Positions 1 to 61,259 of a DNA stretch of 61,259 bases are shown here, in pieces (positions within the stretch are counted from its first letter, which is position 1; each line of letters opens with the position of its first letter). The notes below the pieces were generated by a model. It saw only the letters and a program-made list of their open reading frames with translations, did no database searches and was not told the DNA's origin. Source of the stretch: Nitrospiria bacterium (GTDB taxonomy: Bacteria; Nitrospirota; UBA9217); the NCBI GenBank assembly GCA_919902495.1, contig CAKKRC010000053.1, positions 1-61,259 of the forward strand. The letters are read 5' to 3'. The position numbers and the translations under genes were made by a program.

Positions 1-52
1 CACGTACGGTGGTGTGGGAGGACGGCGGGGGCGACCCCGCCTCCTACCCGAT
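1..52 (+). other. 3' end of a group II intron (domain V 3' strand and domain VI)
   Basis: The window opens with CACGTACGGT, the usual 3' strand of domain V of bacterial group II introns. A GC-rich hairpin follows (GGGAGG...GCGA...CCTCCTACCC) that fits domain VI, with an unpaired A in CTACCC seven bases before the likely 3' splice site (...CCCGAT, base 52). Introns of this class end in AY and carry a branch-point A at this spacing. The intron body and any reverse transcriptase lie left of the window, so completeness cannot be judged. Confidence 0.6.
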
Positions 53-188
53 TCGCATACAGGAGTGCAGTGTACACGCAGGAGAAGAGAATGGAAGACT
101 TTGGTAGACGGTGTTTGCTACACACTACTAGTGTGCAATCGCAGTCGATCGACAGAAGGTGCAGAATACTGGTAGATGCTTGTACAAG
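53..188. other. Non-coding stretch downstream of the intron
   Basis: I see no convincing gene here. The only structure noticed is a palindrome at 121-135 (CACACTA-C-TAGTGTG), which could be an operator or a small hairpin. It lies between the intron 3' end and the 3' end of the DUF7079 gene. Confidence 0.4.
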
Positions 189-231
189 AACGCCGCCGTG
201 AGGGGCGCGTTTTTCAGCGACCCTCTACGGC
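189..231. repeat. Hairpin-forming dispersed repeat, copy 1
   Basis: A 43-base element with arms GCCGT-GAGGG-CGC and GCG-CCCTC-ACGGC around a T-rich loop. A closely related copy lies at 32378-32420. In both places the element sits about 10-15 bases past the stop codon of a minus-strand gene and in the same orientation to it. It may act as a terminator or as a REP-like element. Confidence 0.6.
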
Positions 232-240
232 GTGGTTGGG

Positions 241-648
241 CTATTTTAGCCGCCCTTTGCGTTTAAGCTCGATGAGCAACTTGGCCTTCTCCCAATCGCA
301 ACGCACGAACTCCTTTAGATCCTTGGATCCTCTTAAATCCTGACTTGCTCGCAACCGCTTGAGCCAGCCCCTGGGTTGTTGCTTGTTTAAATTGTCTGAA
401 ATCTCTTTTCTGAGCCATGCCTTATCAAAAGCGCCCCATTCTCCAGCTACCAAAGTAAGGTTCCAGCAACACACGGGGTGGACTTCTTCGTAAAATATTC
501 GGTCCAGCTCCTCAACGGATAGTTCGGTGGAGGCTAATCTATCGGCGAGAACCATAAGGGTCCCGGCGTCTGTCTCCGTGTCTAGATAGAGATCCGATAT
601 GGCGTACCAGATATCGATTCGAGAAGCTGAGATGCCAGAGTCGGTCAT
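241..648 (-). CDS. DUF7079 family protein
   Basis: A soluble 135-residue protein with no signal peptide or membrane segment. The N-terminal half (WYAISDLYLDTE, then a stretch around EELDRIFYEEVHPVC and NLTLVAGEWGAFDKAWL) matches what I recall of the DUF7079 family, small acidic proteins of unknown function. The C-terminus is lysine-rich. It is a lone gene between an intron remnant and plsC, more A+T-rich than most of the window, and a dispersed hairpin repeat follows its stop codon, so it may be an accessory gene. The family call rests on memory of the motif pattern only. Confidence 0.55.
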   Translation of the reverse strand: MTDSGISASRIDIWYAISDLYLDTETDAGTLMVLADRLASTELSVEELDRIFYEEVHPVCCWNLTLVAGEWGAFDKAWLRKEISDNLNKQQPRGWLKRLRASQDLRGSKDLKEFVRCDWEKAKLLIELKRKGRLK

Positions 649-884
649 GTGGTTTCTGTCCTTTGCGAGCCTGTGATTATCTAGCCGTATCCGGCTAGGA
701 AAGAACGCAATATCGGTGTTTACAAGTTTAGCAAGAATTATGCCCTAACCATTCAATTGAATCTCACGCTCAATACTACAGGTTGTAAATTACAGCTCTA
801 GACCTTGCTGCTGCTATCACATCTACAGGAAGAAGTCAGCGAGTTGTCCAATTGTGCAAGAATGCCGTATTCGCACTGGACTCT
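649..884. other. Intergenic region with two palindromes
   Basis: No gene is supported here. Two inverted repeats stand out: CTAGCCG-TATC-CGGCTAG at 681-698 and the perfect 12-mer ATTCAATTGAAT at 751-762. The first lies about 30 bases upstream of the DUF7079 start codon, so it could be an operator for that gene. The region is A+T-rich compared with plsC next to it. Confidence 0.4.
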
Positions 885-1682
885 TTACGCCTTCTCTGCC
901 ACTTTCCCGCCCCATTCCGTGAGCTTCCGGCTAATGAAATCGATGATCTGCTGGTGCTCTGCTTCGCCGCGGCCGGTGATGGTCATGGGCTTGCCGAATG
1001 CGAACCAGACCTTTTTCGATATGTCCACCTTGCCGTAGTCCTTCAGGTACTTCCCGTTGCCCCAGGCGTCGGTCTTGAGGGCGATGGGGACCACGGGCAC
1101 GTTCGCCTTCTTTGCCAGCTTGATGCCGATGGTGTTGAACTGAGAGGGATCGAAGACCCCGGTGCGCGTGGTCTGGGGGAAGATGACGATGGAGATGCCC
1201 GCTTTGAGCCGTTCCTCGCCGCCTTCGAACACGGCCTTGAGGTCGTCGCGGGGATTGGTGCGTCCCACGGTGATGGGGTCCCGGGCGCGCATGATGTGCT
1301 TGAAGACGGGGTAATCGACGAGGCTCTGCTTCACCACGAACGTGGAATCCTTGAATTGCGAGATGATGCACGGCAGGACCATGGTCTCCAGGGTGCTCAT
1401 GTGGTTGCCGATGAAAACGCAGGGGCCGTTGAGGGTCCGGAAATGGTCAACGCCGTTTATCTCGATGGCGGCGCCGATCTCTTCGAGCGCGCGGAGCGTC
1501 TCCAGGCTGCTGGCGACCCAGTCGGCCGTGACGTAGCGCCCGTGCTTCGCTTTCGAACTTCCCCTCCAGACGGTGGAGAATAGGCGGGAGTAGAGCCTGA
1601 CCTCGGGCAGGAACCTGCCCAACAGCGAACGCGGACCCGTACCGGTACGGTAGGAACCGTTAACATAAGTGATCGTATCCAA
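885..1682 (-). CDS. plsC: 1-acyl-sn-glycerol-3-phosphate acyltransferase family protein
   Basis: A member of the PlsC/LPLAT superfamily, which transfers an acyl chain from acyl-CoA or acyl-ACP to lysophosphatidate or a related lipid at the inner face of the membrane. The NHxxxxE-type catalytic motif is present as NHMSTLE (about residues 93-99), with a second block PQTTRTG further on. I chose the TTG start at 1682 because a clear AAGGAG lies seven bases upstream; the longer GTG start at 1724 has no ribosome binding site. At 266 residues the length is normal. The gene stands alone, so the exact acyl acceptor is not certain. Confidence 0.8.
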   Translation of the reverse strand: MDTITYVNGSYRTGTGPRSLLGRFLPEVRLYSRLFSTVWRGSSKAKHGRYVTADWVASSLETLRALEEIGAAIEINGVDHFRTLNGPCVFIGNHMSTLETMVLPCIISQFKDSTFVVKQSLVDYPVFKHIMRARDPITVGRTNPRDDLKAVFEGGEERLKAGISIVIFPQTTRTGVFDPSQFNTIGIKLAKKANVPVVPIALKTDAWGNGKYLKDYGKVDISKKVWFAFGKPMTITGRGEAEHQQIIDFISRKLTEWGGKVAEKA

Positions 1683-1800
1683 CGGGGACTCCTTGGTCGT
1701 GAGATCGGTGTGAGAGACGGCCACAGTATATCATCAGGCAGGGGGGAAGGTAAAGGGTTGATAGTTCAATTCACATCAAACTATTTGCCAGATCGAAAGA

Positions 1801-1925
1801 ATGTTTGCTGCAAAAAAGCGCAAGAGACGTAAAAAAGAATTGGTTTCTTTGTGTGTTTTGCGCCTCTTTGCGGCCAATAGATCATTGCACTCTTCGTGCC
1901 TTCGTGTCTTCGTGGCAGGTTTGGT
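1801..1925. repeat. Imperfect palindromic intergenic element (G/C-AAAG word type)
   Basis: The gap between plsC and the GGDEF/EAL gene contains a purine-rich arm (GCAAAAAAGCGCAAGAG...) and a roughly complementary arm (TTCTTTGTG...TTGCGCCTCTTTGC), followed by CTTCGTGCCTTCGTGTCTTC. Nearly the same last phrase occurs at 41348-41372. Analogous elements with other words lie at 23765-23880, 33030-33133, 37525-37622 and 41250-41380. I see no protein gene in 1683-1978. Confidence 0.5.
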
Positions 1926-1978
1926 TCCGGATTGTCTGGTTAAGAGCGTGGGGAGCGGGGTGGCCGGGAGTAAGAAAA

Positions 1979-3463
1979 CTACGCCAGGTCCGGGGACGGT
2001 CGCTGGATATGGTAGCCCTGGGCGTAGTCTATGCCGGCAGAGTCGACATCGAGCATGATCGCTTCGCTCTCCACATACTCGGCAATGGTCTTGATGTTGA
2101 GGCGGGTGGCGAGCGCCGCTATGCTGGTGACGATCTCCCGCTCCATCGTGCCGTTCCCGCCCATGGTCCGGATGAACTCTCCGTCCACCTTGAGATAATC
2201 GACGGGGAAGTTCTTGAGATACTGGAACGACGAATAACCCGCCCCGAAGTCGTCAATAGCGAACCGGAAACCCTCATCCTTCAGCTTGCGGACGAAGGTC
2301 TCGAACAGGCGGATGTTCTTGACCGTGTCCCGCTCGGTGATCTCGAAGACCATGCTTCCCGGATCGATGGCGTAATCGCGGAACAGGGCGCGAATGGTGG
2401 GCATGAAGTCGCTGATCACCATGGCCTTGGGAGAGAGGTTCAGGAACAGCGTGCCGGTGTAGGTCTTCTCCTTCACCATGATGAACGCCTGTTCGATGAG
2501 CTGATAGTCGATCTTGCCGATGGCGCCCATGCTCTCCGCGGCCTCGATGAAGTCCGCCGCCGGGATCACTTGATCGCCCACGATGATCCTCGTCAGAACC
2601 TCGTAGGCCATGATGGACCTGTTCTTGACGTCGACGATGGGCTGGAAGTACGGAACGATATTTTTCTTCCGGTGCTGGAGCGCGTCGAGGATCATGATGT
2701 GCTTCTCGCTGAGGTGCCTGAGCATCTCCGCGTTGTCGCCGTCGCTCGGGAAGGCCATGTTGTCCTTGCCCGACGATTTTGCCTGGCCCAGCATGCTGTC
2801 CGCAAGAAGGAACAGGTCCTTCGCGTCTTGGGCATGACTCGGGAACACCGCAATACCGATGGAGATCGTTTCCTGTACGACGGCGCCGTCCGGGAGCGTG
2901 ATCGAGTGGTTTCGCAGACTGTCCATCAGCCGCTTGGCGACGACATAGGCCTGTTCCTCGTCGCACACGGGCAGTATAGCGGTAAAATTATCGCCGGCGA
3001 AGCGGGCGGGGATGTCTCCCTTGCGGACCGCGGCCCTCAGGATGTCGGAAAAATCCTTCAGGAAACGGTCGCCCACCTCGTGACCGTACGTGTCGTTGAT
3101 GATCTTGAAATTATCAACGTCTATGTGCAGGAGGGAAAACTTATACTTCTGGCGCATGGACCGCTGGGTCTCGTACTGGAGCAGGTCCCAGAAGGTGTGC
3201 TGGTTGTACAGGCCGGTCAGGGGGTCCCGCGTCGTGAAGCTTTCCGCTTCTTTTACGTACTTGGTCAGCGACCTGAGCAGGACGACCGTGCTCACAACGG
3301 GGAACGGAGAGATCGACAGGATCGTGATGGACATGGCGGTGAGAGCCGCGGACATCGCGGGACCATAGGCGATCAGAGCGACCGACGTCACCACCATCAT
3401 GAGCGATACGATGGATGCTCCGACGAGGAGGAGAGCCTTGATTATTTGAGGATTATTTCCCAT
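1979..3463 (-). CDS. Membrane-bound GGDEF/EAL protein (cyclic di-GMP phosphodiesterase, probable)
   Basis: A 494-residue signalling protein: an N-terminal membrane region (about residues 8-65), then a diguanylate-cyclase-like domain starting at TRDPLTGLYNQ, then an EAL domain. The GGDEF signature is degenerate (AGDNF), so cyclase activity is doubtful. The EAL domain keeps its catalytic residues: EVL in place of EAL, the FEITER motif, DDFGAGYSS, VDYLKVDG, the late E of AEYVES and QGY. It should therefore hydrolyse c-di-GMP, and the GGDEF part may bind GTP as a regulator. The ATG at 3463 was chosen because the longer ORF would start inside the promoter's -10 box. Confidence 0.88.
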   Translation of the reverse strand: MGNNPQIIKALLLVGASIVSLMMVVTSVALIAYGPAMSAALTAMSITILSISPFPVVSTVVLLRSLTKYVKEAESFTTRDPLTGLYNQHTFWDLLQYETQRSMRQKYKFSLLHIDVDNFKIINDTYGHEVGDRFLKDFSDILRAAVRKGDIPARFAGDNFTAILPVCDEEQAYVVAKRLMDSLRNHSITLPDGAVVQETISIGIAVFPSHAQDAKDLFLLADSMLGQAKSSGKDNMAFPSDGDNAEMLRHLSEKHIMILDALQHRKKNIVPYFQPIVDVKNRSIMAYEVLTRIIVGDQVIPAADFIEAAESMGAIGKIDYQLIEQAFIMVKEKTYTGTLFLNLSPKAMVISDFMPTIRALFRDYAIDPGSMVFEITERDTVKNIRLFETFVRKLKDEGFRFAIDDFGAGYSSFQYLKNFPVDYLKVDGEFIRTMGGNGTMEREIVTSIAALATRLNIKTIAEYVESEAIMLDVDSAGIDYAQGYHIQRPSPDLA

Positions 3464-3512
3464 ACCGGACAGCGGTCTGCAAATGATCGAAGTACATGTT
3501 TGAATTATTATT

Positions 3513-3541
3513 AGCATATACTGCCGGCATCATATTGTCAA
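3513..3541 (-). promoter_or_regulatory. Sigma-70-type promoter for the GGDEF/EAL gene
   Basis: On the minus strand TTGACA (3541-3536) is followed after 17 bases by TATGCT (3518-3513). The predicted transcript would start near 3506 and carry a leader of about 40 bases before the ATG at 3463. Confidence 0.65.
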
Positions 3542-3592
3542 GCAAGGGAAAAATATCTTGCTTTGACAGGGGAAAAAAACGAGAATGGCGCC

Positions 3593-5215
3593 ATGAAAAT
3601 CCCGATTTTGAGACACGCTGTCGCGCAGATGGTGATGCCGCGGATCGAGGGAAAACAGCTTCCCGACGCGGCGTACCGCAGTGCGATGGCTGCGTTTGCC
3701 GAGGAGGGCATCGGCGGTTTCATCCTTTTCGGCGGCGACATCGACAGCACGCCCCGTTATCTCGCGGAACTCCAGGCCCGGGCGGAATTCCCCCTTCTGA
3801 TCTCCTCCGACGTGGAGCGCGGCCTTGGTCAGCAGCTGGAGGGGGGGACGCGCTTCCCGAGCCAGCGTGCCGTGGCATCGGCCATCGGGCGACGCTCGAA
3901 GAAGGACGTGGAACTTCTGGGACTGATGCTCGACGCGGTCCGCACGGAGAGCCGTGCCGCGGGCATCCATATCGTATTCTCTCCGATCATGGACGTGAAC
4001 AACAATCCCGACAATCCCATCATCTGCACCCGTTCCTTCGGCGAGGACCCGGAGACGGTTGAGTGGTTCGGAAGGCACTATATCCGAGGTCTCCAGAAAC
4101 CGGGGGCGGACGGGCACCGGGACCTCCTTGCCTGCGCCAAGCATTTTCCGGGTCACGGGGACACGGACCAGGATTCTCACTCGGTCCTGCCGGTCATTCG
4201 CGCAGATCGGGCGCGGCTCAATCGGGTGGAACTGCCGCCGTTCCGCGAGGCGGTGAAGGACGGGGTGGGCACGGTGATGATCGCCCATCTGCTGGTCCCC
4301 GCGCTGGACCCGGTGAAGCCGGTTACCTTTTCGAAGAAGGTCGTGACGGCTCTTCTGCGGGAGGGCATGGCGTTCGAGGGATTGATCGTCTCGGACGCGC
4401 TGGACATGGGCGCGCTTGCCGGAGAGTATCCCCAGGACGAAATCGCCATCCGGGCTGTCGAGGCGGGCATGGACATCCTGCTCCATCCCGTCGACGCCCG
4501 GGTCACCATCGACGCCGTGGTCAAGGCGGTGGAGCAGGGGCGGCTTACGGAAACGCGTATCCATGAGTCGGTGGACCGGATCATGGCTGCGAAAAAGCAG
4601 CTCGGGCTGTTCACGACCCCCCTCAGTCCCCCCTTGGCAAGGGGGGAATCGAAGGGGGGTGTCTTGCCAAGGGGGGAAGCGAAGGGGGGTCATGCCGAAA
4701 AGATCGATTACGAGAGGCACCGGAATACCGCGCGGGAACTCGGCAGGAAAGCGGTCACCCTGCTCAGGGGAGACAAAAAGAAGCTTCCTTTCGACAGCGG
4801 TAAGAGCGTCGCATGCTTTGTTCTGGATGACGATGGTCAGGGTATGGGCGTCTCCTTCACGCAAGGTCTCATGAAACAGTTCGGCACGGTGAGCAGCACT
4901 ACCCTGACGCCCGATGTCTGCGACGCCAGCCTATCCTCCCACCTGGACCTGAGCGGTGCCGGCGCGGTCGTCATCGGCATCTTCTCCAGGATATCGGCAT
5001 CCAAAGGACGATCAGGCATATCCCCGAAGCTTCGCGATGCGACCTTCGAGATCCTCCGGCGCGCCAAGGCCGCGGGAAAGCGCTCTGCCGTCATCTCGTT
5101 CGACAGTCCCTATATCCTCGATCAGTTCAAGGATGCCGACGTTCTGATCGCCGGTTACGACCGGATGGACGCGATACAGGAAGCGGCGGCGGAGATGATC
5201 GCAGGGAGAACATGA
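3593..5215 (+). CDS. nagZ: Beta-N-acetylhexosaminidase, glycoside hydrolase family 3 (NagZ type)
   Basis: A 540-residue GH3 enzyme that should remove beta-linked N-acetylglucosamine from peptidoglycan fragments during cell-wall recycling. The NagZ-type motif KHFPGHGDTDQDSH (residues 183-196, holding the His/Asp acid-base dyad) and the nucleophile Asp in VSDALDMG (Asp268) are both present. The catalytic domain ends near residue 340. A C-terminal domain of about 170 residues follows, absent from short NagZ proteins but common in longer GH3 members. Between the two lies a 30-residue linker made from an inserted DNA repeat. The start at 3593 avoids an upstream TTG. No signal peptide is seen, so it is cytoplasmic. 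Confidence 0.85.
   Translation: MKIPILRHAVAQMVMPRIEGKQLPDAAYRSAMAAFAEEGIGGFILFGGDIDSTPRYLAELQARAEFPLLISSDVERGLGQQLEGGTRFPSQRAVASAIGRRSKKDVELLGLMLDAVRTESRAAGIHIVFSPIMDVNNNPDNPIICTRSFGEDPETVEWFGRHYIRGLQKPGADGHRDLLACAKHFPGHGDTDQDSHSVLPVIRADRARLNRVELPPFREAVKDGVGTVMIAHLLVPALDPVKPVTFSKKVVTALLREGMAFEGLIVSDALDMGALAGEYPQDEIAIRAVEAGMDILLHPVDARVTIDAVVKAVEQGRLTETRIHESVDRIMAAKKQLGLFTTPLSPPLARGESKGGVLPRGEAKGGHAEKIDYERHRNTARELGRKAVTLLRGDKKKLPFDSGKSVACFVLDDDGQGMGVSFTQGLMKQFGTVSSTTLTPDVCDASLSSHLDLSGAGAVVIGIFSRISASKGRSGISPKLRDATFEILRRAKAAGKRSAVISFDSPYILDQFKDADVLIAGYDRMDAIQEAAAEMIAGRT
4615..4691 (+). repeat. G-run palindromic repeat inserted in frame in nagZ
   Basis: Two copies of a CTTG(G)CAAGGGGGGAA-GCGAAGGGGGG-like unit, the first preceded by a C-run arm (CCCCCCTTGGCAAGGGGGG). 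The element is read through in frame as roughly 26-30 residues rich in P, G, R and K, exactly at the junction of the GH3 catalytic domain and the C-terminal domain. The word type is a common intergenic palindrome in environmental bacteria. Confidence 0.75.
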
Positions 5216-5225
5216 TAATCAGCAT

Positions 5226-5792
5226 TCAAGTTGATGTTTCGTTTTTTACTCTCCAAGGAAACAGATCGGCAATATCCCACGCAGTCAGGCAGTAGCGCCG
5301 GTATGACTCTCCTATATGGATTTCCAGCAGACGTTCCTCTTCCCTATTTCTCACAATTGTGGTGAATATGGCCACAGGAACAAGAGATGAAAGAATCCAA
5401 GAACCTCCCACGAGCGCCAGCCCCAACATTTCGAGCATAAGGCTGGTATGCAGCGGATGTCTCAGATACCTGTAGGGACCTGTATCGACGACCTGCTGTT
5501 CCTGGTGAACGGCGATATACGGATTATAATTCGACTTCAAGGCGTCGAAAGCCCAAATCCGTAAGAAAATGCCTACCCAGAGAACAAAATAGCCGCACCA
5601 TCCTGCAAAGGTCAATGAGAATGCAAAGGCAATGTACGAAGCATATCCCAGGAGGACAAGATAGATTGCAGTCCAAATCCGCACACTCGGCACACCCCCC
5701 AAGAGAGTCATGTCGTTCCGCTGTTTCACCCTCAAGTGAAACGCCAAGCGGACACAAAAGGGAAGAGCGAGCAAAGCGCCAGAAATGTTCAT
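5226..5792 (-). CDS. Isoprenylcysteine carboxyl methyltransferase (ICMT) family membrane protein
   Basis: A 188-residue polytopic membrane protein of the ICMT/phospholipid N-methyltransferase fold. The family signature VVDTGPYRYLRHPLHTS is present (the R-HP motif binds S-adenosylmethionine), followed by the typical EEERLL...YRRY block near the C-terminus. Four to five hydrophobic segments are visible. The bacterial substrate is unknown; candidates are lipids or small hydrophobic molecules. The ATG at 5792 is preceded by GGGAG at good spacing. The stop codon lies ten bases from the convergent nagZ stop, and this gene opens the A+T-rich island, whose theme is lipid-like, so a role in the same pathway is possible. 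Confidence 0.75.
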   Translation of the reverse strand: MNISGALLALPFCVRLAFHLRVKQRNDMTLLGGVPSVRIWTAIYLVLLGYASYIAFAFSLTFAGWCGYFVLWVGIFLRIWAFDALKSNYNPYIAVHQEQQVVDTGPYRYLRHPLHTSLMLEMLGLALVGGSWILSSLVPVAIFTTIVRNREEERLLEIHIGESYRRYCLTAWDIADLFPWRVKNETST

Positions 5793-5943
5793 GATGGTCA
5801 CTCCCGTATTGAGATATTAACTATTTTCAATCTCACGCGAGTCTATCACAACAGAAATAGTAAATACAACAGATTGGCTGTCATTGCAGATCATTTCGGG
5901 CACTACCATTGAATCACCCTGATTGACCATACCCGGGGATTTC

Positions 5944-5972
5944 TTGACTCAAAAGTTTTCCTCCGATATACT
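5944..5972 (+). promoter_or_regulatory. Strong sigma-70-type promoter of the island operon
   Basis: TTGACT (5944-5949), a 17-base spacer and TATACT (5967-5972). The predicted start near 5979 leaves a leader of about 20 bases that contains AAAGGAG six bases before the ATG at 6000. All eight plus-strand genes up to 17063 are packed closely enough to be served by it. Confidence 0.75.
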
Positions 5973-5999
5973 TAGCCACTAAGTTGAAAGGAGACGTTG

Positions 6000-7349
6000 A
6001 TGGAAAATTCCCGAGAGGCGCGATTCTGGCAACAGGCGAAGGATGCAAAACAGGTAAAGTGTCAGCTGTGCCCCCGCGGGTGCAGCCTGGACGACGGTGA
6101 ACGCAGCTTTTGCGGCGTACGACAAAACGTGAGCGGAAGACTCCATACGCTTAACTACGGGCGATCGGTTCACGCCGCGGTGGAGACAATTGAAACAGAA
6201 GCGGTCTTCCATTTCCGTCCCGGTGCGCGTATTCTCAGTCTGGGGAACATCGGCTGTATGTTGAAGTGCTCTTACTGTCAGAACTGGGAAACATCACAGA
6301 TCGTTAATCTGAATCAGAAAAACGTCCGGGAATACTCATCGGAGCGCGTTGTCGAAATGTCTCTGGCTCATGGCATTAATATACTGTCGTGGACGTACAA
6401 TGATCCGGTCGTTTGGCAGGAGTTCGTTGTGGATACTGCGCGGCTGGCCAGTTCACATGGCATCAAGAACCTGTACAAATCCGCAGCGTATATAAATGAA
6501 AATCCATTTCTGGAGTTGTGCGATGTTATGGATGTTTTCAGCATCTCCCTGAAGTCAATGTCAAATGACTTCTATCTGAAAAACACAAAGGGCAGTCTGC
6601 TACCGGTGCTCAATGCAATCAAGGCGGCTCATGCCTCTGGAAAACATCTGGAGATCAGCAATCTGCTTGTGACTGATCTTAATGACAGTGAAGAAGATTG
6701 CCGCAATGTGGCGCGATGGGTTTTTGATACGGTTGGACCCGAGGTGCCGCTCCATTATGTGCGATTCCACCCCGCATGGCAGTACAATAGAGTGCCGCGA
6801 ACTCCTGTTGAGCGGCTGATGCGCGCCCGCGATATCGCTCGCGAGGAGGGTATCGTCTATTGCTACATCGGCAACCTCTATGAGGCCGGCGTGAGCGATA
6901 CCCATTGTCCTTCCTGCGGGAACCTGCTGGTCGAACGTTTCGGATTGACGGTTCACGCCTCAGGAGCAGATAATGAGAGCCGCTGCAAACGCTGCGGAAG
7001 GGATGTTCCCATAAAGGATCTTTTTGGTGGGAAAAAGCCAGGCGCCGAAAGCGGCGTGGTGAAGGCATACCCGAATAAAAAGGTTTTCCATTGGGATAAG
7101 GAGTATAACGGCCTTCATCTCGTGACGCCCGAGAATGAACATGAATTCGCGGAGATAATGGTTACTCACAAGCCCGCCGGGGATAGTGAGAGTATTCGGC
7201 TCGGACAAGGTATTTACCGAGCAAGCATCTCCAAGTCGAGACCGGACGAGACTGGCGTGGACATTAGTTGGGGGGCGAAGACAGATGTGAAAATATTCGG
7301 TCTCCTGGATCGTGCACATTATCCTGTAGAATTTGAAGGTGATCTCTGA
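6000..7349 (+). CDS. AmmeMemoRadiSam-type (PflA-like) radical SAM protein with a C-terminal extension
   Basis: The core resembles the radical SAM component of the AmmeMemoRadiSam system. An N-terminal cysteine block (CQLCPRGCSLDDGERSFCGVR) is followed by the cluster motif CMLKCSYCQNWETSQ, then a barrel with SWTYNDPVVW and ending HYVRFHPAW. Two CxxC pairs near residues 303-330 (CPSCGN, CKRCGR) look like a metal knot. Typical members end about there. This one continues for about 110 residues with no motif I recognise. The ATG at 6000 has an excellent AAAGGAG. It is the first gene of the island operon. The Memo partner is not in the window, and the AMMECR1 partner is 31 kb away (37640-38149). 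Function is unknown. Confidence 0.75.
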   Translation: MENSREARFWQQAKDAKQVKCQLCPRGCSLDDGERSFCGVRQNVSGRLHTLNYGRSVHAAVETIETEAVFHFRPGARILSLGNIGCMLKCSYCQNWETSQIVNLNQKNVREYSSERVVEMSLAHGINILSWTYNDPVVWQEFVVDTARLASSHGIKNLYKSAAYINENPFLELCDVMDVFSISLKSMSNDFYLKNTKGSLLPVLNAIKAAHASGKHLEISNLLVTDLNDSEEDCRNVARWVFDTVGPEVPLHYVRFHPAWQYNRVPRTPVERLMRARDIAREEGIVYCYIGNLYEAGVSDTHCPSCGNLLVERFGLTVHASGADNESRCKRCGRDVPIKDLFGGKKPGAESGVVKAYPNKKVFHWDKEYNGLHLVTPENEHEFAEIMVTHKPAGDSESIRLGQGIYRASISKSRPDETGVDISWGAKTDVKIFGLLDRAHYPVEFEGDL

Positions 7350-7386
7350 TTCGACCAATAAGACCGATGGGCGGAAATGGAGGATT

Positions 7387-8523
7387 ATGGATCCGATAAC
7401 AAGGTTATTGCATGCCCGGATTCGCAGCGATGACAACGCGAAATCTGCGGTCACTCCCCTTTACCAATGCAGCGGTTTCAGCGCGGGGTCTCCATATTTT
7501 TATACGCGAAATGACAATCCTAATATCGCAGAAGTCGAGGACGCTATCAGGGTATTAGAGGGATCCCAACATTGTTTGGCAGTGACCACCGGGATGACCG
7601 CAATATCTCTCGTCTTAAATCTGTTGCGGCCCGGCGACACGTTTGTCGTCAACAAAGACATATACGGTTGTTCTCTTAAATTGTTCCAGCGGATCAGTTC
7701 GCAACGGAACATCGGGCTGGAGATATTGGATCTTTCCCAAGAGGAAAATATCAAACAGATACCTGGTCGAACGCGGATGGTGATCTTTGAGACACCCACC
7801 AATCCCTTTCTGAAAACCATCAATATCCGGCGTGTTTCGGATCGTGTCAAGACTTTGAATCCGGAAGCGCTTGTTGTCGTGGATAATACGTGGGCCACGC
7901 CCCTTTTCCAGCAGCCATTGAAGCATGGGGCGGACATATCGCTTCACAGCGCAACTAAATTCCTCTCCGGCCACTCCGATGTGATGGGGGGGGTCTTATT
8001 GACCGAGCGGTCCGAGTTGCATAAAGAACTTCGCGAATCGCGGTTCTATGGAGGCGCCATTCTCGATCCGCATAGTGCATGGCTCTTGAGACGGAGCCTG
8101 CAGACCTTTGGACTCCGTATGGCTGCGCATAAAGAAGCGACGCTCGCGATGCATAGTTTTCTTGAAAAGTGTTCCCCCGTAGCCCGGGTATATTATCCTG
8201 ATATTGATGGCAAGCAGTTGCTTGGGTACGGAGGAATCCTTTTTGTTCAGCTCAGAGATGATTTGGCCGATCGATATCCCGAGTTTATGAATGCCCTGAG
8301 GTTGTTCGACACCGGAACAGCAATGGCTTGCGTGACCTCCATGGTGGCACAGCCTTATACTGGCAGCCATGCTTCCTTGACGGAGGCGGAAAAGTCGTGC
8401 ATGGGGTTGAAACCTAGCCTTGTGCGGCTTTGTTTTGGGCAGGAAAATGTGGAAGATCTCAAAAGCGATCTTGCCCAGGCCTTTGCAGTCCTCGAATCAG
8501 GCATATCGCACAATAAGGCCTGA
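7387..8523 (+). CDS. Cys/Met metabolism (trans-sulfuration) PLP-dependent enzyme
   Basis: A 378-residue fold-type I PLP enzyme of the cystathionine gamma-synthase / methionine gamma-lyase family. The PLP lysine lies in SATKFLSGHSDV, with VVDNTWATPLFQQP upstream holding the Asp that contacts the pyridine nitrogen and FETPTNP before that. The family performs gamma-substitution or elimination on homoserine esters, cystathionine or methionine. An ATG at 7387 follows GGAGG at short spacing. The gene sits directly between a radical SAM gene and an LCAT-like gene, not with methionine genes, so a specialised role on a four-carbon amino acid is likely. The exact reaction cannot be read from sequence. 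Confidence 0.8.
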   Translation: MDPITRLLHARIRSDDNAKSAVTPLYQCSGFSAGSPYFYTRNDNPNIAEVEDAIRVLEGSQHCLAVTTGMTAISLVLNLLRPGDTFVVNKDIYGCSLKLFQRISSQRNIGLEILDLSQEENIKQIPGRTRMVIFETPTNPFLKTINIRRVSDRVKTLNPEALVVVDNTWATPLFQQPLKHGADISLHSATKFLSGHSDVMGGVLLTERSELHKELRESRFYGGAILDPHSAWLLRRSLQTFGLRMAAHKEATLAMHSFLEKCSPVARVYYPDIDGKQLLGYGGILFVQLRDDLADRYPEFMNALRLFDTGTAMACVTSMVAQPYTGSHASLTEAEKSCMGLKPSLVRLCFGQENVEDLKSDLAQAFAVLESGISHNKA

Positions 8524-8536
8524 AACCGGGAGGATC

Positions 8537-9931
8537 GTGTTATCCATCGCCCTGATCATCGGAATTATGTCGGTCCTTGTGATGCTAGCAAGGGCAAATC
8601 GTATTGCCTTGCGCAACCGAGTAAGGATGCGCGTACGTCTTGTCAGGCCAACGGGTCCACGCTCCACTCCCGTTATCTTCGTGCCGGGCGTTTTAGGCAC
8701 TACGATGGTAGACGCCCAGCACGAGAATTTTCCCGTTTGGGGAAGTTATAAGGGGATCTTCTTCTACAGGGACTCGTACGAGGACATGGATCTCCCTTTG
8801 ACCGAAAAGGGGGAGAACCACCTGCGGCCCGGCGAGGTGCTCTGGGATTTTCCCGTCGTACCCGGACTTATCAGTCTGCCGATATTTAGCGAGCTGGCGT
8901 CCAGCCTCGAGTCGGTTGGCTATGTACGCGATGAGGCCGCTCTCAACAACGGCAGTTGCCTCTTTTGGGGGCTCAACTATGACTGGCGACGGGGAGTCAT
9001 AGAAGGTGCCAGGAGACTCGAAGAGGCAGTGCGAACTGTTAAAAACAGCACCGGGGCTGAGCGGATCCACATGATCGGCCACTCCTGGGGAAGCACGGTC
9101 ATTCGCTACTATCTCCGCTACGGCGGGGTGGATATGTTGAATGGCGTTGATGAGCGACCGAGGCCCGGCGCGGGCAACATCAACACGTTTTTTGCTGTCG
9201 GTGCTCCCTTCGGCGGAACACTACGGGCGCTCCATGAGATCAACTGCGGTTTCGCGCCCGCCGGTCCGCTAGGGAGGTCTGTCATGCCGCATCACATGGC
9301 GTCGGCTCCAGTTGCCTATCAGCTCCTTCCTTTCAATGTGAATAAAGCGATAGACGATTCGGGTGCATCACGGAATCTTGACCTTGCTGAAGTGGAGACC
9401 TGGCGGCGCCATGGATGGGGTCCCTTCAGGCAAAAAACGTTCGAGGCGTTATTTCGCAGAGCTCGGAGACATGCGCCAGGACTGACAAGGATCGAAATGG
9501 AATCCATTGCTGATGGCTTTCTTCGAAAGTCGCTCGCCGCGGGACAGCGGTTATGGGAGTTAATGGGCGAAAGAAACAGTCTTGATAAGAATGTTCGCAC
9601 GGTCGTCTATGCCTCCGACAACCGGCCGACTTTGACCCATGCGGTGATGCGCGGGTCTGAGGTGCTGGCAACGTCCGATCTGGTCCGGCGAAATGCACCC
9701 GGCATGTTCGATCGTGTTACGGAGCCTGGAGATGAGTATGTACCGTTCAGCCAGATCAAAGAATATTTCGACGGCTTTTCAATAATCAACGACCATCTGC
9801 ATACCCCGGACGGCAGCTATATTTGCCTCGTGGACGCGCCCAGCCACCGCGACCTGCTGAAACAGGGCCCCCTGCTCGATAACCTGCTCCTGAACGTCTG
9901 CTCCGCAAGGAGGGGACGGTTGTGGATGTAA
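8537..9931 (+). CDS. LCAT/PDAT-like acyltransferase or phospholipase with N-terminal membrane anchor
   Basis: An alpha/beta-hydrolase of the lecithin:cholesterol acyltransferase family. After a hydrophobic N-terminal segment (about residues 3-20) comes the family's oxyanion region IFVPGVLGTTM, then the nucleophile elbow GHSWGS (Ser183), a possible acid in GDEYVP and a possible His in SHRDLL near the C-terminus. LCAT-type enzymes move an acyl chain from a phospholipid to an alcohol, or simply hydrolyse it. The membrane anchor suggests it works at the inner membrane, probably on the periplasmic side. The start is uncertain: GTG 8537 has a strong GGGAGGA but only 2-3 bases away, and earlier in-frame starts overlap the preceding gene. 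Confidence 0.75.
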   Translation: MLSIALIIGIMSVLVMLARANRIALRNRVRMRVRLVRPTGPRSTPVIFVPGVLGTTMVDAQHENFPVWGSYKGIFFYRDSYEDMDLPLTEKGENHLRPGEVLWDFPVVPGLISLPIFSELASSLESVGYVRDEAALNNGSCLFWGLNYDWRRGVIEGARRLEEAVRTVKNSTGAERIHMIGHSWGSTVIRYYLRYGGVDMLNGVDERPRPGAGNINTFFAVGAPFGGTLRALHEINCGFAPAGPLGRSVMPHHMASAPVAYQLLPFNVNKAIDDSGASRNLDLAEVETWRRHGWGPFRQKTFEALFRRARRHAPGLTRIEMESIADGFLRKSLAAGQRLWELMGERNSLDKNVRTVVYASDNRPTLTHAVMRGSEVLATSDLVRRNAPGMFDRVTEPGDEYVPFSQIKEYFDGFSIINDHLHTPDGSYICLVDAPSHRDLLKQGPLLDNLLLNVCSARRGRLWM

Positions 9932-11076
9932 GAAAGTTATCGAAGATAATGAATGGACCCTTGTCGGAAGCTCATCCCTTCACGTGGAAGCTGCTCGGAC
10001 AAAGTCCTCTCTATGAAATCGGCGAACTGAATGATGACATGTATGCAGCTGCAATGAAGGAAAACACGATCTGGCATTATGAAAAGAACGAGACCTATCG
10101 CGCTTATTGCTGCCATCTCAAATTCGATCCGAGGGACCTCTTGGAGAGCGCTGATATCGGTAGAATTCCAGCGCTTTCTGCCGACCTTTTTAAACACTTC
10201 GACCTATCCGGTCCACACGCTCCCGGAGCTCTCACCGTGAGCTCGAGTGGGACCTCGGGTCGTCCGACTACGCTTTCCTTGGACGAGGAAACGATTATCC
10301 GTATGTGGAAAATGGGCAGGGCAACGTTCGAGGCGGAGGGGCTTGTGAGTCTCTCGCCGGTCCACTATCTGATCTTCAGCGCGGACCCGAAAAGATCGCC
10401 ACATTATGGAAATTCACTCTTTTTTTCTTCACTCGTGGAGTTTGCACCTGCGATGGATGTAACATACGCGGTCGAGCCGGCTTCCGATGGTGTTTTCCGG
10501 TTGAATCACACAAAAGCGATCGAGCTCTTGCAACGAGCTTCGGGGGCTGGTGAGCCGGTGCGCATAATTGGACTGCCGGCTTTGATTTCTTCTTTTGCTT
10601 TCGATGCTCCTCCTGGACAAGTGCGATTGAATCCAGAATCGCTGGTTTTGACCGGGGCCGGTTGGAAGACGAACATGCATACAGCCATGTCGAAAACCGA
10701 ATTTCGGGATTTGCTCTGCCAGATATGGGGATTGTCGCACGATCGTGTCCGTGACCTCTATGGCATGACCGAACACGCTGTCCATTATCTCGATTGCCCA
10801 GAACATCACTTTCACGCACCGATTTTCTCCCGAGTGAGTATCATCGATCCGTTGACCTGCAGACCCGTGCGAGAAGGAGAGCCTGGAGTGATCCACCTTA
10901 TGAATCCGGGTTTCACAAGCATGCCGCTGCAATCATTGAAGACTGCTGACGTTGGGCGGACTGTCCTTTGTGCCTGCGGTAGAAAAACACCCGCATTCGA
11001 GCTCATAGGCCGCGGCGGCAGATCACGATTTCGCGGATGTGCAGCGACGACATTGGACAGGGTGCGACATGCATAG
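9922..11076 (+). CDS. luxE: LuxE-like acyl-protein synthetase
   Basis: A 384-residue member of the LuxE family, a branch of the adenylating enzymes. LuxE activates a fatty acid with ATP and passes it through a cysteine to the LuxC reductase. The AMP/ATP loop SSGTSGRPTTLS is clear, and YGMTEH gives the second adenylation motif. The GTG start at 9922 lies 8 bases after AGGAGG and overlaps the end of the LCAT-like gene. LuxC follows with an 8-base overlap, so the two should be made together. No luciferase genes (luxA, luxB) are in the window. The aldehyde is therefore probably an intermediate in another pathway. Confidence 0.82.
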   Translation: MDVRKLSKIMNGPLSEAHPFTWKLLGQSPLYEIGELNDDMYAAAMKENTIWHYEKNETYRAYCCHLKFDPRDLLESADIGRIPALSADLFKHFDLSGPHAPGALTVSSSGTSGRPTTLSLDEETIIRMWKMGRATFEAEGLVSLSPVHYLIFSADPKRSPHYGNSLFFSSLVEFAPAMDVTYAVEPASDGVFRLNHTKAIELLQRASGAGEPVRIIGLPALISSFAFDAPPGQVRLNPESLVLTGAGWKTNMHTAMSKTEFRDLLCQIWGLSHDRVRDLYGMTEHAVHYLDCPEHHFHAPIFSRVSIIDPLTCRPVREGEPGVIHLMNPGFTSMPLQSLKTADVGRTVLCACGRKTPAFELIGRGGRSRFRGCAATTLDRVRHA

Positions 11077-12391
11077 TGCATTTCTTTTTGGAGATTGGGA
11101 GCAGAATTTTATCTTGTCCGAAGAGGGGATTCACCGTGTCATAGCTCTTGCGAGGGATCGCAGGGACACCCTGAGGAAGACGCCGGTGAAGAATATTTGC
11201 AGGGCGATCGAAAGGCTCTCACCGTTGTGGTCTGCCGAAGGCTCTTACCGGAAAGAGTACCTGATGACGGGGCCGGAGAAGACGCTCGGATTGAGCGTCC
11301 CGATGATCACTCTGGGTTTGGACATATTTGCGGCATCGCTGGATGAAGGGGAACTTGTGCATAGGCTGGACCAGCAACTTGGCGGGTATGGTTGCGTGGA
11401 CGCATTTGTTGAACGGGGCGGGCGAAGTTATCGGGCGGAGCCGCTCGGTGTTGTTCTGCATGTGGCAGCTGGAAACATAATCTTCGGTCCTGCTGAATCG
11501 CTCTTTGCCGGGCTGCTTACGAAAAACGTAGGTATAATCAAGGCCCCTGCCGGTGGATGGGATTTCCTCAGACTTCTTGTCAAGTCCCTCAATGAAATAG
11601 CGCCGGACATTGCCCGTACTATTGGACTGTTGTATTGGCCCGGGGGAGAGGAGTCTACGGAGCGTGCCATGGTATCCGGTGTTGACGGGGTTCAGATCGC
11701 CAGCGGTGCTGAGGCCATCTCCGCCTACCGCCGATATGCTCTGCCTCATACGGCGTTGATCGAATTCGGCCCGCGCGCGAGCCTGGCCGTTATCTCCTCA
11801 GACGCGGCGGATCGTGTGGACATGGACGGACTTGCGCACGACGTCGCTCTCTGGGAACAGACTGCTTGTACTTCAGCTCAGTGCATCTATGTCGAAGGTG
11901 AAGAGAATGCAGCAAAGGTGGCTGATCGGCTCTCCGTCGCGCTCCGTGATCTTTCCGCCCGTCTCCCGGAAGGGAATGTCACGCTCGATGAACGAATAGA
12001 TATTGCGCGTATGCGTGAACTATCGTCCTTTGGAACGATTCAGGGAAGATCGCGTCTCGTTTCTGCTTTTCCGGACAGCACGACTACCGTCGTTCTTGAG
12101 ATGGATCCCGACTTTGAATTTTCCCCACTCCGCCGATGTGTGCGCGTAAAGTCCTATAAAACACCTGATGAACTTACAGGCGCTCTTGAGCCGTTACGAG
12201 GAATACTGCAAACAGTCGGTCTGGCCGTAGATGTGCGGGAATTCCCCGACTATAGGGACCGGCTCTGTGCTGCAGGAGTCCGGCGCATTTGCAGGATTGG
12301 ACGGATGAATCAGCCCGGTACCCAAGCGATACGGGATGGTGTATTGGAACTGCAGCGCTTGGTGCGCTGGGTGGAGGTAGACGGGGCGTGA
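11069..12391 (+). CDS. luxC: LuxC-like acyl-CoA/acyl-protein reductase
   Basis: A 440-residue member of the LuxC family, which reduces an activated fatty acid to an aldehyde with NADPH. Signatures are the central block GVVLHVAAGNIIFGPAES, FGPRASLAVIS, and the catalytic cysteine in WEQTACTSAQC (Cys267). It overlaps luxE by 8 bases at its start, and its TGA stop overlaps the GTG of the next gene. Together with LuxE it should form a fatty-acid reductase that yields a long-chain aldehyde. In this operon the aldehyde could be a substrate for a radical SAM enzyme, the downstream dehydrogenase, or a condensation step (inference). Confidence 0.83.
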   Translation: MHSAFLFGDWEQNFILSEEGIHRVIALARDRRDTLRKTPVKNICRAIERLSPLWSAEGSYRKEYLMTGPEKTLGLSVPMITLGLDIFAASLDEGELVHRLDQQLGGYGCVDAFVERGGRSYRAEPLGVVLHVAAGNIIFGPAESLFAGLLTKNVGIIKAPAGGWDFLRLLVKSLNEIAPDIARTIGLLYWPGGEESTERAMVSGVDGVQIASGAEAISAYRRYALPHTALIEFGPRASLAVISSDAADRVDMDGLAHDVALWEQTACTSAQCIYVEGEENAAKVADRLSVALRDLSARLPEGNVTLDERIDIARMRELSSFGTIQGRSRLVSAFPDSTTTVVLEMDPDFEFSPLRRCVRVKSYKTPDELTGALEPLRGILQTVGLAVDVREFPDYRDRLCAAGVRRICRIGRMNQPGTQAIRDGVLELQRLVRWVEVDGA

Positions 12392-14721
12392 AAAAGCAGT
12401 TTAGCCAAATGAAAGTACGCGGCCTGGATGGTGGAGTCGTAATCCACTTCGATCATGTTGGGATGCCCCATATCAAGGCTGAATCTCAACGCGACGCATA
12501 TTTCGCCCAAGGGTATGCGATGGCAGAGGCACGCCGTTGGCAGCTCGATCTCTACAGGCGCACTGCGGGGGGATTGCTGGCCGAATGTTTTGGAACTTCT
12601 GCGATGCAGGGCGATCGGTTCCAACGGAAACTCGCGCTACAGCGACTATCTGTGGAAAAGACGATTAAACTTGCAGACGCCGTCCGCGAACGGATCGAAG
12701 TGTATGCGCAAGGTATAAATTACTGGACGGATACCAACCCGCTGCCCGAGGAGTTCAATATCCTGGGTATATTGCCCATACCCTGGACCGTGTCCGATTC
12801 CATGCTCGTCGCCGAATTGCGATCTGTAATAAATGCATCCTGGAGAGCGGACCTGATTCTTCTCCAAGTCATGGCAAAAACCGACCCTGAAAAGGTCAAG
12901 GTCCTTTTCGCGAATTATCGCATGCCGGATTCCGGTGCAGAGACGCTCGCATTTCCCGGATTCGACAAAGGGGTATTTCAGGAATGCCTTAGCATAGTCA
13001 GCGATAGTGAAGATGCGCTCAAACTCCTTGGACTGCAGCACAGCGACAGCGGAACGAATACCTGGGTTGTGGATGGCAGGCGTACTCATCATAAGAAACC
13101 CCTCCTGGCAAATGATCCACATATGGGATATGTTGCGCCAAATCCCAATTTTCTCGTTCATCTGAAGGCCCCCGGATTGAATGTGAGGGGCATTTGTTTC
13201 CCTGGTATGCCCGGCGTGCTGGCCGGTCATAACGACCGCATCGCCTGGGGGGCTTCAGCTTTTATGGCTGACTCTCAGGATCTTTTCGTTGAGGAATTCA
13301 ATAAAAGTGGAGACTGTTATAAGTTCAGGGACCAATGGCTTCCGGTGGATATTACCGAGGAGGTCATCCGTGTGCGGGGCGGGAAAGAAGAGGCCTTCAG
13401 GGTGAAACGGACCCATCATGGGGCTATTGTCTTCGAAGAAGGACAATGGGGTTTGGCCCTCTGTTGGGAGCGCTTGAACCTTCCACCCGGAGATCCGACT
13501 TTCCACAAAGTTAATACAGCTCGTGACTGGCACTCATTCCGTGAGGCTTTCCGCGACTACACCGGACCTTCAAATGACTTCTCCTTTGCGGACGTGGACG
13601 GCAACATCGGGATGCAGGCCGCGGGACGTGTCCCCATTCGTGCCGGCGGAGATGGAGCTCTTCCTGCACTAGGACGCGACGGGCACTATGAATGGATCGG
13701 ATTTATCGAATTCGATGATCTTCCGACGTCATATAATCCTGATTGTGGATTTATCGTGAGATCAAATCAGGCCCATAGCGCCGGACACAGCCGGTTTCAC
13801 TTTTCACACCGATGGCACCCACCCTATAGGGCAAGAAGGATCAAAAAACTCCTGGTCGATCCTACCCTTGACCACTCGGTCGAGGGGATGAATCGAATAC
13901 AGAGGGATCGTTTCTCCTACCACGGCGAGTTTCTTTGCAGAAGGATATTGGACGCGATCAAAGAGGAACCCCTTGTCGGTATTTATGCCGAGGCGAGAAA
14001 GCTGATGATGCAATGGGATTACCTACTGCTTCCGGACAGTACAGCAAGCTCGATCATCAAGGAATGCGCCGCCGTGGTAAAGGCAAAATTGATAGTGCCG
14101 CCGCTGGGAAAACAGCTCTTTTTTGCCTATCAGCAGAGCTGGCCGAGTACCAATGCTGCGGTCGAAGGGATCCTCGGCTACCGGGATCCAAAATGGCTTC
14201 CTGATGGCTTGGCGGACTACGAAATGCTCTATCGAAACGTCTTTAAAACGGCCGTCGATAATCTCCAAAAATCATTCGGACCGGAGATCACGGAGGTCTG
14301 GGCCTGGGGCGCGCACTGTCGGGCAGGCTTTCCCCATCCGCTGGAATCGATGTCGGGGGATTGCTCACGGTTTGCCGTTCCCCTCGTGGAGGTCGGGTCT
14401 GATGGCGAATGTGTATTCTCATCGCGGAGCGTCGGCGACTATGTCTCAGCGCAGCAGTCCGTTATGATGGATCCCAAAAAAGGGCGCGTCGCTATCTTCG
14501 GTACATCGGCCCGTTTCATATATGATCTCGGCGATTGGGAGAATTCTTCGTTGCTTCTGAACCTGGGGCAGTCCGGAGGTCCCGGTAGCCCTCATTATCG
14601 TGACCAGCTCGAATTCTGGAGAACAGGCACGCCAATGAAACTGCCCTTCGCGTGGGACTCGGTTGAAAAGGCATCGGTGCGAACTGTCCTGCTTGTCAAA
14701 GATGGTGCCGCGGGGCCCTGA
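12388..14721 (+). CDS. Penicillin acylase family Ntn-hydrolase with a threonine at the nucleophile position
   Basis: A 777-residue member of the penicillin amidase / acyl-homoserine-lactone acylase family. These are made as one chain and cut so that a Ser becomes the N-terminal nucleophile of the beta chain. The usual G-S-N-x-W appears here as G-T-N-T-W (Thr223), so the nucleophile would be threonine. Other family blocks are intact: LLANDPHMGY, AGHNDRIAWG, and ADVDGNIGMQAAGR. No signal peptide is visible, unlike the periplasmic relatives. The GTG start at 12388 follows GGAGGT by nine bases and overlaps the luxC stop. A role in hydrolysing or forming an N-acyl amide of the pathway product is plausible. 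Confidence 0.85.
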   Translation: MKKQFSQMKVRGLDGGVVIHFDHVGMPHIKAESQRDAYFAQGYAMAEARRWQLDLYRRTAGGLLAECFGTSAMQGDRFQRKLALQRLSVEKTIKLADAVRERIEVYAQGINYWTDTNPLPEEFNILGILPIPWTVSDSMLVAELRSVINASWRADLILLQVMAKTDPEKVKVLFANYRMPDSGAETLAFPGFDKGVFQECLSIVSDSEDALKLLGLQHSDSGTNTWVVDGRRTHHKKPLLANDPHMGYVAPNPNFLVHLKAPGLNVRGICFPGMPGVLAGHNDRIAWGASAFMADSQDLFVEEFNKSGDCYKFRDQWLPVDITEEVIRVRGGKEEAFRVKRTHHGAIVFEEGQWGLALCWERLNLPPGDPTFHKVNTARDWHSFREAFRDYTGPSNDFSFADVDGNIGMQAAGRVPIRAGGDGALPALGRDGHYEWIGFIEFDDLPTSYNPDCGFIVRSNQAHSAGHSRFHFSHRWHPPYRARRIKKLLVDPTLDHSVEGMNRIQRDRFSYHGEFLCRRILDAIKEEPLVGIYAEARKLMMQWDYLLLPDSTASSIIKECAAVVKAKLIVPPLGKQLFFAYQQSWPSTNAAVEGILGYRDPKWLPDGLADYEMLYRNVFKTAVDNLQKSFGPEITEVWAWGAHCRAGFPHPLESMSGDCSRFAVPLVEVGSDGECVFSSRSVGDYVSAQQSVMMDPKKGRVAIFGTSARFIYDLGDWENSSLLLNLGQSGGPGSPHYRDQLEFWRTGTPMKLPFAWDSVEKASVRTVLLVKDGAAGP

Positions 14722-14725
14722 GAGG

Positions 14726-15913
14726 ATGGACTTCGGTATGATAGACGTTCTTGGATCGATCGCAAATACCATTGTCGGGAATAAGAATGCAGGCCTATTT
14801 CTGCGAAGATTTCGATCCGAATATGGAACACGAAAACTGCTAGCGTTTCTGAAAAGGGCCGTTGTCGAAAATATGCTTATTGGGAGGCATCTTCGCTGGA
14901 AGGCCGAGCGAAACTACGGTTTCTCCCCCGGCCTGCAAATAACATTTACGCCTCTTTCAAAATGCAATCTTACGTGCGCAGGATGTTATGCAGAAACGTA
15001 TTTCAACGATGAACAGCTCGATCCATCGGTCGTTTCACGGGTGATCGACGAAGGCAAGCGAATGGGAATACGCTCATTTGCGATACTTGGCGGTGAACCG
15101 TTCCTCTGGAACGGGTTGTTCGAAGTATTAACGTCAAATCCGGACGTCCTGATCACTATTGTTACGAACGGCACCTTGATCGACGATGAGGTGGCACAAC
15201 AACTGGCAGAGGCCGAAAATGCCTTCCCTTTTTTAAGCATTGACGGCTTCAAAGACCGGAACGACGCTTGGCGCGGTGAAGGCGTATATGACAGGGTTGT
15301 GAGCGCAATGGCCAGCCTGAAAAGACACCGCGTCCTCTTCGGTTTTTCCGTGACCGTGACCACAGATAATTTTGATGAAGTGAGTTCAGCGGCGTTTGTA
15401 GACTTTCTCATCGAAAAGGGGGCCTACTACGGCGCCTATTCTCCATGGGGACCGGCAGGCCGCAATCCCGGATTTAAATACCTGCTGACCGATCGTCAGG
15501 TAGAAGATCTTTTCGAACGTCTTGGACTGCTGGAGAAGATCCGTCCGATCTTTTTTCATAAAGAAGGCCATTACGACGGAACTTCCCTGAATCGTGGCTG
15601 CGGGGCCGGTCGTGTGGTGAATATTATGCCGGATGGCTCCATAGCGCCCTGCAACGCGATACATTTTTCAACCGGTGATGTTCGAGTTCAATCGCTCGCC
15701 GATATCCTTAATCACCCGTTCTTAAAAGCGATCCGCACACATGCTGATTCCGACCCGCATCATCGTTGTGTCGGCCTTTTTCATGCGCAAGAAACGCTGG
15801 ATATTGCGAGAGGCAGCGATGCCAAACCGACGAATCCTCAGGTCCCTTGCCGCATGCAGGATGTCGCAAACTACCTTAAGACCAGAAAGAACGCCGACAA
15901 AGAGACGGCTTGA
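14726..15913 (+). CDS. Radical SAM/SPASM-like enzyme
   Basis: A radical SAM protein of about 395 residues. The cluster motif is CNLTCAGCYAE. It is followed by the glycine-rich SAM contact LGGEPFLW and the barrel strands TIVTNGTLID and LSIDGF. The C-terminal third has RGCGAGRVVNIMPDGSIAPCN and later cysteines, as in SPASM/twitch domains that hold an extra iron-sulfur cluster. The N-terminal 70 residues before the motif may contact the membrane or a partner. The start is either ATG 14726 or ATG 14738; neither has an ideal ribosome binding site. It lies 4 bases after the penicillin acylase stop and just before the DUF3419 gene, so a lipid-like substrate is a reasonable guess. Confidence 0.8.
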   Translation: MDFGMIDVLGSIANTIVGNKNAGLFLRRFRSEYGTRKLLAFLKRAVVENMLIGRHLRWKAERNYGFSPGLQITFTPLSKCNLTCAGCYAETYFNDEQLDPSVVSRVIDEGKRMGIRSFAILGGEPFLWNGLFEVLTSNPDVLITIVTNGTLIDDEVAQQLAEAENAFPFLSIDGFKDRNDAWRGEGVYDRVVSAMASLKRHRVLFGFSVTVTTDNFDEVSSAAFVDFLIEKGAYYGAYSPWGPAGRNPGFKYLLTDRQVEDLFERLGLLEKIRPIFFHKEGHYDGTSLNRGCGAGRVVNIMPDGSIAPCNAIHFSTGDVRVQSLADILNHPFLKAIRTHADSDPHHRCVGLFHAQETLDIARGSDAKPTNPQVPCRMQDVANYLKTRKNADKETA

Positions 15914-15920
15914 ATTCTTC

Positions 15921-17063
15921 ATGCCGAAAAGAGGAAACGTGAAAAAAGATGCGCTGCAATACGCGAATTGCTGGGAGGATGCGGATATCCTTCTTTTGGC
16001 GCTGAACGTAAGAACGAACGGGACCTATCTATCCGTGTCATCAGCCGGGGACAATACCCTGAGCCTATTGACCCAAAGTCCGTCAATGGTGGTTGCCGTT
16101 GATATCAGCGGCGCGCAACTTGCGAGCCTCGAATTGCGTAAAGCTGCTTTTTCAAGGCTGTCCTATGAGATGCTGCTGCAATTCCTAGGGATAAAGAACG
16201 GTATAGACAGGTTAGAAGTCTATTCCGGCATTCGCAGCGAGATGTCTCAGGACTCGAAACGTTACTGGGATGGTCATAAAGCAGATTTGATGAATGGTCC
16301 TATCCATTCCGGCAAGCTGGAACGGTACTTTACTTTGCTCAGAACATACGTTTTGCCGTTAATCCACAACAGGAAAAGGGTGCTCAAGCTATTGACACCG
16401 AAAAGCGAGGATGATCGCCGTACCTATTATCATGAGCAATGGAATAATTCCCGCTGGCGCATGATGTTTCAATTGTTCCTTCATCGTGTTCCGATGCGAT
16501 TTGTCAGCCCGAATCCCGATCTGTTTAAATCCAAGAACTGTGATTTTTCAAAGCAGATGTATTTGCGAGCGGAACATGCATTAAGCGTCCTGCCGGTGCA
16601 TGCAAATGCATATCTGGAGTATATCCTTACGGGCAATTACCAACAGTCCCTCCCGTTCTATTTGCGCCACGAGAATTATGAACGTATCCGCAAAAACCTG
16701 GACAAGCTTGTCATCTTCAGGGGAGGCGTGCACAGCGCGTTGAAACATTATCAGCGGGTGGTCTTCGACGGGTTTAACTTGTCCAATATATTTGAGGATA
16801 TGAGTTACGATCAGTACCAAAAGGAACTGCAGTTGATCCTGAATTCTTCGGGACGGGGAACTCGTTTGGTCTATTGGAACCAGATCGTCGACCGCCGATG
16901 TCCGGAACACCTGGTGGACAGGCTTTTGCCTGACAGGGCGCGAGCGCTTGAGCTTTTTGCGCAAAATCAGACGTTCTTTTACAAGGCGTTGATTATTGAA
17001 GAGGTGCTTGGTGGGTCAAGAACATCATTGCCAGGAGATAATCCGCAATCCCCTGCTCATTAA
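15921..17063 (+). CDS. DUF3419 (BtaA-like) S-adenosylmethionine aminocarboxypropyl transferase
   Basis: A 380-residue protein with the full DUF3419 pattern: YANCWEDADILLLAL at the N-terminus, the SAM-binding strand VSSAGDNTLSLL, VVAVDISGAQLASLEL, then GKLERYFTLLR and WNNSRWRMMF. The named member BtaA moves the 3-amino-3-carboxypropyl group of S-adenosylmethionine onto diacylglycerol, giving the homoserine head group of betaine lipids. The BtaB-type N-methyltransferase that completes betaine lipids is not seen next to it. An ATG at 15921 starts the conserved part; a longer ORF would overlap the upstream gene. It is the last gene of the island operon and ends 25 bases from a convergent gene. 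Confidence 0.85.
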   Translation: MPKRGNVKKDALQYANCWEDADILLLALNVRTNGTYLSVSSAGDNTLSLLTQSPSMVVAVDISGAQLASLELRKAAFSRLSYEMLLQFLGIKNGIDRLEVYSGIRSEMSQDSKRYWDGHKADLMNGPIHSGKLERYFTLLRTYVLPLIHNRKRVLKLLTPKSEDDRRTYYHEQWNNSRWRMMFQLFLHRVPMRFVSPNPDLFKSKNCDFSKQMYLRAEHALSVLPVHANAYLEYILTGNYQQSLPFYLRHENYERIRKNLDKLVIFRGGVHSALKHYQRVVFDGFNLSNIFEDMSYDQYQKELQLILNSSGRGTRLVYWNQIVDRRCPEHLVDRLLPDRARALELFAQNQTFFYKALIIEEVLGGSRTSLPGDNPQSPAH

Positions 17064-17087
17064 TGGCATTAAGGTTTTATGCTGATA

Positions 17088-18434
17088 TTAAACCGATCGG
17101 ATCTGCTGGTGGCCTGCCTTGCTCCTGATAAAGGGACCTCTCTTTTCATCCCAATGATTAAAAACGCAGCCGCAGACAAGCTCGCCGTCGGGACTCATAT
17201 GTTTTGTCGTGCAATAGGCCAGTCTTTGCTTATCCTGATAGTATTCACCCATGAATTGTTCGATCGCTACGATCAGGAGTGAATGCGATCCTCTCTGCGT
17301 AATGAAGCCAAACAGCATCCTTACCAATCTGGGGATCTTGGTAAATCGTACTGACCGTGAAAGGTATGACAGGAACAGCAATTTGCTTAGAAAAAAATTG
17401 GGTTTTGCCCGGGATCTGCTCGAGAGGCGGTACAGTTTATCGATATACAGGATGTTCTCTAATGGTTCGATGCCGTTGCCGGATACGGCCAGATATAATA
17501 GAGCGCCGCAGTCCGGATGAATGTTAAGCAGGTAAGGATCAAATCTGGGGTAGGGCCAAAAGTTTTTGTACGTAAGCCCGGGGACCACCCCGGAGTTAAT
17601 GATGCTGTGAATAATATCTTCACGATGCACGAGGTCATCTTTCGGCAAATTGAAACGGCCTGCGGGAGCAGCCGCCTGGAATGTAACAAGAAACAGATCG
17701 GGGGCGAATCCAGCGGCATATTGCAAGATAAGACCGGCCTCATCAAGGTTGTCTCTGATGATAGTTGCTATTACCCCAAACCGGAGGCCGGACTTTTTCG
17801 CGTGCACGAGTGCCCTTTTTTTAACGCTTAAATCATCATTTCCTCTCAGCTTGAGGTGAGTAGCGCTGTTCAAGGTGTCGAATTGAACATAGAGGCAGCC
17901 TAGTCCGTTGGATTTCATCTCCTTTGGCAGATCCGGATTGTTTCCTATCATGAGGCCGTTCGTCGGCATATTGACAGTAAGGCCCATGCCAGACAAATGC
18001 CTAATAATATTCAGGAGTTGGGGATGCAGTGTCGGCTCACCGCCGGTAATGGTTATGCAGTGCAGCCCGTTTTTCTTCAAGAGAGAGGCCGATCTGACGA
18101 TTTGATCGACGTCTAGATAGACAGGATTGCTCCGCCCCCCGGATGAGGCATAACAAACAGCACAGAAACTGTTGCAGTCGTCGGTAATCTCAAGCAGGTT
18201 GGACCAGCTATAGGAGCGATCGGGAGGTTTCGATATTTCCACACTGCTTTTGTTGCGGATCTCCATGAATATCGTCGCATCTTGCGAGATCACAATTGTT
18301 TTGCTGCCTTTGGGGCAGATTACTTCAAAAACAATCTTCCCGTCAATGGATCTGATGCAGGCCTTGTGGTCCATTCCGCAATCAGGGCAATATGATTCAG
18401 TATTGCTAATGAGTGTCGAATCGTTTGTTCTCAA
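17088..18434 (-). CDS. Radical SAM protein with an N-terminal zinc-finger-like cysteine region
   Basis: About 448 residues. An N-terminal block with cysteines (CPDCGMDHKAC ... VICPKGS) looks like a small metal-binding fold. Then come the radical SAM cluster motif CNSFCAVCYAS, TITGGEPTLHP, and NMPTNGLMI. The C-terminal region has CGALLY, YCTTKH and CGCVFNHW, possible ligands for a further cluster. An N-terminal metal knot before the radical SAM barrel is also found in the MJ0619/Tes type of lipid-coupling enzymes, but I cannot align them here. The start is uncertain: TTG 18434 has AGGAG 13 bases upstream, ATG 18485 has none. It overlaps the upstream gene (ending 18406), so the two are co-translated. 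Confidence 0.7.
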   Translation of the reverse strand: MRTNDSTLISNTESYCPDCGMDHKACIRSIDGKIVFEVICPKGSKTIVISQDATIFMEIRNKSSVEISKPPDRSYSWSNLLEITDDCNSFCAVCYASSGGRSNPVYLDVDQIVRSASLLKKNGLHCITITGGEPTLHPQLLNIIRHLSGMGLTVNMPTNGLMIGNNPDLPKEMKSNGLGCLYVQFDTLNSATHLKLRGNDDLSVKKRALVHAKKSGLRFGVIATIIRDNLDEAGLILQYAAGFAPDLFLVTFQAAAPAGRFNLPKDDLVHREDIIHSIINSGVVPGLTYKNFWPYPRFDPYLLNIHPDCGALLYLAVSGNGIEPLENILYIDKLYRLSSRSRAKPNFFLSKLLFLSYLSRSVRFTKIPRLVRMLFGFITQRGSHSLLIVAIEQFMGEYYQDKQRLAYCTTKHMSPDGELVCGCVFNHWDEKRGPFIRSKAGHQQIRSV

Positions 18435-19557
18435 TTTGATATCTGTACTCCTCTCGGAATCGACGATCCTGCATTTTGCAGCCATGCCAGGATGACCGTG
18501 CAAATTCCTTGTGGCCTGACATTGAATCCCACAAGCGTGGAAGCGAACTATTTCTAATATTCCCTACGCTCATCGGATTGAAGTCACAGGGGCAAACGTC
18601 GCCATAAGGGCTGACATAAAAATAGCTGACGCCGCCTAAACAGCCGAGCCCCCTGGGGCTTTTTGCGTACGAATACGCATAGATGCCGGGATAGGAACTG
18701 TCCCGATTATATTTTTCGCTCAGCGCAATAAGGTCCTCAAGGTGCGGTTGATCTCCGATAAGATTCTGTCTGCACAGATACCCGCCGGTAGGGATGGCGT
18801 CGAAAACGATTATCTCATTTACCTTTAAGGACTTTCCCATTTCTATCAGGTTATCCAGATTGCCGTTGGCAATATCATCTTTCGTGACAACAGTCGAAAT
18901 GCCAACCAATAATTTCAGTTTCTGTGCCGCCTTGATGCCTTTAATGGCCTTCGGGAACAGGCCCGTCAGCCCGCGTTTGGCATCGTGGACCTCCGGTCGG
19001 AAAGAGTCAATGCTGACTATTACCGATGTCAGTCCGGCTGCTTTCAGATCCGCAATTCGTTCTTCGAGGAAGTAGCCATTCGTAAACATGATCACCTGGC
19101 TCAGACGTTTATTGACATAGCCGACTAGTTCAACAATATCGTCTCGAAGAAGCGGCTCCCCGCCGAGAAAATTTACGCTTGCCACGCCCAATTGCTGGGC
19201 CTGTTTAACAACGCTCTTGACCTCTTCTGTGGTCAAAAGACGGTCCTCCTTTTTCATGGAAAGGAAACTGCAATGATGGCATGAACAATTGCACTCGTCG
19301 GTTACGGCAATATTTATGAGTTCAGGAAGGCTCCTCCATTGATAGAGACTTGCAAGCCTGGTTGATATGCCATTGGTCGATGCGCTGCTGAGAACAGGGG
19401 GCGTCAGCAATGAAAATGAGGGATATCCCTTATGCCATCCGATCACCTTTTCAGAATTATGACATCGAAGATTGGTCAGCCTGATCATATCCAAATTAGA
19501 CTTTAGCCCTTTTGTAAGGAGAAGAAACAGCATCTTTATCAACGTTGTAATATTCAT
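18406..19557 (-). CDS. Radical SAM/SPASM-like protein
   Basis: A 383-residue radical SAM protein with cluster motif CNCSCHHC, SVNFLGGEPLLRDD for SAM binding and FTNGYFL and VSIDSF strands. The C-terminus has GLGCLGG ... VSPYGDVCPCDFNPMSVGN and a final cysteine, which fits a SPASM-type auxiliary cluster. The N-terminal 60 residues begin with a hydrophobic stretch (LIKMLFLLLT), so it may sit at the membrane. It is the middle gene of the minus-strand set (SDR, this gene, the next radical SAM gene). The pairing of two different radical SAM enzymes with overlapping genes suggests two successive steps on one product. The substrate is unknown. Confidence 0.78.
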   Translation of the reverse strand: MNITTLIKMLFLLLTKGLKSNLDMIRLTNLRCHNSEKVIGWHKGYPSFSLLTPPVLSSASTNGISTRLASLYQWRSLPELINIAVTDECNCSCHHCSFLSMKKEDRLLTTEEVKSVVKQAQQLGVASVNFLGGEPLLRDDIVELVGYVNKRLSQVIMFTNGYFLEERIADLKAAGLTSVIVSIDSFRPEVHDAKRGLTGLFPKAIKGIKAAQKLKLLVGISTVVTKDDIANGNLDNLIEMGKSLKVNEIIVFDAIPTGGYLCRQNLIGDQPHLEDLIALSEKYNRDSSYPGIYAYSYAKSPRGLGCLGGVSYFYVSPYGDVCPCDFNPMSVGNIRNSSLPRLWDSMSGHKEFARSSWHGCKMQDRRFREEYRYQIENKRFDTH

Positions 19558-19608
19558 AGGAAATGGATGCCTCCGTGGAGAGCGGTATGTTCGTTGAGCG
19601 GGCAGGCT

Positions 19609-20430
19609 CTATGGCTTGGAATGAGCAGAAAGGACCTTGTCATCATCCCTTCGCTCTTCCAACATCTTCCTTACAGCCGCAATAACGGCAGCCTTGGGCG
19701 CGAAGCGTGACACGAGTGCTAACAACCGGTTCTTCCATCCGGGAACAGCGACAGTTTTTTGCTTCATCATTGCCCTGTAGCCGTACAAGGCGACATCTCT
19801 TGCCGAGTTCATCTTCTTCCCTGCAACAAGTTTCGACTTTTGCGTTCCCGCCCTTTCGTGAAAACCCGTATCAGTGAGGCCGGGGCATAGTGCAGTCACT
19901 GTTACACCCGTTTCTTTGAATTCATTGGCGATCGCTTCGGAAAAAGAAAGAACGTACGCCTTGGATGCATAGTAGACTGCCATGAGCGGGCCTGGCTGGA
20001 AAGCCGCGGTAGATGCTACATTGAGGATTCTTCCCCGGTTCCGCGCGGCCATATCTTTACCAAAAAGACTGCAAAAATACGTAAGGGTAGTAATGTTGAT
20101 ATTTATCATTTCCTCTGTCTTATGCCAATCTGTCTCCGAAAATAAACCGAACTTGCCGATCCCGGCATTATTAACGAGGACATCGATCGCGATGTTTTCT
20201 TTTTTAAGTTCATTGTAGATTTCACAAACTGATGCAATGTTGGACAGATCCTTTGCGACTACCTTGACGGTAATATCGGATTCTGCCTCCAGTGTTTTTT
20301 TTAAATCCTTAAGGATATTTTCATTCCTCGCTACTACGACGAGATTGTAATTCTCCTTCGCCAGGATTCGTGCGAATTCGTACCCTATGCCGCCAGATGC
20401 ACCGGTTACCAGGGCTGTGAGTCTTTCCAT
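19609..20430 (-). CDS. Short-chain dehydrogenase/reductase
   Basis: A 273-residue classical SDR. It has the TGASGGIG nucleotide-binding loop, NNAGIG, the catalytic serine in NVASTAAF and YYASK, and the CPGLTDTGF segment after it. Such enzymes oxidise or reduce an alcohol/ketone with NAD(P)H. The C-terminus is longer than in minimal SDRs and ends in a charged tail. AAAGGA lies nine bases before the ATG. It is the first gene of the minus-strand island set, 51 bases before the radical SAM gene. With LuxC/LuxE in the same island, it may reduce a long-chain aldehyde or keto intermediate (inference). Confidence 0.85.
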   Translation of the reverse strand: MERLTALVTGASGGIGYEFARILAKENYNLVVVARNENILKDLKKTLEAESDITVKVVAKDLSNIASVCEIYNELKKENIAIDVLVNNAGIGKFGLFSETDWHKTEEMININITTLTYFCSLFGKDMAARNRGRILNVASTAAFQPGPLMAVYYASKAYVLSFSEAIANEFKETGVTVTALCPGLTDTGFHERAGTQKSKLVAGKKMNSARDVALYGYRAMMKQKTVAVPGWKNRLLALVSRFAPKAAVIAAVRKMLEERRDDDKVLSAHSKP

Positions 20431-20553
20431 CTTTGCTGATCCTTTCTTTAAAATACGATTAATACATTATCACGAATACCGTGTTTTTGTTCGCACAGAG
20501 CATAGGATGCTTCTTGCCTGTCAAATATATCATAATTTCGATATTACACATAG

Positions 20554-20847
20554 TATATTGAGACCGGAAGCCTTGAGGGGCTTACGCAGAAGGAACTGAT
20601 CACGACCGGCGTTTACGGCATCGTGCGCCACCCGCTGTACGCTGCGGGGCTTGTCATCTTCACCTTCAGCCCGCATATCACCGTGAACGGGCTTGTGATC
20701 ACCGTCCTGGCGGACCTCTATTTCCTGTTCGGCATGCTCATCGAAGAGCGGCGGTTCCTGAGGATATTCGGGGATCAGTACCGGGAGTATATGAAGAAGG
20801 TGCCGAGGATGGTGCCGCGATTTTCACACCGCTCACCCGTGTCCTGA
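20554..20847 (+). pseudogene. 5'-truncated ICMT/NnrU-like methyltransferase remnant
   Basis: Reading in frame after a TAG at 20551 gives ...TTGVYGIVRHPLYAAG... and a C-terminus with IEERRFLRIFGDQYREYMK. This is the last half of an isoprenylcysteine-methyltransferase-like protein. No ATG, GTG or TTG with a ribosome binding site precedes the conserved GVYGIVRHP block, and the sequence upstream of 20550 is A+T-rich and unrelated. I take this as the broken end of an ancestral gene at the right edge of the island. Confidence 0.7.
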
Positions 20848-20898
20848 CAGGATCGGTGCTATACTTTCCTTAGTCCTTTCCGGCAAGGAGGTGGCGTC

Positions 20899-21234
20899 AT
20901 GGACACGATCCATCGTTCGGTAGAGATCGTTGTGGTGGCGATCAGCATCATCGGGGCGCTGGTCACGATCTGGGGCGTCTTCGAGGCGGTCGCCGGTTTC
21001 CTGTCGCTGAAACTGTCCCGCAAGGGAAAGGACGAGATCGCCGTTAGCGAGTTCCTGCGCCAGAAGCTTGGCGCTCATCTGCTGCTCGGCCTCGAGATCT
21101 TCATTGCCGCAGACGTCATCAGCTCCGTGGTCAGCCCCACCTGGGACAAAGTGGGCCTCCTCGCGGCGATCGTGGCGATCAGGACGGTCCTGAGCTATTT
21201 CCTGAGGATGGAAGTACGCCAGACGCAGCAATGA
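20899..21234 (+). CDS. DUF1622 family membrane protein
   Basis: A 111-residue protein with three hydrophobic segments (about residues 8-30, 58-75 and 85-103). The pattern RxKLGxHLLLGLEIFIAADVI is typical of DUF1622, small inner-membrane proteins of unknown role. AAGGAGGT lies at good spacing before the ATG. It follows the broken methyltransferase by 50 bases. Confidence 0.85.
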   Translation: MDTIHRSVEIVVVAISIIGALVTIWGVFEAVAGFLSLKLSRKGKDEIAVSEFLRQKLGAHLLLGLEIFIAADVISSVVSPTWDKVGLLAAIVAIRTVLSYFLRMEVRQTQQ

Positions 21235-21246
21235 CCGTTTTCTGCA

Positions 21247-21387
21247 TCATGCCACGGCGAACAAAGCCCTGAGCGCTTCCAGGTCCACCGACGTAGGATG
21301 GAACTCCCCCATCCATCGGGCGCAGCGGTTCGCGTTCAACGGGACGCCCACGACGGGGATGCCCATTCTCTCCCCGATGACGCAGTT
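21247..21387 (-). pseudogene. 3' fragment of a DUF116 gene
   Basis: The minus strand encodes GIPVVGVPLNANRCARWMG and EFHPTSV-type residues before a TGA at 21247. This is nearly the same as the last 40 residues of the intact DUF116 gene (22885-23703). About 75 bases (21281-21363 against 22921-23003) are almost identical in DNA. An in-frame TAG lies at its upstream end, 3-6 bases from the MFS stop codon. It is the product of a partial duplication. Confidence 0.8.
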
Positions 21388-21392
21388 CTACG

Positions 21393-22781
21393 TCAGTTCT
21401 TGATCAGTTCCTCCAAAGACTTCCATTTCCCCTCGACCCCTTTCACGGCCCAGAAGAGAGCTGCGACGAATCCCGGAGAGACCATGGCTGCGAACACGAA
21501 TGCGACGGTGGTGATCGATCCGGTGGACTGATACACGCTCGTCAGGACCGGCGCAGCAATGACCCCGCCGATCCTGCCGAAGAAGGTTGCCCATCCGATC
21601 CCCGCGGCCCGAATATGCGTCGGAAAGATCTCGGACTTGATCACATACTCCGTGACCCATCCCCAAGTGTAGCAGAACTGCATGAAGCAGAGTGAGGCAA
21701 GCGCCGAGAAGGGCGTGGTCACGAAGAGCATGCTGAAGCCCGCAATGAGGTAGGAACCATACGAAATGACCCCGGTCGCCTTTCTTCCCACCGTATCGAC
21801 CATGAACACGGAGGTGAGTCCGCCCAGGAAGGCGAACAGGAAGGCTATCATCATGAACAACGGAACGCTGTCCGGCGGAGTATCGGTCATCGGGAAAAGG
21901 ACCAGGGAGGCGAACGCGATGGAGCCGTATCCCAGCGCCACCTGGCTGAAGTTCAGCGTAGCGCCGAGCGCCAGCCTCGCGAGATAGGTGCTGTAGAGCA
22001 CCCGGGTCTCATGCCACACGCCGTGCTCGCCCTGCCGGAGCGTGATAGGAGGCGCCGCGGGAAGCTCCTTCAGGCCCTTGCTCTCCATAACCGCCTTCTC
22101 GGCCGCGGCAACGACCGCCTCCGCTTCTTCGAACCGGGAACGCTCCAGCAGCCAGCGGGGCGATTCGGGGAGGTGCCGCCGAATGAAGAGCGCGAACAGG
22201 GCCAGAACGAGGGCCAGCAGGAAACCGGCCCGCCACGCGATCTCGGGCGGGAACAGGGTCACTGCGAGCATCACAAGGGCTGCGGAGCAGACCGCGCCGA
22301 CCGGCCAGAGCGACATGATGAAGGCATCGGTCCGGCCCCGCACGTTCTTCGGAACGAATTCGACTACTGCGGAACTGATGGCCGCATACTCGCCGCCGAT
22401 GCCGACGGCAGCCATGAACCTCAGGAACAGGAAGACCCAGATGTTCGTGGAAAAGGCGCAGGCCAGGGTGAAGAGCCCGTACCAGAGGAGGGTGATGATG
22501 AAGATCTGCTTCCGGCCGTATCGGTCGGAAAGATACCCGAACACGACTGCGCCGACCATGATGCCGATGAGCCAGGCGCTGACGGTGAGGGAGCCCTGCA
22601 GAGGGGTGAACTTCCAGAGGCCCTTCAGGATGCCGAGCACGCTTCCGATGATGTTCGCCTCGAGCGAATCGAGCAGCCAGCCGAATCCCAATGCGGACAC
22701 GACGCGGATATGCCACCGCGACCAGGGAAGCCGGTCGAGCCGGGGCAGAATGTCGCTTGTTATTTCGATGGGCTTGGACAT
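21393..22781 (-). CDS. MFS transporter (sugar/organic acid transporter type)
   Basis: A 462-residue major facilitator with about twelve membrane segments. The loop motif after helix 2 is GYLSDRYGRKQ, the helix 5 region reads GIGGEYAAISSAVVEFVPKNVRGR, the loop before helix 7 has HLPESPRWLLE, and helix 8 ends with VDTVGRKATG. These are marks of the SP/aromatic-acid-type families that take up sugars or organic acids with protons. The substrate cannot be told. It is flanked by two direct copies of the DUF116 3' end, so the gene may have arrived with a local duplication. Confidence 0.85.
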   Translation of the reverse strand: MSKPIEITSDILPRLDRLPWSRWHIRVVSALGFGWLLDSLEANIIGSVLGILKGLWKFTPLQGSLTVSAWLIGIMVGAVVFGYLSDRYGRKQIFIITLLWYGLFTLACAFSTNIWVFLFLRFMAAVGIGGEYAAISSAVVEFVPKNVRGRTDAFIMSLWPVGAVCSAALVMLAVTLFPPEIAWRAGFLLALVLALFALFIRRHLPESPRWLLERSRFEEAEAVVAAAEKAVMESKGLKELPAAPPITLRQGEHGVWHETRVLYSTYLARLALGATLNFSQVALGYGSIAFASLVLFPMTDTPPDSVPLFMMIAFLFAFLGGLTSVFMVDTVGRKATGVISYGSYLIAGFSMLFVTTPFSALASLCFMQFCYTWGWVTEYVIKSEIFPTHIRAAGIGWATFFGRIGGVIAAPVLTSVYQSTGSITTVAFVFAAMVSPGFVAALFWAVKGVEGKWKSLEELIKN

Positions 22782-22884
22782 TTTGGGAGAATAACGAATG
22801 TTTCTCCGCTGAAGCAGCCGTTTTCTTATATTATTAGTTTAACATACAACAGTCCGCGACGTCCACGCCTGTCGCGCCAAACGT

Positions 22885-23703
22885 TCACCCCGCTCCTTTC
22901 ACGATCCGGCGCACTTCCTCCAGCTCCACCGACGTGGGATGGAACGCTCCCATCCATCGGGCGCAGCGGTTCGCGTTCAACGGGACGCCCACGACGGGGA
23001 TGCACAGCTTCACGCACATCCGCATGCCCCGGACAAGCTCCGGTACGCAGGCAATGCCCATGACTCCCAGTCCGCCTTCCTCTTCTTTCAGTTTCCGGAA
23101 CAGCGATTTCAGATTTGCCTGCATCCAGATATAGGGCTCGATGCCGTGCTGCCGCAGGAGCGTACTGACCGCGTTCAAGTTGCAGCGGTCCGAACAGCCC
23201 TTGCAGGCAATGTCGATATCGCGCATGGCTGCCCGGCAATCCGCTTCGAGGTCACGGAGGCAGTGGGGAAGGAAGGCAAGCTTGCGGTGCGCTTCCCGGA
23301 ACGGATGGCGGTAGGCCCGATTCATCAGCTCGATCTCCAGCATGGCAAGATGGTACTGTTCCTCGGTGAAGGCGAGCACACCGTCGAAACGCTTGAAGAA
23401 CGAGAGCTCGACCAGGTGATCCTTGACCGCTGCCGTGTAGGGTGACAGGTAAAGACGGGCATACTGGGCGATGGACCGGGGAAGGGAAGCGGTACCGGAT
23501 GCCGAGAGTTTCCGCGCCAGCCGCGGACGCATCCCGAGCCTGCGGACCTCGGTGATAAGTGCAATGATGTCCGGCTGGAGCACCAGGCATATGTCGGCGA
23601 GATCGCTGACCGCCCGATAATATCCCTCTGTGTTGTCAGCGTTCCCGAAAAGGGAAAATGTTTTTCCCGGGACGGGCTTGGCGGTTTCGCGTACTGTCTT
23701 CAT
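22885..23703 (-). CDS. DUF116 domain-containing protein
   Basis: A 272-residue cytoplasmic protein. The C-terminal half is the DUF116 domain: LPHCLRDLEADC, then CKGCSDRCN, YIWMQANLKSLF, GIACVPELV and VPLNANRCARWMG. The conserved cysteines suggest a bound metal or iron-sulfur cluster. The family is common in anaerobes and has no settled function. The first 110 residues are helical and less conserved. A TATAAT lies only five bases upstream of the ATG, so the mRNA is probably leaderless, which explains the missing ribosome binding site. Confidence 0.85.
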   Translation of the reverse strand: MKTVRETAKPVPGKTFSLFGNADNTEGYYRAVSDLADICLVLQPDIIALITEVRRLGMRPRLARKLSASGTASLPRSIAQYARLYLSPYTAAVKDHLVELSFFKRFDGVLAFTEEQYHLAMLEIELMNRAYRHPFREAHRKLAFLPHCLRDLEADCRAAMRDIDIACKGCSDRCNLNAVSTLLRQHGIEPYIWMQANLKSLFRKLKEEEGGLGVMGIACVPELVRGMRMCVKLCIPVVGVPLNANRCARWMGAFHPTSVELEEVRRIVKGAG

Positions 23704-23708
23704 GGGAT

Positions 23709-23737
23709 ATTATACGACTTCCGGGGGGAAGGGTGAA
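23709..23737 (-). promoter_or_regulatory. Promoter giving a leaderless DUF116 transcript
   Basis: TATAAT at 23714-23709 and TTCACC at 23737-23732, 17 bases apart. The predicted start falls on or next to the ATG at 23703. Confidence 0.5.
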
Positions 23738-23764
23738 GGAGCAAGGAAACAGCTGAAATCCTAA

Positions 23765-23880
23765 ATTCGTCTCTCGCAAAGGCGCAAAGGTCGCAAAGAC
23801 TGCGAAAACAAAAAGGCATATTGGTTAGATTTAAGTCGTAACGGCCTTCTTTGTGTGCTTGGCGGCTTTGCGAGATAATG
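23765..23880. repeat. Imperfect palindromic intergenic element (GCAAAG word type)
   Basis: The left arm iterates GCAAAGG-CGCAAAGG-CGCAAAG-like words (CTCGCAAAGGCGCAAAG...). The right arm is the rough complement (CTTTGTGTGCTTGGCGGCTTTGCGAG). It fills most of the 200-base gap between hpt and the DUF116 gene and may form a long hairpin in RNA. Confidence 0.6.
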
Positions 23881-23904
23881 CTGTTGCGTTGTTCCGCTTG
23901 TCCA

Positions 23905-24432
23905 TTACTCTGTGTTCTTAAGTGTCGCGATGTACGGCAGGTTCCGGTACTTCTCTCCGCAGTCCATCCCGTAACCCACCACGAATTCATCCGGTATCTC
24001 GAAACCCCGGTAATCAAGACGGACATCAGCGGTCCTTCGGGAATGCTTGTCCAGCAGGACCGCGACCTTGATGCTCGCAGGTCCCCGCTTTCGATACTGT
24101 TCCAGAAGGTACTGCATGGTGTCGCCGGTGTCGATGATCCCGTCCACGAGCAGGACGTTCTTCCCGCGGATATCCATATCAATATCCTTCTTCACGGTGA
24201 TGGTCCTGGAGGAGACCGTGGCGCTCCCGTAGCTTGATACGTGGACGAAATCGAGCCCGACCGGGATCGTCAGATGGCGGCTGAGATCCGCCGCGAATAT
24301 GGCGGCACCCTTCAGGATGCAGACCAGGACCAGTTCCTTCCCCGCATAGTCATGGGATATCTGGCCGGCAAGCTCGGAGACTTTCTGCTCAATGGCCTGT
24401 TCGTCGAAGAGTATGTTCAGCGGATCGTCCAT
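23905..24432 (-). CDS. hpt: Hypoxanthine phosphoribosyltransferase
   Basis: A 175-residue purine-salvage enzyme that joins hypoxanthine (and guanine) to PRPP to make IMP (GMP). The PRPP-binding motif is VLLVDGIIDTGDTM, the N-terminal LVCILKGAAIFAADL holds the PPi loop, and DFVHVSSYG and PDEFVVGYGMD flank the base pocket. The ATG at 24432 begins the conserved protein; a longer ORF reading back into the pseudopilin gene is spurious. It follows the pseudopilin gene by 52 bases and may be its operon's last gene. Confidence 0.9.
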   Translation of the reverse strand: MDDPLNILFDEQAIEQKVSELAGQISHDYAGKELVLVCILKGAAIFAADLSRHLTIPVGLDFVHVSSYGSATVSSRTITVKKDIDMDIRGKNVLLVDGIIDTGDTMQYLLEQYRKRGPASIKVAVLLDKHSRRTADVRLDYRGFEIPDEFVVGYGMDCGEKYRNLPYIATLKNTE

Positions 24433-24484
24433 AGCGGTGAATTCAGGAGCTTCGATGCGCGCGGTCGCGAAGCAGGTCGTGCTG

Positions 24485-25039
24485 CTATTGTCCCGGTTGA
24501 GGCGGCCTGACCGGTTGGCCGGGAACGGCCGTGCCCGGGGGGCCGGTTGGGAGCGTGAACACGAACTTCCACTCATTGTATTTCTTCTTTCCCTCGAATT
24601 CCTTATAGGGATCTTCAAATCCCGCTGTTCTGAGCGGTTCCTTGTCGCTCCTGCTGTACACGCCGGTTATGCGGTTCCCCTTGGTCAGGTCCCTGATCAC
24701 TTCAAAATCTTCATTGGTGATGGGGTCCTTGTACTTCTGTCGGAGATGGCGTTTGCCCGAAGCGGTACGGCTGTCCTTCAGAAGTACGTCGAGGTCCTGG
24801 GGATACTGGAGCCTGCCGGGGATCGCGATGTAATACCGCTCGATGGCAAGACGGTATTGCCCTCCCCGGAAAAGGAGCTCTTCCTCTCGTTCCCGCATCA
24901 TCACATTCTGCCAGTACTTTCCCGCTGCCCCCAGGGATATTCCGATGATGACGATGGCCGTAAGCAGCGCGACGTAGGTGAAACCCCGCGAGCGGGGATT
25001 GCAAATTGTAAATTGCAAATTGCAAATTGTAAATATCAT
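24485..25039 (-). CDS. Type II secretion / type IV pilus pseudopilin
   Basis: A 184-residue prepilin-like protein. A short leader ends in RSRG, then FTYVALLTAIVIIGISLG starts the mature chain, matching the G|FT-type peptidase site and hydrophobic helix of pseudopilins. The expected Glu at position 5 of the mature part is replaced (FTYVA). The rest is a periplasmic domain with a proline-rich tail. The ATG overlaps the TGA of the upstream 1412-residue gene (ATGA). Oddly, the leader is encoded by an iterated CAATTTGCAATTTGC repeat, giving FTICNLQFTICN. It should be processed by a prepilin peptidase coded elsewhere. Confidence 0.8.
   Translation of the reverse strand: MIFTICNLQFTICNPRSRGFTYVALLTAIVIIGISLGAAGKYWQNVMMREREEELLFRGGQYRLAIERYYIAIPGRLQYPQDLDVLLKDSRTASGKRHLRQKYKDPITNEDFEVIRDLTKGNRITGVYSRSDKEPLRTAGFEDPYKEFEGKKKYNEWKFVFTLPTGPPGTAVPGQPVRPPQPGQ
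25001..25035. repeat. Iterated AATTTGCAATTTGC word inside the pseudopilin leader
   Basis: Tandem near-copies of a 9-11 base word (ATTGCAAATTGTAAATTGC...) code for the leader peptide of the pseudopilin. The word is of the kind seen in other gaps of this window and looks out of place in a GC-rich gene. Confidence 0.65.
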
Positions 25040-28000
25040 TCCACCTTCCCCTGGCTCACGAGCTTGCCGTCGCATTCCGAGAACACCTCGGAAGCGGTCT
25101 TGACCGCGGCCGGGTCCGCCGGCTGGAACAGGCAGACGATCCTCTGCGGTTCCGGTCCCGCGGTAAGTTCAAAGGTGAGGGCGCCGTTGCTGGACGCGCC
25201 CGCGATGTTCGTCCAGAGGACCTTCGCCCCGCGCGGAAGGGTCTCGATGATCTGCGCTCTGACCGGGCCGGAGGGCGACGAGACGAGCAGCTGTACCGAC
25301 GCCACGCTGCCCGCTGCTTCCTGCGCGGGAGCGACGGCAAGAACGGCGGACCGGAGCAGAAGGCTGAACGGCGAGGTCGTGCCCGCGCTCAGGGCGGACT
25401 GTGTCAGCGAAAACGGTATCACGATGGTCTTGCCCTTGTCCACGACATCCAGCAGGACAGCGGGCCTGCCGTCCGGGAAGACCGCCACGGGCTGCGCTCC
25501 GCGCTTTCGGGGCGGCAGGACGCTCCCGCTGATGGGCATGGTGCCTGACAGGCCGAGACCCGTGGTGCCGGAAAAGGTTATGCCGGGGATATTGCCGCTC
25601 AGCGCGGGACCGAATTCAAAGCCCAGGGCTTCGGCAACGGCCCGGCTGCGTTCTCCCGATCCTGCCACCATCACGCCGTGGCCGCGTGCGAGACCGCTCC
25701 GGACCGCCTCGACGGTGTCCAGCATCCCGTTGATCTCGAAGAGCACATAGGTGTTGAACACACCGGTCAGCGCCTGGACCGCGAAGTCCTCTACCGTTGC
25801 GACGGTCTTCACATAGGCGCCTTCCTGCTCGAAAGATTCCTTGAGAAGCTTTTCCATGACAGCCTGCTCTATCGCGGTGCTGTTCTCCCCTCCGGCAAGG
25901 ATGAGGATGCGGGGCATGAGCGCCGTGGACCGTTTGATCTCCACGGGTCCGGAGACGGTGAGGGGCTGCTCGGCGAGCAGAAAGTCGGCCGTCAGCGCCC
26001 GCGGCTGGTTCACCGCGGACGCCCGGAGACTGACCGTGTATGCCCCGCGGGGGAAGTCGATCTTCTCGATCCGGTGCGTTCTCGCGTCAAGCGAGAAGGG
26101 GAGCTGCTGCGCATAGACCAGCTGCTTCGTGGCGGAGGAGCGGACCTCGATCTTGAGAGATCCGTTCGTCGGCTGAACATTACCCGCGTCGCGAACGGCG
26201 TAGTGTACCGAAATGGGACGGCAGGGCGCTGCGGACAATGGCGTCCCTTCCAGCGTTCCGTTGAGCTGCAGGGTGGGAAGGATCACAACACCCAGGGAGT
26301 CCGCGGTGACCGGCTTCGTCGTGATCGCCTGGCCTGAAATGATATAGATCCCTTCCCGGGGGGCCGGGACGCCCAGGGTCCGGTCGATCTTCTGTTCCGC
26401 CCCGGGCGCGAAGTCCGGCATCGACAGGGTGTCCGTCGCGACCGTTTTTCCCGATGGATCGGCGGTCTGGAGCTTCACGGTCAGCGGTGAAAAGGTCTCC
26501 GTCGTGAAATTGACAACGTTGACCCGGTACCGCACCTGCTCGTCCGACCGGAAGGATGCCTTGTCCGGCACGAGGTTGAGCAGGACATCGGGTATCGTCA
26601 GGGAGAACAACGCGTTGTTGTTGCCCTTGTTCGTTTCCATGATCTGCGCGTCACGGTCCACGACGGCGACGAGCGAACGCGGTCCGGCCTTGCCGGCCAG
26701 GGGCCATTTGACAATGAACACGTACTGCTTGCCCGGGGCCAGGGGCGGGACCGGGACCTGCCTGATCAGCGTGCCCCCCGCGGCCGGGTCGCCTTCGTAC
26801 AGCGCCGCCAGCACATGACCGGATGCCACTTTTCCCTGGTTGATGATCCCTACGCCGATCTCCAGGATCGGCGCGATCGTTTCGGAAGGTTTGATGGTTA
26901 CCGTGAGGTCGGGGAGGCGGGCTCCGTAGATGAGCCGTATATCGCGGCCGCTTTCCAGAGCGTCACCTGACGCAGCGGCCCTGAGCGTATGGATGCCGAG
27001 CGAGAGGCCCGAGAGCGGCATCGTGAAGGACGTCACGCCCCGCGCTTCGATCGTTTCTTTCCGGATGCGCTTCCCGTCCAGGAACAGCTCGACCTTCGCC
27101 GGACCCGTTCCATAGGTTATGGCGGTCAGCGACACCTGCCCTGAGGCCTCGTAGTACAGCGGCCTGTCGGCGTACAGGGCGAGGAGGGCGGCGATGCCCG
27201 CATCGTGGAAGACCCGGCCGGACAGAAGCATGACCGGCTCCGGGGAGAAGCCGGGCCCTTCAGGCAGACGGGCCGTGAGCGTGTATCGAAATGACCAGAT
27301 GCCCGCCCGGTCAGGTTCGAAGGGAACGGACAGATCGATGTCGGTGTCGCCCGCCGGGAGCGAAACCGAAGTTTCCCTGCCGGGAAGCAACCGGCCGTCC
27401 GGGCTGAACGGCTGCACATGCAGAACAGCCTGCTGTGCCTGGCTCGAGGAGAAACGGAATGATGCCGTGAACGAGGCGGAACTGCGGGGTGACTGCGATC
27501 TGACAGAAACGTCTTTGCACACCACCCGCGCACCTTGTATGGCCACGGAGAGCTCGCCTTCCTGGAGTGCGCCCGCGGTAGTCTGGAACGCCCAGGTGAG
27601 CGGATAGTTACCCGTGGGCAGGGTCTTGGGCACGGACAGTTCGTAGACCTTGTTCTTGCCTGTATGAGCGCGGACGACCGAACCGAAACCGGTGAGGGAA
27701 AGCTCCCCCGCTCCCATCCCTGTCACCGAGACCCGGACCTTCTCTCCGGGCCGGTACCAGGGCCGGTCAACGTGTATGCCGCTCTTCCGGGGAACGACGA
27801 CGGGTACGCTTCCCCGGGAGAGGGACCTGCCGTTGGCGTGGTAGACCGCATAGGAGAGCCTGCTGCCTGCCGTGGGCAGCGGAACCTCGGCGGAGATCAC
27901 GGCGCGATCACCGGTGATCTTGAAGGGCCGCTCCTGTCCTCCCAGACGTGCGAAGAGATCGTAGGCGCCTGCAGGGCCGGAGGTCCTACGGACCTCAAGC

Positions 28001-29274
28001 GAGATCTTGACCCGGTCGCCGAGATGCTCGATCGCCGGCTCTGCTGTGAATCCGGCCGGGAGGGCAGCCAGCGGCTTCGCCGTCCGGGCGATCGCTGTTG
28101 GCGGCGGTGACGACGGCATCACGGCGAACCAGCCGCCGCCGGCCTCGGCAGGCGCACTGAGCGGCCGCTTCTTCTCGTCCTGGAGAACGTACTCGACGTG
28201 GTAGATCCCCGGCTCCGCGTCAGAGGGTATCCCGTAGACGAAGGGCAGCGACGCCTCCTCAGAGGCCTTGAGGGGGAACGGGATGGTGCGCTCTTCCCTG
28301 GGCTTGTTCCGGAACGGCCCGATGACCTGGGTCCTGACCGATGACGCCTCGCCTTCCTCCGGCCCCCGGACCCGGAGGGTGGCGGTCAGCTGACCGACCG
28401 CCGCGAGCTGTACCGTCCTGCCCCCGGACTTTGCCCAGAGGACCATGCCGCGGACCAGCGCCCGTTCGTCGTCGGCAAGCAGCCCCTGCTCGAAGGACAC
28501 GTCGCTCATGAGGGAGGTGACCGCGACCCAGCCTTTGCCGACGGCGTAGAGGACGAAGGTGGGAAAGCCGTCCTGCCGGGCGAGGAGCACGCGTCCGGAT
28601 TCGGGGTACGTCGTCAGATAACCGTCGGTCTCAAGAGACGGTGTGGCTTTCCGTAATTCAGCGAGGATAGGGTGGGCGTCCTGGAGCGATGACGAACGGA
28701 AGAGGGGGCCGGAATCCTCGGCCCAACCCGCGCCGGACAGGACGGCCTTCGATCCCTCGGGAACGGGAAGGCTGGCATACGCTTCACCTTTCTGCTGGGC
28801 AAAGCAAAGGACGATCCCGCCGGAACGAACGTATTCGGCGAGCCCGGCCCGGAAGAAGCTCGACGCGGACAGCCCGGCGAGCCCGCCCGACGGGATGATG
28901 AGCAGGGGCTTGGTAGCGGCCAGGCCTGCAAGGTTGTCCGGGTCCACCAGCACGGCGGACTCGCGATACTCAGCCAGGAGCACGGTCCAGGCAGCATACG
29001 AACCGGTCCGGAGGACGGCCGCGTCAGGACCGGCGAAGGCCTCTTCCTCCAGCGACTGGTCCGTGACCCCTTTCCGGAAACCCGTACGAAGCGACCATGA
29101 GGGTTCCGTTTGTCTGAGCGCCGGTAACGCCGGAACGCCGCTCCAGACGCCGCCCGGCTGTTCGATGCCGGTGAGGACGGCATCAGCCGGTTCCGCCGCC
29201 GGAGCCATGTGAGTCGCAGGGGTGAACCCTGTCAATATAAAAAAAATGAATGCAAATAACGTTGATCGTTTCAT
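25036..29274 (-). CDS. Very large secreted protein with CARDB-type domains, in a secretion operon
   Basis: A 1412-residue protein with a signal peptide (about residues 1-26, ending near THMAPAAE). I do not recognise the N-terminal 300 residues. The middle is a series of beta-sandwich-like repeats. Around residues 785-900 one CARDB domain is clear (LPDLTVTIKPSETIAP ... ETNKGNNNALFSLTIPD), with further related segments after it. The protein lies between gspE and a pseudopilin gene whose start it overlaps, so it may be a substrate, an assembly factor or a surface adhesin linked to that machine. Its function is not known. Codon use is GC-rich like the core genome. Confidence 0.7.
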   Translation of the reverse strand: MKRSTLFAFIFFILTGFTPATHMAPAAEPADAVLTGIEQPGGVWSGVPALPALRQTEPSWSLRTGFRKGVTDQSLEEEAFAGPDAAVLRTGSYAAWTVLLAEYRESAVLVDPDNLAGLAATKPLLIIPSGGLAGLSASSFFRAGLAEYVRSGGIVLCFAQQKGEAYASLPVPEGSKAVLSGAGWAEDSGPLFRSSSLQDAHPILAELRKATPSLETDGYLTTYPESGRVLLARQDGFPTFVLYAVGKGWVAVTSLMSDVSFEQGLLADDERALVRGMVLWAKSGGRTVQLAAVGQLTATLRVRGPEEGEASSVRTQVIGPFRNKPREERTIPFPLKASEEASLPFVYGIPSDAEPGIYHVEYVLQDEKKRPLSAPAEAGGGWFAVMPSSPPPTAIARTAKPLAALPAGFTAEPAIEHLGDRVKISLEVRRTSGPAGAYDLFARLGGQERPFKITGDRAVISAEVPLPTAGSRLSYAVYHANGRSLSRGSVPVVVPRKSGIHVDRPWYRPGEKVRVSVTGMGAGELSLTGFGSVVRAHTGKNKVYELSVPKTLPTGNYPLTWAFQTTAGALQEGELSVAIQGARVVCKDVSVRSQSPRSSASFTASFRFSSSQAQQAVLHVQPFSPDGRLLPGRETSVSLPAGDTDIDLSVPFEPDRAGIWSFRYTLTARLPEGPGFSPEPVMLLSGRVFHDAGIAALLALYADRPLYYEASGQVSLTAITYGTGPAKVELFLDGKRIRKETIEARGVTSFTMPLSGLSLGIHTLRAAASGDALESGRDIRLIYGARLPDLTVTIKPSETIAPILEIGVGIINQGKVASGHVLAALYEGDPAAGGTLIRQVPVPPLAPGKQYVFIVKWPLAGKAGPRSLVAVVDRDAQIMETNKGNNNALFSLTIPDVLLNLVPDKASFRSDEQVRYRVNVVNFTTETFSPLTVKLQTADPSGKTVATDTLSMPDFAPGAEQKIDRTLGVPAPREGIYIISGQAITTKPVTADSLGVVILPTLQLNGTLEGTPLSAAPCRPISVHYAVRDAGNVQPTNGSLKIEVRSSATKQLVYAQQLPFSLDARTHRIEKIDFPRGAYTVSLRASAVNQPRALTADFLLAEQPLTVSGPVEIKRSTALMPRILILAGGENSTAIEQAVMEKLLKESFEQEGAYVKTVATVEDFAVQALTGVFNTYVLFEINGMLDTVEAVRSGLARGHGVMVAGSGERSRAVAEALGFEFGPALSGNIPGITFSGTTGLGLSGTMPISGSVLPPRKRGAQPVAVFPDGRPAVLLDVVDKGKTIVIPFSLTQSALSAGTTSPFSLLLRSAVLAVAPAQEAAGSVASVQLLVSSPSGPVRAQIIETLPRGAKVLWTNIAGASSNGALTFELTAGPEPQRIVCLFQPADPAAVKTASEVFSECDGKLVSQGKVE

Positions 29275-29406
29275 AAAATAAGTTGGTATCCTTGCAGACG
29301 ATGTTTAATGAAGGGATAAACGATCTCAACCGGGGGTGTTCTTCGACGTTACGTGATCTTTTTGTTTGCTGACTTCCGACTTCTGTCTTCTGTCTTCTGT
29401 ATCCTG

Positions 29407-31128
29407 TCACTCAATGAACGTGACCCGGTTGATCTCCTTGAGCGTGGTGTCGCCGGCCAGTACCTTGGCGATGGCAGACTGGCGGAGGGTGGTCATTCCT
29501 TCGGCCATGGCGGCCTTCCGGAGCTCCGACGAGGGGCGCTTCTCGATGATCATCTCGCGGACGCGGTCAGACAGGTCCAGGAACTCGGTGATGGCCTTCC
29601 GGCCCCGGAACCCCGTGTAGTTGCAGTCCTTGCATCCCGCAGCGTCGGCGAAGGTATGGTTCTGGTAGCGCTCGACGTTCATGGCCGAGTCCTCGAGCTC
29701 TTTCGCCGAGATCCGCACCGGCTTCTTGCATTTCGGGCAGAGCATACGCACCAGGCGCTGGGCAAGGATGCAGTTGAGCGCCGAGACGAAGTTGTACGGT
29801 TCGATCCCCATGTTCAGGAACCGGCCGAGCACGTCGAAGGCGTTGTTCGCGTGCACTGTGGTGAACACGAGGTGGCCGGTGAGCGCGGACTGGACGGCGA
29901 TCTGGGCCGTCTCGGCGTCGCGGATCTCGCCGACCATGATCTTGTCGGGATCGTGGCGCAGGATGGAACGGAGGCCGCGGGCGAAGGTGAGCCCTTTTTT
30001 CTCGTTCACCGGGATCTGGACCACGCCCCGGAGCTGGTATTCCACCGGGTCCTCGATGGTGATGATCTTGTCCTCGCCGGTGCTGATCTCGCTGATGGCG
30101 GCGTAGAGGCTCGTGGTCTTGCCGCTGCCCGTGGGGCCGGTGACCAGCACCATGCCGTAGGGTTCCCGGATGCTCTTGCGGAAGCGGCGGAGGTCGCTCT
30201 CGTCGAAGCCGAGGCTGTCGAGGCGGAGCGTGTTCACGCCGGACGAGATGGACTCCTTGTCCAGGATGCGGATCACGATGTCCTCGCCGAAGGCGCTGGG
30301 GAGGATCGAGACGCGGAAGTCGATGGTCTTGCCGCCGGTGCGGAGCTTGAAACGGCCGTCCTGGGGAACGCGGCGCTCGGCGATGTCCAGGTCGCTCATG
30401 ACCTTGATGCGCGACACGATGGCGCTGTGGAACTTGATGTCGATGGGCTCCGTTGCGGGATAGAGAACGCCGTCGATGCGGTATTTGAAGACGACGTTCT
30501 TCTCCGTGGCCTCGATGTGGATGTCGCTGGCCCGGCGCTGGACCGCGTCGAAGACCGTGGTGTGCATGAGCTTGATGATGGGGCTCTCGTCCTTCTCGAT
30601 GTTCTCGAGGGAGAGGACCTCCTCGCCGCCGTCGTCCTGTTCCTTCACGATGGAGAACTTGAAATCTTCGGACACCGTCTGGAGCGCGCGCTCCGAGGAA
30701 CCGCTCCGCTTCAGGGCCTCCGCGATGCCCGAGGGGGTGCTGACGCAGACCTCGATCTGGCGCTGCAGCAGCAGCTCCATCTCATCGATGACCGGGATGT
30801 TCGTGGGGTCCGCCATGGTCACGATCAGCACTTCGCCGTTGTCCTCGATGGGCACGAACTGGTAGCGCTGCATGATCTCCAGGGGAGTCGTCTCGGCGAG
30901 CGCGGGAGCGAGGCGGAAGTCCGTGAGGTCCACGTAGCGGAGGTCCCGCTGCTCGGCGAGGGCCTGTGCAACATGCTCCTCGGTGATGACGCCTTCGGCA
31001 AGGAGGATCTCGCCGATGCGCTTCGCCCGGTTGTCGCCGCGCGCCAGGGCTTCGTTGATACGCGCCGCTGTAACGACTCCCTTGGCAGACAGTATCTCAC
31101 CCAGCCGTTTTCTGCGGAATGACGTCAT
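29407..31128 (-). CDS. gspE: GspE/PilB-type assembly ATPase
   Basis: A 573-residue hexameric ATPase that powers pseudopilus or pilus assembly from the cytoplasm. The N-terminal MshE/GspE-N domains lie at about residues 5-150. The Walker A box is GPTGSGKTT (331-339), followed by the Asp box ITIEDPVEYQL, the Walker B region PDKIMVGEIRD and the His box. A four-cysteine zinc site (CPKCKK ... CKDCNYTG) is near the C-terminus, as in GspE and PilB. It overlaps gspF by four bases (ATGA). Whether the system is secretory or pilus-like cannot be told from this gene alone. Confidence 0.9.
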   Translation of the reverse strand: MTSFRRKRLGEILSAKGVVTAARINEALARGDNRAKRIGEILLAEGVITEEHVAQALAEQRDLRYVDLTDFRLAPALAETTPLEIMQRYQFVPIEDNGEVLIVTMADPTNIPVIDEMELLLQRQIEVCVSTPSGIAEALKRSGSSERALQTVSEDFKFSIVKEQDDGGEEVLSLENIEKDESPIIKLMHTTVFDAVQRRASDIHIEATEKNVVFKYRIDGVLYPATEPIDIKFHSAIVSRIKVMSDLDIAERRVPQDGRFKLRTGGKTIDFRVSILPSAFGEDIVIRILDKESISSGVNTLRLDSLGFDESDLRRFRKSIREPYGMVLVTGPTGSGKTTSLYAAISEISTGEDKIITIEDPVEYQLRGVVQIPVNEKKGLTFARGLRSILRHDPDKIMVGEIRDAETAQIAVQSALTGHLVFTTVHANNAFDVLGRFLNMGIEPYNFVSALNCILAQRLVRMLCPKCKKPVRISAKELEDSAMNVERYQNHTFADAAGCKDCNYTGFRGRKAITEFLDLSDRVREMIIEKRPSSELRKAAMAEGMTTLRQSAIAKVLAGDTTLKEINRVTFIE

Positions 31129-32312
31129 TTGAGTTTCGCCCCCATTTCAAAGATCGGCAGGTACAGCGCCACCACGATGAACGCGATCACGATGCCCATG
31201 GTCAGCATGAGGACCGGTTCGATCATTGTCGTGAGATCGGTAAGCTTGTTCTCCACTTCCTGCTCGTAGAAGTCGGCGACGTCCTCCAGCATCTGCGGAA
31301 GGTCTCCCGAGGACTCGCCCACCTCGATCATCCGGACCGTCATGTCCGGGGCAAGCTTCGTCCGTTCCATGGCGTCGGCAAGGCTTACGCCCTCGGTCAG
31401 GAGCTCCCGGCTCTCCAGAAGCCGCCGGGCGATGACCCGGTTGCCGATGACCCCGGCCGTGGTGTCCATGGCCTGCACCAGCGGGATGCCGCCCCGCAGC
31501 ACGGTCGCCAGGGTGCGGGTGAGCTGTGCCATGTAATATTGGGTGAGGAGCGTCCGCACCAGCGGGATCCCGAGCGTGATCGCGTCCAGGACCTGCTGGC
31601 CCGCCGGGGTCCTGTGCCAGAACGAAAGCCCGACCACGCCGGCGACCAGTGCGATGAAGATGACGGGCGCGTAAGAGACGACGAACGCGGTGAACGACAC
31701 GAGCATCGTGGTCAGTACCGGGAGGCGCGCCTGGTCGCTGTACATCTGCGTGAAGTTCGGGATGATATAAAGGAAAAAGACCGCGAGTACCGCGACGAGC
31801 ATGATCACGAGAAAGACGGGGTAGATGACTGCGGACCGCACCTTCCGCCGCAGGGCGATCGTCCGCTTCTGATAGTCGATGTACCGTTTCAGGACGTCCA
31901 CGAGGGCCCCGCTCTGTTCGCCTGCCCGCACGGTTGCCGTATAGAGGGGCGGGAAAAAGGCGGGATGGGCCGCCATGGCGTCCGACAGGGCGGTGCCGCC
32001 CTTGACTGCCTCGATGATGCCGCCCAGGGCCGAGCGGTATCCCGGCTTTTCCATCCGCTTGTGGAGGATCTCGAGGGCCTGCAGGATGGGGAGTCCCGCC
32101 TTGACGAGCGTCATGAACTCCTGGTTGAAGATGAGGAAGTCCTTCTGGCTCGCGCCGGCTCCCCGCAGGCCAACCTGCTTCTTCTGGATGTCCAGGACAA
32201 GATACCCCCGGACCTCCAGAGCCTGACGGACCTCTGCCGAGGTGGTCGCGGTGAACTCATCGGCAACGGAGGTCCCGTCCTCGCGCACGGCCCTGTAGGT
32301 GAAGATCGGCAT
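31125..32312 (-). CDS. gspF: GspF/PilC-type inner-membrane platform protein
   Basis: A 395-residue polytopic inner-membrane protein. It begins MPIFTYRAVREDG, the canonical GspF start, and has two T2SSF cytoplasmic domains (about residues 65-190 and 270-390) separated by membrane helices, ending LPIFEMGAKLK. It should anchor the ATPase to the pseudopilus. It heads the operon gspF-gspE-CARDB protein-pseudopilin. The -10 box ends eight bases upstream of the ATG and no ribosome binding site exists, so the message is probably leaderless. Confidence 0.9.
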   Translation of the reverse strand: MPIFTYRAVREDGTSVADEFTATTSAEVRQALEVRGYLVLDIQKKQVGLRGAGASQKDFLIFNQEFMTLVKAGLPILQALEILHKRMEKPGYRSALGGIIEAVKGGTALSDAMAAHPAFFPPLYTATVRAGEQSGALVDVLKRYIDYQKRTIALRRKVRSAVIYPVFLVIMLVAVLAVFFLYIIPNFTQMYSDQARLPVLTTMLVSFTAFVVSYAPVIFIALVAGVVGLSFWHRTPAGQQVLDAITLGIPLVRTLLTQYYMAQLTRTLATVLRGGIPLVQAMDTTAGVIGNRVIARRLLESRELLTEGVSLADAMERTKLAPDMTVRMIEVGESSGDLPQMLEDVADFYEQEVENKLTDLTTMIEPVLMLTMGIVIAFIVVALYLPIFEMGAKLK

Positions 32313-32320
32313 ACATATTG

Positions 32321-32349
32321 ATAATACAGAGAAAAGAAGGGGAAGTCAA
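32321..32349 (-). promoter_or_regulatory. Strong promoter for the gspF operon
   Basis: TTGACT (32349-32344), 17-base spacer, TATTAT (32326-32321). The transcript should start 2-3 bases before the gspF ATG at 32312. Confidence 0.65.
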
Positions 32350-32377
32350 TGAAGGGATGGGACATGAAGGGATGGGA

Positions 32378-32420
32378 AACGCCGCCGTGAGGGCGCGTTT
32401 CGTAGCGACCCTCTCGACGG
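32378..32420. repeat. Hairpin-forming dispersed repeat, copy 2
   Basis: A relative of 189-231: both start AACGCCGCCGTGAGGG and carry the GCGACCCTCT arm. It lies 15 bases past the brnA stop codon, between brnA and the gspF promoter, and could terminate the brnTA transcript. Confidence 0.6.
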
Positions 32421-32434
32421 TGAGGTTGAAACGA

Positions 32435-32665
32435 TCAGGATGCTTTTTCAAGGCGCTCCGCCACCCAGACTTTGATGATCGACTGTCGGGGGACTCCCAG
32501 GCGTTTTGCCTCTTTGTCCAATAATTGAATCATCCATACAGGAAAATCGACGTTCACTCGTTTCTGTTCCTGCTCGGGTCTCTTTGCCTTTTTCACATCA
32601 AGGTGCTTCGAAATATCCACACCTCCATCGAATTTCTTGTCGAAATCACGCGCTTTCACTTTCAT
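32435..32665 (-). CDS. brnA: BrnA-type ribbon-helix-helix antitoxin
   Basis: A 76-residue protein whose C-terminal half (RVNVDFPVWMIQLLDKEAKRLGVPRQSIIKVWVAERL) is a ribbon-helix-helix DNA-binding fold. It overlaps the BrnT-type toxin gene upstream by 20 bases. In BrnTA systems the antitoxin binds the toxin and the shared promoter. The N-terminal half is charged and should wrap the toxin. Confidence 0.8.
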   Translation of the reverse strand: MKVKARDFDKKFDGGVDISKHLDVKKAKRPEQEQKRVNVDFPVWMIQLLDKEAKRLGVPRQSIIKVWVAERLEKAS

Positions 32666-32915
32666 ATATGTCCACCTCCTCTTTCCTTGATCGCCTCACG
32701 GATATGATCCTTACCTTATCGCCTCGATAGGTGATGACTCCCGACCAGTGTTTTCCCTCTATCGTTCCAATCACCAGATAACGCGGCTCATCAATGGTCT
32801 GAACGGGGATCTCAATTAGATCGGGATCGTCCCACAAAGCTCGTGCTTCATGGAAATCAAGCCCATGCTTTTGCTTGTTGCTGTCGCTTTTCCTGGGATC
32901 GAATTCGAACTGCAT
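32646..32915 (-). CDS. brnT: BrnT family toxin (DUF497)
   Basis: An 89-residue RelE-fold ribonuclease toxin. The family signature is clear: FEFDPRKSDSNKQKHGLDFHEA near the N-terminus, ALWDDP, then YLVIGTIEGKHWSGVITYRGDKVRIISVRRS with the catalytic basic residues. BrnT stops growth by cleaving RNA and is held by BrnA. The gene is first in its operon, as usual. The ATG is separated by nine bases from a perfect TATAAT, so the transcript should be leaderless or nearly so. Confidence 0.85.
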   Translation of the reverse strand: MQFEFDPRKSDSNKQKHGLDFHEARALWDDPDLIEIPVQTIDEPRYLVIGTIEGKHWSGVITYRGDKVRIISVRRSRKEEVDIYESESA

Positions 32916-32952
32916 GGTATAGAAATTATACCTTAATTATACCGGCAGTCAA
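32916..32952 (-). promoter_or_regulatory. brnTA promoter with overlapping operator palindrome
   Basis: TTGACT (32952-32947), 16-base spacer, TATAAT (32930-32925). The -10 lies inside a perfect inverted repeat GGTATA-N5-TATACC at 32916-32932, directly before the ATG, which fits autoregulation by the antitoxin. Confidence 0.65.
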
Positions 32953-33029
32953 ATGAATATTTTGGATTGTGAGGGGGAATAATCGGGGGTGCATCGCCTA
33001 TTATTTGGAAAGAAACTAAAGCAAGAAAG

Positions 33030-33133
33030 CTTACCGCGGAGATCGCTGAGATCGCAGAGGATAACCAATGGCTGTTCTCCCTAATGTACTGAATAGCAAT
33101 TCTCAGCGTGCTCTGTGTCCTCTGCGGTAAAAC
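33030..33133. repeat. Imperfect palindromic intergenic element (GCAGAG word type)
   Basis: The left arm reads TTACCGCGGAGATCGCTGAGATCGCAGAGG and the right arm is close to its complement (CTCTGTGTCCTCTGCGGTAA). With the A+T-rich stretch before it, it fills the gap 32953-33187 between brnT and the YdeI-like gene; no gene is seen there. Confidence 0.6.
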
Positions 33134-33187
33134 TATCTGTTCTTGTTCTTTATTTGAACCGCAAGTGCAGACTTTCTCAGCAGATTG

Positions 33188-33442
33188 TCAGGAGCGCTTT
33201 GGGCGCCAGGCCATTTTCATGTACCGGTCGCCGCGGGCGCGCTCATCGAGCATTTGGGCAAGCCGCCGTTGCCTGGTCGGTTCGAGCTTTGCCCGGGTTA
33301 TCCAGCCAAGATAATCGTTCTGCTGGTACGCCGGCCGCAGGCGATAGGTCTCCATGACGCCGTTCTCGAGAAGGGCCATGCGAATGAAGGCGGGCATTCT
33401 GTGTATCGGACGGGTGAGTCGTGATTTTCTCCGTTCTTTCAT
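33188..33442 (-). CDS. YdeI/OmpD-associated family small protein
   Basis: An 84-residue protein with MPAFIRMALLENGVMETY, PAYQQNDYLGWI and RAKLEPTRQRRLAQMLDE. This is the short Omdaap-type domain of the YdeI/OmpD-associated family, whose function is not settled. Here the domain stands alone. It is the first of a run of minus-strand genes of mixed function. Confidence 0.75.
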   Translation of the reverse strand: MKERRKSRLTRPIHRMPAFIRMALLENGVMETYRLRPAYQQNDYLGWITRAKLEPTRQRRLAQMLDERARGDRYMKMAWRPKRS

Positions 33443-33456
33443 AACGCGATCCTTCG

Positions 33457-34473
33457 CTACGGCCTGTTCGACAGCGCGATCATGACGCGGCCGACGAAAA
33501 TATAGAAGACGTAGATGCCCGCGCCGATAATGCCTCCGTTCAGCGCGCCCATCACGACCGGACCGAAGCGGGGCGGCCGCTCCATGACCCGGAAGGACCC
33601 GGTCACCGACCGGAAAACAGGGGCGACCTCGGCGAATCCGCCCTCATCGGCAGTGTAACTGATCACATACGCACGTTTCCTGCCCGGGACCATGAGCTGT
33701 TCGGACCTGAGCGTAAAGGTCCTCATGACCGCCTGGGAGTGGCCGACCACGTGCTGCAGGCCGAACGCTCCTTTCTCGGACATGACGGGTTTGGACGGTT
33801 CGAGTATCACGGTGAGGGGCGCCGAACCCATGATCTGAAGGGACGCCAGGCCATCCACCTCGACGATGGACGACGATTCCATCGTGTAGTCCTTGATATG
33901 TTTTTTCAACTCCGTCGTGATGCTCTTCACCGCCTCATCCTTGTCCGCACCGGTCAGGGGCGGAAGGTTCTGTTTCATGGGGATGACCACGATATTGAGC
34001 GAAGGGGTAAATTCTTCCGGAGAGGCCGGGATCCTGACGAAGCTGACCTCGAATCCCGGTTTCGTGATCAGAGACCGGAGCTCTTTGGGAAAACGGTCCT
34101 TGTATTCCTCGATGAGCTGTTTGAAGTTCTCCGGCGTGAGCTGGAGCCATTCCCGGGGCGGGGTGAGCGCGAACTGGTGCCTGCTATTGACGTAGGAATC
34201 CGGGAATAGGCCGGAGGAGGACGGGAAATTGAGCCACCACGCCGCAGCCGCGGCGACGATCAGGAGCAGCCCGATCAGGGCGAGGGGGGCCGGTCTCTTT
34301 TCCGGTTCGGCCTCGGGGGAGGGTGTCGTTGCGGTGGACAGGGGCGCTGCTGCGGGAGGGGCCGGCGGCGCCGGCCGGGAGGCCGCCCGCATGGCTTTTG
34401 CCATGATGACCCCGCATTTTCCGCATTCAACCGTACCCTCAGGCTGCACAAAGCCGCATTTAGGACACTGCAT
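33457..34473 (-). CDS. Zinc-ribbon protein with one membrane helix and a PsbP/DUF1795-like outer domain (unknown function)
   Basis: A 338-residue protein. It starts with a zinc ribbon (CPKCGFVQPEGTVECGKCG), then a proline/alanine-rich linker (about residues 30-60), a membrane helix (APLALIGLLLIVAAAAAWWL), and a large domain that begins SRHQFALTPPREWLQLTPENF, the kind of start seen in PsbP/DUF1795-like domains. A second hydrophobic pair lies near the C-terminus. The ATG at 34473 has AGGAG at good spacing; the longer ORF upstream has no support. It ends 15 bases from the YdeI-like gene. Function unknown. Confidence 0.6.
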   Translation of the reverse strand: MQCPKCGFVQPEGTVECGKCGVIMAKAMRAASRPAPPAPPAAAPLSTATTPSPEAEPEKRPAPLALIGLLLIVAAAAAWWLNFPSSSGLFPDSYVNSRHQFALTPPREWLQLTPENFKQLIEEYKDRFPKELRSLITKPGFEVSFVRIPASPEEFTPSLNIVVIPMKQNLPPLTGADKDEAVKSITTELKKHIKDYTMESSSIVEVDGLASLQIMGSAPLTVILEPSKPVMSEKGAFGLQHVVGHSQAVMRTFTLRSEQLMVPGRKRAYVISYTADEGGFAEVAPVFRSVTGSFRVMERPPRFGPVVMGALNGGIIGAGIYVFYIFVGRVMIALSNRP

Positions 34474-34561
34474 GTCGTTGTCTCCTCGAACAAGCCCGTA
34501 TTGCGAACAATTCTCAGCGGAGGACGCGGAATGCTTCAATCGCACCGGTCCGGGGATCCAG

Positions 34562-35605
34562 TTACCGTATGCTCTTCCAGTATTTCTTTTGATGGGCAAT
34601 GATGCTTTTGATGACGCGCTCGGCCGCGGGAGCGTCCATGACGGGCACGGTCCAGCGGGGGCCGGTGAAGGCCTGGAGGACCGAGCGCACGCCTTCGCGC
34701 AGGCCGTCCGGGTTGTATCCGCCTTCCAGCGTTATCAGGACCTTCCCGCCGCAGGTGGCGTCGGCGATCTCCCGGACGATGGACGCAATGTTCCCGAAGC
34801 CGTCGCCGGTCACCGCCATGCCGCCGAGGGGGTCTTTGACATAGGGGTCGAAGCCTGCCGAGACGAGCACCAGCTCCGGCTGGTACTCCAGGGCGATGGG
34901 CTTGAGGATCCGGTCATAGACGGCGAGATATTCCGCGTCGCCGAAGCCCGGGGGGAAGGGGGCGTTCACGGTGAAACCTTCACCCTTGCCGCTGCCGACC
35001 TCGTCGAAATTACCGGTGCCGGGATAATGGGGATACTGGTGGGACGAAAAGAAGAGAACGTCCGGCCGGTCATAGAACGCCTTCTGGGTGCCGTTGCCAT
35101 GGTGGAGGTCCCAGTCCACGATGAGGATGCGCTTCAATCCATGCTTCTCGATGGCGTATTCCGCGGCGACGGCGATGTTGTTGAACAGGCAGAAACCCAT
35201 GCCCCGTCCGGGTTCGGCGTGATGGCCGGGAGGACGGACGAAGGCGAAAACCGATTGCGGATTTCGGATCGCGGATTGCGGATTGAGAATCCTGTCAACG
35301 GCCTCTAGCAGGCCGCCGGCTGCAAGGCGGGCGACGAGGTAGGAACGCGCGGAGACGCCGGTGTCCGCGTCAAGCCGGCTGAAGGTCCGCCCCTCGGTGT
35401 TCGCCACGGTCTGGATATAGAGGGGATCATGGACGGCGGCAAGTTCGTCTTCCGATGCAACGCGGGGCTCGATGAGGGGAAGGTCGCTGAACTCCTTCGC
35501 GATCAGATCGTGGATCACACGGAGCCGGTCCGGGCTCTCGGGATGGCCGTCGCCCGGATTGTGCTCCAGGTACCGGTCGTCTTTGATGATGGCAAGGGAA
35601 CTCAT
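34562..35605 (-). CDS. Histone-deacetylase-like amidohydrolase
   Basis: A 347-residue member of the arginase/deacetylase family. Catalytic motifs are RPPGHHAEPGRGMGFCLFNN, the metal-binding DWDLHHGNGTQ, SSHQYPHYPGTG and SAGFDPYVKDPLGG. These zinc enzymes remove acetyl groups from polyamines, acetoin precursors or lysines; the bacterial substrate cannot be assigned. Near residue 107 the usual short loop is replaced by NPQSAIRNPQS, coded by a GGATTGCGGATT repeat at 35253-35292, just before the active-site block. No ribosome binding site is seen at the ATG, which lies at the edge of another repeat. Confidence 0.85.
   Translation of the reverse strand: MSSLAIIKDDRYLEHNPGDGHPESPDRLRVIHDLIAKEFSDLPLIEPRVASEDELAAVHDPLYIQTVANTEGRTFSRLDADTGVSARSYLVARLAAGGLLEAVDRILNPQSAIRNPQSVFAFVRPPGHHAEPGRGMGFCLFNNIAVAAEYAIEKHGLKRILIVDWDLHHGNGTQKAFYDRPDVLFFSSHQYPHYPGTGNFDEVGSGKGEGFTVNAPFPPGFGDAEYLAVYDRILKPIALEYQPELVLVSAGFDPYVKDPLGGMAVTGDGFGNIASIVREIADATCGGKVLITLEGGYNPDGLREGVRSVLQAFTGPRWTVPVMDAPAAERVIKSIIAHQKKYWKSIR
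35253..35292. repeat. GATTGCGGATT word repeat inserted in frame in the deacetylase-like gene
   Basis: Iterated GATTGCGG / ATTTCGGATCGCGG / ATTGCGG words that translate as NPQSAIRNPQS. The same word family (GCGGAATGCGGATTGCGG) is intergenic at 39210-39240. Confidence 0.7.
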
Positions 35606-35611
35606 AAGTCA

Positions 35612-35715
35612 GAAGGGGAGACGCGGGGACGCGGCGACGCGGAGAAAAATCCTACTTGCTGGTAAGCCGTGCTCCTTCTCCGTGTCTCAGTGTCGCCTAG
35701 AGGCGCCTACTTTTG
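35612..35715. repeat. GACGCGG-type word repeat with inner AGTAGGCGC motif
   Basis: Iterated GACGCGGGGACGCGGCGACGCGG, then a partner arm CTCCGTGTCTCAGTGTCG. The segment GTAGGCGCCTCTAGGCGACAC (minus strand) recurs in similar form at 41268-41290 (GTAGGCGCTTCTAAGCGAGACAC), so one mobile word may sit inside two different elements. Confidence 0.45.
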
Positions 35716-35723
35716 GCCCCGCG

Positions 35724-36200
35724 TCAGATCTTCGTCTCCAGCGACTGGATGAACTTCTGGAGCTCCGCGGGATTCGGCAGCGTCTTCGGGACCGACGTGA
35801 TCGGCGCGCATACGGTCAGGACCTTGGTCAGGAGGTCCCTGACGCCGTACTCCAGGATCTCCTTCGCGATCTTCGGGGTGACGTTGTCCAGGAGCATGCT
35901 CTCCCGGTACCAGCCCTCACCACGGGGCGAGATGGGCATGCATTGCCCGTAATTGAGCGGCCGCGATCGCGCGCCCTTCTTGAGCGCGATCGCCGAGATG
36001 TCCGCCCGCAGGAGCTGAAGCCCTTTGAACGCCGGATTGGAGCAGATCCCGCTTTTGCCCCGGCACAGTGCGTCAAACCGCATGATATCGATGCCGCAGC
36101 ACAGGATGCAGGCCTTGGGTCCGTGCTCAGGCGATTGGCGGATGATGATGTAGAGATAGTCGTTCTTGTACTCGTAGGTAGCTACACGCGTGATGCTCAT
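35724..36200 (-). CDS. Cysteine-rich protein of unknown function, paralog A
   Basis: A 158-residue soluble protein that I do not recognise. It shares a long block with its neighbour 36519-37073: YEYKNDYLYIIIRQSPEHGP, ILCCGI, RFD-x-C, GKSGICSNPAFKGLQ and LLRADIS. Five conserved cysteines (CC, then two single, then a late VCAP) suggest a metal or cluster site. No signal peptide or membrane helix is seen. It lies downstream of the paralog, separated by a 111-bp tandem repeat. The ATG at 36200 begins the shared region. Confidence 0.65.
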   Translation of the reverse strand: MSITRVATYEYKNDYLYIIIRQSPEHGPKACILCCGIDIMRFDALCRGKSGICSNPAFKGLQLLRADISAIALKKGARSRPLNYGQCMPISPRGEGWYRESMLLDNVTPKIAKEILEYGVRDLLTKVLTVCAPITSVPKTLPNPAELQKFIQSLETKI

Positions 36201-36218
36201 GGGTTCGTGCCTGCCTTT

Positions 36219-36440
36219 TAAGCTCCCTGCAGACGACTGCACGGAGCTTCGATCCTCAGGGAAGTGTGTTATTCTAATCGCTCGCTAAACCCGCAGCTAA
36301 TCTGCGGGGTTTGCGCTCGCTCCTGGATTTAAGCTCCCTACAGACGACTGCACGGAGCTTCGATCCTCAGGGAAGTGTATTATTCCAAACGCTCGCTAAA
36401 CCCGCAGCTAATCTGCGGGGTTTGCGCTCGCTCCTGGATT
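36219..36440. repeat. Two tandem copies of a 111-bp repeat with hairpins
   Basis: Unit 1 is 36219-36329, unit 2 is 36330-36440; they differ in only a few bases. Each begins TAAGCTCCCT and ends GCTCGCTCCTGGATT. Inside each is AAACCCGCAG-CTAAT-CTGCGGGGTTT, a terminator-like hairpin with a ten-base stem. The repeat occupies most of the 318-base gap between the two paralogous genes; the rest holds no gene. Confidence 0.85.
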
Positions 36441-36518
36441 CAGGGTTGCGCAGCGTCATCGTATCTCAAGAGGCTAATCGGTATTTGATCTGATGATGTT
36501 CCTTTATTTTACCCCGTG

Positions 36519-37073
36519 TCACCCTGTCCCCGTGTCTCCGTGTCGGGTTTTCTGTTGCTTTGCGATCGGCGGCGGCGCGGCTTCCCGGTAATTTTTCACG
36601 TTGAGAGAGTCCAGGAACTTTTGCATGCCCGACGATGTCGGCAGCTTCGAAGGGACCCTGGCGTCAGGGGCGCAGACCGTCAGGAGCGTATTGACCAGGT
36701 CGCGCACACTGAAATCCAGGATCGTGCTGATCTCCATGGGGGATGCCTGATCGATCAGGAGGGGGGTCTCGCGGTACCAGCCGTCGCCGACGGGGGGTGT
36801 TATGAGGCCGCAGGGAAAGTGTTCCGCACTTCTCGTCTGCCTGCCCAGGGTCATGGCGAACGAGGAGACATCAGCCCGCAGCTGCTGGAGGCCTTTGAAC
36901 GCCGGGTTCGAGCAAATGCCCGTCTTCCCCCAGCAGATGGGATCGAATCGCGTCATGTTGATGCCGCAGCAGAGAATGTAGGATCGGGGACCATGCTCCG
37001 GCGTTTGGCGCAAAACGATGTAGAAATAGTCGTTCTTGAACTCGTGGGTAGCAATGCGCTGCATGGCTGACAT
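36519..37073 (-). CDS. Cysteine-rich protein of unknown function, paralog B
   Basis: A 184-residue relative of the protein at 35724-36200. It shares ATHEFKNDYFYIVLRQTPEHGP, ILCCGI, RFDPICWGKTGICSNPAFKGLQQLRAD and the late VCAP. The C-terminal 25 residues (ending RHGDTGTG) have no match in paralog A and are coded by a GACACGG-type intergenic repeat, so the original stop has probably been overrun. Cytoplasmic, with no recognisable domain. The two genes likely arose by tandem duplication. Confidence 0.65.
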   Translation of the reverse strand: MSAMQRIATHEFKNDYFYIVLRQTPEHGPRSYILCCGINMTRFDPICWGKTGICSNPAFKGLQQLRADVSSFAMTLGRQTRSAEHFPCGLITPPVGDGWYRETPLLIDQASPMEISTILDFSVRDLVNTLLTVCAPDARVPSKLPTSSGMQKFLDSLNVKNYREAAPPPIAKQQKTRHGDTGTG

Positions 37074-37152
37074 GGTCGGTACCGCCTTCCGGGAAGATGG
37101 ACCGGCCTCAGGACAGGATGCCTCCCCAGGGTCCGGTGCTGGTCCTTGGGCC

Positions 37153-37485
37153 TCAGTTCGTCTTTGCTTTTTTCTTTTTCGGCGTGCTTTTCGCGGCTGG
37201 TTTCTTGGCCGCCGGTTTTGCCTTTGGTTTCGCCTTGCACTCTTCCAGGGCCTTCTTGTACTTTTCGCTCTCCTGGGTCCGTTCCTCCAGCCACTGGGAC
37301 AGCTTGGCGTTGTCCTGCTTCAGGGCCTCGACCTCTTTGACGGCCGCATCCCGCTGGGTCCGCGCCTTGTTGCCTGACACATAGCTGAAAATGAGCAGGA
37401 TCGTGACCACTGCCGCCAACGAGATGAAGATGAGCTTCGCTTTCTGTGCATCGTCGATCGTTCCGCGTTCCGGTCTGCTTTCCAT
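37153..37485 (-). CDS. Small single-pass membrane protein with coiled coil and lysine-rich tail
   Basis: A 110-residue protein: a cytoplasmic N-terminus, a membrane helix (AKLIFISLAAVVTILLIFSYV), a coiled coil (about residues 42-80, heptad-like TQRDAAVKEVEALKQDN) and a Lys/Ala/Pro tail similar to histone-H1-like proteins. AAGGAGGAG precedes the ATG at 37485. Function unknown; the tail may bind nucleic acid or a polyanion. Confidence 0.65.
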   Translation of the reverse strand: MESRPERGTIDDAQKAKLIFISLAAVVTILLIFSYVSGNKARTQRDAAVKEVEALKQDNAKLSQWLEERTQESEKYKKALEECKAKPKAKPAAKKPAAKSTPKKKKAKTN

Positions 37486-37524
37486 GCCGTTTTTACTCCT
37501 CCTTGAATAAAGATTCAGATAATT

Positions 37525-37622
37525 CTTTGCCACCGAGGTCGCAGAGCTCACCGAGGGTAAAAGCCGCTCATACTGAAAAGAACTTGCCTCTCTCTGTGAT
37601 CTCTGTGTGCTCTGTGGCTAAA
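37525..37622. repeat. Imperfect palindromic intergenic element (CAGAG word type)
   Basis: Left arm GCCACCGAGGTCGCAGAGCT, right arm CTCTGTGATCTCTGTGTGCT followed by CTGTGGC. It resembles the elements at 23765, 33030 and 41250 in layout rather than exact sequence. Confidence 0.6.
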
Positions 37623-37639
37623 TGCACTTTGCCGTTCTG

Positions 37640-38149
37640 TTAATGATACCGCTTCACTTCGAACCGGAACAGGGTAACCGGCGTTCCCGGCGCGATGCCG
37701 GCCTTCTGCATGGCGATCCCGACCTGTTCCTCGGCCGTATCGACGCCTTCAAGGTCCGGGAGGAGCAGTCCCCTCCGGCGGCCTGCGTGGACGATGACCC
37801 CGTAGCGTTTGGGGTCGAGCTCCGTGAGGTCCTTTGCCGGCTCCGGCGCGGTCAATACATCCACGGAATATTCCAGGTCCGCAAGCTCATCGGGCCGGAC
37901 GGCCGTGAACCTCGGGTCGCCGGTCGCCGCGCTGATGGCATTCCTGACGATCTCGTTCGCCACGTTCGGTTCGCAGGGCTCGAACGTCCCGATGCAGCCG
38001 CGCAGCATGCCCCTCATTTTGAGGGAAACGAAGACCCCGGCGCGCCCTTGCATCTCGGGAACCAGGTCCTCGTCCCGCGGCGTAAGGACCGTTCCCTCCC
38101 GCACAAACAGCTCGATGGTGTCCTTTGCCAGCCTGACGAGGGGATGCAT
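37640..38149 (-). CDS. amrA: AMMECR1 family protein (AmmeMemoRadiSam system protein A)
   Basis: A 169-residue AMMECR1-domain protein. The family's conserved core is present: [72 protein letters not shown]1 proteins belong with Memo and a radical SAM protein in many anaerobes, in a pathway not yet fully described. Here only this component lies in the core region. A radical SAM protein of the matching type is in the island at 6000-7349. The ATG shares its A with the upstream TGA stop (TGATG), so it is coupled to the polyprenyl synthase gene. Confidence 0.85.
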
Positions 38150-39132
38150 CACATCTCCCGCTGCACCACGTAGTCCGCAAGCGCCATGAGCGCCTGGCGG
38201 GGCGGAGAATCGGGGAAGACGCCCAGCGAGGCCTTGGCATCATTGGAAAGATTCTGAGCTAACCGGAGCGCGTCTTCTACCGCGCCATGCTTCACCATGA
38301 GCCCCAGCGTATAGGTAAGATCGCCTTCGCTGACCGCATCGGCGTGCAGGATGCTCCTGAGGGCTTCTCGCTCCTCCGGCTCCGCTTTGCGCATAAGATA
38401 GATCAGCGGCAGGGTGACCTTGCCCTCGTCCAGGTCCTTGCCGAGTACCTTTCCGAGCTGCTTTTGGTCGGCGGCATAGTCGAGGGTGTCGTCGGTGATC
38501 TGGAAGGCGAGGCCCAGTTTTTTCCCGTAGGCCGCCAGGGCGTCCTCCTGGGACAGGGGGGCCTTGCAGATGATCGCGCCGAGCCGGCAGGACGCGGCGA
38601 TGAGCACTCCGGTCTTGCATTCCACGAGTCGGAAGTAGTCCGTCTCGGTCATGTCGGCGTTCTGGATCTGCATGAGCTGGAGCACCTCTCCCTCCGACAT
38701 GGTGGTGGTCGTTTCGGAGAGCACGTCCATGACCCGCTGGTTGTGCAGACGAACGGCGTGGTACAGCGCCTTGGAGTAGAGATAGTCGCCGACCAGAATG
38801 CTGGCCTGGTTGCCCCAGAGGGAGTTGGCCGAGGACCTGCCGCGCCGTATCTTCGCCTCGTCAACAACGTCGTCGTGCAGGAGCGATGCCGTGTGGATAT
38901 ATTCCACGATGCTGCCGAGGAGGTATTCGGCGTTATGTTCCCGGTAGCCGCACAGGCGCGCCGCAAGGAGGTGCAGCAGGGGCCGGAAGCGCTTGCCGCC
39001 GGCGCCGAGGATGTATTTGCTGACCTGCTGGATGAGCGGAACGTCGGTGCCCAGGCTCTCATGGATCCTGGACTCCATGCGTTCCATGTCGGACTTGTAC
39101 TCTTTGAGGATGTCCTGAAGGGTCGTTATCAT
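38149..39132 (-). CDS. ispB: Polyprenyl diphosphate synthase (octaprenyl type)
   Basis: A 327-residue trans-prenyltransferase that extends farnesyl diphosphate with isopentenyl diphosphate, usually to supply a quinone side chain. The two Asp-rich motifs are [15 protein letters not shown] and [11 protein letters not shown], with GGKRFRP near residue 40 and [10 protein letters not shown] in between. The ATG at 39132 begins the conserved protein. It is coupled to the AMMECR1 gene behind it. Confidence 0.88.
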
Positions 39133-39265
39133 GGGGTTTCTTTCAGATCGGCTTCTTTTTGATAATAGGTGAGATGCCATGCAAAGTCAAGGATTTTGGG
39201 GTGTTTGAAATTGCGGAATGCGGAATGCGGATTGCGGAATGGAAGACACTGAAAAGTCGGTGATC

Positions 39266-39387
39266 GTCATTGCGAGGAGCGATTTTCGCGACGCGGCAAT
39301 CTCGAAGTAATTGATCTCTTGGACTCGAGATCAGCTTTTCCGGCGGGCGACAAAAAAACGAGATTGCTTCGCTTTGCTCGCAATGAC
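39266..39387. repeat. MITE-like palindromic element with GTCATTGCGAG termini
   Basis: A 122-base element starting GTCATTGCGAGGAGCG and ending GCTTTGCTCGCAATGAC. The inner arms GCGGCAATCTCG and CGAGATTGC are also complementary. It sits in the 307-base gap between ispB and trpS; the rest of that gap has a GCGGAATGCGGATTG word repeat (39210-39240) and no gene. Elements with these ends are common in environmental bacterial genomes. Confidence 0.7.
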
Positions 39388-39439
39388 CTTATTTGCCGGT
39401 GCGATCCCCGAGCGTGCCGCATCCTTCACACTTCGTCGC

Positions 39440-40423
39440 CTACAGCTTCATCGCGTCCTGGACCCGGGCAAGGGTCTCCTTCGCGATGACGCGCGCTTTT
39501 GCAGAACCGGCAGCGATGATCTCGGCAACCTTTTTCGGATCGGCAATGAGCGCCTGCCGTCGTTCCTGCAGGGGCCGGAGATATTCGAGGAGGTGCTTCA
39601 GGAGTTCCCGTTTATCATCGACGCATCCGATGCCGGCCTTGGGACACTCGCGCTTCACGTGGGCGCACCATTCCTTCGGCGCGAAGATCTGGTCGAGCGT
39701 ATAGAGCGGGCAGATATCGGGATTGCCCGGGTCCTGCCGGCGCACGCGGGCGGGATCGGTGATCATGGCCATGACCTTTTTCGTGATCTCTTCGGGCGTG
39801 TCCGAGAGATAGAGGCAGTTGTTGTAGCTCTTGCTCATCTTGCGGCCGTCGGTGCCGAGAAGCTTGGGGTACTGCGTGAGCAGGGGCTGCGGCTCGGGAA
39901 GGACGTCCCCGTAGAAGGCGTTGAACCTGCGTCCGATCTCGCGGGTCAGTTCCAGGTGGGGCAGCTGGTCGACGCCCACGGGCACATAGTCGGCCTTGTA
40001 AATGAGGATGTCGGCCGCCTGGAGCACGGGGTAGCCCAGGAACCCGTAGGTGTAGAGGTCCCGGTCGTCGATCTGCTCCAATTTCTCCTTGTAGGTCGGG
40101 ACGCGTTCGAGCCAGGGAAGCGGCGTGATCATGGAGAACAGGACGTGCAGTACCGCGTGTTCGGGAAGCTGGGACTGCTGGAACAGAACGCACTTCTCCG
40201 GGTCGAGCCCCGCGGCGAGCCAGTCGATGACCATCTCGTGGACGTAGGTGCGCATCTTCGAGGTGTCGGCGTACTGGGTGGTGAGGGCATGCCAGTCGGC
40301 GATGAAGTAGTAGCACTCGTACTCGTCCTGGAGCTTCCGCCAGTTTTCCAGGGCGCCCATGAGGTTGCCGAGATGGAGCAGCCCGCTGGGCTGCATGCCG
40401 CTGAGAACTCTTTTTTTAGCCAT
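39440..40423 (-). CDS. trpS: Tryptophan--tRNA ligase
   Basis: A 327-residue class I aminoacyl-tRNA synthetase that charges tRNA-Trp. The HIGH-like motif is PSGLLHLGNLMG (residues 12-23), the KMSKS motif is GRKMSKS, and VGVDQLPHLELTREI is the typical TrpRS middle block. Length is normal. The site-2 protease gene lies upstream on the same strand. Confidence 0.95.
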   Translation of the reverse strand: MAKKRVLSGMQPSGLLHLGNLMGALENWRKLQDEYECYYFIADWHALTTQYADTSKMRTYVHEMVIDWLAAGLDPEKCVLFQQSQLPEHAVLHVLFSMITPLPWLERVPTYKEKLEQIDDRDLYTYGFLGYPVLQAADILIYKADYVPVGVDQLPHLELTREIGRRFNAFYGDVLPEPQPLLTQYPKLLGTDGRKMSKSYNNCLYLSDTPEEITKKVMAMITDPARVRRQDPGNPDICPLYTLDQIFAPKEWCAHVKRECPKAGIGCVDDKRELLKHLLEYLRPLQERRQALIADPKKVAEIIAAGSAKARVIAKETLARVQDAMKL

Positions 40424-40459
40424 GAAAGACCCTCTTAAGAACAGAACATCAACATCGTT

Positions 40460-40500
40460 ATCACGAATCTCACGAATGGGACGAATGTCACGAATGAATA
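40460..40500. repeat. CACGAAT word repeat
   Basis: Four spaced copies of (T)CACGAAT / GACGAAT between trpS and the site-2 protease gene. One of many such iterated-word elements in the window. Confidence 0.5.
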
Positions 40501-40516
40501 GAGTGCGGTGAAAATA

Positions 40517-41194
40517 TTAGAACCCGCCATTGCCCAACAACAGCCCCAGCAGGGGGCGGATGAGCGGCGTCATGATCTTGCCGAGCACGCCGAGCATGAT
40601 AAGACCCATGAGGATGAAGGTCCCGTATGGCTCCAGGCGGTAATACAGTGCCGCCTGCCGGTCCGGCAGGAGCCAGTACACGACGCGGCTGCCGTCGAGC
40701 GGCGGGATCGGGATCATATTCAGCACGGCCAGCACCACGTTGATGATGATCCCGTAACCCAGCATCAGCGTTACGGGTGTCGCAAACCAGCTCCAGACCG
40801 TTTCCGGTATCATTCCTTCAAGTCCTGCCATCACCACGCGCAGCAGGAAGGAGCATATGACAGCCATGACGATGTTCACGCCCGGGCCGGCCAGTGACGA
40901 AAGCGCCATGCCCTTTTTCGGGTCCTTGAAGTTATAAGGATTGATAGGCACGGGTTTGGCATAGCCGAACAGCATCCGCCCGTCGGTAAGCACGAAAAGC
41001 ATTAACGGCATGATGATGGTCCCGATCAGGTCGATGTGCGGGATCGGATTCAGCGTGAGCCTCCCCAGGTCCCGGGCCGTGGGATCGCCAAGCCTGTTCG
41101 CGACCCAGCCGTGGGCTACCTCGTGGAACACGATGGCGAACACGAGCGGCATGGCCATGACGGCGATCTTCTGTATGGTTGAAAGTTCTTCCAT
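40517..41194 (-). CDS. Site-2 protease family (M50) membrane metalloprotease
   Basis: A 225-residue polytopic protein of the short M50B group. The zinc motif is HEVAHGWVANRLGD (HExxH) in the first membrane segment, and the third ligand lies in NMIPIPPLDGSRV near the C-terminus. Such enzymes cut membrane-bound substrates within the bilayer. No PDZ domain is present. It lies upstream of trpS with a short repeat between them, a neighbourhood common in related genomes. The specific substrate is unknown. Confidence 0.88.
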   Translation of the reverse strand: MEELSTIQKIAVMAMPLVFAIVFHEVAHGWVANRLGDPTARDLGRLTLNPIPHIDLIGTIIMPLMLFVLTDGRMLFGYAKPVPINPYNFKDPKKGMALSSLAGPGVNIVMAVICSFLLRVVMAGLEGMIPETVWSWFATPVTLMLGYGIIINVVLAVLNMIPIPPLDGSRVVYWLLPDRQAALYYRLEPYGTFILMGLIMLGVLGKIMTPLIRPLLGLLLGNGGF

Positions 41195-41249
41195 TATGTT
41201 AGTCAGTTACGAATTAAATTCTACGCAAAATGGCAAGGAAATTATCGCC

Positions 41250-41395
41250 ACGAAGGCACAACCAGAAGTAGGCGCTTCTAAGCGAGACACAAAGAACGTC
41301 TTAAATATTATCGAGTTAATCAAGCCCCAAAGACACTCAGGCATCTCTTCGTGCCTTCGTGTCTTCGCGGCAAATTTATTCCGGCTTGTCCGGGA
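41250..41395. repeat. Imperfect palindromic intergenic element (CACGAAGGC word type)
   Basis: Left arm GCCACGAAGGCACAA, containing an AGTAGGCGCTTCTAAGCGAGACAC insert like that at 35685-35712, and right arm CTTCGTGCCTTCGTGTCTTCGCGGC, then TTCCGGCTTGTCCGG. The right arm is very close to 1896-1920. It fills most of the gap 41195-41484; no gene seen there. Confidence 0.6.
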
Positions 41396-41484
41396 TAGGT
41401 GTCTCGGTGGTGTCGTTTGGAGCGAAGTTGATAGTAAAGGAAAGGGGGTGGATGTGTCAAGGGAAAAGGCCGGGGGAAGGCGTG

Positions 41485-43389
41485 CTATTCTTTCACGAGC
41501 GTGAACTTGCCGTCCTCGATCAGGATGAGGAAGAGCTTCTTCTGTGACTCGCCGCTTCCGGTGAACGAGGTCTGGCCGGAGATGCCGGGGAAATCCTTCA
41601 GGTTCAGGAGCCCTTCCTTGATCGCCGCGGGGGTGTCCTTTTTCGCCGCGAGGAGCGAGAGGACCATGGCAGCGGCGTCGTAGGCCTGGGCGGAAAGACT
41701 GTCAGGCTCATCCTGATACGCGGAGCGGTACGCGTCCACAACGGCTTTTACCGCGGGATCCGGATTCTCGGGATAAAAGCCGTCCACGATCACGGCGCCT
41801 TCGGCATGGCGGCCGGCGCGCTCGATGAGATCGGGCGTGTGCCAGTTGTTGGAACCGATGATCGGTTTTCCGGTTATGTTGTAGAACGCAAGCTGGGGGA
41901 TCAACAGTCCCACTTTTTCCGCGTAGCCGGGCAGGTAGAGGGCATCGAAGGTCGGTACGTACGCCTGGAACAACTTCTTCCGTTCCTTGTCGTCGTCGGG
42001 AATGGGGATCTTCTGGGAGCGGAAGTCGATCTCGATGAGCTTCCGGATATACGGACCGAAGTCATTGGTCTCCGGCGGGTAGGTGATGGTCGCCAGGATC
42101 TCGGCTTTTCTGGCGAGTTCCTGGGTGAAGACGCGGGTCAGGTCCCTGCCGTAAGGATCTTCGGGAGCGAAGATCACGAACTTCCTGAGGTTCTGTTTGA
42201 GCCCGTATGCGGCGGCGGCGGCGGCCTGGCTCGCGTTCGTCAGGGCGTTCCGGAATATCCACGGACTCAGCTCGGTCAGACCCGCGCCCGGAGCGGTTGG
42301 CGTGAAGATGGGCAGTTGGACCTTCGCGAGCAACGGTGCCAGGGCCTCGACCTCACGGGAAAGAAGCGGCCCGATAACGGCCACGACGTTCTTTGCCGCA
42401 AGCTCGTTCAGTCCGGCAACGGCCTTGTCGGTCGAACCCTCAGTATCTTTCACGACGAGCTCGAGACGGTTCTCGGGGTTCTTGGTATTATAGGACAGGA
42501 CCGCGAGCTGGATCCCCTTGAGCACCCGGTCGCCGAAGTAGGAGGCCGGTCCCGTCTGCGGGACCAGGACGCCGAGGCGGTACCGCGGAGCCGTGAGCCC
42601 GGCCGTGGCCTCGGCCAACAGCAGCTCAGCCCGTGTCTTTTCCGGATGGGCGGGGAACCGCTCCAGGAACGCTTTTGCTTCCTTGATGGCGTCCGTGAAG
42701 TTCCGCTGCTCGATCTGGAGGCCGGCAAGCCGCAGGTGCGCGATGTCCGAAGGATAGGTCGTACCGGCGGTGAGCGTTCTCAGCTCGGCTTCGACCAGGT
42801 TCTTCTCCACGATCTCGCGGACGCGGTCCCGGTAACCGGGCCGCTGCTTCTCGGGAGCGTTGTCGGTGAGGTAGACGAATTCCTTGATCGCTGCGGGATA
42901 GTTCTTTTTTTCAAGGTAGGCGGTGGAAAGCATTTCGGAGATGCGCCGGAGCTTTGCCGGCTCGGCGATCCTGCTCCGGTCCTCCAGGTTGTCGACGGCG
43001 GGGCCGTACTCCTTCAATTCGAAGTAGCACAGTCCGATCTTGTATTTCGCCTCGCCGATGAGCGAAGAAGCCGGATATCTCTCGATGAGCTTTGTGTAAT
43101 AGTTGAGCGCCTGCTTGTAGTTCCGGGTGGTGAGCTGGATCTCTCCCATGAGGGAGAGTGCCCGGTCGGTATGCCTGCTCTCGGGGTAGGTGGTGAAGAA
43201 GCCCTCTATCGCCTTGCCTGCCTGTTCATACTGCTTTTTGGCGAAACGGGCTTCTGCGTGGTCGATGAGCGCCTGGGCATCCTTTTCCCATTGCGGCTCC
43301 GGGGCGAGCGCGGGGGCGCAGCCCAGCGAGGCGGTCAGGGCGATGAGCAGGAGCAACGCCGACAGGACGATGACTGGCCTCAACAGCAT
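41485..43389 (-). CDS. Lipoprotein with TPR-like repeats and a periplasmic-binding domain (LpoA/YraM type)
   Basis: A 634-residue lipoprotein: signal peptide with lipobox LTASLGC (lipidated Cys near residue 24), TPR-like repeats (about residues 35-265), then a leucine-binding-protein fold from RYRLGVLVPQTGPASYFGDRVLKG to the end. This arrangement is that of LpoA, which activates the penicillin-binding protein PBP1A from the outer membrane, and of YraM-like proteins in general. A transport-linked amino-acid-binding role is less likely because no ABC permease is nearby. A 36-residue ORF with the promoter lies directly upstream, and the intergenic gap is four bases. Confidence 0.8.
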   Translation of the reverse strand: MLLRPVIVLSALLLLIALTASLGCAPALAPEPQWEKDAQALIDHAEARFAKKQYEQAGKAIEGFFTTYPESRHTDRALSLMGEIQLTTRNYKQALNYYTKLIERYPASSLIGEAKYKIGLCYFELKEYGPAVDNLEDRSRIAEPAKLRRISEMLSTAYLEKKNYPAAIKEFVYLTDNAPEKQRPGYRDRVREIVEKNLVEAELRTLTAGTTYPSDIAHLRLAGLQIEQRNFTDAIKEAKAFLERFPAHPEKTRAELLLAEATAGLTAPRYRLGVLVPQTGPASYFGDRVLKGIQLAVLSYNTKNPENRLELVVKDTEGSTDKAVAGLNELAAKNVVAVIGPLLSREVEALAPLLAKVQLPIFTPTAPGAGLTELSPWIFRNALTNASQAAAAAAYGLKQNLRKFVIFAPEDPYGRDLTRVFTQELARKAEILATITYPPETNDFGPYIRKLIEIDFRSQKIPIPDDDKERKKLFQAYVPTFDALYLPGYAEKVGLLIPQLAFYNITGKPIIGSNNWHTPDLIERAGRHAEGAVIVDGFYPENPDPAVKAVVDAYRSAYQDEPDSLSAQAYDAAAMVLSLLAAKKDTPAAIKEGLLNLKDFPGISGQTSFTGSGESQKKLFLILIEDGKFTLVKE

Positions 43390-43393
43390 CAGG

Positions 43394-43504
43394 TTATTTC
43401 GCCTTTGTTGCCGCAGCCGCTGCTTTGGCCGCCTTGTTGCGCGTTCTCAGGGTCTCAGCTTTCCGTTTACGCCTGCGGCGCAATTCTCTCTCTCGTTCAC
43501 GCAC
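43394..43504 (-). CDS. 36-residue basic peptide upstream of the LpoA-like gene
   Basis: A small ORF with a GTG start at 43504, preceded by AAAAGGAG nine bases upstream, and ending TAA four bases before the LpoA-like ATG. The peptide begins MRERERELRRRRKRKAE and ends in an Ala/Lys-rich run (KAAKAAAAATKAK). A near-consensus promoter lies just upstream. It could be a true small protein or a translated leader that couples initiation of the downstream gene. I do not know a family for it. Confidence 0.6.
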   Translation of the reverse strand: MRERERELRRRRKRKAETLRTRNKAAKAAAAATKAK

Positions 43505-43552
43505 GGTATGGTTCTCCTTTTCATGAAAATCGCCGATGAAATCAGTCTGCAC

Positions 43553-43581
43553 ACTATAGCGAAGACGGGCTGATTTGTCAA
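43553..43581 (-). promoter_or_regulatory. Near-consensus promoter for the small ORF and LpoA-like gene
   Basis: TTGACA (43581-43576), 17-base spacer, TATAGT (43558-43553). Predicted start near 43546, giving a 42-base leader before the GTG at 43504. Confidence 0.75.
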
Positions 43582-43604
43582 TACGTTCGAGACGGCAGGG
43601 GCCG

Positions 43605-43685
43605 GCTGCCAGGAGCCGGAAGCCAGAAGGGGAGCGCCGGGACTTTACTCCTGACTCCTGAATTCTGGCTCCTGTCTCCTGATTT
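43605..43685. repeat. GACTCCTGA / CCAGGAGCC word element
   Basis: Left part has GGCTGCCAGGAGCCGGAAGCCAGAAGG, right part iterates ACTCCTGACTCCTGAATTCTGGCTCCTG. A partly complementary pair between the LpoA promoter and the tRNA gene. Confidence 0.45.
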
Positions 43686-43697
43686 GCTCTTTTTCCC

Positions 43698-43726
43698 TTG
43701 ATTTATTCAGGCTGATAGATTAGATT
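43698..43726 (+). promoter_or_regulatory. Possible tRNA-Ala promoter
   Basis: TTGATT (43698-43703), 17-base spacer, TAGATT (43721-43726), with the tRNA starting 24 bases downstream. Confidence 0.45.
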
Positions 43727-43749
43727 ATGTCCTGTCGTTCAGCCTGTAT

Positions 43750-43825
<76 letters not shown>

Positions 43826-43843
43826 ATTTATACTGAAAAGAAC

Positions 43844-43880
43844 AAAGCCCTGCAGGATGAACCATGCAGGGCTTTTTGTT
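43844..43880 (+). terminator. Rho-independent terminator after tRNA-Ala
   Basis: AAAGCCCTGCA and TGCAGGGCTTT form an 11-bp perfect stem around a ten-base loop and run into TTTTTGTTT. The core CTGCAGGATG resembles that of the terminator at 44574-44608. Confidence 0.85.
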
Positions 43881-43910
43881 TAGACTATAACAACGGAGCA
43901 CATTGATCGC

Positions 43911-44237
43911 TTATTCAGCAGGATTGACCAGTCTCAGTTTTATGAGTTTTTTTGCCAGGTTGTAAATATCCGTACTACTTCCTTCCTTGCGGATCCCTAC
44001 GGCGACAATATGAACAATGATCTTTTCGTTGAGTACGCGATAAACGATCCGGTAACGTTGCCCTGCGGCCCGCAGGCTCCGATATCCGGATAATTCAGCA
44101 ACGAGCGGTTTTCCCTGCTTCTCCGGTTCTTCTGTGAGATCGTCGATTCGCTTGACAATTAGATCACGCACACGCCTGTCGGTAATGCCCATGAGCATCT
44201 TCAGTGCCGTCGGTGCAATGATGATCTTGTAGATCAT
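43911..44237 (-). CDS. ParE/RelE family toxin
   Basis: A 108-residue toxin of the RelE/ParE superfamily. The pattern is IIIAPTALKMLMGI at the N-terminus, then ELSGYRSLRAAGQRYRIVYRVLNEKIIVHIVAVGIRKEG. Basic residues in this block fit an RNA-cleaving RelE-type enzyme, but ParE-type gyrase poisoning is not excluded. Its start overlaps the antitoxin stop by four bases. The C-terminal 20 residues are longer than usual. Confidence 0.85.
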   Translation of the reverse strand: MIYKIIIAPTALKMLMGITDRRVRDLIVKRIDDLTEEPEKQGKPLVAELSGYRSLRAAGQRYRIVYRVLNEKIIVHIVAVGIRKEGSSTDIYNLAKKLIKLRLVNPAE

Positions 44238-44512
44238 GCCGCCAGTTCCCGCTTCGCCTTTTCCCAGGCAACTCCCTTTCCGGCGGCGATCTCTTCAATG
44301 CCTTTGTGCAGGGCTGCGGTCGTTTCCTCGTCACCGAGTATTTCCAGCGTTTCCATGATGGACTCGTAAAGGTCCCAGGGCATGACGGCAAGCACCGGCT
44401 TGCCCCGTCGCGTAATGGCTGCTGCGCCGTGCTGCTTCTCAAGCTTCTCAGGCATGGCGGTCAACGCGTTCCGAGCTTCGCTCATGGAATAGTTTTTCAT
44501 CTCTTTCAGCAT
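44234..44512 (-). CDS. Phd/YefM family antitoxin
   Basis: A 92-residue antitoxin. The N-terminal DNA-binding part reads NYSMSEARNALTAMPEKLEK, AAAITRRGKPVLAVMPWDLYESI, as in Phd/YefM. The C-terminal part should bind the toxin. AGGAGG lies well placed before the ATG, and an inverted repeat suited to autoregulation is just upstream. Confidence 0.85.
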   Translation of the reverse strand: MLKEMKNYSMSEARNALTAMPEKLEKQHGAAAITRRGKPVLAVMPWDLYESIMETLEILGDEETTAALHKGIEEIAAGKGVAWEKAKRELAA

Positions 44513-44524
44513 GGTTCATCCTCC

Positions 44525-44542
44525 TGTACTTATAATTGTACA
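44525..44542 (-). promoter_or_regulatory. Operator-like palindrome upstream of the antitoxin
   Basis: TGTAC-N8-GTACA with an A+T-rich centre (TTATAATT) that may double as the -10 region. It sits between the antitoxin ribosome binding site and the terminator at 44574. Confidence 0.5.
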
Positions 44543-44573
44543 GATGCATGTGCAGAATGTCAACACGAAAAGC

Positions 44574-44608
44574 AAGAAAGAGCCTTGCAGGATGCAAGGC
44601 TCTTTCTT
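44574..44608 (-). terminator. Strong terminator between purN and the toxin-antitoxin module
   Basis: A perfect 16-bp stem (AAGAAAGAGCCTTGCA / TGCAAGGCTCTTTCTT) with a three-base loop. It lies 40 bases past the purN stop codon and should end that transcript; T-rich ends on both strands make it usable both ways. Confidence 0.8.
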
Positions 44609-44647
44609 AAGGAACGTATTTCCCTCCTGGGGCGTTCAGACGCGCTT

Positions 44648-45298
44648 TTATGGATTGATTAGAAACTCATCGCCGGCGGTCTTCCCGCCGGTGACTAGGA
44701 CGCGCCTGCCTTCTACCTTCAATTTTCCTTCCGCATAAAGCTGGATGGCCCGGGAGTAGATCTTGTGCTCCTGCTTCAGGATGCGCGCGGAAAGGGAATC
44801 CTCGGTGTCATTGTCCAGGACCGGCACCACGGCCTGGATGATGATGGGGCCTGTATCCATGCCCTCATCCACGAAGTGCACGGTGCAGCCGGAGAACTTG
44901 GCGCCATGCTCCAGCGCGGTCTTCTGCACATGGAGGCCCGGGAAGGCGGGCAGCAGGGCGGGGTGGATGTTCATGACCCGGTTGGGGAATGCCTTGAGCA
45001 GGGTCGGCGTGATGATGCGCATGAAGCCTGCCAGGACAACAAGCTCCACGTTGTGCTTCTGCAGTTCCTTGACGAGCAAGGCATCATATCCGTCCCGCTT
45101 TCCCGTATAATCCTTGGCGCTCACATGGACAGCGGAAATGTTGTGCTTCTTCGCCCGTTCGAGGGAATAGGCATCCGCCTGGTCGCTTATGACCACGGCG
45201 AGCTCAGCGGAAAGCGAACCGCTCTCAATGTTATCGATGATGGCCTGGAGGTTGGAACCGCGGCCGGAGACGAGGACGCCCAGCTTGACTTTTTTCAT
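44648..45298 (-). CDS. purN: Phosphoribosylglycinamide formyltransferase
   Basis: A 216-residue enzyme of purine synthesis that formylates GAR with 10-formyltetrahydrofolate. Signatures are LVSGRGSNLQAI at the N-terminus, LAGFMRIITPTLL, the catalytic NIHPALLPAFPG and HFVDEGMDTGPII. GAGAAGG precedes the ATG. purM lies directly upstream, so the two form a purine pair, which is a common order. Confidence 0.95.
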   Translation of the reverse strand: MKKVKLGVLVSGRGSNLQAIIDNIESGSLSAELAVVISDQADAYSLERAKKHNISAVHVSAKDYTGKRDGYDALLVKELQKHNVELVVLAGFMRIITPTLLKAFPNRVMNIHPALLPAFPGLHVQKTALEHGAKFSGCTVHFVDEGMDTGPIIIQAVVPVLDNDTEDSLSARILKQEHKIYSRAIQLYAEGKLKVEGRRVLVTGGKTAGDEFLINP

Positions 45299-45317
45299 GG
45301 AAGCCTTCTCAAGGACA

Positions 45318-45400
45318 GCGGGTCAAGGGGCAGGGGGCAAGGGTCAAGGAGATCCTGATCGCAAAGCCGGTCCATGACCCCTGACCCCTGACCCGTGACC
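45318..45400. repeat. TGACCCCTGACCC word element
   Basis: Left arm iterates GGGTCAAGGGGCAGGGGGCAAGGGTCAAGG; right arm iterates TGACCCCTGACCCCTGACCC. Between purM and purN. A short piece of the same word is at 58828-58848. Confidence 0.55.
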
Positions 45401-46432
45401 CTATTTTTCCACATACTTCACGACCTGCCTGCCTTTCACGATCTCGCCGATGTGAAAGGCTTTCTCGCCCAGCTTCGCGGCTTTTTTGATGACGGCCTCC
45501 ACCTGTTTCTTCGGCACGACGACGACCATGCCGATGCCCATGTTGAACGCGCGGTACATCTCTGCGTCGTCGACGCCGGATTTTTTCTGGAGGAGCTTGA
45601 AGATGGGAGGCATGTCCCAGGTCTTTTTCCGGATGAGGGCCTGGACGCCCTTGGGAAGCATGCGGGGTGTGTTCTCGGTGATGCCGCCGCCGGTGATGTG
45701 CGCCATGCCGCGGATATCGAAGTCCTTCAGGAGCGCCATGATCGTCTTTGCGTAGATCCTCGTGGGAGTGAGCAGCACTTCTCCGAGAGTGCCTTTCCCG
45801 AGCTCCGTCAGGGTATCGTCCACACCGTATCCGGCCCTCTCGAGCAGGACCTTTCTGACGAGCGAGTATCCGTTGCTGTGAAGCCCCGAGGACGCAAGGC
45901 CGATGAGCTGGTCGCCGGCCTTTATCCGCGACCCGTCAATGATGTTCTTCTTTTCCACCACGCCTACGGCGAAACCCGCGAGGTCGTATTCATCCTCTCC
46001 GTAGAACGACGGCATCTCGGCGGTCTCGCCGCCGATGAGCGCGCAGCCCGCCTGTTTGCAGCCGTCGGCGATGCCCTTAACGATCCCGGCGTGGTCCTCG
46101 GGTTTCAGCTTGCCCGTGGCGAAGTAGTCAAGGAAAAAGAGGGGCTCCGCTCCCTGGACGACGATATCGTTGACGCACATTGCCACCAGGTCGATGCCCA
46201 CCGTGTCGTGCCTGTTCATCAGGAAGGCGATCTTGAGCTTGGTCCCCACCCCGTCGGTGCCCGATACGAGAACGGGGTTCTTGTACTTCTTCAGGGCGAA
46301 GAGACCGCCGAAACCGCCGATGTCCGTCAGGACCTCAGGCCGCATCGTGGATTTGACGAAGGGTTTGATCTTCTGGACAAAGAGGTCGCCGGCATCGATA
46401 TCAACCCCGGCATCCTTATAGGTTATGGCCAT
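45401..46432 (-). CDS. purM: Phosphoribosylformylglycinamidine cyclo-ligase
   Basis: A 343-residue ATP-dependent enzyme that closes the imidazole ring in purine synthesis (AIR synthetase). It starts [16 protein letters not shown], the canonical PurM start, and has [44 protein letters not shown] and the C-terminal [16 protein letters not shown] block. GGGGAG precedes the ATG. It is upstream of purN in the same direction, separated by a word repeat. Confidence 0.96.
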
Positions 46433-46587
46433 TGCTCTCCCCTAACTGATTGAAATAAAATGACAAAATGCTATGTATCGCAGACCCGGTTTTTCGGCCA
46501 AAATCGGTACGATACTACCTGCAACCCCGCGGAATGTCAACAGGTTTTCGCTGAGACAGAAAGAAATGGGGTTTCGGGTGGTAAGGT

Positions 46588-47058
46588 TTATTTTGAAACT
46601 TTTTTCTGAATGTCACGTACGGTTGGATTGTGCAGCAGTTGGAGGAACTTGGGATTGGCCATGAGAGCTGCCGTATCGCCCGAGTTAACGGCGTTCATGA
46701 TCTCCGGGTCTTCGAGGATCTTCGTGAACTGCGGATCATCCTTGAGCGACTGGATCATGCTCATGACGTCCTTGTCGCTCATCATCTTGTCCTGGAGGGA
46801 CCGTGTGTCACTGCCCGGGGCGGAAAGCCGGGAGGATGATGTTGAACCTGGTGTGCGGATCGTACGGACCTTCGTGTCCTCGATCTTGAGCATACCAAGG
46901 GATCCCGTCCTGATGGTATAGACGCCGCTATTGAGCGATAGAACCTCGCCCGTGATGACGCTTCCGTCGGTCAGTTCGATCTCCTTGATCTCCCCGGCAA
47001 GGAGGCCGCCGGAAAGAGGGAGCATAAGCAGCATGACCATGATGACCGGGAATTTCAT
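46588..47058 (-). CDS. Small exported protein with an Sm-like N-terminal part and an STI1-like tail
   Basis: A 156-residue protein with a signal peptide (about residues 1-20). Residues 24-65 (ELTDGSVITGEVLSLNSGVYTI...LGMLKIED) form a short beta repeat of the Sm-like kind seen in periplasmic proteins. The C-terminus (DPQFTKILEDPEIMNAV, NPKFLQLLHNPTVRDI) resembles the STI1 repeat that binds chaperones in eukaryotes. Such a pair is unusual. It follows the radical SAM gene by 19 bases. Function unknown. Confidence 0.6.
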   Translation of the reverse strand: MKFPVIMVMLLMLPLSGGLLAGEIKEIELTDGSVITGEVLSLNSGVYTIRTGSLGMLKIEDTKVRTIRTPGSTSSSRLSAPGSDTRSLQDKMMSDKDVMSMIQSLKDDPQFTKILEDPEIMNAVNSGDTAALMANPKFLQLLHNPTVRDIQKKVSK

Positions 47059-47077
47059 GACGGTACTATAGCCCATT

Positions 47078-48079
47078 TTACGCAGGGATGCAACGGCTGA
47101 TCGTGCCCGGCTGGACCCGGGCGTCCGCCAGGACCTTCACGACCAGGCCGTATCGGACCTTGACCGCGTCGATATTCCCGCGCTTTTGGCCGATGACCGT
47201 GGAGAGGTCCGCGGGGTTCACATAGAGGGTGACCGTTCCGGCCTGATCGCGCGTGGAGAGGAGCGAACACATCTTTTTCAGGAACCGTGACGACTCTACG
47301 AGCTGGCGGAATGCCGGATGCCAGGGACCGGCGAGGATCGTGCCGGGACGTTCCAATTCCGCGGTCGGCTGGAGCCCGATCCGGATGACCTCGATACCAG
47401 CCTGCTCGAACCGATCCAGGGCTTGATGGCACTGCAGAACAGCGTCATCGAGGGACAGGGGAGCATATCTGCCGGTGCGATAGAGCCCTGCGAGGGGGGT
47501 GTCCCTGATCACGAGAGCCGGATATATCCGGACGAAGTCGGGTTTCAGAAAAATGACCTGCTCCACCGTTTGCTGGAACGCTTCTGGTGTATCGCCCGGG
47601 AGACCGGGCATGAGCTGGAGGCCGACGACGAAGTGGTGTTCTCTGAGCAGAGCAACGGCCTTCACCGTGTCCGCGGCAGAATGTCCCCGTCCGGAGAGCA
47701 GAAGTACCTCGTCGTCCATGGACTGCGCGCCGAGCTCGATGGTGGCAACGCCGTGCTGTTTCAGAACGTCAAGGATATCAGGTGTGATGGAGTCAGGCCG
47801 AGTCGACAGGCGGATGCTCTCGATGTTTCCCGACCTGATGAACGGCCGGACCGCCTCTAAATACGTCGTTTGCGCGGTAAGGGGAAGCGCGGTGAAGCTT
47901 CCGCCGTAGAACGCGACCTGGACAACTTCGTCATCCCGGTGCGCTTCGAGGTAGTGGCTGATGGAAGCGTGGATGGATGAAGCGTCAGGTGGCTCGTTCT
48001 TTCCCGTGATGTTCTTCTGGTTGCAGAACACGCACTGGTGCGGACAACCTGCGTGGGTGATGAAGAACGGGATGATCAT
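47078..48079 (-). CDS. Radical SAM protein, Elp3-like
   Basis: A 333-residue radical SAM protein whose cluster motif lies at the very start: HAGCPHQCVFCNQKNITG. It then has FYGGSFTALP, STRPDSI, VATIELGAQSMDDEVL and GLQLMPGLPGD, all typical of the Elp3-like bacterial group. There is no acetyltransferase domain, unlike Elp3 itself. It is often placed beside rnc. A role in tRNA or a cofactor is possible, but unproven. The gene is on the same strand as rnc, separated by a word repeat. Confidence 0.8.
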   Translation of the reverse strand: MIIPFFITHAGCPHQCVFCNQKNITGKNEPPDASSIHASISHYLEAHRDDEVVQVAFYGGSFTALPLTAQTTYLEAVRPFIRSGNIESIRLSTRPDSITPDILDVLKQHGVATIELGAQSMDDEVLLLSGRGHSAADTVKAVALLREHHFVVGLQLMPGLPGDTPEAFQQTVEQVIFLKPDFVRIYPALVIRDTPLAGLYRTGRYAPLSLDDAVLQCHQALDRFEQAGIEVIRIGLQPTAELERPGTILAGPWHPAFRQLVESSRFLKKMCSLLSTRDQAGTVTLYVNPADLSTVIGQKRGNIDAVKVRYGLVVKVLADARVQPGTISRCIPA

Positions 48080-48089
48080 GATCCAGAAG

Positions 48090-48185
48090 AAAGATGTCAG
48101 ACATCAGACGTCAGACTAAGGCAACAGAAAACTGCGTGCGGCACCATAGTCTGTCATCTGTACTCTGTCATCTGTTGTCTGAGAG
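48090..48185. repeat. CAGACATCAGACG / TCTGTCATCTGT word element
   Basis: Left arm has GTCAGACATCAGACGTCAGAC, right arm has GTCTGTCATCTGTACTCTGTC. The right arm runs into the rnc stop region. The same words occur at 54485-54570, 58745-58800 and 29370-29405. Confidence 0.55.
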
Positions 48186-48857
48186 ACGCTGAAGCGCTTC
48201 TCTTGCCGCTTTCTGTTCCGCTTCTTTTTTGCTCCTGCCGGTCCCGCGTCCGTAGACCTCGCCCTTGACGGAAAGTTCTACTTCGAACTGCTTCTGGTGG
48301 TCGGGGCCGGATTCCGATACGACCGTGTACTCCGGGAGGGTCTTGAGCCGCTCCTGACAGAGCTCCTGGACCTCCGTCTTGAAATCCGACGTGCCGCCGG
48401 TGGTCTGGGCCTTCTTGATCGTTTCGTCGAAGAACCGGGTGATGAACGCGCCAGCGGGCCCGATGCCGCCGTCAAGATAAAGCGATGCGACGAGGGCCTC
48501 GAGGCTGTCGGCGAGGAGCGAGTCCTTGTCCCGGCCGCCGGTCTGCTCTTCGCCTCTTCCCAGCAGCAGGTAATCGCCGAGGCCGATCTCCCGCGCCACG
48601 GCGGCAAGGGAGGGCTCGCTTACGACGGCGGCACGGATGCGGGACAGATCTCCCTCGGAGGAGACGGGAAGGGCGTTCATCAGATGCTCGCTCACCACGA
48701 GGTTCAGGACGGAGTCCCCGAGGAACTCCATCCGCTCATTGTGTTCGGAGAGGCGGTTCTCGTTCGCGTAGGACCGGTGGGTGAGGGCGCGCTCCAGCAG
48801 ACCGGCGTTGCTGAACGTGTAGCCGATATGCTGCTGGAGCTCCGGGGCGGGCCGCAT
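48168..48857 (-). CDS. rnc: Ribonuclease III
   Basis: A 229-residue double-strand-specific RNase. The catalytic box NERMEFLGDSVLNLVVSE and the later DSLEALVASLYLDGG (with the second acidic cluster) form the RNase III domain; a dsRNA-binding domain (DFKTEVQELCQER to EQKAAREALQRL) ends the protein. It starts one base after the fabF stop codon (ATG 48857), the usual fabF-rnc coupling. The final residues run into a word repeat. Confidence 0.93.
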   Translation of the reverse strand: MRPAPELQQHIGYTFSNAGLLERALTHRSYANENRLSEHNERMEFLGDSVLNLVVSEHLMNALPVSSEGDLSRIRAAVVSEPSLAAVAREIGLGDYLLLGRGEEQTGGRDKDSLLADSLEALVASLYLDGGIGPAGAFITRFFDETIKKAQTTGGTSDFKTEVQELCQERLKTLPEYTVVSESGPDHQKQFEVELSVKGEVYGRGTGRSKKEAEQKAAREALQRLSDNR

Positions 48858-48858
48858 G

Positions 48859-50100
48859 TTACGACCGGTATTTTCTGAAGATGAGGGTGGCATTGGTGCC
48901 GCCGAACCCGAAGGAGTTCGACATGGCGATCTCTACCGATGTCTTCCGCGCCGTGTTGGGGATGTAGTCGAGGTCGCACTCGGGATCGGGGTTCTCCAGG
49001 TTGATCGTCGGCGGCAGGATGCCGTGCACCAGCGCGAGGATGCTGATGACCGCTTCGACGCCGCCGGCCGCGCCCAGGAGGTGTCCGGTCATGGATTTCG
49101 TGGAACTGACCGGGACCTTGCGGGCATGGTCTCCGAACACGGTCTTGATGGCCATGGTCTCGAGCTCATCGCCGTACTTGGTTGATGTGCCGTGAGCGTT
49201 GATATAGCCGACCTCGCCGGGCGAGATGCCCGCGTCCTTGATGGCCATGTTCATGCAACGGGCAGCGCCTTCGCCGTTCGGCGCCGGGGAGGTGATGTGG
49301 TAGGCGTCCCCCGAAAGTCCGTAGCCGATGACCTCGGCAAGAATGGTCGCCCCGCGTTTCCGCGCGGATTCCAGTTCCTCCAGGACGACGATGCCCGCGC
49401 CTTCGCCCATGACGAAGCCGTCGCGTTCCGCGTCAAAAGGGCGGCTCGCGCGGGCGGGTTCGCTGTTCCTGGTCGAGAGCGCTTTCATGGCATTGAACCC
49501 GCCGACACCCAGCGGGCAGACGCAGGATTCCGCGCCGCCGGCGAACATGGCATCGGCGTCTCCGCGCTGGATGATCTTGTAGGCGTCGCCGATGGAGTGC
49601 GTGCCCGTGGCGCATGCCGTGACCACGCTGACGTTCGGTCCCTTGGCGCCAAAGCGCATGGAGATGTGGCCGGCCATCTCATTGATGATCGACATGGGAA
49701 TGAAAAAGGGCGTGATCCTCCGGTACCCTTTTTCCATGTAGGCCCGGTAGGACCGCTCGATGGCGGGGAGGCCGCCGATGCCCGCGCCGGCAATGACACC
49801 GACGCGCTCGGCGTTCTCCGGCGTGATCGGAAGCCGGGCGCTGTCCATCGCCAGCTGGCTGGCGGCGATCGCCAGGTGGATGAACCGGTCCATCTTCTTG
49901 ATCTCTTTCGGCTCGATGTACTTGGCCGCTTCGAAACCCTTCACCTCACCCGCGATCTGGGTGGGGATCTCCTTGTCATCGAACTGGGTGATGGGGCCGA
50001 TGCCGCTTCTGCCCGCGATCAAACCTTCCCAGCTCGTTTCCGTATCGAGTCCGACAGGGGTGACCATGCCGATACCGGTGACCACGACTCTGCGATTCAA
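48859..50100 (-). CDS. fabF: Beta-ketoacyl-ACP synthase II
   Basis: A 413-residue condensing enzyme that elongates fatty acyl-ACP with malonyl-ACP. The active-site Cys lies in [16 protein letters not shown], the two His are in [12 protein letters not shown] and [11 protein letters not shown]. The start is a TTG at 50100: AGGAGGT is five bases upstream, and the longer ATG would put the binding site inside the protein. It is downstream of acpP by about 120 bases. Confidence 0.95.
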
Positions 50101-50217
50101 TGTAGACCTCCTGCTCATAAAATCCGAAAAGCCAAAAAACCCTCCTCACAGGACAGGGGAGCGGCTTTCTGGCTTTCGGAACGTGCTGAAATCAACGACG
50201 GGGACAATGCCTCGCCG

Positions 50218-50454
50218 TTATTTTGCTTTTGCCTTGATGTAATCGATGGCGTTCTGGACCGTCGCGATCTTCTCGGCGTCCTCATCGGGGATCTCGACGC
50301 TGAATTCCTCTTCGAGGGCCATCACCAGTTCCACGGTGTCCAGGGAATCTGCGCCAAGGTCGTTGACGAAGGAAGCCTCGGGCTTCACATCGCTCTCCGG
50401 TACACCGAGCTGCTCGGATATGATCTTTTTCACTTTTGCTTCTACATCAGCCAT
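50218..50454 (-). CDS. acpP: Acyl carrier protein
   Basis: A 78-residue acidic protein that carries growing acyl chains. The phosphopantetheine serine is in [23 protein letters not shown] precedes the ATG. Gene order fabD-fabG-acpP-fabF is the common one. Confidence 0.97.
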
Positions 50455-50521
50455 AGTCCACCTCCTCTGATTGTGTTCTTCCGCGAATCGCGAACGTTGA
50501 AATTTGGTTAACGGATATTGG

Positions 50522-51262
50522 TTACATGTACATCCCGCCGTTCACATGGATCACCTGGCCGGTGATGTATGCGGCGGAAGGCGATGCCAGGAAACGGACG
50601 GCGTTCGCCACGTCTTCGGACGACCCGAGCCTTCCCAGGGGGATCTGTTTTGCCAGGTCGGTCCGGACCTGCTCCGTGAGGGCCTGGGTCATTGCGGTGT
50701 CGATGAACCCCGGTGCCACGGCATTCGCCGTGACGTTCCGGTTGGCATACTCCCGGGCGATGGTCTTGGTGAGACCGATAAGGCCGGCCTTGGATGCGAC
50801 ATAATTTGCCTGGCCGGCATTGCCCATGGCGCCGACGATGGACGCTATGTTGATGATGGTGCCCGAGCGCTGCTTGGTCATGTACTTGAGCGCCGACTTC
50901 GTGCAGAGAAACGAGCCCTTGAGGTTGATGGACAGCACCAGGTCCCAGTCCTCGTCCTTCATCCTGAGGATGAGGCCGTCCCGGGTGATGCCGGCGTTGT
51001 TCACCAGGATATCGATCCTGCCGAACGTTTCGATCACCTGGTCGATCATGGCGGTCACGTCGGCTGACGACGCCACGTTCGCCTTGAGGGCCAGGGACTT
51101 CCGGCCCATTGCCTCGATATCGACGGCTGTCTTCTGGGCCGCTTCAAGATTGACATCGCAGATGGCGACGTCGGCACCGTCCTTCGCAAGACCCAGGGCG
51201 ATGTCCCTGCCGATGCCCTGCGCTGCGCCGGTGACCAGTGCTATTTTGCCGTTCAAGCTCAT
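50522..51262 (-). CDS. fabG: 3-oxoacyl-ACP reductase
   Basis: A 246-residue SDR that reduces 3-oxoacyl-ACP with [17 protein letters not shown] is the nucleotide loop, [20 protein letters not shown] is the FabG hallmark, [21 protein letters not shown] holds Ser, Tyr and Lys of the active site, and the protein ends [17 protein letters not shown] precedes the ATG. It lies ten bases after fabD. Confidence 0.96.
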
Positions 51263-51271
51263 GTCTGTTCC

Positions 51272-52204
51272 TTACATCCCGAGAGCAGTGAGCGTTTCTG
51301 TCATGCTCTTTTGATCTTCAACGTTCAGGACCTTTGCGTCCTTGGCGATCCGCTTCACGAGGCCCGAGAGGACCTTGCCGGGGCCAATCTCAATGAAGGT
51401 GTCGAATCCGTCCGCCGTCAACCGGTTGATCGAATCTTCCCAGTAGAGCGGGGAACTGATCTGCCGCACGAGCGACGGTTTGAGCTCTGCCGCGGTCCGC
51501 AGGAACTTCGCATCGGCGTTGTTCACGATGGGGAAGCGAACATCGCTGATGCTCACCGTATCCAATTCCAGGGCAAGACGTTCGCCCGCCTGTTTCATCA
51601 GAGAGCAATGGGACGGCACACTTACCATGAGCGGTACGACTTTCTTCGCGCCCGCGGCCTTTGCCAGTTCCATGGCCTTTTCCACGGCCATTTTCTCGCC
51701 CGCAATGACGATCTGGCCCGGTGAGTTGTAATTTGCAGGGGCAACTATACCATTTTTGGCCGCGTCAAGGCAAGTTTTTTCTAGGGCGGTCCGGTCCATG
51801 CCGAGAATTGCGGCCATGAGTCCCGCTCCTTCAGGCACCGCCTCCTGCATATACCTGCCGCGCTTCTGGACAAGGGCGACGACGTCCTTCAACTCGAAGC
51901 CGCCTGCCGCGGTGATCGCCGTGTACTCGCCCAGGCTGTGGCCGGCTGCGGCCACTGCGGAGAGACCCCGCCTCTCCAGGGGGCGGAGGATCGCAATGCT
52001 TGCCGCGAGAATGGCCGGCTGGGTGTTCTCCGTTCTGTTCAGCGTCTCCGACGGGCCATGCATGCAGAGCTGCGCGAGGTCGGATCCCAGAGCGGCGCTG
52101 GCAATGTCGAATACCTCTTTGGACTCAGCGAAGTTCTCGATGAATTCTTTGGCCATGCCGACATATTGTGAACCCTGGCCGGGAAAGATGAATGCAACTT
52201 TCAA
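51272..52204 (-). CDS. fabD: Malonyl-CoA:ACP acyltransferase
   Basis: A 310-residue enzyme that loads malonyl onto ACP. It starts (M)KVAFIFPGQGSQYVGM, holds the active-site Ser in AAGHSLGEYTAI and the His in VPSHCSLM, and ends with FIEIGPGKVLSGLVKRI. The start is a TTG at 52204 with AGGAG six bases upstream; the longer ORF has none. It leads fabG, acpP and fabF and lies behind the etfA gene after a gap of 180 bases that contains a partly self-complementary stretch. Confidence 0.95.
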   Translation of the reverse strand: MKVAFIFPGQGSQYVGMAKEFIENFAESKEVFDIASAALGSDLAQLCMHGPSETLNRTENTQPAILAASIAILRPLERRGLSAVAAAGHSLGEYTAITAAGGFELKDVVALVQKRGRYMQEAVPEGAGLMAAILGMDRTALEKTCLDAAKNGIVAPANYNSPGQIVIAGEKMAVEKAMELAKAAGAKKVVPLMVSVPSHCSLMKQAGERLALELDTVSISDVRFPIVNNADAKFLRTAAELKPSLVRQISSPLYWEDSINRLTADGFDTFIEIGPGKVLSGLVKRIAKDAKVLNVEDQKSMTETLTALGM

Positions 52205-52384
52205 GGTAAACTCCTGATGTTCGTATGGTATTGAGCAACGGCGATGCACGCTGCATCAAGTCCGTCAACGTCTAACGGTTACGGTCACGAAGTCCGTTTC
52301 GTCGCTCGGTTGCGTCGTCCGTCCTATGACGTAGCCCATGAACGATTACCGTTACGGGCCTCGTTGCCGACGAGCGAAGGTACA

Positions 52385-53575
52385 TCATCCCCGTATCTCC
52401 CGGAACTTCTTGATCATGGCCGTTAGTACCTCGGTCACATCACCTACGATGCCATAAGTCGCCACGTTGAAGATGGGCGCGTCGGGGTCCTTGTTGATGG
52501 CAATGATGGTCTCGGACGACTGCATGCCTGCTACATGCTGGATGGCGCCGGAGATCCCGGCGGCGATGTAGAGCTTCGGGCAGACGGTCTTGCCTGTCTG
52601 GCCGACCTGGTGTGAATAGGGGATCCATCCTTCGTCCACGGCGCCCCGTGTCGCGGCTACGGCGCCCCCGAGCACTTTTGCCAGTTCCTCGAGCAGCAGG
52701 AAGTTCTTTTGGCTGCCCAGTCCGCGGCCGCCCGCCACGATGATGTCGGCTTCGCAGATGTTCACGGTCTCGGTCAGTTCGTCGACGGTCTTGAGGACCT
52801 TTGTGCGGACGGCTCCCGCCTGGGTGAACTTCACGTCGATGATCTCGCCCTTTCGCGCGACATTTCGCAGCGCCGGCTTCATGACCTTGTGACGCACCGT
52901 GGCCATCTGGGGCCGGTGGTTGGGCGTGACGATCGTGGCCATGATGTTCCCGCCGAAGGCGGGACGGGTCTGGTGCAGATTGCCCGTGGCACTGTCGATA
53001 TCGAGCACCGTGCAGTCGGCGGTGAGGCCGGCGTACAATGTCGAGGCGACCTTGGGGAAGAAGGACCGGCCGATCGCGGTCGCGCCGGCAAGGATGATCT
53101 CGGGCTTGTGCTGGGTCGCGAGCATGGTCAGGACCGCAGCGTAGGAATCGTCGTTAAAGTCCTTGAGGACAGGATCGTCGGCGACGTACACGGTGTCCGC
53201 GCCGTAGGCGATCAGGTCCTTTGCTTTGTCCTTGATGCCGGAACCGATGAACACGGCAGAGAGCTTGGAGCCCCGCTTGTCGGCAAGCTTGCGGCCCTCT
53301 CCCAGGAGCTCCAGCGAAACGCTCGCGATCTCGCCCTTGTGCTGTTCGGCAAAGACCCATACACCTTTGTAGGCCGAGAGGTCCTTGGCGGGGCCGGCAT
53401 CTTCGATGTCCTTCTCGATGGCCTTGAACTCGCATGCCTCGACGCAGGCGCCGCACAGGGTGCAGGCGTCGGTGATGAACGCCTTGCCGTCCTTCATCTC
53501 GATGGCGCCGAAGGGGCAGACCGATACGCAGGATTCGCAGCCGGTGCAGATATCGGGTTTTACTTTCACGCTCAC
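52385..53575 (-). CDS. etfA: Electron transfer flavoprotein alpha subunit fused to a two-cluster ferredoxin
   Basis: A 396-residue protein. The first 55 residues hold two [4Fe-4S] motifs ([12 protein letters not shown] and [12 protein letters not shown]). The rest is EtfA: the N-terminal domain ([23 protein letters not shown]) and the FAD domain ([34 protein letters not shown]). Fusion of a ferredoxin to EtfA is known in anaerobes and provides an electron route from the flavin to iron-sulfur clusters. The GTG at 53575 has AAAAGGAG upstream. It lies after etfB and an acyl-CoA dehydrogenase gene. Confidence 0.9.
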
Positions 53576-53676
53576 TTCTTGCTCCTTTTGAGAACCAGGA
53601 AGGTGAGAAGGTGGGAAGATGGGAAGGTAGGCGGTTTTTCTCACCCTCGCAACTTCTCAACCTCTCACCATCGTGT

Positions 53677-54462
53677 TTATATCAGCGACTGTGCTTTCAG
53701 CTTCTTTGCCAGGTGTGCGACCTGCTCCTCGACGCTGCCCGAGAGGATCTCTCGCTGGCCGCGGGGCGAGGGCGGGAATATCCGGACGACCTGGGTGGGC
53801 GAGCCCCGCAGGCCGATCTTGTTCTCGTCGGCGCCGATGTCGGCTGCCGACCAGGCGGCGACCTTGAGACTTTTGGCTTTCATTTTTCCCTTGAGGGACG
53901 GGACGCGGGGTTCGTTGATCTCCTTGACGACGGTGATGAGGGCGGGGAGGGAGGTCTCGACCACGTCGTAGCCCTCGTCCATGAGCCGTTCCGCCACCAT
54001 CTTTTTGCCCTCGACCTGCTCGATCTTCCTTATATATGCCACGAAGGGGATGCCGAGCATGTCGGCCGTTTCGGGGCCCACCTGGGCCGTGTCCCCGTCG
54101 ATGGCCTGCTTGCCCGCGATCACGAGATCGAAATCGCCGATCTTCCTGATCCCTTGCGACAACGCATACGAGGTCGCCCAGGTATCAGCACCGGCAAAGG
54201 CGCGGTCCGACAGCAGGACGACATCATCGACGCCGAGCGAGACAGCTTCTTTCAACGCTTCGACCGCCTGGGGAGGACCCATCGTGACAGCGGTCACCTT
54301 TCCGCCATGTTTCTCGCGGAGCCTGAGGGCCTCCTCAATGGCGTACCGGTCATAGGGATTGATGATGCTGGGCACACCGTCCCGGATGAGGGTGTTCGTC
54401 TCCCGGTTGATCTTGACCTCGGAGGTGTCCGGGACCTGTTTAACCAATACGATGATATTCAT
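53677..54462 (-). CDS. etfB: Electron transfer flavoprotein beta subunit
   Basis: A 261-residue EtfB. It starts MNIIVLVKQVPDTSEVK, has NPYDRYAIEEALRL, DLVIAGKQAIDGDTAQVG and ends with the AAWSAADIGAD-type C-terminal arm. It pairs with the ferredoxin-fused EtfA to form an ETF dimer with FAD and AMP (or a second FAD). The ATG at 54462 is preceded by GGGAG. It is downstream of the acyl-CoA dehydrogenase. Confidence 0.93.
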   Translation of the reverse strand: MNIIVLVKQVPDTSEVKINRETNTLIRDGVPSIINPYDRYAIEEALRLREKHGGKVTAVTMGPPQAVEALKEAVSLGVDDVVLLSDRAFAGADTWATSYALSQGIRKIGDFDLVIAGKQAIDGDTAQVGPETADMLGIPFVAYIRKIEQVEGKKMVAERLMDEGYDVVETSLPALITVVKEINEPRVPSLKGKMKAKSLKVAAWSAADIGADENKIGLRGSPTQVVRIFPPSPRGQREILSGSVEEQVAHLAKKLKAQSLI

Positions 54463-54484
54463 GCAATTACTCCCTGCACAGATG

Positions 54485-54570
54485 CTCAGGACAACAGACA
54501 GCAGACTTGCAGACAACAGACCGGATCTTGCTTCAGTCTGACATCTGTCCTCTGAAAGTCTGTCTTCTGA
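54485..54570. repeat. CAGACAACAGAC / TCTGTCCTCTG word element
   Basis: Left arm iterates GGACAACAGACAGCAGACTTGC; right arm iterates CAGTCTGACATCTGTCCTCTG. It separates etfB from the acyl-CoA dehydrogenase gene. Confidence 0.55.
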
Positions 54571-54571
54571 A

Positions 54572-55729
54572 TTATTTCGCCCTCGTCGCTTCCCGGACCA
54601 TGTCCAGGGCGATGACGTTCCGCTGGATCTGGTTCGCGCCTTCGAAGATCTGGAGGATCTTGGCGTCGCGCATCATTTTCTCTGCGGGATATTCCTTCAT
54701 ATAGCCCGAGCCGCCCATGATCTGGACCGCGTCGGTCGTCACCTTCATGGAGACATCGGTGCCGAAGAGCTTTGCCATGGCGGAGGCGCGGGAGAAGTCC
54801 TTGGCGCCGCTGTCAATAAAGCGTGCGACGGAATAGACCAGGGCGCGCGCCGCCTCGGTCTGGGTCTGCATGTCCGCGAACATATGCTGGATGGCCTGGA
54901 AGGAGGTGATGGGCTGTCCGAACTGGACGCGGTTCTTGGCGAAGGAGATCGACTCGTCGATGGCGCCCTGTGCCACGCCCACGCCCATGGCCCCCACACC
55001 CGTGCGGGAACTGTCGAGGGTCTTCATGGCGATGATGAAGCCCATGCCCTGCTTGGAGATAAGGTTCTCCTTGGGGATCCGGCAGTTGTTGAAGATAAGC
55101 TCGGTGGTGGATGAGGCCCGGATGCCCATCTTGTTCTCTTTCTTGCCGAAGGTGAATCCCGGGGTGCCTTTCTCCACAATGAAGGCCGAGGCCCCGCGGG
55201 GGCCCTTGGACTTGTCGGTGATGGCGATGATCGTGTAGAGCTCCGCCTCGCCGCCGTTGGTGATCCACTGCTTCGTGCCGTTGAGCACGTATTCATTGCC
55301 CTCGAGCTTCGCGGTGGTCTGGATGCCGCTGGCGTCGCTGCCCGCGTTGGCCTCGGTGAGGCCGAAGGCCACGAGGCTCTTGCCCGAGGCAACGTCGGGG
55401 AGGAACTTTTTCTTCTGCTCCTCGGACCCGTAGAGCAGGATGGGATAGGTCCCCAGGGCGCTCGAGGCATAGGTCGTCGCGACGCCCAGGCAGGCCTTGG
55501 ACAGTTCCTCAACGACGATGCAGAGCTCAAGGCTCTTCTTTCCCAGGCCGCCGTACGCTTCGGGGATGAAAAGGGCGTAGAGATCGGCCTGCGCGATCGA
55601 CTTCATGATGTCCCGGGGGAACTTGTTCTGCTCATCCAGTTCGGCGCGGACGGGAACGATCTTTTCCACCGCGATCTGACGCGCCAGGTCGCGGATCATT
55701 ATCTGTTCTTCTGTCAGCAGGTAATCCAT
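54572..55729 (-). CDS. Acyl-CoA dehydrogenase
   Basis: A 385-residue flavin enzyme that passes electrons to ETF. FAD-binding signatures are VAFGLTEANAGSDASG and WITNGGEAELYTI. The catalytic Glu is in LQIFEGANQIQRNVIAL, as in short/medium-chain members. GGAGG precedes the ATG at 55729. It lies with etfB and the ferredoxin-fused etfA, between fabH and fabD. Such a place, inside a fatty-acid synthesis operon, raises the option that the trio runs as an enoyl reductase (inference). Confidence 0.92.
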   Translation of the reverse strand: MDYLLTEEQIMIRDLARQIAVEKIVPVRAELDEQNKFPRDIMKSIAQADLYALFIPEAYGGLGKKSLELCIVVEELSKACLGVATTYASSALGTYPILLYGSEEQKKKFLPDVASGKSLVAFGLTEANAGSDASGIQTTAKLEGNEYVLNGTKQWITNGGEAELYTIIAITDKSKGPRGASAFIVEKGTPGFTFGKKENKMGIRASSTTELIFNNCRIPKENLISKQGMGFIIAMKTLDSSRTGVGAMGVGVAQGAIDESISFAKNRVQFGQPITSFQAIQHMFADMQTQTEAARALVYSVARFIDSGAKDFSRASAMAKLFGTDVSMKVTTDAVQIMGGSGYMKEYPAEKMMRDAKILQIFEGANQIQRNVIALDMVREATRAK

Positions 55730-55734
55730 GAATC

Positions 55735-55855
55735 CTCCAGGAAAAGCAAATATCAAATTTCAGTCTTCAAATAACAAATAAATCTCAACACTTAAAATTT
55801 CAAATAGTGACGTCTGGAATTTGTGGTTTGGAGTTTATTTGTGCTTTGGTGCTTG
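55735..55855. repeat. CAAATATCAAA / TTTGGAGTTTATTTG word element
   Basis: An A+T-rich region: left part has CAAATATCAAATTTCAGTC and AAATAACAAATAAATC, right part has GAATTTGTGGTTTGGAGTTTATTTG. It lies between the acyl-CoA dehydrogenase and fabH genes. Confidence 0.5.
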
Positions 55856-55860
55856 TCATT

Positions 55861-56841
55861 CTACCAGCGTATCAGCGCCGAGGCCCAGGTGAGGCCGCCG
55901 CCGAAGGCCTCGAGCAGAATGAGCTTGTTCTCCTTCACCCGCCCGTCACGCACGGCTTCGTCGAGCGCCATAGGGATCGATGCCGCGGAAGTGTTCCCGT
56001 ACTTGTGAATGGTAAGGATGACCTTCTCCATCGGCATGTTCAGCCGCTTGGCCATGGCCTGGATGATGCGGAGGTTTGCCTGGTGCGGTACGAGAAGATC
56101 GATGTCCTCGGCCTTCACCTTGTTATGGTCAAGGGCCTCCTGTACCACGTCCTCGAGGGCGCGCACGGCGATCTTGAACGTCTCGTTGCCCTTCATTTTG
56201 ATGAAGTGCATCCGCTTGTCCACGGTATCGTGCGTCGCCGGGTGCGCTGCGCCTCCTCCGGGTATGTGCAGCACGTCGCCATAGGAACCGTCGGAGTGGA
56301 GGTGCGTCGAGAGGATGCCGCGTTTGCCGGCATGTCGCTGGACGACCGCGGCGCCGGCGCCATCGCCCCAGAGCACGCAAGTCGTGCGGTCCTCCCAGTC
56401 CGTGTAGCGGGACAGCGCTTCGGCACCGACAACCAGGATGGTCTCGTGCACACCGCTGCGGATGAAAGCGTCGGCAACGGAAAGGCCGTAGATGAATCCG
56501 GAGCAGGCAGCGTAGATATCGAAGGCCGCTGCTTTCTTTGCGTGGAGCTTGGCCTGGAGCACGCATCCGAGACTCGGCATCGCCGAGTCCGGTGTAAGCG
56601 TTCCCACAATGATCAGGTCGAGGTCCTGCGCCGTGATCCCGGCTGCTTTGATGGCCCGGTGGGCCGCTTCGTAAGCGAGGTCGGACGTGGTCTGGCCCTT
56701 TTCGCAGATCCGACGCTCCCGGATGCCGGTGCGTTCGAAGATCCACTCATCGCTCGTGTCGACCATCTTTTCGAGGTCATGGTTCGTGAGAACCTTTTTC
56801 GGGGCGAAGGACCCGGTGCCGGTGATGCGTGCGTGGATCAT
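55861..56841 (-). CDS. fabH: Beta-ketoacyl-ACP synthase III
   Basis: A 326-residue enzyme that starts fatty acid synthesis by joining acetyl-CoA to malonyl-ACP. The Cys is in YAACSGFIYGL, with WGDGAGAAVVQ, VPHQANLRIIQAMA (His) and YGNTSAASIPMAL (Asn) following. Its ATG overlaps the plsX stop (ATGA). Normal length. Confidence 0.96.
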   Translation of the reverse strand: MIHARITGTGSFAPKKVLTNHDLEKMVDTSDEWIFERTGIRERRICEKGQTTSDLAYEAAHRAIKAAGITAQDLDLIIVGTLTPDSAMPSLGCVLQAKLHAKKAAAFDIYAACSGFIYGLSVADAFIRSGVHETILVVGAEALSRYTDWEDRTTCVLWGDGAGAAVVQRHAGKRGILSTHLHSDGSYGDVLHIPGGGAAHPATHDTVDKRMHFIKMKGNETFKIAVRALEDVVQEALDHNKVKAEDIDLLVPHQANLRIIQAMAKRLNMPMEKVILTIHKYGNTSAASIPMALDEAVRDGRVKENKLILLEAFGGGLTWASALIRW

Positions 56842-57851
56842 TTCGTTTTCGATAGCTCCATGTTCTTTACGATGTCTTCGTGAAGGTGCATGTTGACCTC
56901 GCTCCTGGCCAGTTCCGCCGCCACGCGGATGGCGTTCTTGATGGCTCGGTCCGACGAACGGCCGTGACTGATGATGCTGATGCCGTTGATGCCGATGAGC
57001 GGGGCGCCTCCGTACTCCGCGTAATCGATGCGCCGCTTGAGCGCGCGGAAGGCCGGTCGCATCATATAGTAGCCGAGCTTGCGGATCAGGTTGTCGCCGA
57101 TGTTCTCCCGGATCATGAAGGCGATGGTGTCGGCGACCGCCTCGGACAGTTTGAGCACGACGTTGCCGATGAACCCGTCGCAGACGACGACGTCAGCCTT
57201 GCCGCTCATTACATCGCGGCCCTCGACATTCCCGATGAAGTTGAGCGAGGTCTCGGCCAGAAGCTTAAAAGCCTCCTTGGTGAGCTCGTTGCCCTTGGTC
57301 TCCTCCTCGCCGATGGACAGGAGACCCACCTTGGGATTCGGGTTCTTCAGGAGGTATTTCGCGTACACCTCGCCCATAATGGCGAACTGGAGCAGGTGGT
57401 TCGGCTTGCAGTCGACGTTGGCGCCCACATCGAGCACGATGCAGGTCCCCTTGACGGTCGGCATGAAGGTCGCGATGGCCGGGCGCTCGACCCCTTCGAT
57501 CTTGCCCAGGACGAAGAGGGACGTTGCCATGGCCGCTCCGGTATGGCCGGCGCTGATAACGGCAACTGCATCGCCGCTCTTCACCAGATCATTGGCGACG
57601 CGGATCGAAGAGTCCTTCTTCCGCCGGAAGACCGTGGAGGGAGAGTCGAGCATATCGACGACCTCAGTGGCGTTCCGGACCTCGATAGGCAGGGACCTGG
57701 CGGTGGGGTGCTTCTTGAGCTCGGCCTGGATCGATTGCTCGATCCCGACGAGGATGATGCCGACGCCGTATTCCTTTGCAGCGTGCACAGCCCCGGCCAC
57801 AATAGCCTGAGGCGCATAATCCCCACCCATGGCATCAACTGCGATCTTCAT
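56838..57851 (-). CDS. plsX: Phosphate acyltransferase
   Basis: A 337-residue enzyme that makes acyl-phosphate from acyl-ACP for phospholipid synthesis. It starts MKIAVDAMGGDYAP and has VISAGHTGAAMA, VLDVGANVDCKPNHLLQFA and NVEGRDVMSGKADVVVCDGFIGNV. The ATG at 57851 was chosen over a longer ORF because the family starts there. Coupled to fabH and preceded by rpmF. Confidence 0.96.
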   Translation of the reverse strand: MKIAVDAMGGDYAPQAIVAGAVHAAKEYGVGIILVGIEQSIQAELKKHPTARSLPIEVRNATEVVDMLDSPSTVFRRKKDSSIRVANDLVKSGDAVAVISAGHTGAAMATSLFVLGKIEGVERPAIATFMPTVKGTCIVLDVGANVDCKPNHLLQFAIMGEVYAKYLLKNPNPKVGLLSIGEEETKGNELTKEAFKLLAETSLNFIGNVEGRDVMSGKADVVVCDGFIGNVVLKLSEAVADTIAFMIRENIGDNLIRKLGYYMMRPAFRALKRRIDYAEYGGAPLIGINGISIISHGRSSDRAIKNAIRVAAELARSEVNMHLHEDIVKNMELSKTK

Positions 57852-57939
57852 CAACGCGATTGCTCCCGGCAAGACAAAAGGCAAAGGGGAGACCCGCAGA
57901 GGGCGGGGTCCGTACTTTGCCTTCCTTGAATGTGCGTGG

Positions 57940-58122
57940 TTAGATCTGCTGGACGGTCACGACTTCCCGGCTATTGTAGGTGCCGCAGGACATGCAGGCA
58001 TGGTGCGGCTTTTTGACCTCCTGGCACTGCGGGCAGAGCGTGAGGCTGGGTGCATTGAGGTGCTTGTGGGTGCGCCGCTTGTCCCTGCGGGACTTGGAAT
58101 GTCTGCGTTTTGGATTAGGCAT
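57940..58122 (-). CDS. rpmF: 50S ribosomal protein L32
   Basis: A 60-residue ribosomal protein. It begins MPNPKRRHSKSRRDKRRTH and has the zinc pairs CPQC and CMSC, i.e. the zinc-binding form of L32. It sits between yceD and plsX, the common arrangement. Confidence 0.96.
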   Translation of the reverse strand: MPNPKRRHSKSRRDKRRTHKHLNAPSLTLCPQCQEVKKPHHACMSCGTYNSREVVTVQQI

Positions 58123-58129
58123 GGTAGTA

Positions 58130-58660
58130 CTACTCCTTTTCTGGTTTAATGATCTTTTTGAGCACGGCGAACGGGTTTGTTCCGCCTTCTATTGCTTCGA
58201 TCCGGCAGCCGCAGGTCGTTTCGTTCCGGTCGGCGCCGCATACCGGGCAGAGCCCCTTGCAGTCCGGATTGTGGACCGGCACCATGGGGATGCCGAGGAG
58301 CAGCTGCTCCCGGATGAACTCCTTGGGTTCGATCTCGTCGCCGCGGTAGAACTCGGTGTCCAGCTCGCCCCTGCCCAATTCGTGTTCCGCCGCCTGTCCC
58401 AGAGATCCCTCGGGGACCAGCTCGAAGTCCATGGCGGCTTCTTTGATGGGAAAGGAGAACCGTTCCAGGCACCGGCTGCATTCCAGTTCGGTCGTCGCTT
58501 CGACGGTCCCGTTCACATGGAATATCCCCGCGCCTTCCGGTTTGAAATTCACCGTCGCCGTGAACGGTGTGGTGGCGGTCCCTTCATCGAACAGGTCAAG
58601 CTTGTCCACGAGCTTGACCGTCAAACCTTCAGGAGGTATATCGTTGATCTTAAAGGCCAT
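58130..58660 (-). CDS. yceD: YceD/DUF177 family protein
   Basis: A 176-residue protein of the DUF177 group always linked to rpmF; the plant and bacterial members help 23S rRNA maturation. CSRCLERFSFPI is the family core. The C-terminus carries four more cysteines (CPVCGADRNETTCGC), probably a zinc site. GGAGGT lies six bases before the ATG at 58660. It is first in the fatty-acid operon. Confidence 0.9.
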   Translation of the reverse strand: MAFKINDIPPEGLTVKLVDKLDLFDEGTATTPFTATVNFKPEGAGIFHVNGTVEATTELECSRCLERFSFPIKEAAMDFELVPEGSLGQAAEHELGRGELDTEFYRGDEIEPKEFIREQLLLGIPMVPVHNPDCKGLCPVCGADRNETTCGCRIEAIEGGTNPFAVLKKIIKPEKE

Positions 58661-58689
58661 TTAAATACCTCCGAGGCCAAGAGTCACGA

Positions 58690-58718
58690 ATTATATAAGG
58701 AAGCCCGCGTTTTGTCAA
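58690..58718 (-). promoter_or_regulatory. Perfect-consensus promoter of the yceD-rpmF-plsX-fabH operon
   Basis: TTGACA (58718-58713), 17-base spacer, TATAAT (58695-58690), an exact match to the sigma-70 consensus. The transcript should start near 58683, giving a leader of about 23 bases with GGAGGT. Confidence 0.85.
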
Positions 58719-58744
58719 GGGAAAAGACCGGTGAAACGAGGATC

Positions 58745-58800
58745 AGGAGACAGAAGTCGGCAGACAGTAAACAGTAGACAGGAGACAGGAGGCAGATAGA
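58745..58800. repeat. GGAGACAGAAG / CAGACAGTAAACAG word element
   Basis: Iterated AGACAG, CAGTAGACAGGAGACAGG words upstream of the yceD promoter, of the same word class as 48090-48185. Confidence 0.45.
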
Positions 58801-58811
58801 TTTGCGTATAA

Positions 58812-60068
58812 CTAACCTCTTATGCTGTTCCTGACCCCTGACCCTGGACTTTGCGTTACATTCGGCCCCCCTCCGTTCACGCGCCTGAGCAGGATGAGTC
58901 CTATGACAAAGAAAGCGGCAATGGAGAGGATGGCCGGCCGCTGGCTCCCGAAGGCCGCGGATACCTGGCCGAAGACAAGAGGTCCGATAACTGCCGATGA
59001 CTTCCCGACGAGGGAGTAGACCCCGAAATACTCGGCCTCCTTGCCTTCGGGGATGAACTGGGTAAAGAAGGCGCGCGTACTCGCCTGTACCGAGCCGAGC
59101 CCGAGGCCGGCGGTGCAGGCGACGGCCCAGAACTGGACCTTGCTCTGGACGAAGAACGCCGAAACGGCGACAAGCGACCAGAGCAGGAGCGAGACGGTCA
59201 CGATCCTCTTCGGCCCCCACAGGTCCGTCGGTTTGGAGAGAAGAAAGGCTCCCGTAAGCGCAGTGACCTGCACGACGAGGAACAACCCGATGAGCTCGCC
59301 CTGGCCGAAGGCGAAGGTCGTTGCCGCCAGGCTGCTCGAGAACACGATCACCGTATTCACGCCGTCTTCATATATAAGGTAGGAAAGAAGGAACTTCCGC
59401 GGTTCCTTGCGGGACCATATTTCCCGCAGTGTCGCAACCGCGTTCCTGAAGCCCATGATCCCCGCCGACGAGGCCGTCACCCCCGTCCGGGTGTCCCGCG
59501 GCAGGACCAGGAACGCGGGGAGGGAGAAGAGGGCGAAGAATGCCGCCACCATGAACCAGATGCTTTCGTACCGGCCGGCGTTCGCAAGCGGGAGCGCGAT
59601 CAGGAGCGACAGGATGGATCCCGCGTATCCGACACCGAAGCCCCATCCGGAGACACGGCCCTGGAACTCGATCGGGGCGATCCGGGGGAGAAAGGAATTG
59701 TAAAATACCAGCCCGCCCTCCATGCCGATGTTCGCGATGACGATGAGGATGAACCCGAAGAGGGCCTCGCCCGGCGTGAGGAGGGAGAATCCGGCCACGG
59801 CCAGGACGCATATATATGTATAGAAGGCAAGGAGCCGCTTCCGGAGCCCGGCGTAGTCGGCGATGCCGCCGAGGAAGGGGGAGGACAGGGAGACGAACAG
59901 CATGCTGGCAGAGATTGCCGCTCCCCACCAGAGATCGCCCTTGCTCCCGCTGTTGCCCACGATGCGGTTGATATAATACACCTGGAAGACCACGGCCGCG
60001 ATGACCGCGGAATAGCTCGAGTTCGCGAAGTCGAAAAGGCACCAGGACAGGACCTGCTTCTTGTTCAT
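58812..60068 (-). CDS. UMF1-type (Atg22-like) MFS transporter
   Basis: A 418-residue, twelve-helix protein. The opening SWCLFDFANSSYSAVIAAVVF is the hallmark of the UMF1/Atg22-like MFS group, followed by SSPFLGGIADYAGLRKRLL and GRVSGWGFGVGYAGSILSL. Atg22 exports amino acids from the yeast vacuole; bacterial members have no assigned substrate. The last 15 residues run into a TGACCCCTGACCC word repeat and differ from normal ends. It is the last complete gene on the minus strand here. Confidence 0.85.
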   Translation of the reverse strand: MNKKQVLSWCLFDFANSSYSAVIAAVVFQVYYINRIVGNSGSKGDLWWGAAISASMLFVSLSSPFLGGIADYAGLRKRLLAFYTYICVLAVAGFSLLTPGEALFGFILIVIANIGMEGGLVFYNSFLPRIAPIEFQGRVSGWGFGVGYAGSILSLLIALPLANAGRYESIWFMVAAFFALFSLPAFLVLPRDTRTGVTASSAGIMGFRNAVATLREIWSRKEPRKFLLSYLIYEDGVNTVIVFSSSLAATTFAFGQGELIGLFLVVQVTALTGAFLLSKPTDLWGPKRIVTVSLLLWSLVAVSAFFVQSKVQFWAVACTAGLGLGSVQASTRAFFTQFIPEGKEAEYFGVYSLVGKSSAVIGPLVFGQVSAAFGSQRPAILSIAAFFVIGLILLRRVNGGGPNVTQSPGSGVRNSIRG

Positions 60069-60551
60069 GACGGCATTATGGGATAAACGGGGAGGGATTG
60101 CAAGAGGGGGATGTATGGACCGGTGAATGCGTTTTGCGTCCTCTAACTATCGACCGTCATCCCTGAGAGTTTCTATCGGGGAGCCAGAATGTCTAATGGC
60201 GAGGACTGGACTCTCGCTCAGAACCGCTGCGGGAATGACGATAGTGATGCCGCAACAATATGGATTCTGCAATGAGACCGTATTCAGTGGGCTTTCGGAT
60301 GATAATTCCTTATGTCTAACCTACCCGAACGGGTAGTAGCATACCCGAAAAATACCCCGCAATTTCCCCGAATATCTGTTGATTTCGTGTTCGTCCAATG
60401 CTATTCTTTGCGCCACTGCATCACCGCATTCCAATAAATCACTTCGCTTCAATTCTTGACCCGTATTACAACTGAACACTTTAGGCCTCGGAGCAGCGCT
60501 TCGGAGTAAGTTCTGATCTGATAATTTCCAATGATTTAGAAAGGTGAGATT
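60069..60551. other. 483-base intergenic region with repeat and operator-like palindrome
   Basis: No protein gene is convincing. 60150-60245 is a MITE-like stretch with ends CGTCATCCC and GGGAATGACG. At 60321-60336 lies CTACCCG-AA-CGGGTAG, a perfect seven-base inverted repeat, followed by the half-site TACCCG (60342-60347). Such a palindrome could bind a dimeric regulator of the secreted CARDB gene downstream. A -35-like TTGACC lies near 60455, but no good -10. Confidence 0.5.
60321..60336 (+). promoter_or_regulatory. Perfect palindrome CTACCCG-AA-CGGGTAG
   Basis: A symmetric site with seven-base arms and a third half-site beside it, 215 bases before the CARDB gene. It looks like an operator of a two-helix regulator; the regulator is not known. 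Confidence 0.45.
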
Positions 60552-61259
60552 ATGATCACCGCATCCTGGTTGAACGCTTTTTCTGTCCGCAGACGGAGCT
60601 ATTGTTTATATCTCTTACCGCTAATCCTCTTAGCGGGGCTTTGCGGCAATGCCTGGGCGGTGGAGCCGCCTGATCTCATCATGACCACAATATCGGCCCC
60701 AGCCAGCGCGTCGACCGGCAGCACGTTTACGGTAGCGACCACGGCAAAGAACCAGGGGACAGGGTCGGCCGGTTATTTTGTTGTCGGCATCTATCTATCC
60801 ACGGACAATGAGATCACGACCGGCGATACCTACCTTGGAGGCCGTGTCATCAGCAGCTTGGCTGCCGGTGCGGAAAGCTCCGTGAACACATCAGGAACCA
60901 TCCCGGTGGGTATCGCACCCGGTACGTACTATATAGGGGCAATTGCTGATCTCAATAGCCAGGTGGCCGAATCCAACGAAACGAACAACGTCCTTGTGGG
61001 CAATCAGATCCCGGTGACGATAGGTGCCGATCTTGTGATGACCACAATATCGGCGCCAGCCAGCGCGTCGACCGGCAGCACGATCACGGTAGCGACCACG
61101 GCGAAGAACCAGGGGACAGGGTCGGCCGGTTACTTTGTTGTCGGCATCTATCTGTCCACGGACAATGTGATCACGACCAGCGATACCTACCTTGGAGCCC
61201 GTGCCATCAGCAGCTTGGCTGCCGGTGCGGAAAGCTCCGTGAACACATCAGGAACCATC
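60552..61259 (+). CDS. Secreted CARDB-repeat protein (5' part, runs off the window)
   Basis: An open reading frame of at least 236 residues with no stop before the window end. It starts MITASWLNAFSVRRRSYCLY and has a signal peptide of about 38 residues ending near GNAWAVE. Then come CARDB domains: PPDLIMTTISAPASASTGS ... SNETNNVLV. Repeat 1 (60672-61028) and repeat 2 (from 61029) are nearly identical in DNA, with a period of 357 bases or 119 residues. GGTGAG is placed before the ATG. CARDB domains are common in surface and adhesion proteins. The number of repeats is unknown. Confidence 0.75.
   Translation, partial: MITASWLNAFSVRRRSYCLYLLPLILLAGLCGNAWAVEPPDLIMTTISAPASASTGSTFTVATTAKNQGTGSAGYFVVGIYLSTDNEITTGDTYLGGRVISSLAAGAESSVNTSGTIPVGIAPGTYYIGAIADLNSQVAESNETNNVLVGNQIPVTIGADLVMTTISAPASASTGSTITVATTAKNQGTGSAGYFVVGIYLSTDNVITTSDTYLGARAISSLAAGAESSVNTSGTI
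60672..61259 (+). repeat. 357-base tandem repeat inside the CARDB gene
   Basis: The repeats begin GATCTCATCATGACC (60672) and GATCTTGTGATGACC (61029). Over the visible part of unit 2 (about 230 bases) only some ten bases differ. Confidence 0.85.

What the first reader, a model, noticed from the sequence alone, without database searches (positions are those of the whole stretch)
12388..14721. Penicillin-acylase-family protein with Thr instead of Ser at the autocatalytic nucleophile
All other family blocks align, but the G-S-N-x-W cleavage site reads G-T-N-T-W (codon ACG at 13054). Threonine can serve as an Ntn nucleophile in other superfamilies such as the proteasome, so the enzyme may still mature, with altered kinetics or specificity. 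It also lacks a visible signal peptide, which is unusual for this mostly periplasmic family.
Basis: partly seen in the sequence, partly recalled or inferred. Interest (0 to 1): 0.6.

Follow-up and report, generated by a model that had tools for sequence, protein, structure and literature searches.

The report
Acylase with swapped serine and threonine
This bacterial amide-cutting enzyme uses threonine where almost all of its family uses serine, and comparison with relatives shows that the same swap arose many times, nearly always together with a second change (threonine lost, usually to serine) at one active-site position, which opens a natural test of why self-cutting enzymes choose serine or threonine.

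Summary
Window 12388-14721 encodes a full-length PF01804 acylase, and Thr223 (ACG, 13054-13056) sits exactly at the Ser nucleophile. It is not an isolated oddity. A blind scan of about 85,000 species for G-T-N-x-W...D-P-H found nine real Thr homologues in several phyla, and two more turned up by homology. Among Pseudomonadota sampled without selection, 48 of 48 were Ser. The tree needs about nine switches. Orthologues 55-81% identical to Thr enzymes carry Ser, so Thr does not define one clade. The new result is a coordinated swap. Position 290 (penicillin acylase B68, just before the oxyanion-hole backbone NH) is Thr in 88 of 92 Ser enzymes, but Ser or Ala in 11 of 12 Thr enzymes, the window's included (Ser290). 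It is by far the best-associated of 731 other columns. In the cleanest pair (60% identical), 223 S>T and 290 T>S are the only differences at the most conserved positions. Thr enzymes keep the other hallmarks and are under purifying selection, whereas truly dead paralogues lose everything. Best reading: Thr is a working nucleophile, accommodated by moving a methyl group from residue 68 to residue 1. Cautions: the window protein has Asp397 at the oxyanion Asn, sits on a long branch, and nothing was measured.

The parts
12388..14721 (+). penicillin-acylase-family (PF01804) Ntn hydrolase precursor, 777 aa, GTG start, no signal peptide
   Evidence: AF2 model pLDDT 89, pTM 0.91; Foldseek TM 0.81-0.84 to D-succinylase
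12373..12378 (+). GGAGGT ribosome-binding-like sequence 9 nt upstream of the GTG start
   Evidence: read directly
13051..13056 (+). Gly222-Thr223: predicted self-cleavage site and Thr N-terminal nucleophile (ACG)
13120..13122 (+). His245 (PGA B23 position), invariant in the 63-row set
13255..13257 (+). Ser290 (TCA), PGA ThrB68 position; Thr in 88 of 92 Ser-nucleophile relatives
13576..13578 (+). Asp397 (GAC), PGA AsnB241 oxyanion-hole position
13639..13641 (+). Arg418 (PGA ArgB263 position), retained
12934..13053 (+). approximate linker/spacer before the nucleophile (residues ~183-222; lowest model confidence at 183-186). Boundary inferred
7333..8523 (+). cystathionine gamma-synthase-like PLP enzyme, upstream in the same-strand run
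   Evidence: PF01053
8420..9931 (+). LCAT-like alpha/beta hydrolase (start uncertain)
   Evidence: PF02450
9922..11076 (+). LuxE-like acyl-protein synthetase
   Evidence: PF04443
11039..12391 (+). LuxC-like acyl-CoA reductase, stop overlaps the acylase start
   Evidence: PF05893
14741..15913 (+). radical SAM/SPASM protein, downstream
15741..17063 (+). DUF3419 (BtaA-like) protein, downstream (start uncertain)
   Evidence: PF11899

Best explanation
The gene encodes a cytoplasmic Ntn amide hydrolase of the penicillin-acylase family. It most likely cuts itself between Gly222 and Thr223 and uses Thr223 (alpha-amine as base, O-gamma as nucleophile) to form an acyl-enzyme. The Ser-to-Thr change is tolerated because a second active-site residue, Thr at PGA position B68 next to the oxyanion-hole backbone, has become Ser (Ser290). 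The side-chain methyl has in effect moved from residue 68 to residue 1, keeping the pocket volume while one hydroxyl stays at each place. The same coupled switch happened repeatedly across the family, probably often by losing Thr68 first (Ser/Cys, Ser/Ser and Ser/Ala intermediates exist). SHOWN: sequence, alignment, recurrence, coupling of the two positions, purifying selection on Thr enzymes, fold prediction. INFERRED: self-cleavage, catalysis, side-chain contact between 1 and 68. SPECULATIVE: in this operon the enzyme removes or transfers an N-acyl group in a fatty-acyl pathway (LuxC, LuxE, LCAT and BtaA-like neighbours).
For: Blind pattern scan of about 85,000 species found nine real Thr homologues, from Syntrophaceae, Acidimicrobiia, Thalassomonas, Spirochaetes, Lysobacterales, Symbiobacteriaceae and an unnamed bacterium. 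The nucleophile is Ser in 48 of 48 unselected Pseudomonadota matches. Position 290: Fisher p 9.8e-11, next best of 732 columns 1.3e-4. Eight Thr/Ser contrasts were compared at the 84 columns most conserved in Ser enzymes: 290 changes in 7 of 8, no other column except the nucleophile itself in more than 3, and in L026 versus L128 (60% identical) the only differences at columns at least 90% conserved are S223T and T290S. A Thr enzyme met later (L154) also lacks Thr290. Nine switches, at least eight forced by supported branches, no bootstrap tree with a single origin. dN/dS about 0.09-0.14 between Thr orthologues. G222, N224, W226, D243, H245 and R418 are kept in the Thr enzymes of the main alignment. 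Genuinely dead paralogues look quite different. Fold model confident. Literature: Thr68 is described as present in all sequences with unknown role and bonded to the conserved Asn (PMC11241749); in the proteasome the Thr1 methyl group is what fixes the nucleophile (PMC4792962).
Against: No biochemistry. The window protein has Asp397 at the oxyanion-hole Asn, unique in the set, which may weaken or change catalysis. It sits on a long branch with no relative above about 34% identity, so purifying selection could not be tested for it directly. One Thr enzyme (L023) keeps Thr290, and L155/L156 show Ser with Ser, so the coupling is strong but not absolute. The tree-corrected sign test is 7/0/2 (p 0.016) on one row set and 5/0/2 or 5/0/3 (p 0.06) on others. 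Replacing the nucleophile Ser of E. coli penicillin acylase by Cys abolishes activity though processing continues (cited in PMC4792962), so the site is not freely exchangeable.
Confidence: 0.68

Rival explanations
1. Decaying or non-catalytic (pseudo-enzyme) acylase: Thr223 is a step on the way to loss of function, and the protein serves as a scaffold or does nothing.
For: Asp397 replaces the oxyanion-hole Asn; long branch; several Thr enzymes also vary at 241 (Q, Q, Q, H); dead paralogues do exist in this family, in Symbiobacteriaceae.
Against: Dead paralogues lose nucleophile, Asn, DPH and Arg together, whereas Thr enzymes keep them. Among the 63 alignable homologues only Ser or Thr occurs at the site, never Ala, Gly or Cys. 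Strong purifying selection on Thr orthologue pairs. The specific change at 290 is not expected under random decay.
Confidence: 0.2
2. Active enzyme, but position 290 reflects altered substrate specificity rather than compensation for the Thr methyl group; the two changes are selected together by a new substrate.
For: Residue 290 neighbours the oxyanion-hole backbone residue and the acyl pocket (literature).
Against: A shared new substrate is unlikely across so many unrelated lineages, lipoproteins, anchored and cytoplasmic forms alike; residues around the pocket otherwise differ freely between Thr enzymes (alignment).
Confidence: 0.2
3. Assembly or sequencing error at codon 223.
For: The genome is in 110 contigs with no same-species copy to compare.
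Against: The second, independent substitution at 290 matches the Thr group; the same state recurs in other genomes, including pairs of separately assembled relatives.
Confidence: 0.02

Closest known systems
D-succinylase (Cupriavidus, PDB 7eby/7ea4), peptidase family S45
   Same: best sequence (E about 1e-78) and structure match (TM 0.81-0.84); G-[S/T]-N-x-W, LANDPH, Arg and C-terminal blocks
   Different: Ser nucleophile and Thr at B68; 26% identity
Penicillin G acylase and glutaryl-7-ACA/cephalosporin acylases (PF01804)
   Same: Ntn fold, same block order, B23 and B263 positions, predicted alpha/spacer/beta layout
   Different: Thr1 for Ser1, Ser68 for Thr68, Asp for AsnB241; no signal peptide
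20S proteasome beta subunits and other Thr Ntn hydrolases
   Same: Thr as N-terminal nucleophile; the methyl group's surroundings matter (PMC4792962)
   Different: different Ntn family and active-site helpers (Lys33, Asp17); no relation at sequence level was seen
Acylase of the Methylomagnum ishizawai plasmid NRPS cluster (L006)
   Same: closest plasmid relative by identity (33.8%)
   Different: Ser/Thr type with a hydrophobic leader; different neighbourhood

Membership tests
PF01804 penicillin amidase | profile match above the curated cut-off over the full length | tested here: met
   559.9 bits against a cut-off of 21.3, residues 17-761
PF01804 penicillin amidase | Ntn acylase fold | tested here: met
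   AF2 pLDDT 89, pTM 0.91; Foldseek E 1e-53, TM 0.82 to D-succinylase
Peptidase family S45 (serine type) | Ser as the beta-chain N-terminal nucleophile | tested here: not met
   Thr223
PF01804 penicillin amidase | G-[nucleophile]-N-x-W and DPH at +20 | tested here: met
   G222, N224, W226, D243-P244-H245
PF01804 penicillin amidase | Thr at B68 | tested here: not met
   Ser290; literature calls Thr universal here
PF01804 penicillin amidase | oxyanion-hole Asn (B241) | tested here: not met
   Asp397 by ungapped local alignment
PF01804 penicillin amidase | Arg at B263 | tested here: met
   Arg418
PF01804 penicillin amidase | autocatalytic maturation to alpha and beta chains | not testable with these tools
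   needs expressed protein
PvdQ bifunctional acylase (NF051460) | curated equivalog score | tested here: not met
   33.6 bits against 950

The most novel reading that the evidence does not exclude
The penicillin-acylase family switches its catalytic nucleophile from Ser to Thr repeatedly and perhaps reversibly, through a compensating exchange with residue B68 (Ser1/Thr68 to Thr1/Ser68 or Ala68), so that a single methyl position decides between serine-type and threonine-type Ntn catalysis within one family.
Probability: 0.55. Interest if true: 0.72.

Novelty: new variant of a known kind. Interest (0 to 1): 0.6.

Why it matters
Why some Ntn hydrolases use Ser and others Thr is an open question, mostly studied by mutating the proteasome. 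Here nature has run the exchange many times inside one well-understood, industrially used family, and points to one partner residue. A two-residue mutant cycle can test it directly. It also suggests a role for ThrB68, which a recent structural survey listed as universal but without a reported function, and shows that 'serine peptidase family S45' is not strictly serine.

Tried and rejected
Close-relative scan of genome collections with the single protein: nothing. Two pattern versions with a wrong gap length found nothing even in the window and were corrected. Viral contigs: no Thr acylase. Seven of the sixteen pattern hits are chance matches, not acylases (Microbacterium twice, Lentzea twice, Solirubrobacterales, Isoptericola, K189A). 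Thr as a clade marker: rejected by the trees. Position 241 as a second coupled site: raw association (p 0.003), but the tree-aware test is even (2/1/4), so not claimed. Operon conservation: no LuxC relative in 60 related genomes; LuxC and DUF3419 relatives on plasmids lie in unrelated surroundings. The literature search found no report of a natural Thr nucleophile in this family, but the library is partial. The 1992 mutagenesis paper on penicillin acylase is not held, so its content is second-hand.

Full report
Observation. The open frame from 12388 to 14721 is a full-length penicillin-amidase-family protein. Its residue 223, codon ACG at 13054-13056, occupies the position of the catalytic serine. 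The motif is G-T-N-T-W and the conserved D-P-H follows at the usual distance. The own genome holds no second copy. The start is GTG at 12388 behind GGAGGT, overlapping the stop of the luxC-like gene. There is no room for a signal peptide, whereas nearly all relatives sampled have a leader, lipobox or anchor.

Is Thr more than a one-off? A scan of one genome from each of about 85,000 species for the nucleotide pattern of G-T-N-x-W followed by D-P-H at the right spacing gave sixteen stretches. Nine of these are real acylase homologues: two Syntrophaceae, one Acidimicrobiia, one Thalassomonas, two Spirochaetes, one Lysobacterales, one Symbiobacteriaceae and one unclassified bacterium. Two further Thr enzymes came from homology searches (L069; L154). 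In 298 unselected Pseudomonadota genomes, all 48 matches to the same motif with Ser, Thr, Cys or Arg allowed were Ser. Thr is therefore rare, but spread over several phyla.

Does it define a clade? No. Syntrophaceae relatives at 61% identity have Ser. Acidimicrobiia relatives at 58-60% have Ser. A Spirochaetes relative at about 78-81% has Ser. With the two trait columns masked, trees of 92, 93 and 43 rows need 9, 8 and 9 changes of the nucleophile. At least 9, 7 and 8 of these are forced by well-supported branches, and none of 200 bootstrap trees of the last gives one origin. Changes counted on an unrooted tree do not separate gains from losses.

The coupled position. Over 732 alignment columns, one column other than the nucleophile itself stands out: window position 290, PGA B68 (Fisher p 9.8e-11; the next column 1.3e-4). 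In eight Thr-versus-Ser contrasts, this column leaves the consensus in seven, while none of the other conserved columns does so in more than three. In the cleanest contrast, L026 and L128, 60% identical, the only differences at columns at least 90% conserved in Ser enzymes are S223T and T290S. The Thr set was chosen without regard to position 290, and the late-found L154 agrees. The tree-aware pair test never goes the other way, but its strength depends on the row set: 7/0/2, p 0.016; 5/0/2 and 5/0/3, p 0.06. The position was picked after looking at all columns, which is why the rank among columns is given beside the p-value. The exceptions, L023 (Thr/Thr) and L155/L156 (Ser/Ser), together with L068 (Ser/Cys) and L082 (Ser/Ala), suggest that losing Thr68 first is an available path; the order is inferred.

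Working or dead? Thr enzymes in the main alignment keep Gly before the nucleophile, Asn and Trp after it, D and H of D-P-H, and Arg. Orthologous Thr pairs show dN/dS near 0.09-0.14. By contrast, tandem paralogues in Symbiobacteriaceae that are plainly dead have lost the nucleophile, the Asn, the D-P-H and the Arg together. Among the 63 homologues of the first alignment, nothing but Ser or Thr stands at the nucleophile. This favours a working Thr nucleophile. The window protein itself carries Asp397 at the oxyanion-hole Asn position, which no other sequence in the set shows; this is the main reason for caution about its activity.

Structure and mechanism. An AlphaFold2 model is confident (pLDDT 89, pTM 0.91) and places Thr223 at the start of the first strand of the beta-chain core and Ser290 in another core strand. 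Foldseek's best match is D-succinylase, TM 0.81-0.84. A survey of S45 structures notes that Thr precedes the oxyanion-hole residue in all sequences, bonds to the conserved Asn, and has no reported function (PMC11241749). In the related MacQ acylase the main-chain NH of the next residue and possibly the Asn form the oxyanion hole (PMC5566955). In the proteasome the methyl group of Thr1 is held by neighbours, and a Ser in its place rotates away (PMC4792962). The simplest reading is that in the acylase family the volume near the nucleophile is filled by one methyl, on residue 68 or on residue 1, and that the two are exchanged. Direct contact between the residues could not be measured here.

Setting. 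The acylase lies in a same-strand run of overlapping genes: cystathionine-synthase-like PLP enzyme, LCAT-like hydrolase, LuxE, LuxC, acylase, radical SAM/SPASM, DUF3419. Neither the acylase nor LuxC was found in the thirteen genus and family mates searched, and the stretch is lower in GC than most of the rest of the window. It may be an acquired cluster for a fatty-acyl product in which the cytoplasmic acylase removes or exchanges an N-acyl group; this last step is speculation (about 0.35).

Verdict. A real, rare and recurrent variant of a known family, with a specific, testable coupling that appears undescribed in the literature that could be searched.

Noticed in passing
L141-L146 (Symbiobacteriaceae genomes G537-G539): Tandem acylase genes in which one partner has lost every catalytic residue (GGxAW, no DPH, no Arg) yet keeps an open frame: possible pseudo-enzyme partners.
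   Followed up: partly
window 7333-17063: Operon-like run of PLP enzyme, LCAT, LuxE, LuxC, acylase, radical SAM/SPASM and DUF3419 (BtaA-like), lower in GC than most of the window; LuxC and the acylase not found in genus and family mates: possible acquired fatty-acyl metabolite cluster.
   Followed up: partly
window 17088-19557, minus strand: Two adjacent radical SAM genes facing the operon; the first has similarity to tetraether lipid synthase Tes and TrsS, below curated cut-offs.
   Followed up: no
window 13576-13578: Asp at the oxyanion-hole Asn position; several Thr enzymes have Gln or His there, some Ser enzymes Ser.
   Followed up: partly
L023 and L024 (G107): Neighbouring paralogous acylases, one Thr/Thr type and one Ser/Thr type, in the same genome.
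   Followed up: partly
L069 (G157, Spirochaetes): Thr-type acylase with a shortened loop after the nucleophile and D-T-H in place of D-P-H.
   Followed up: no
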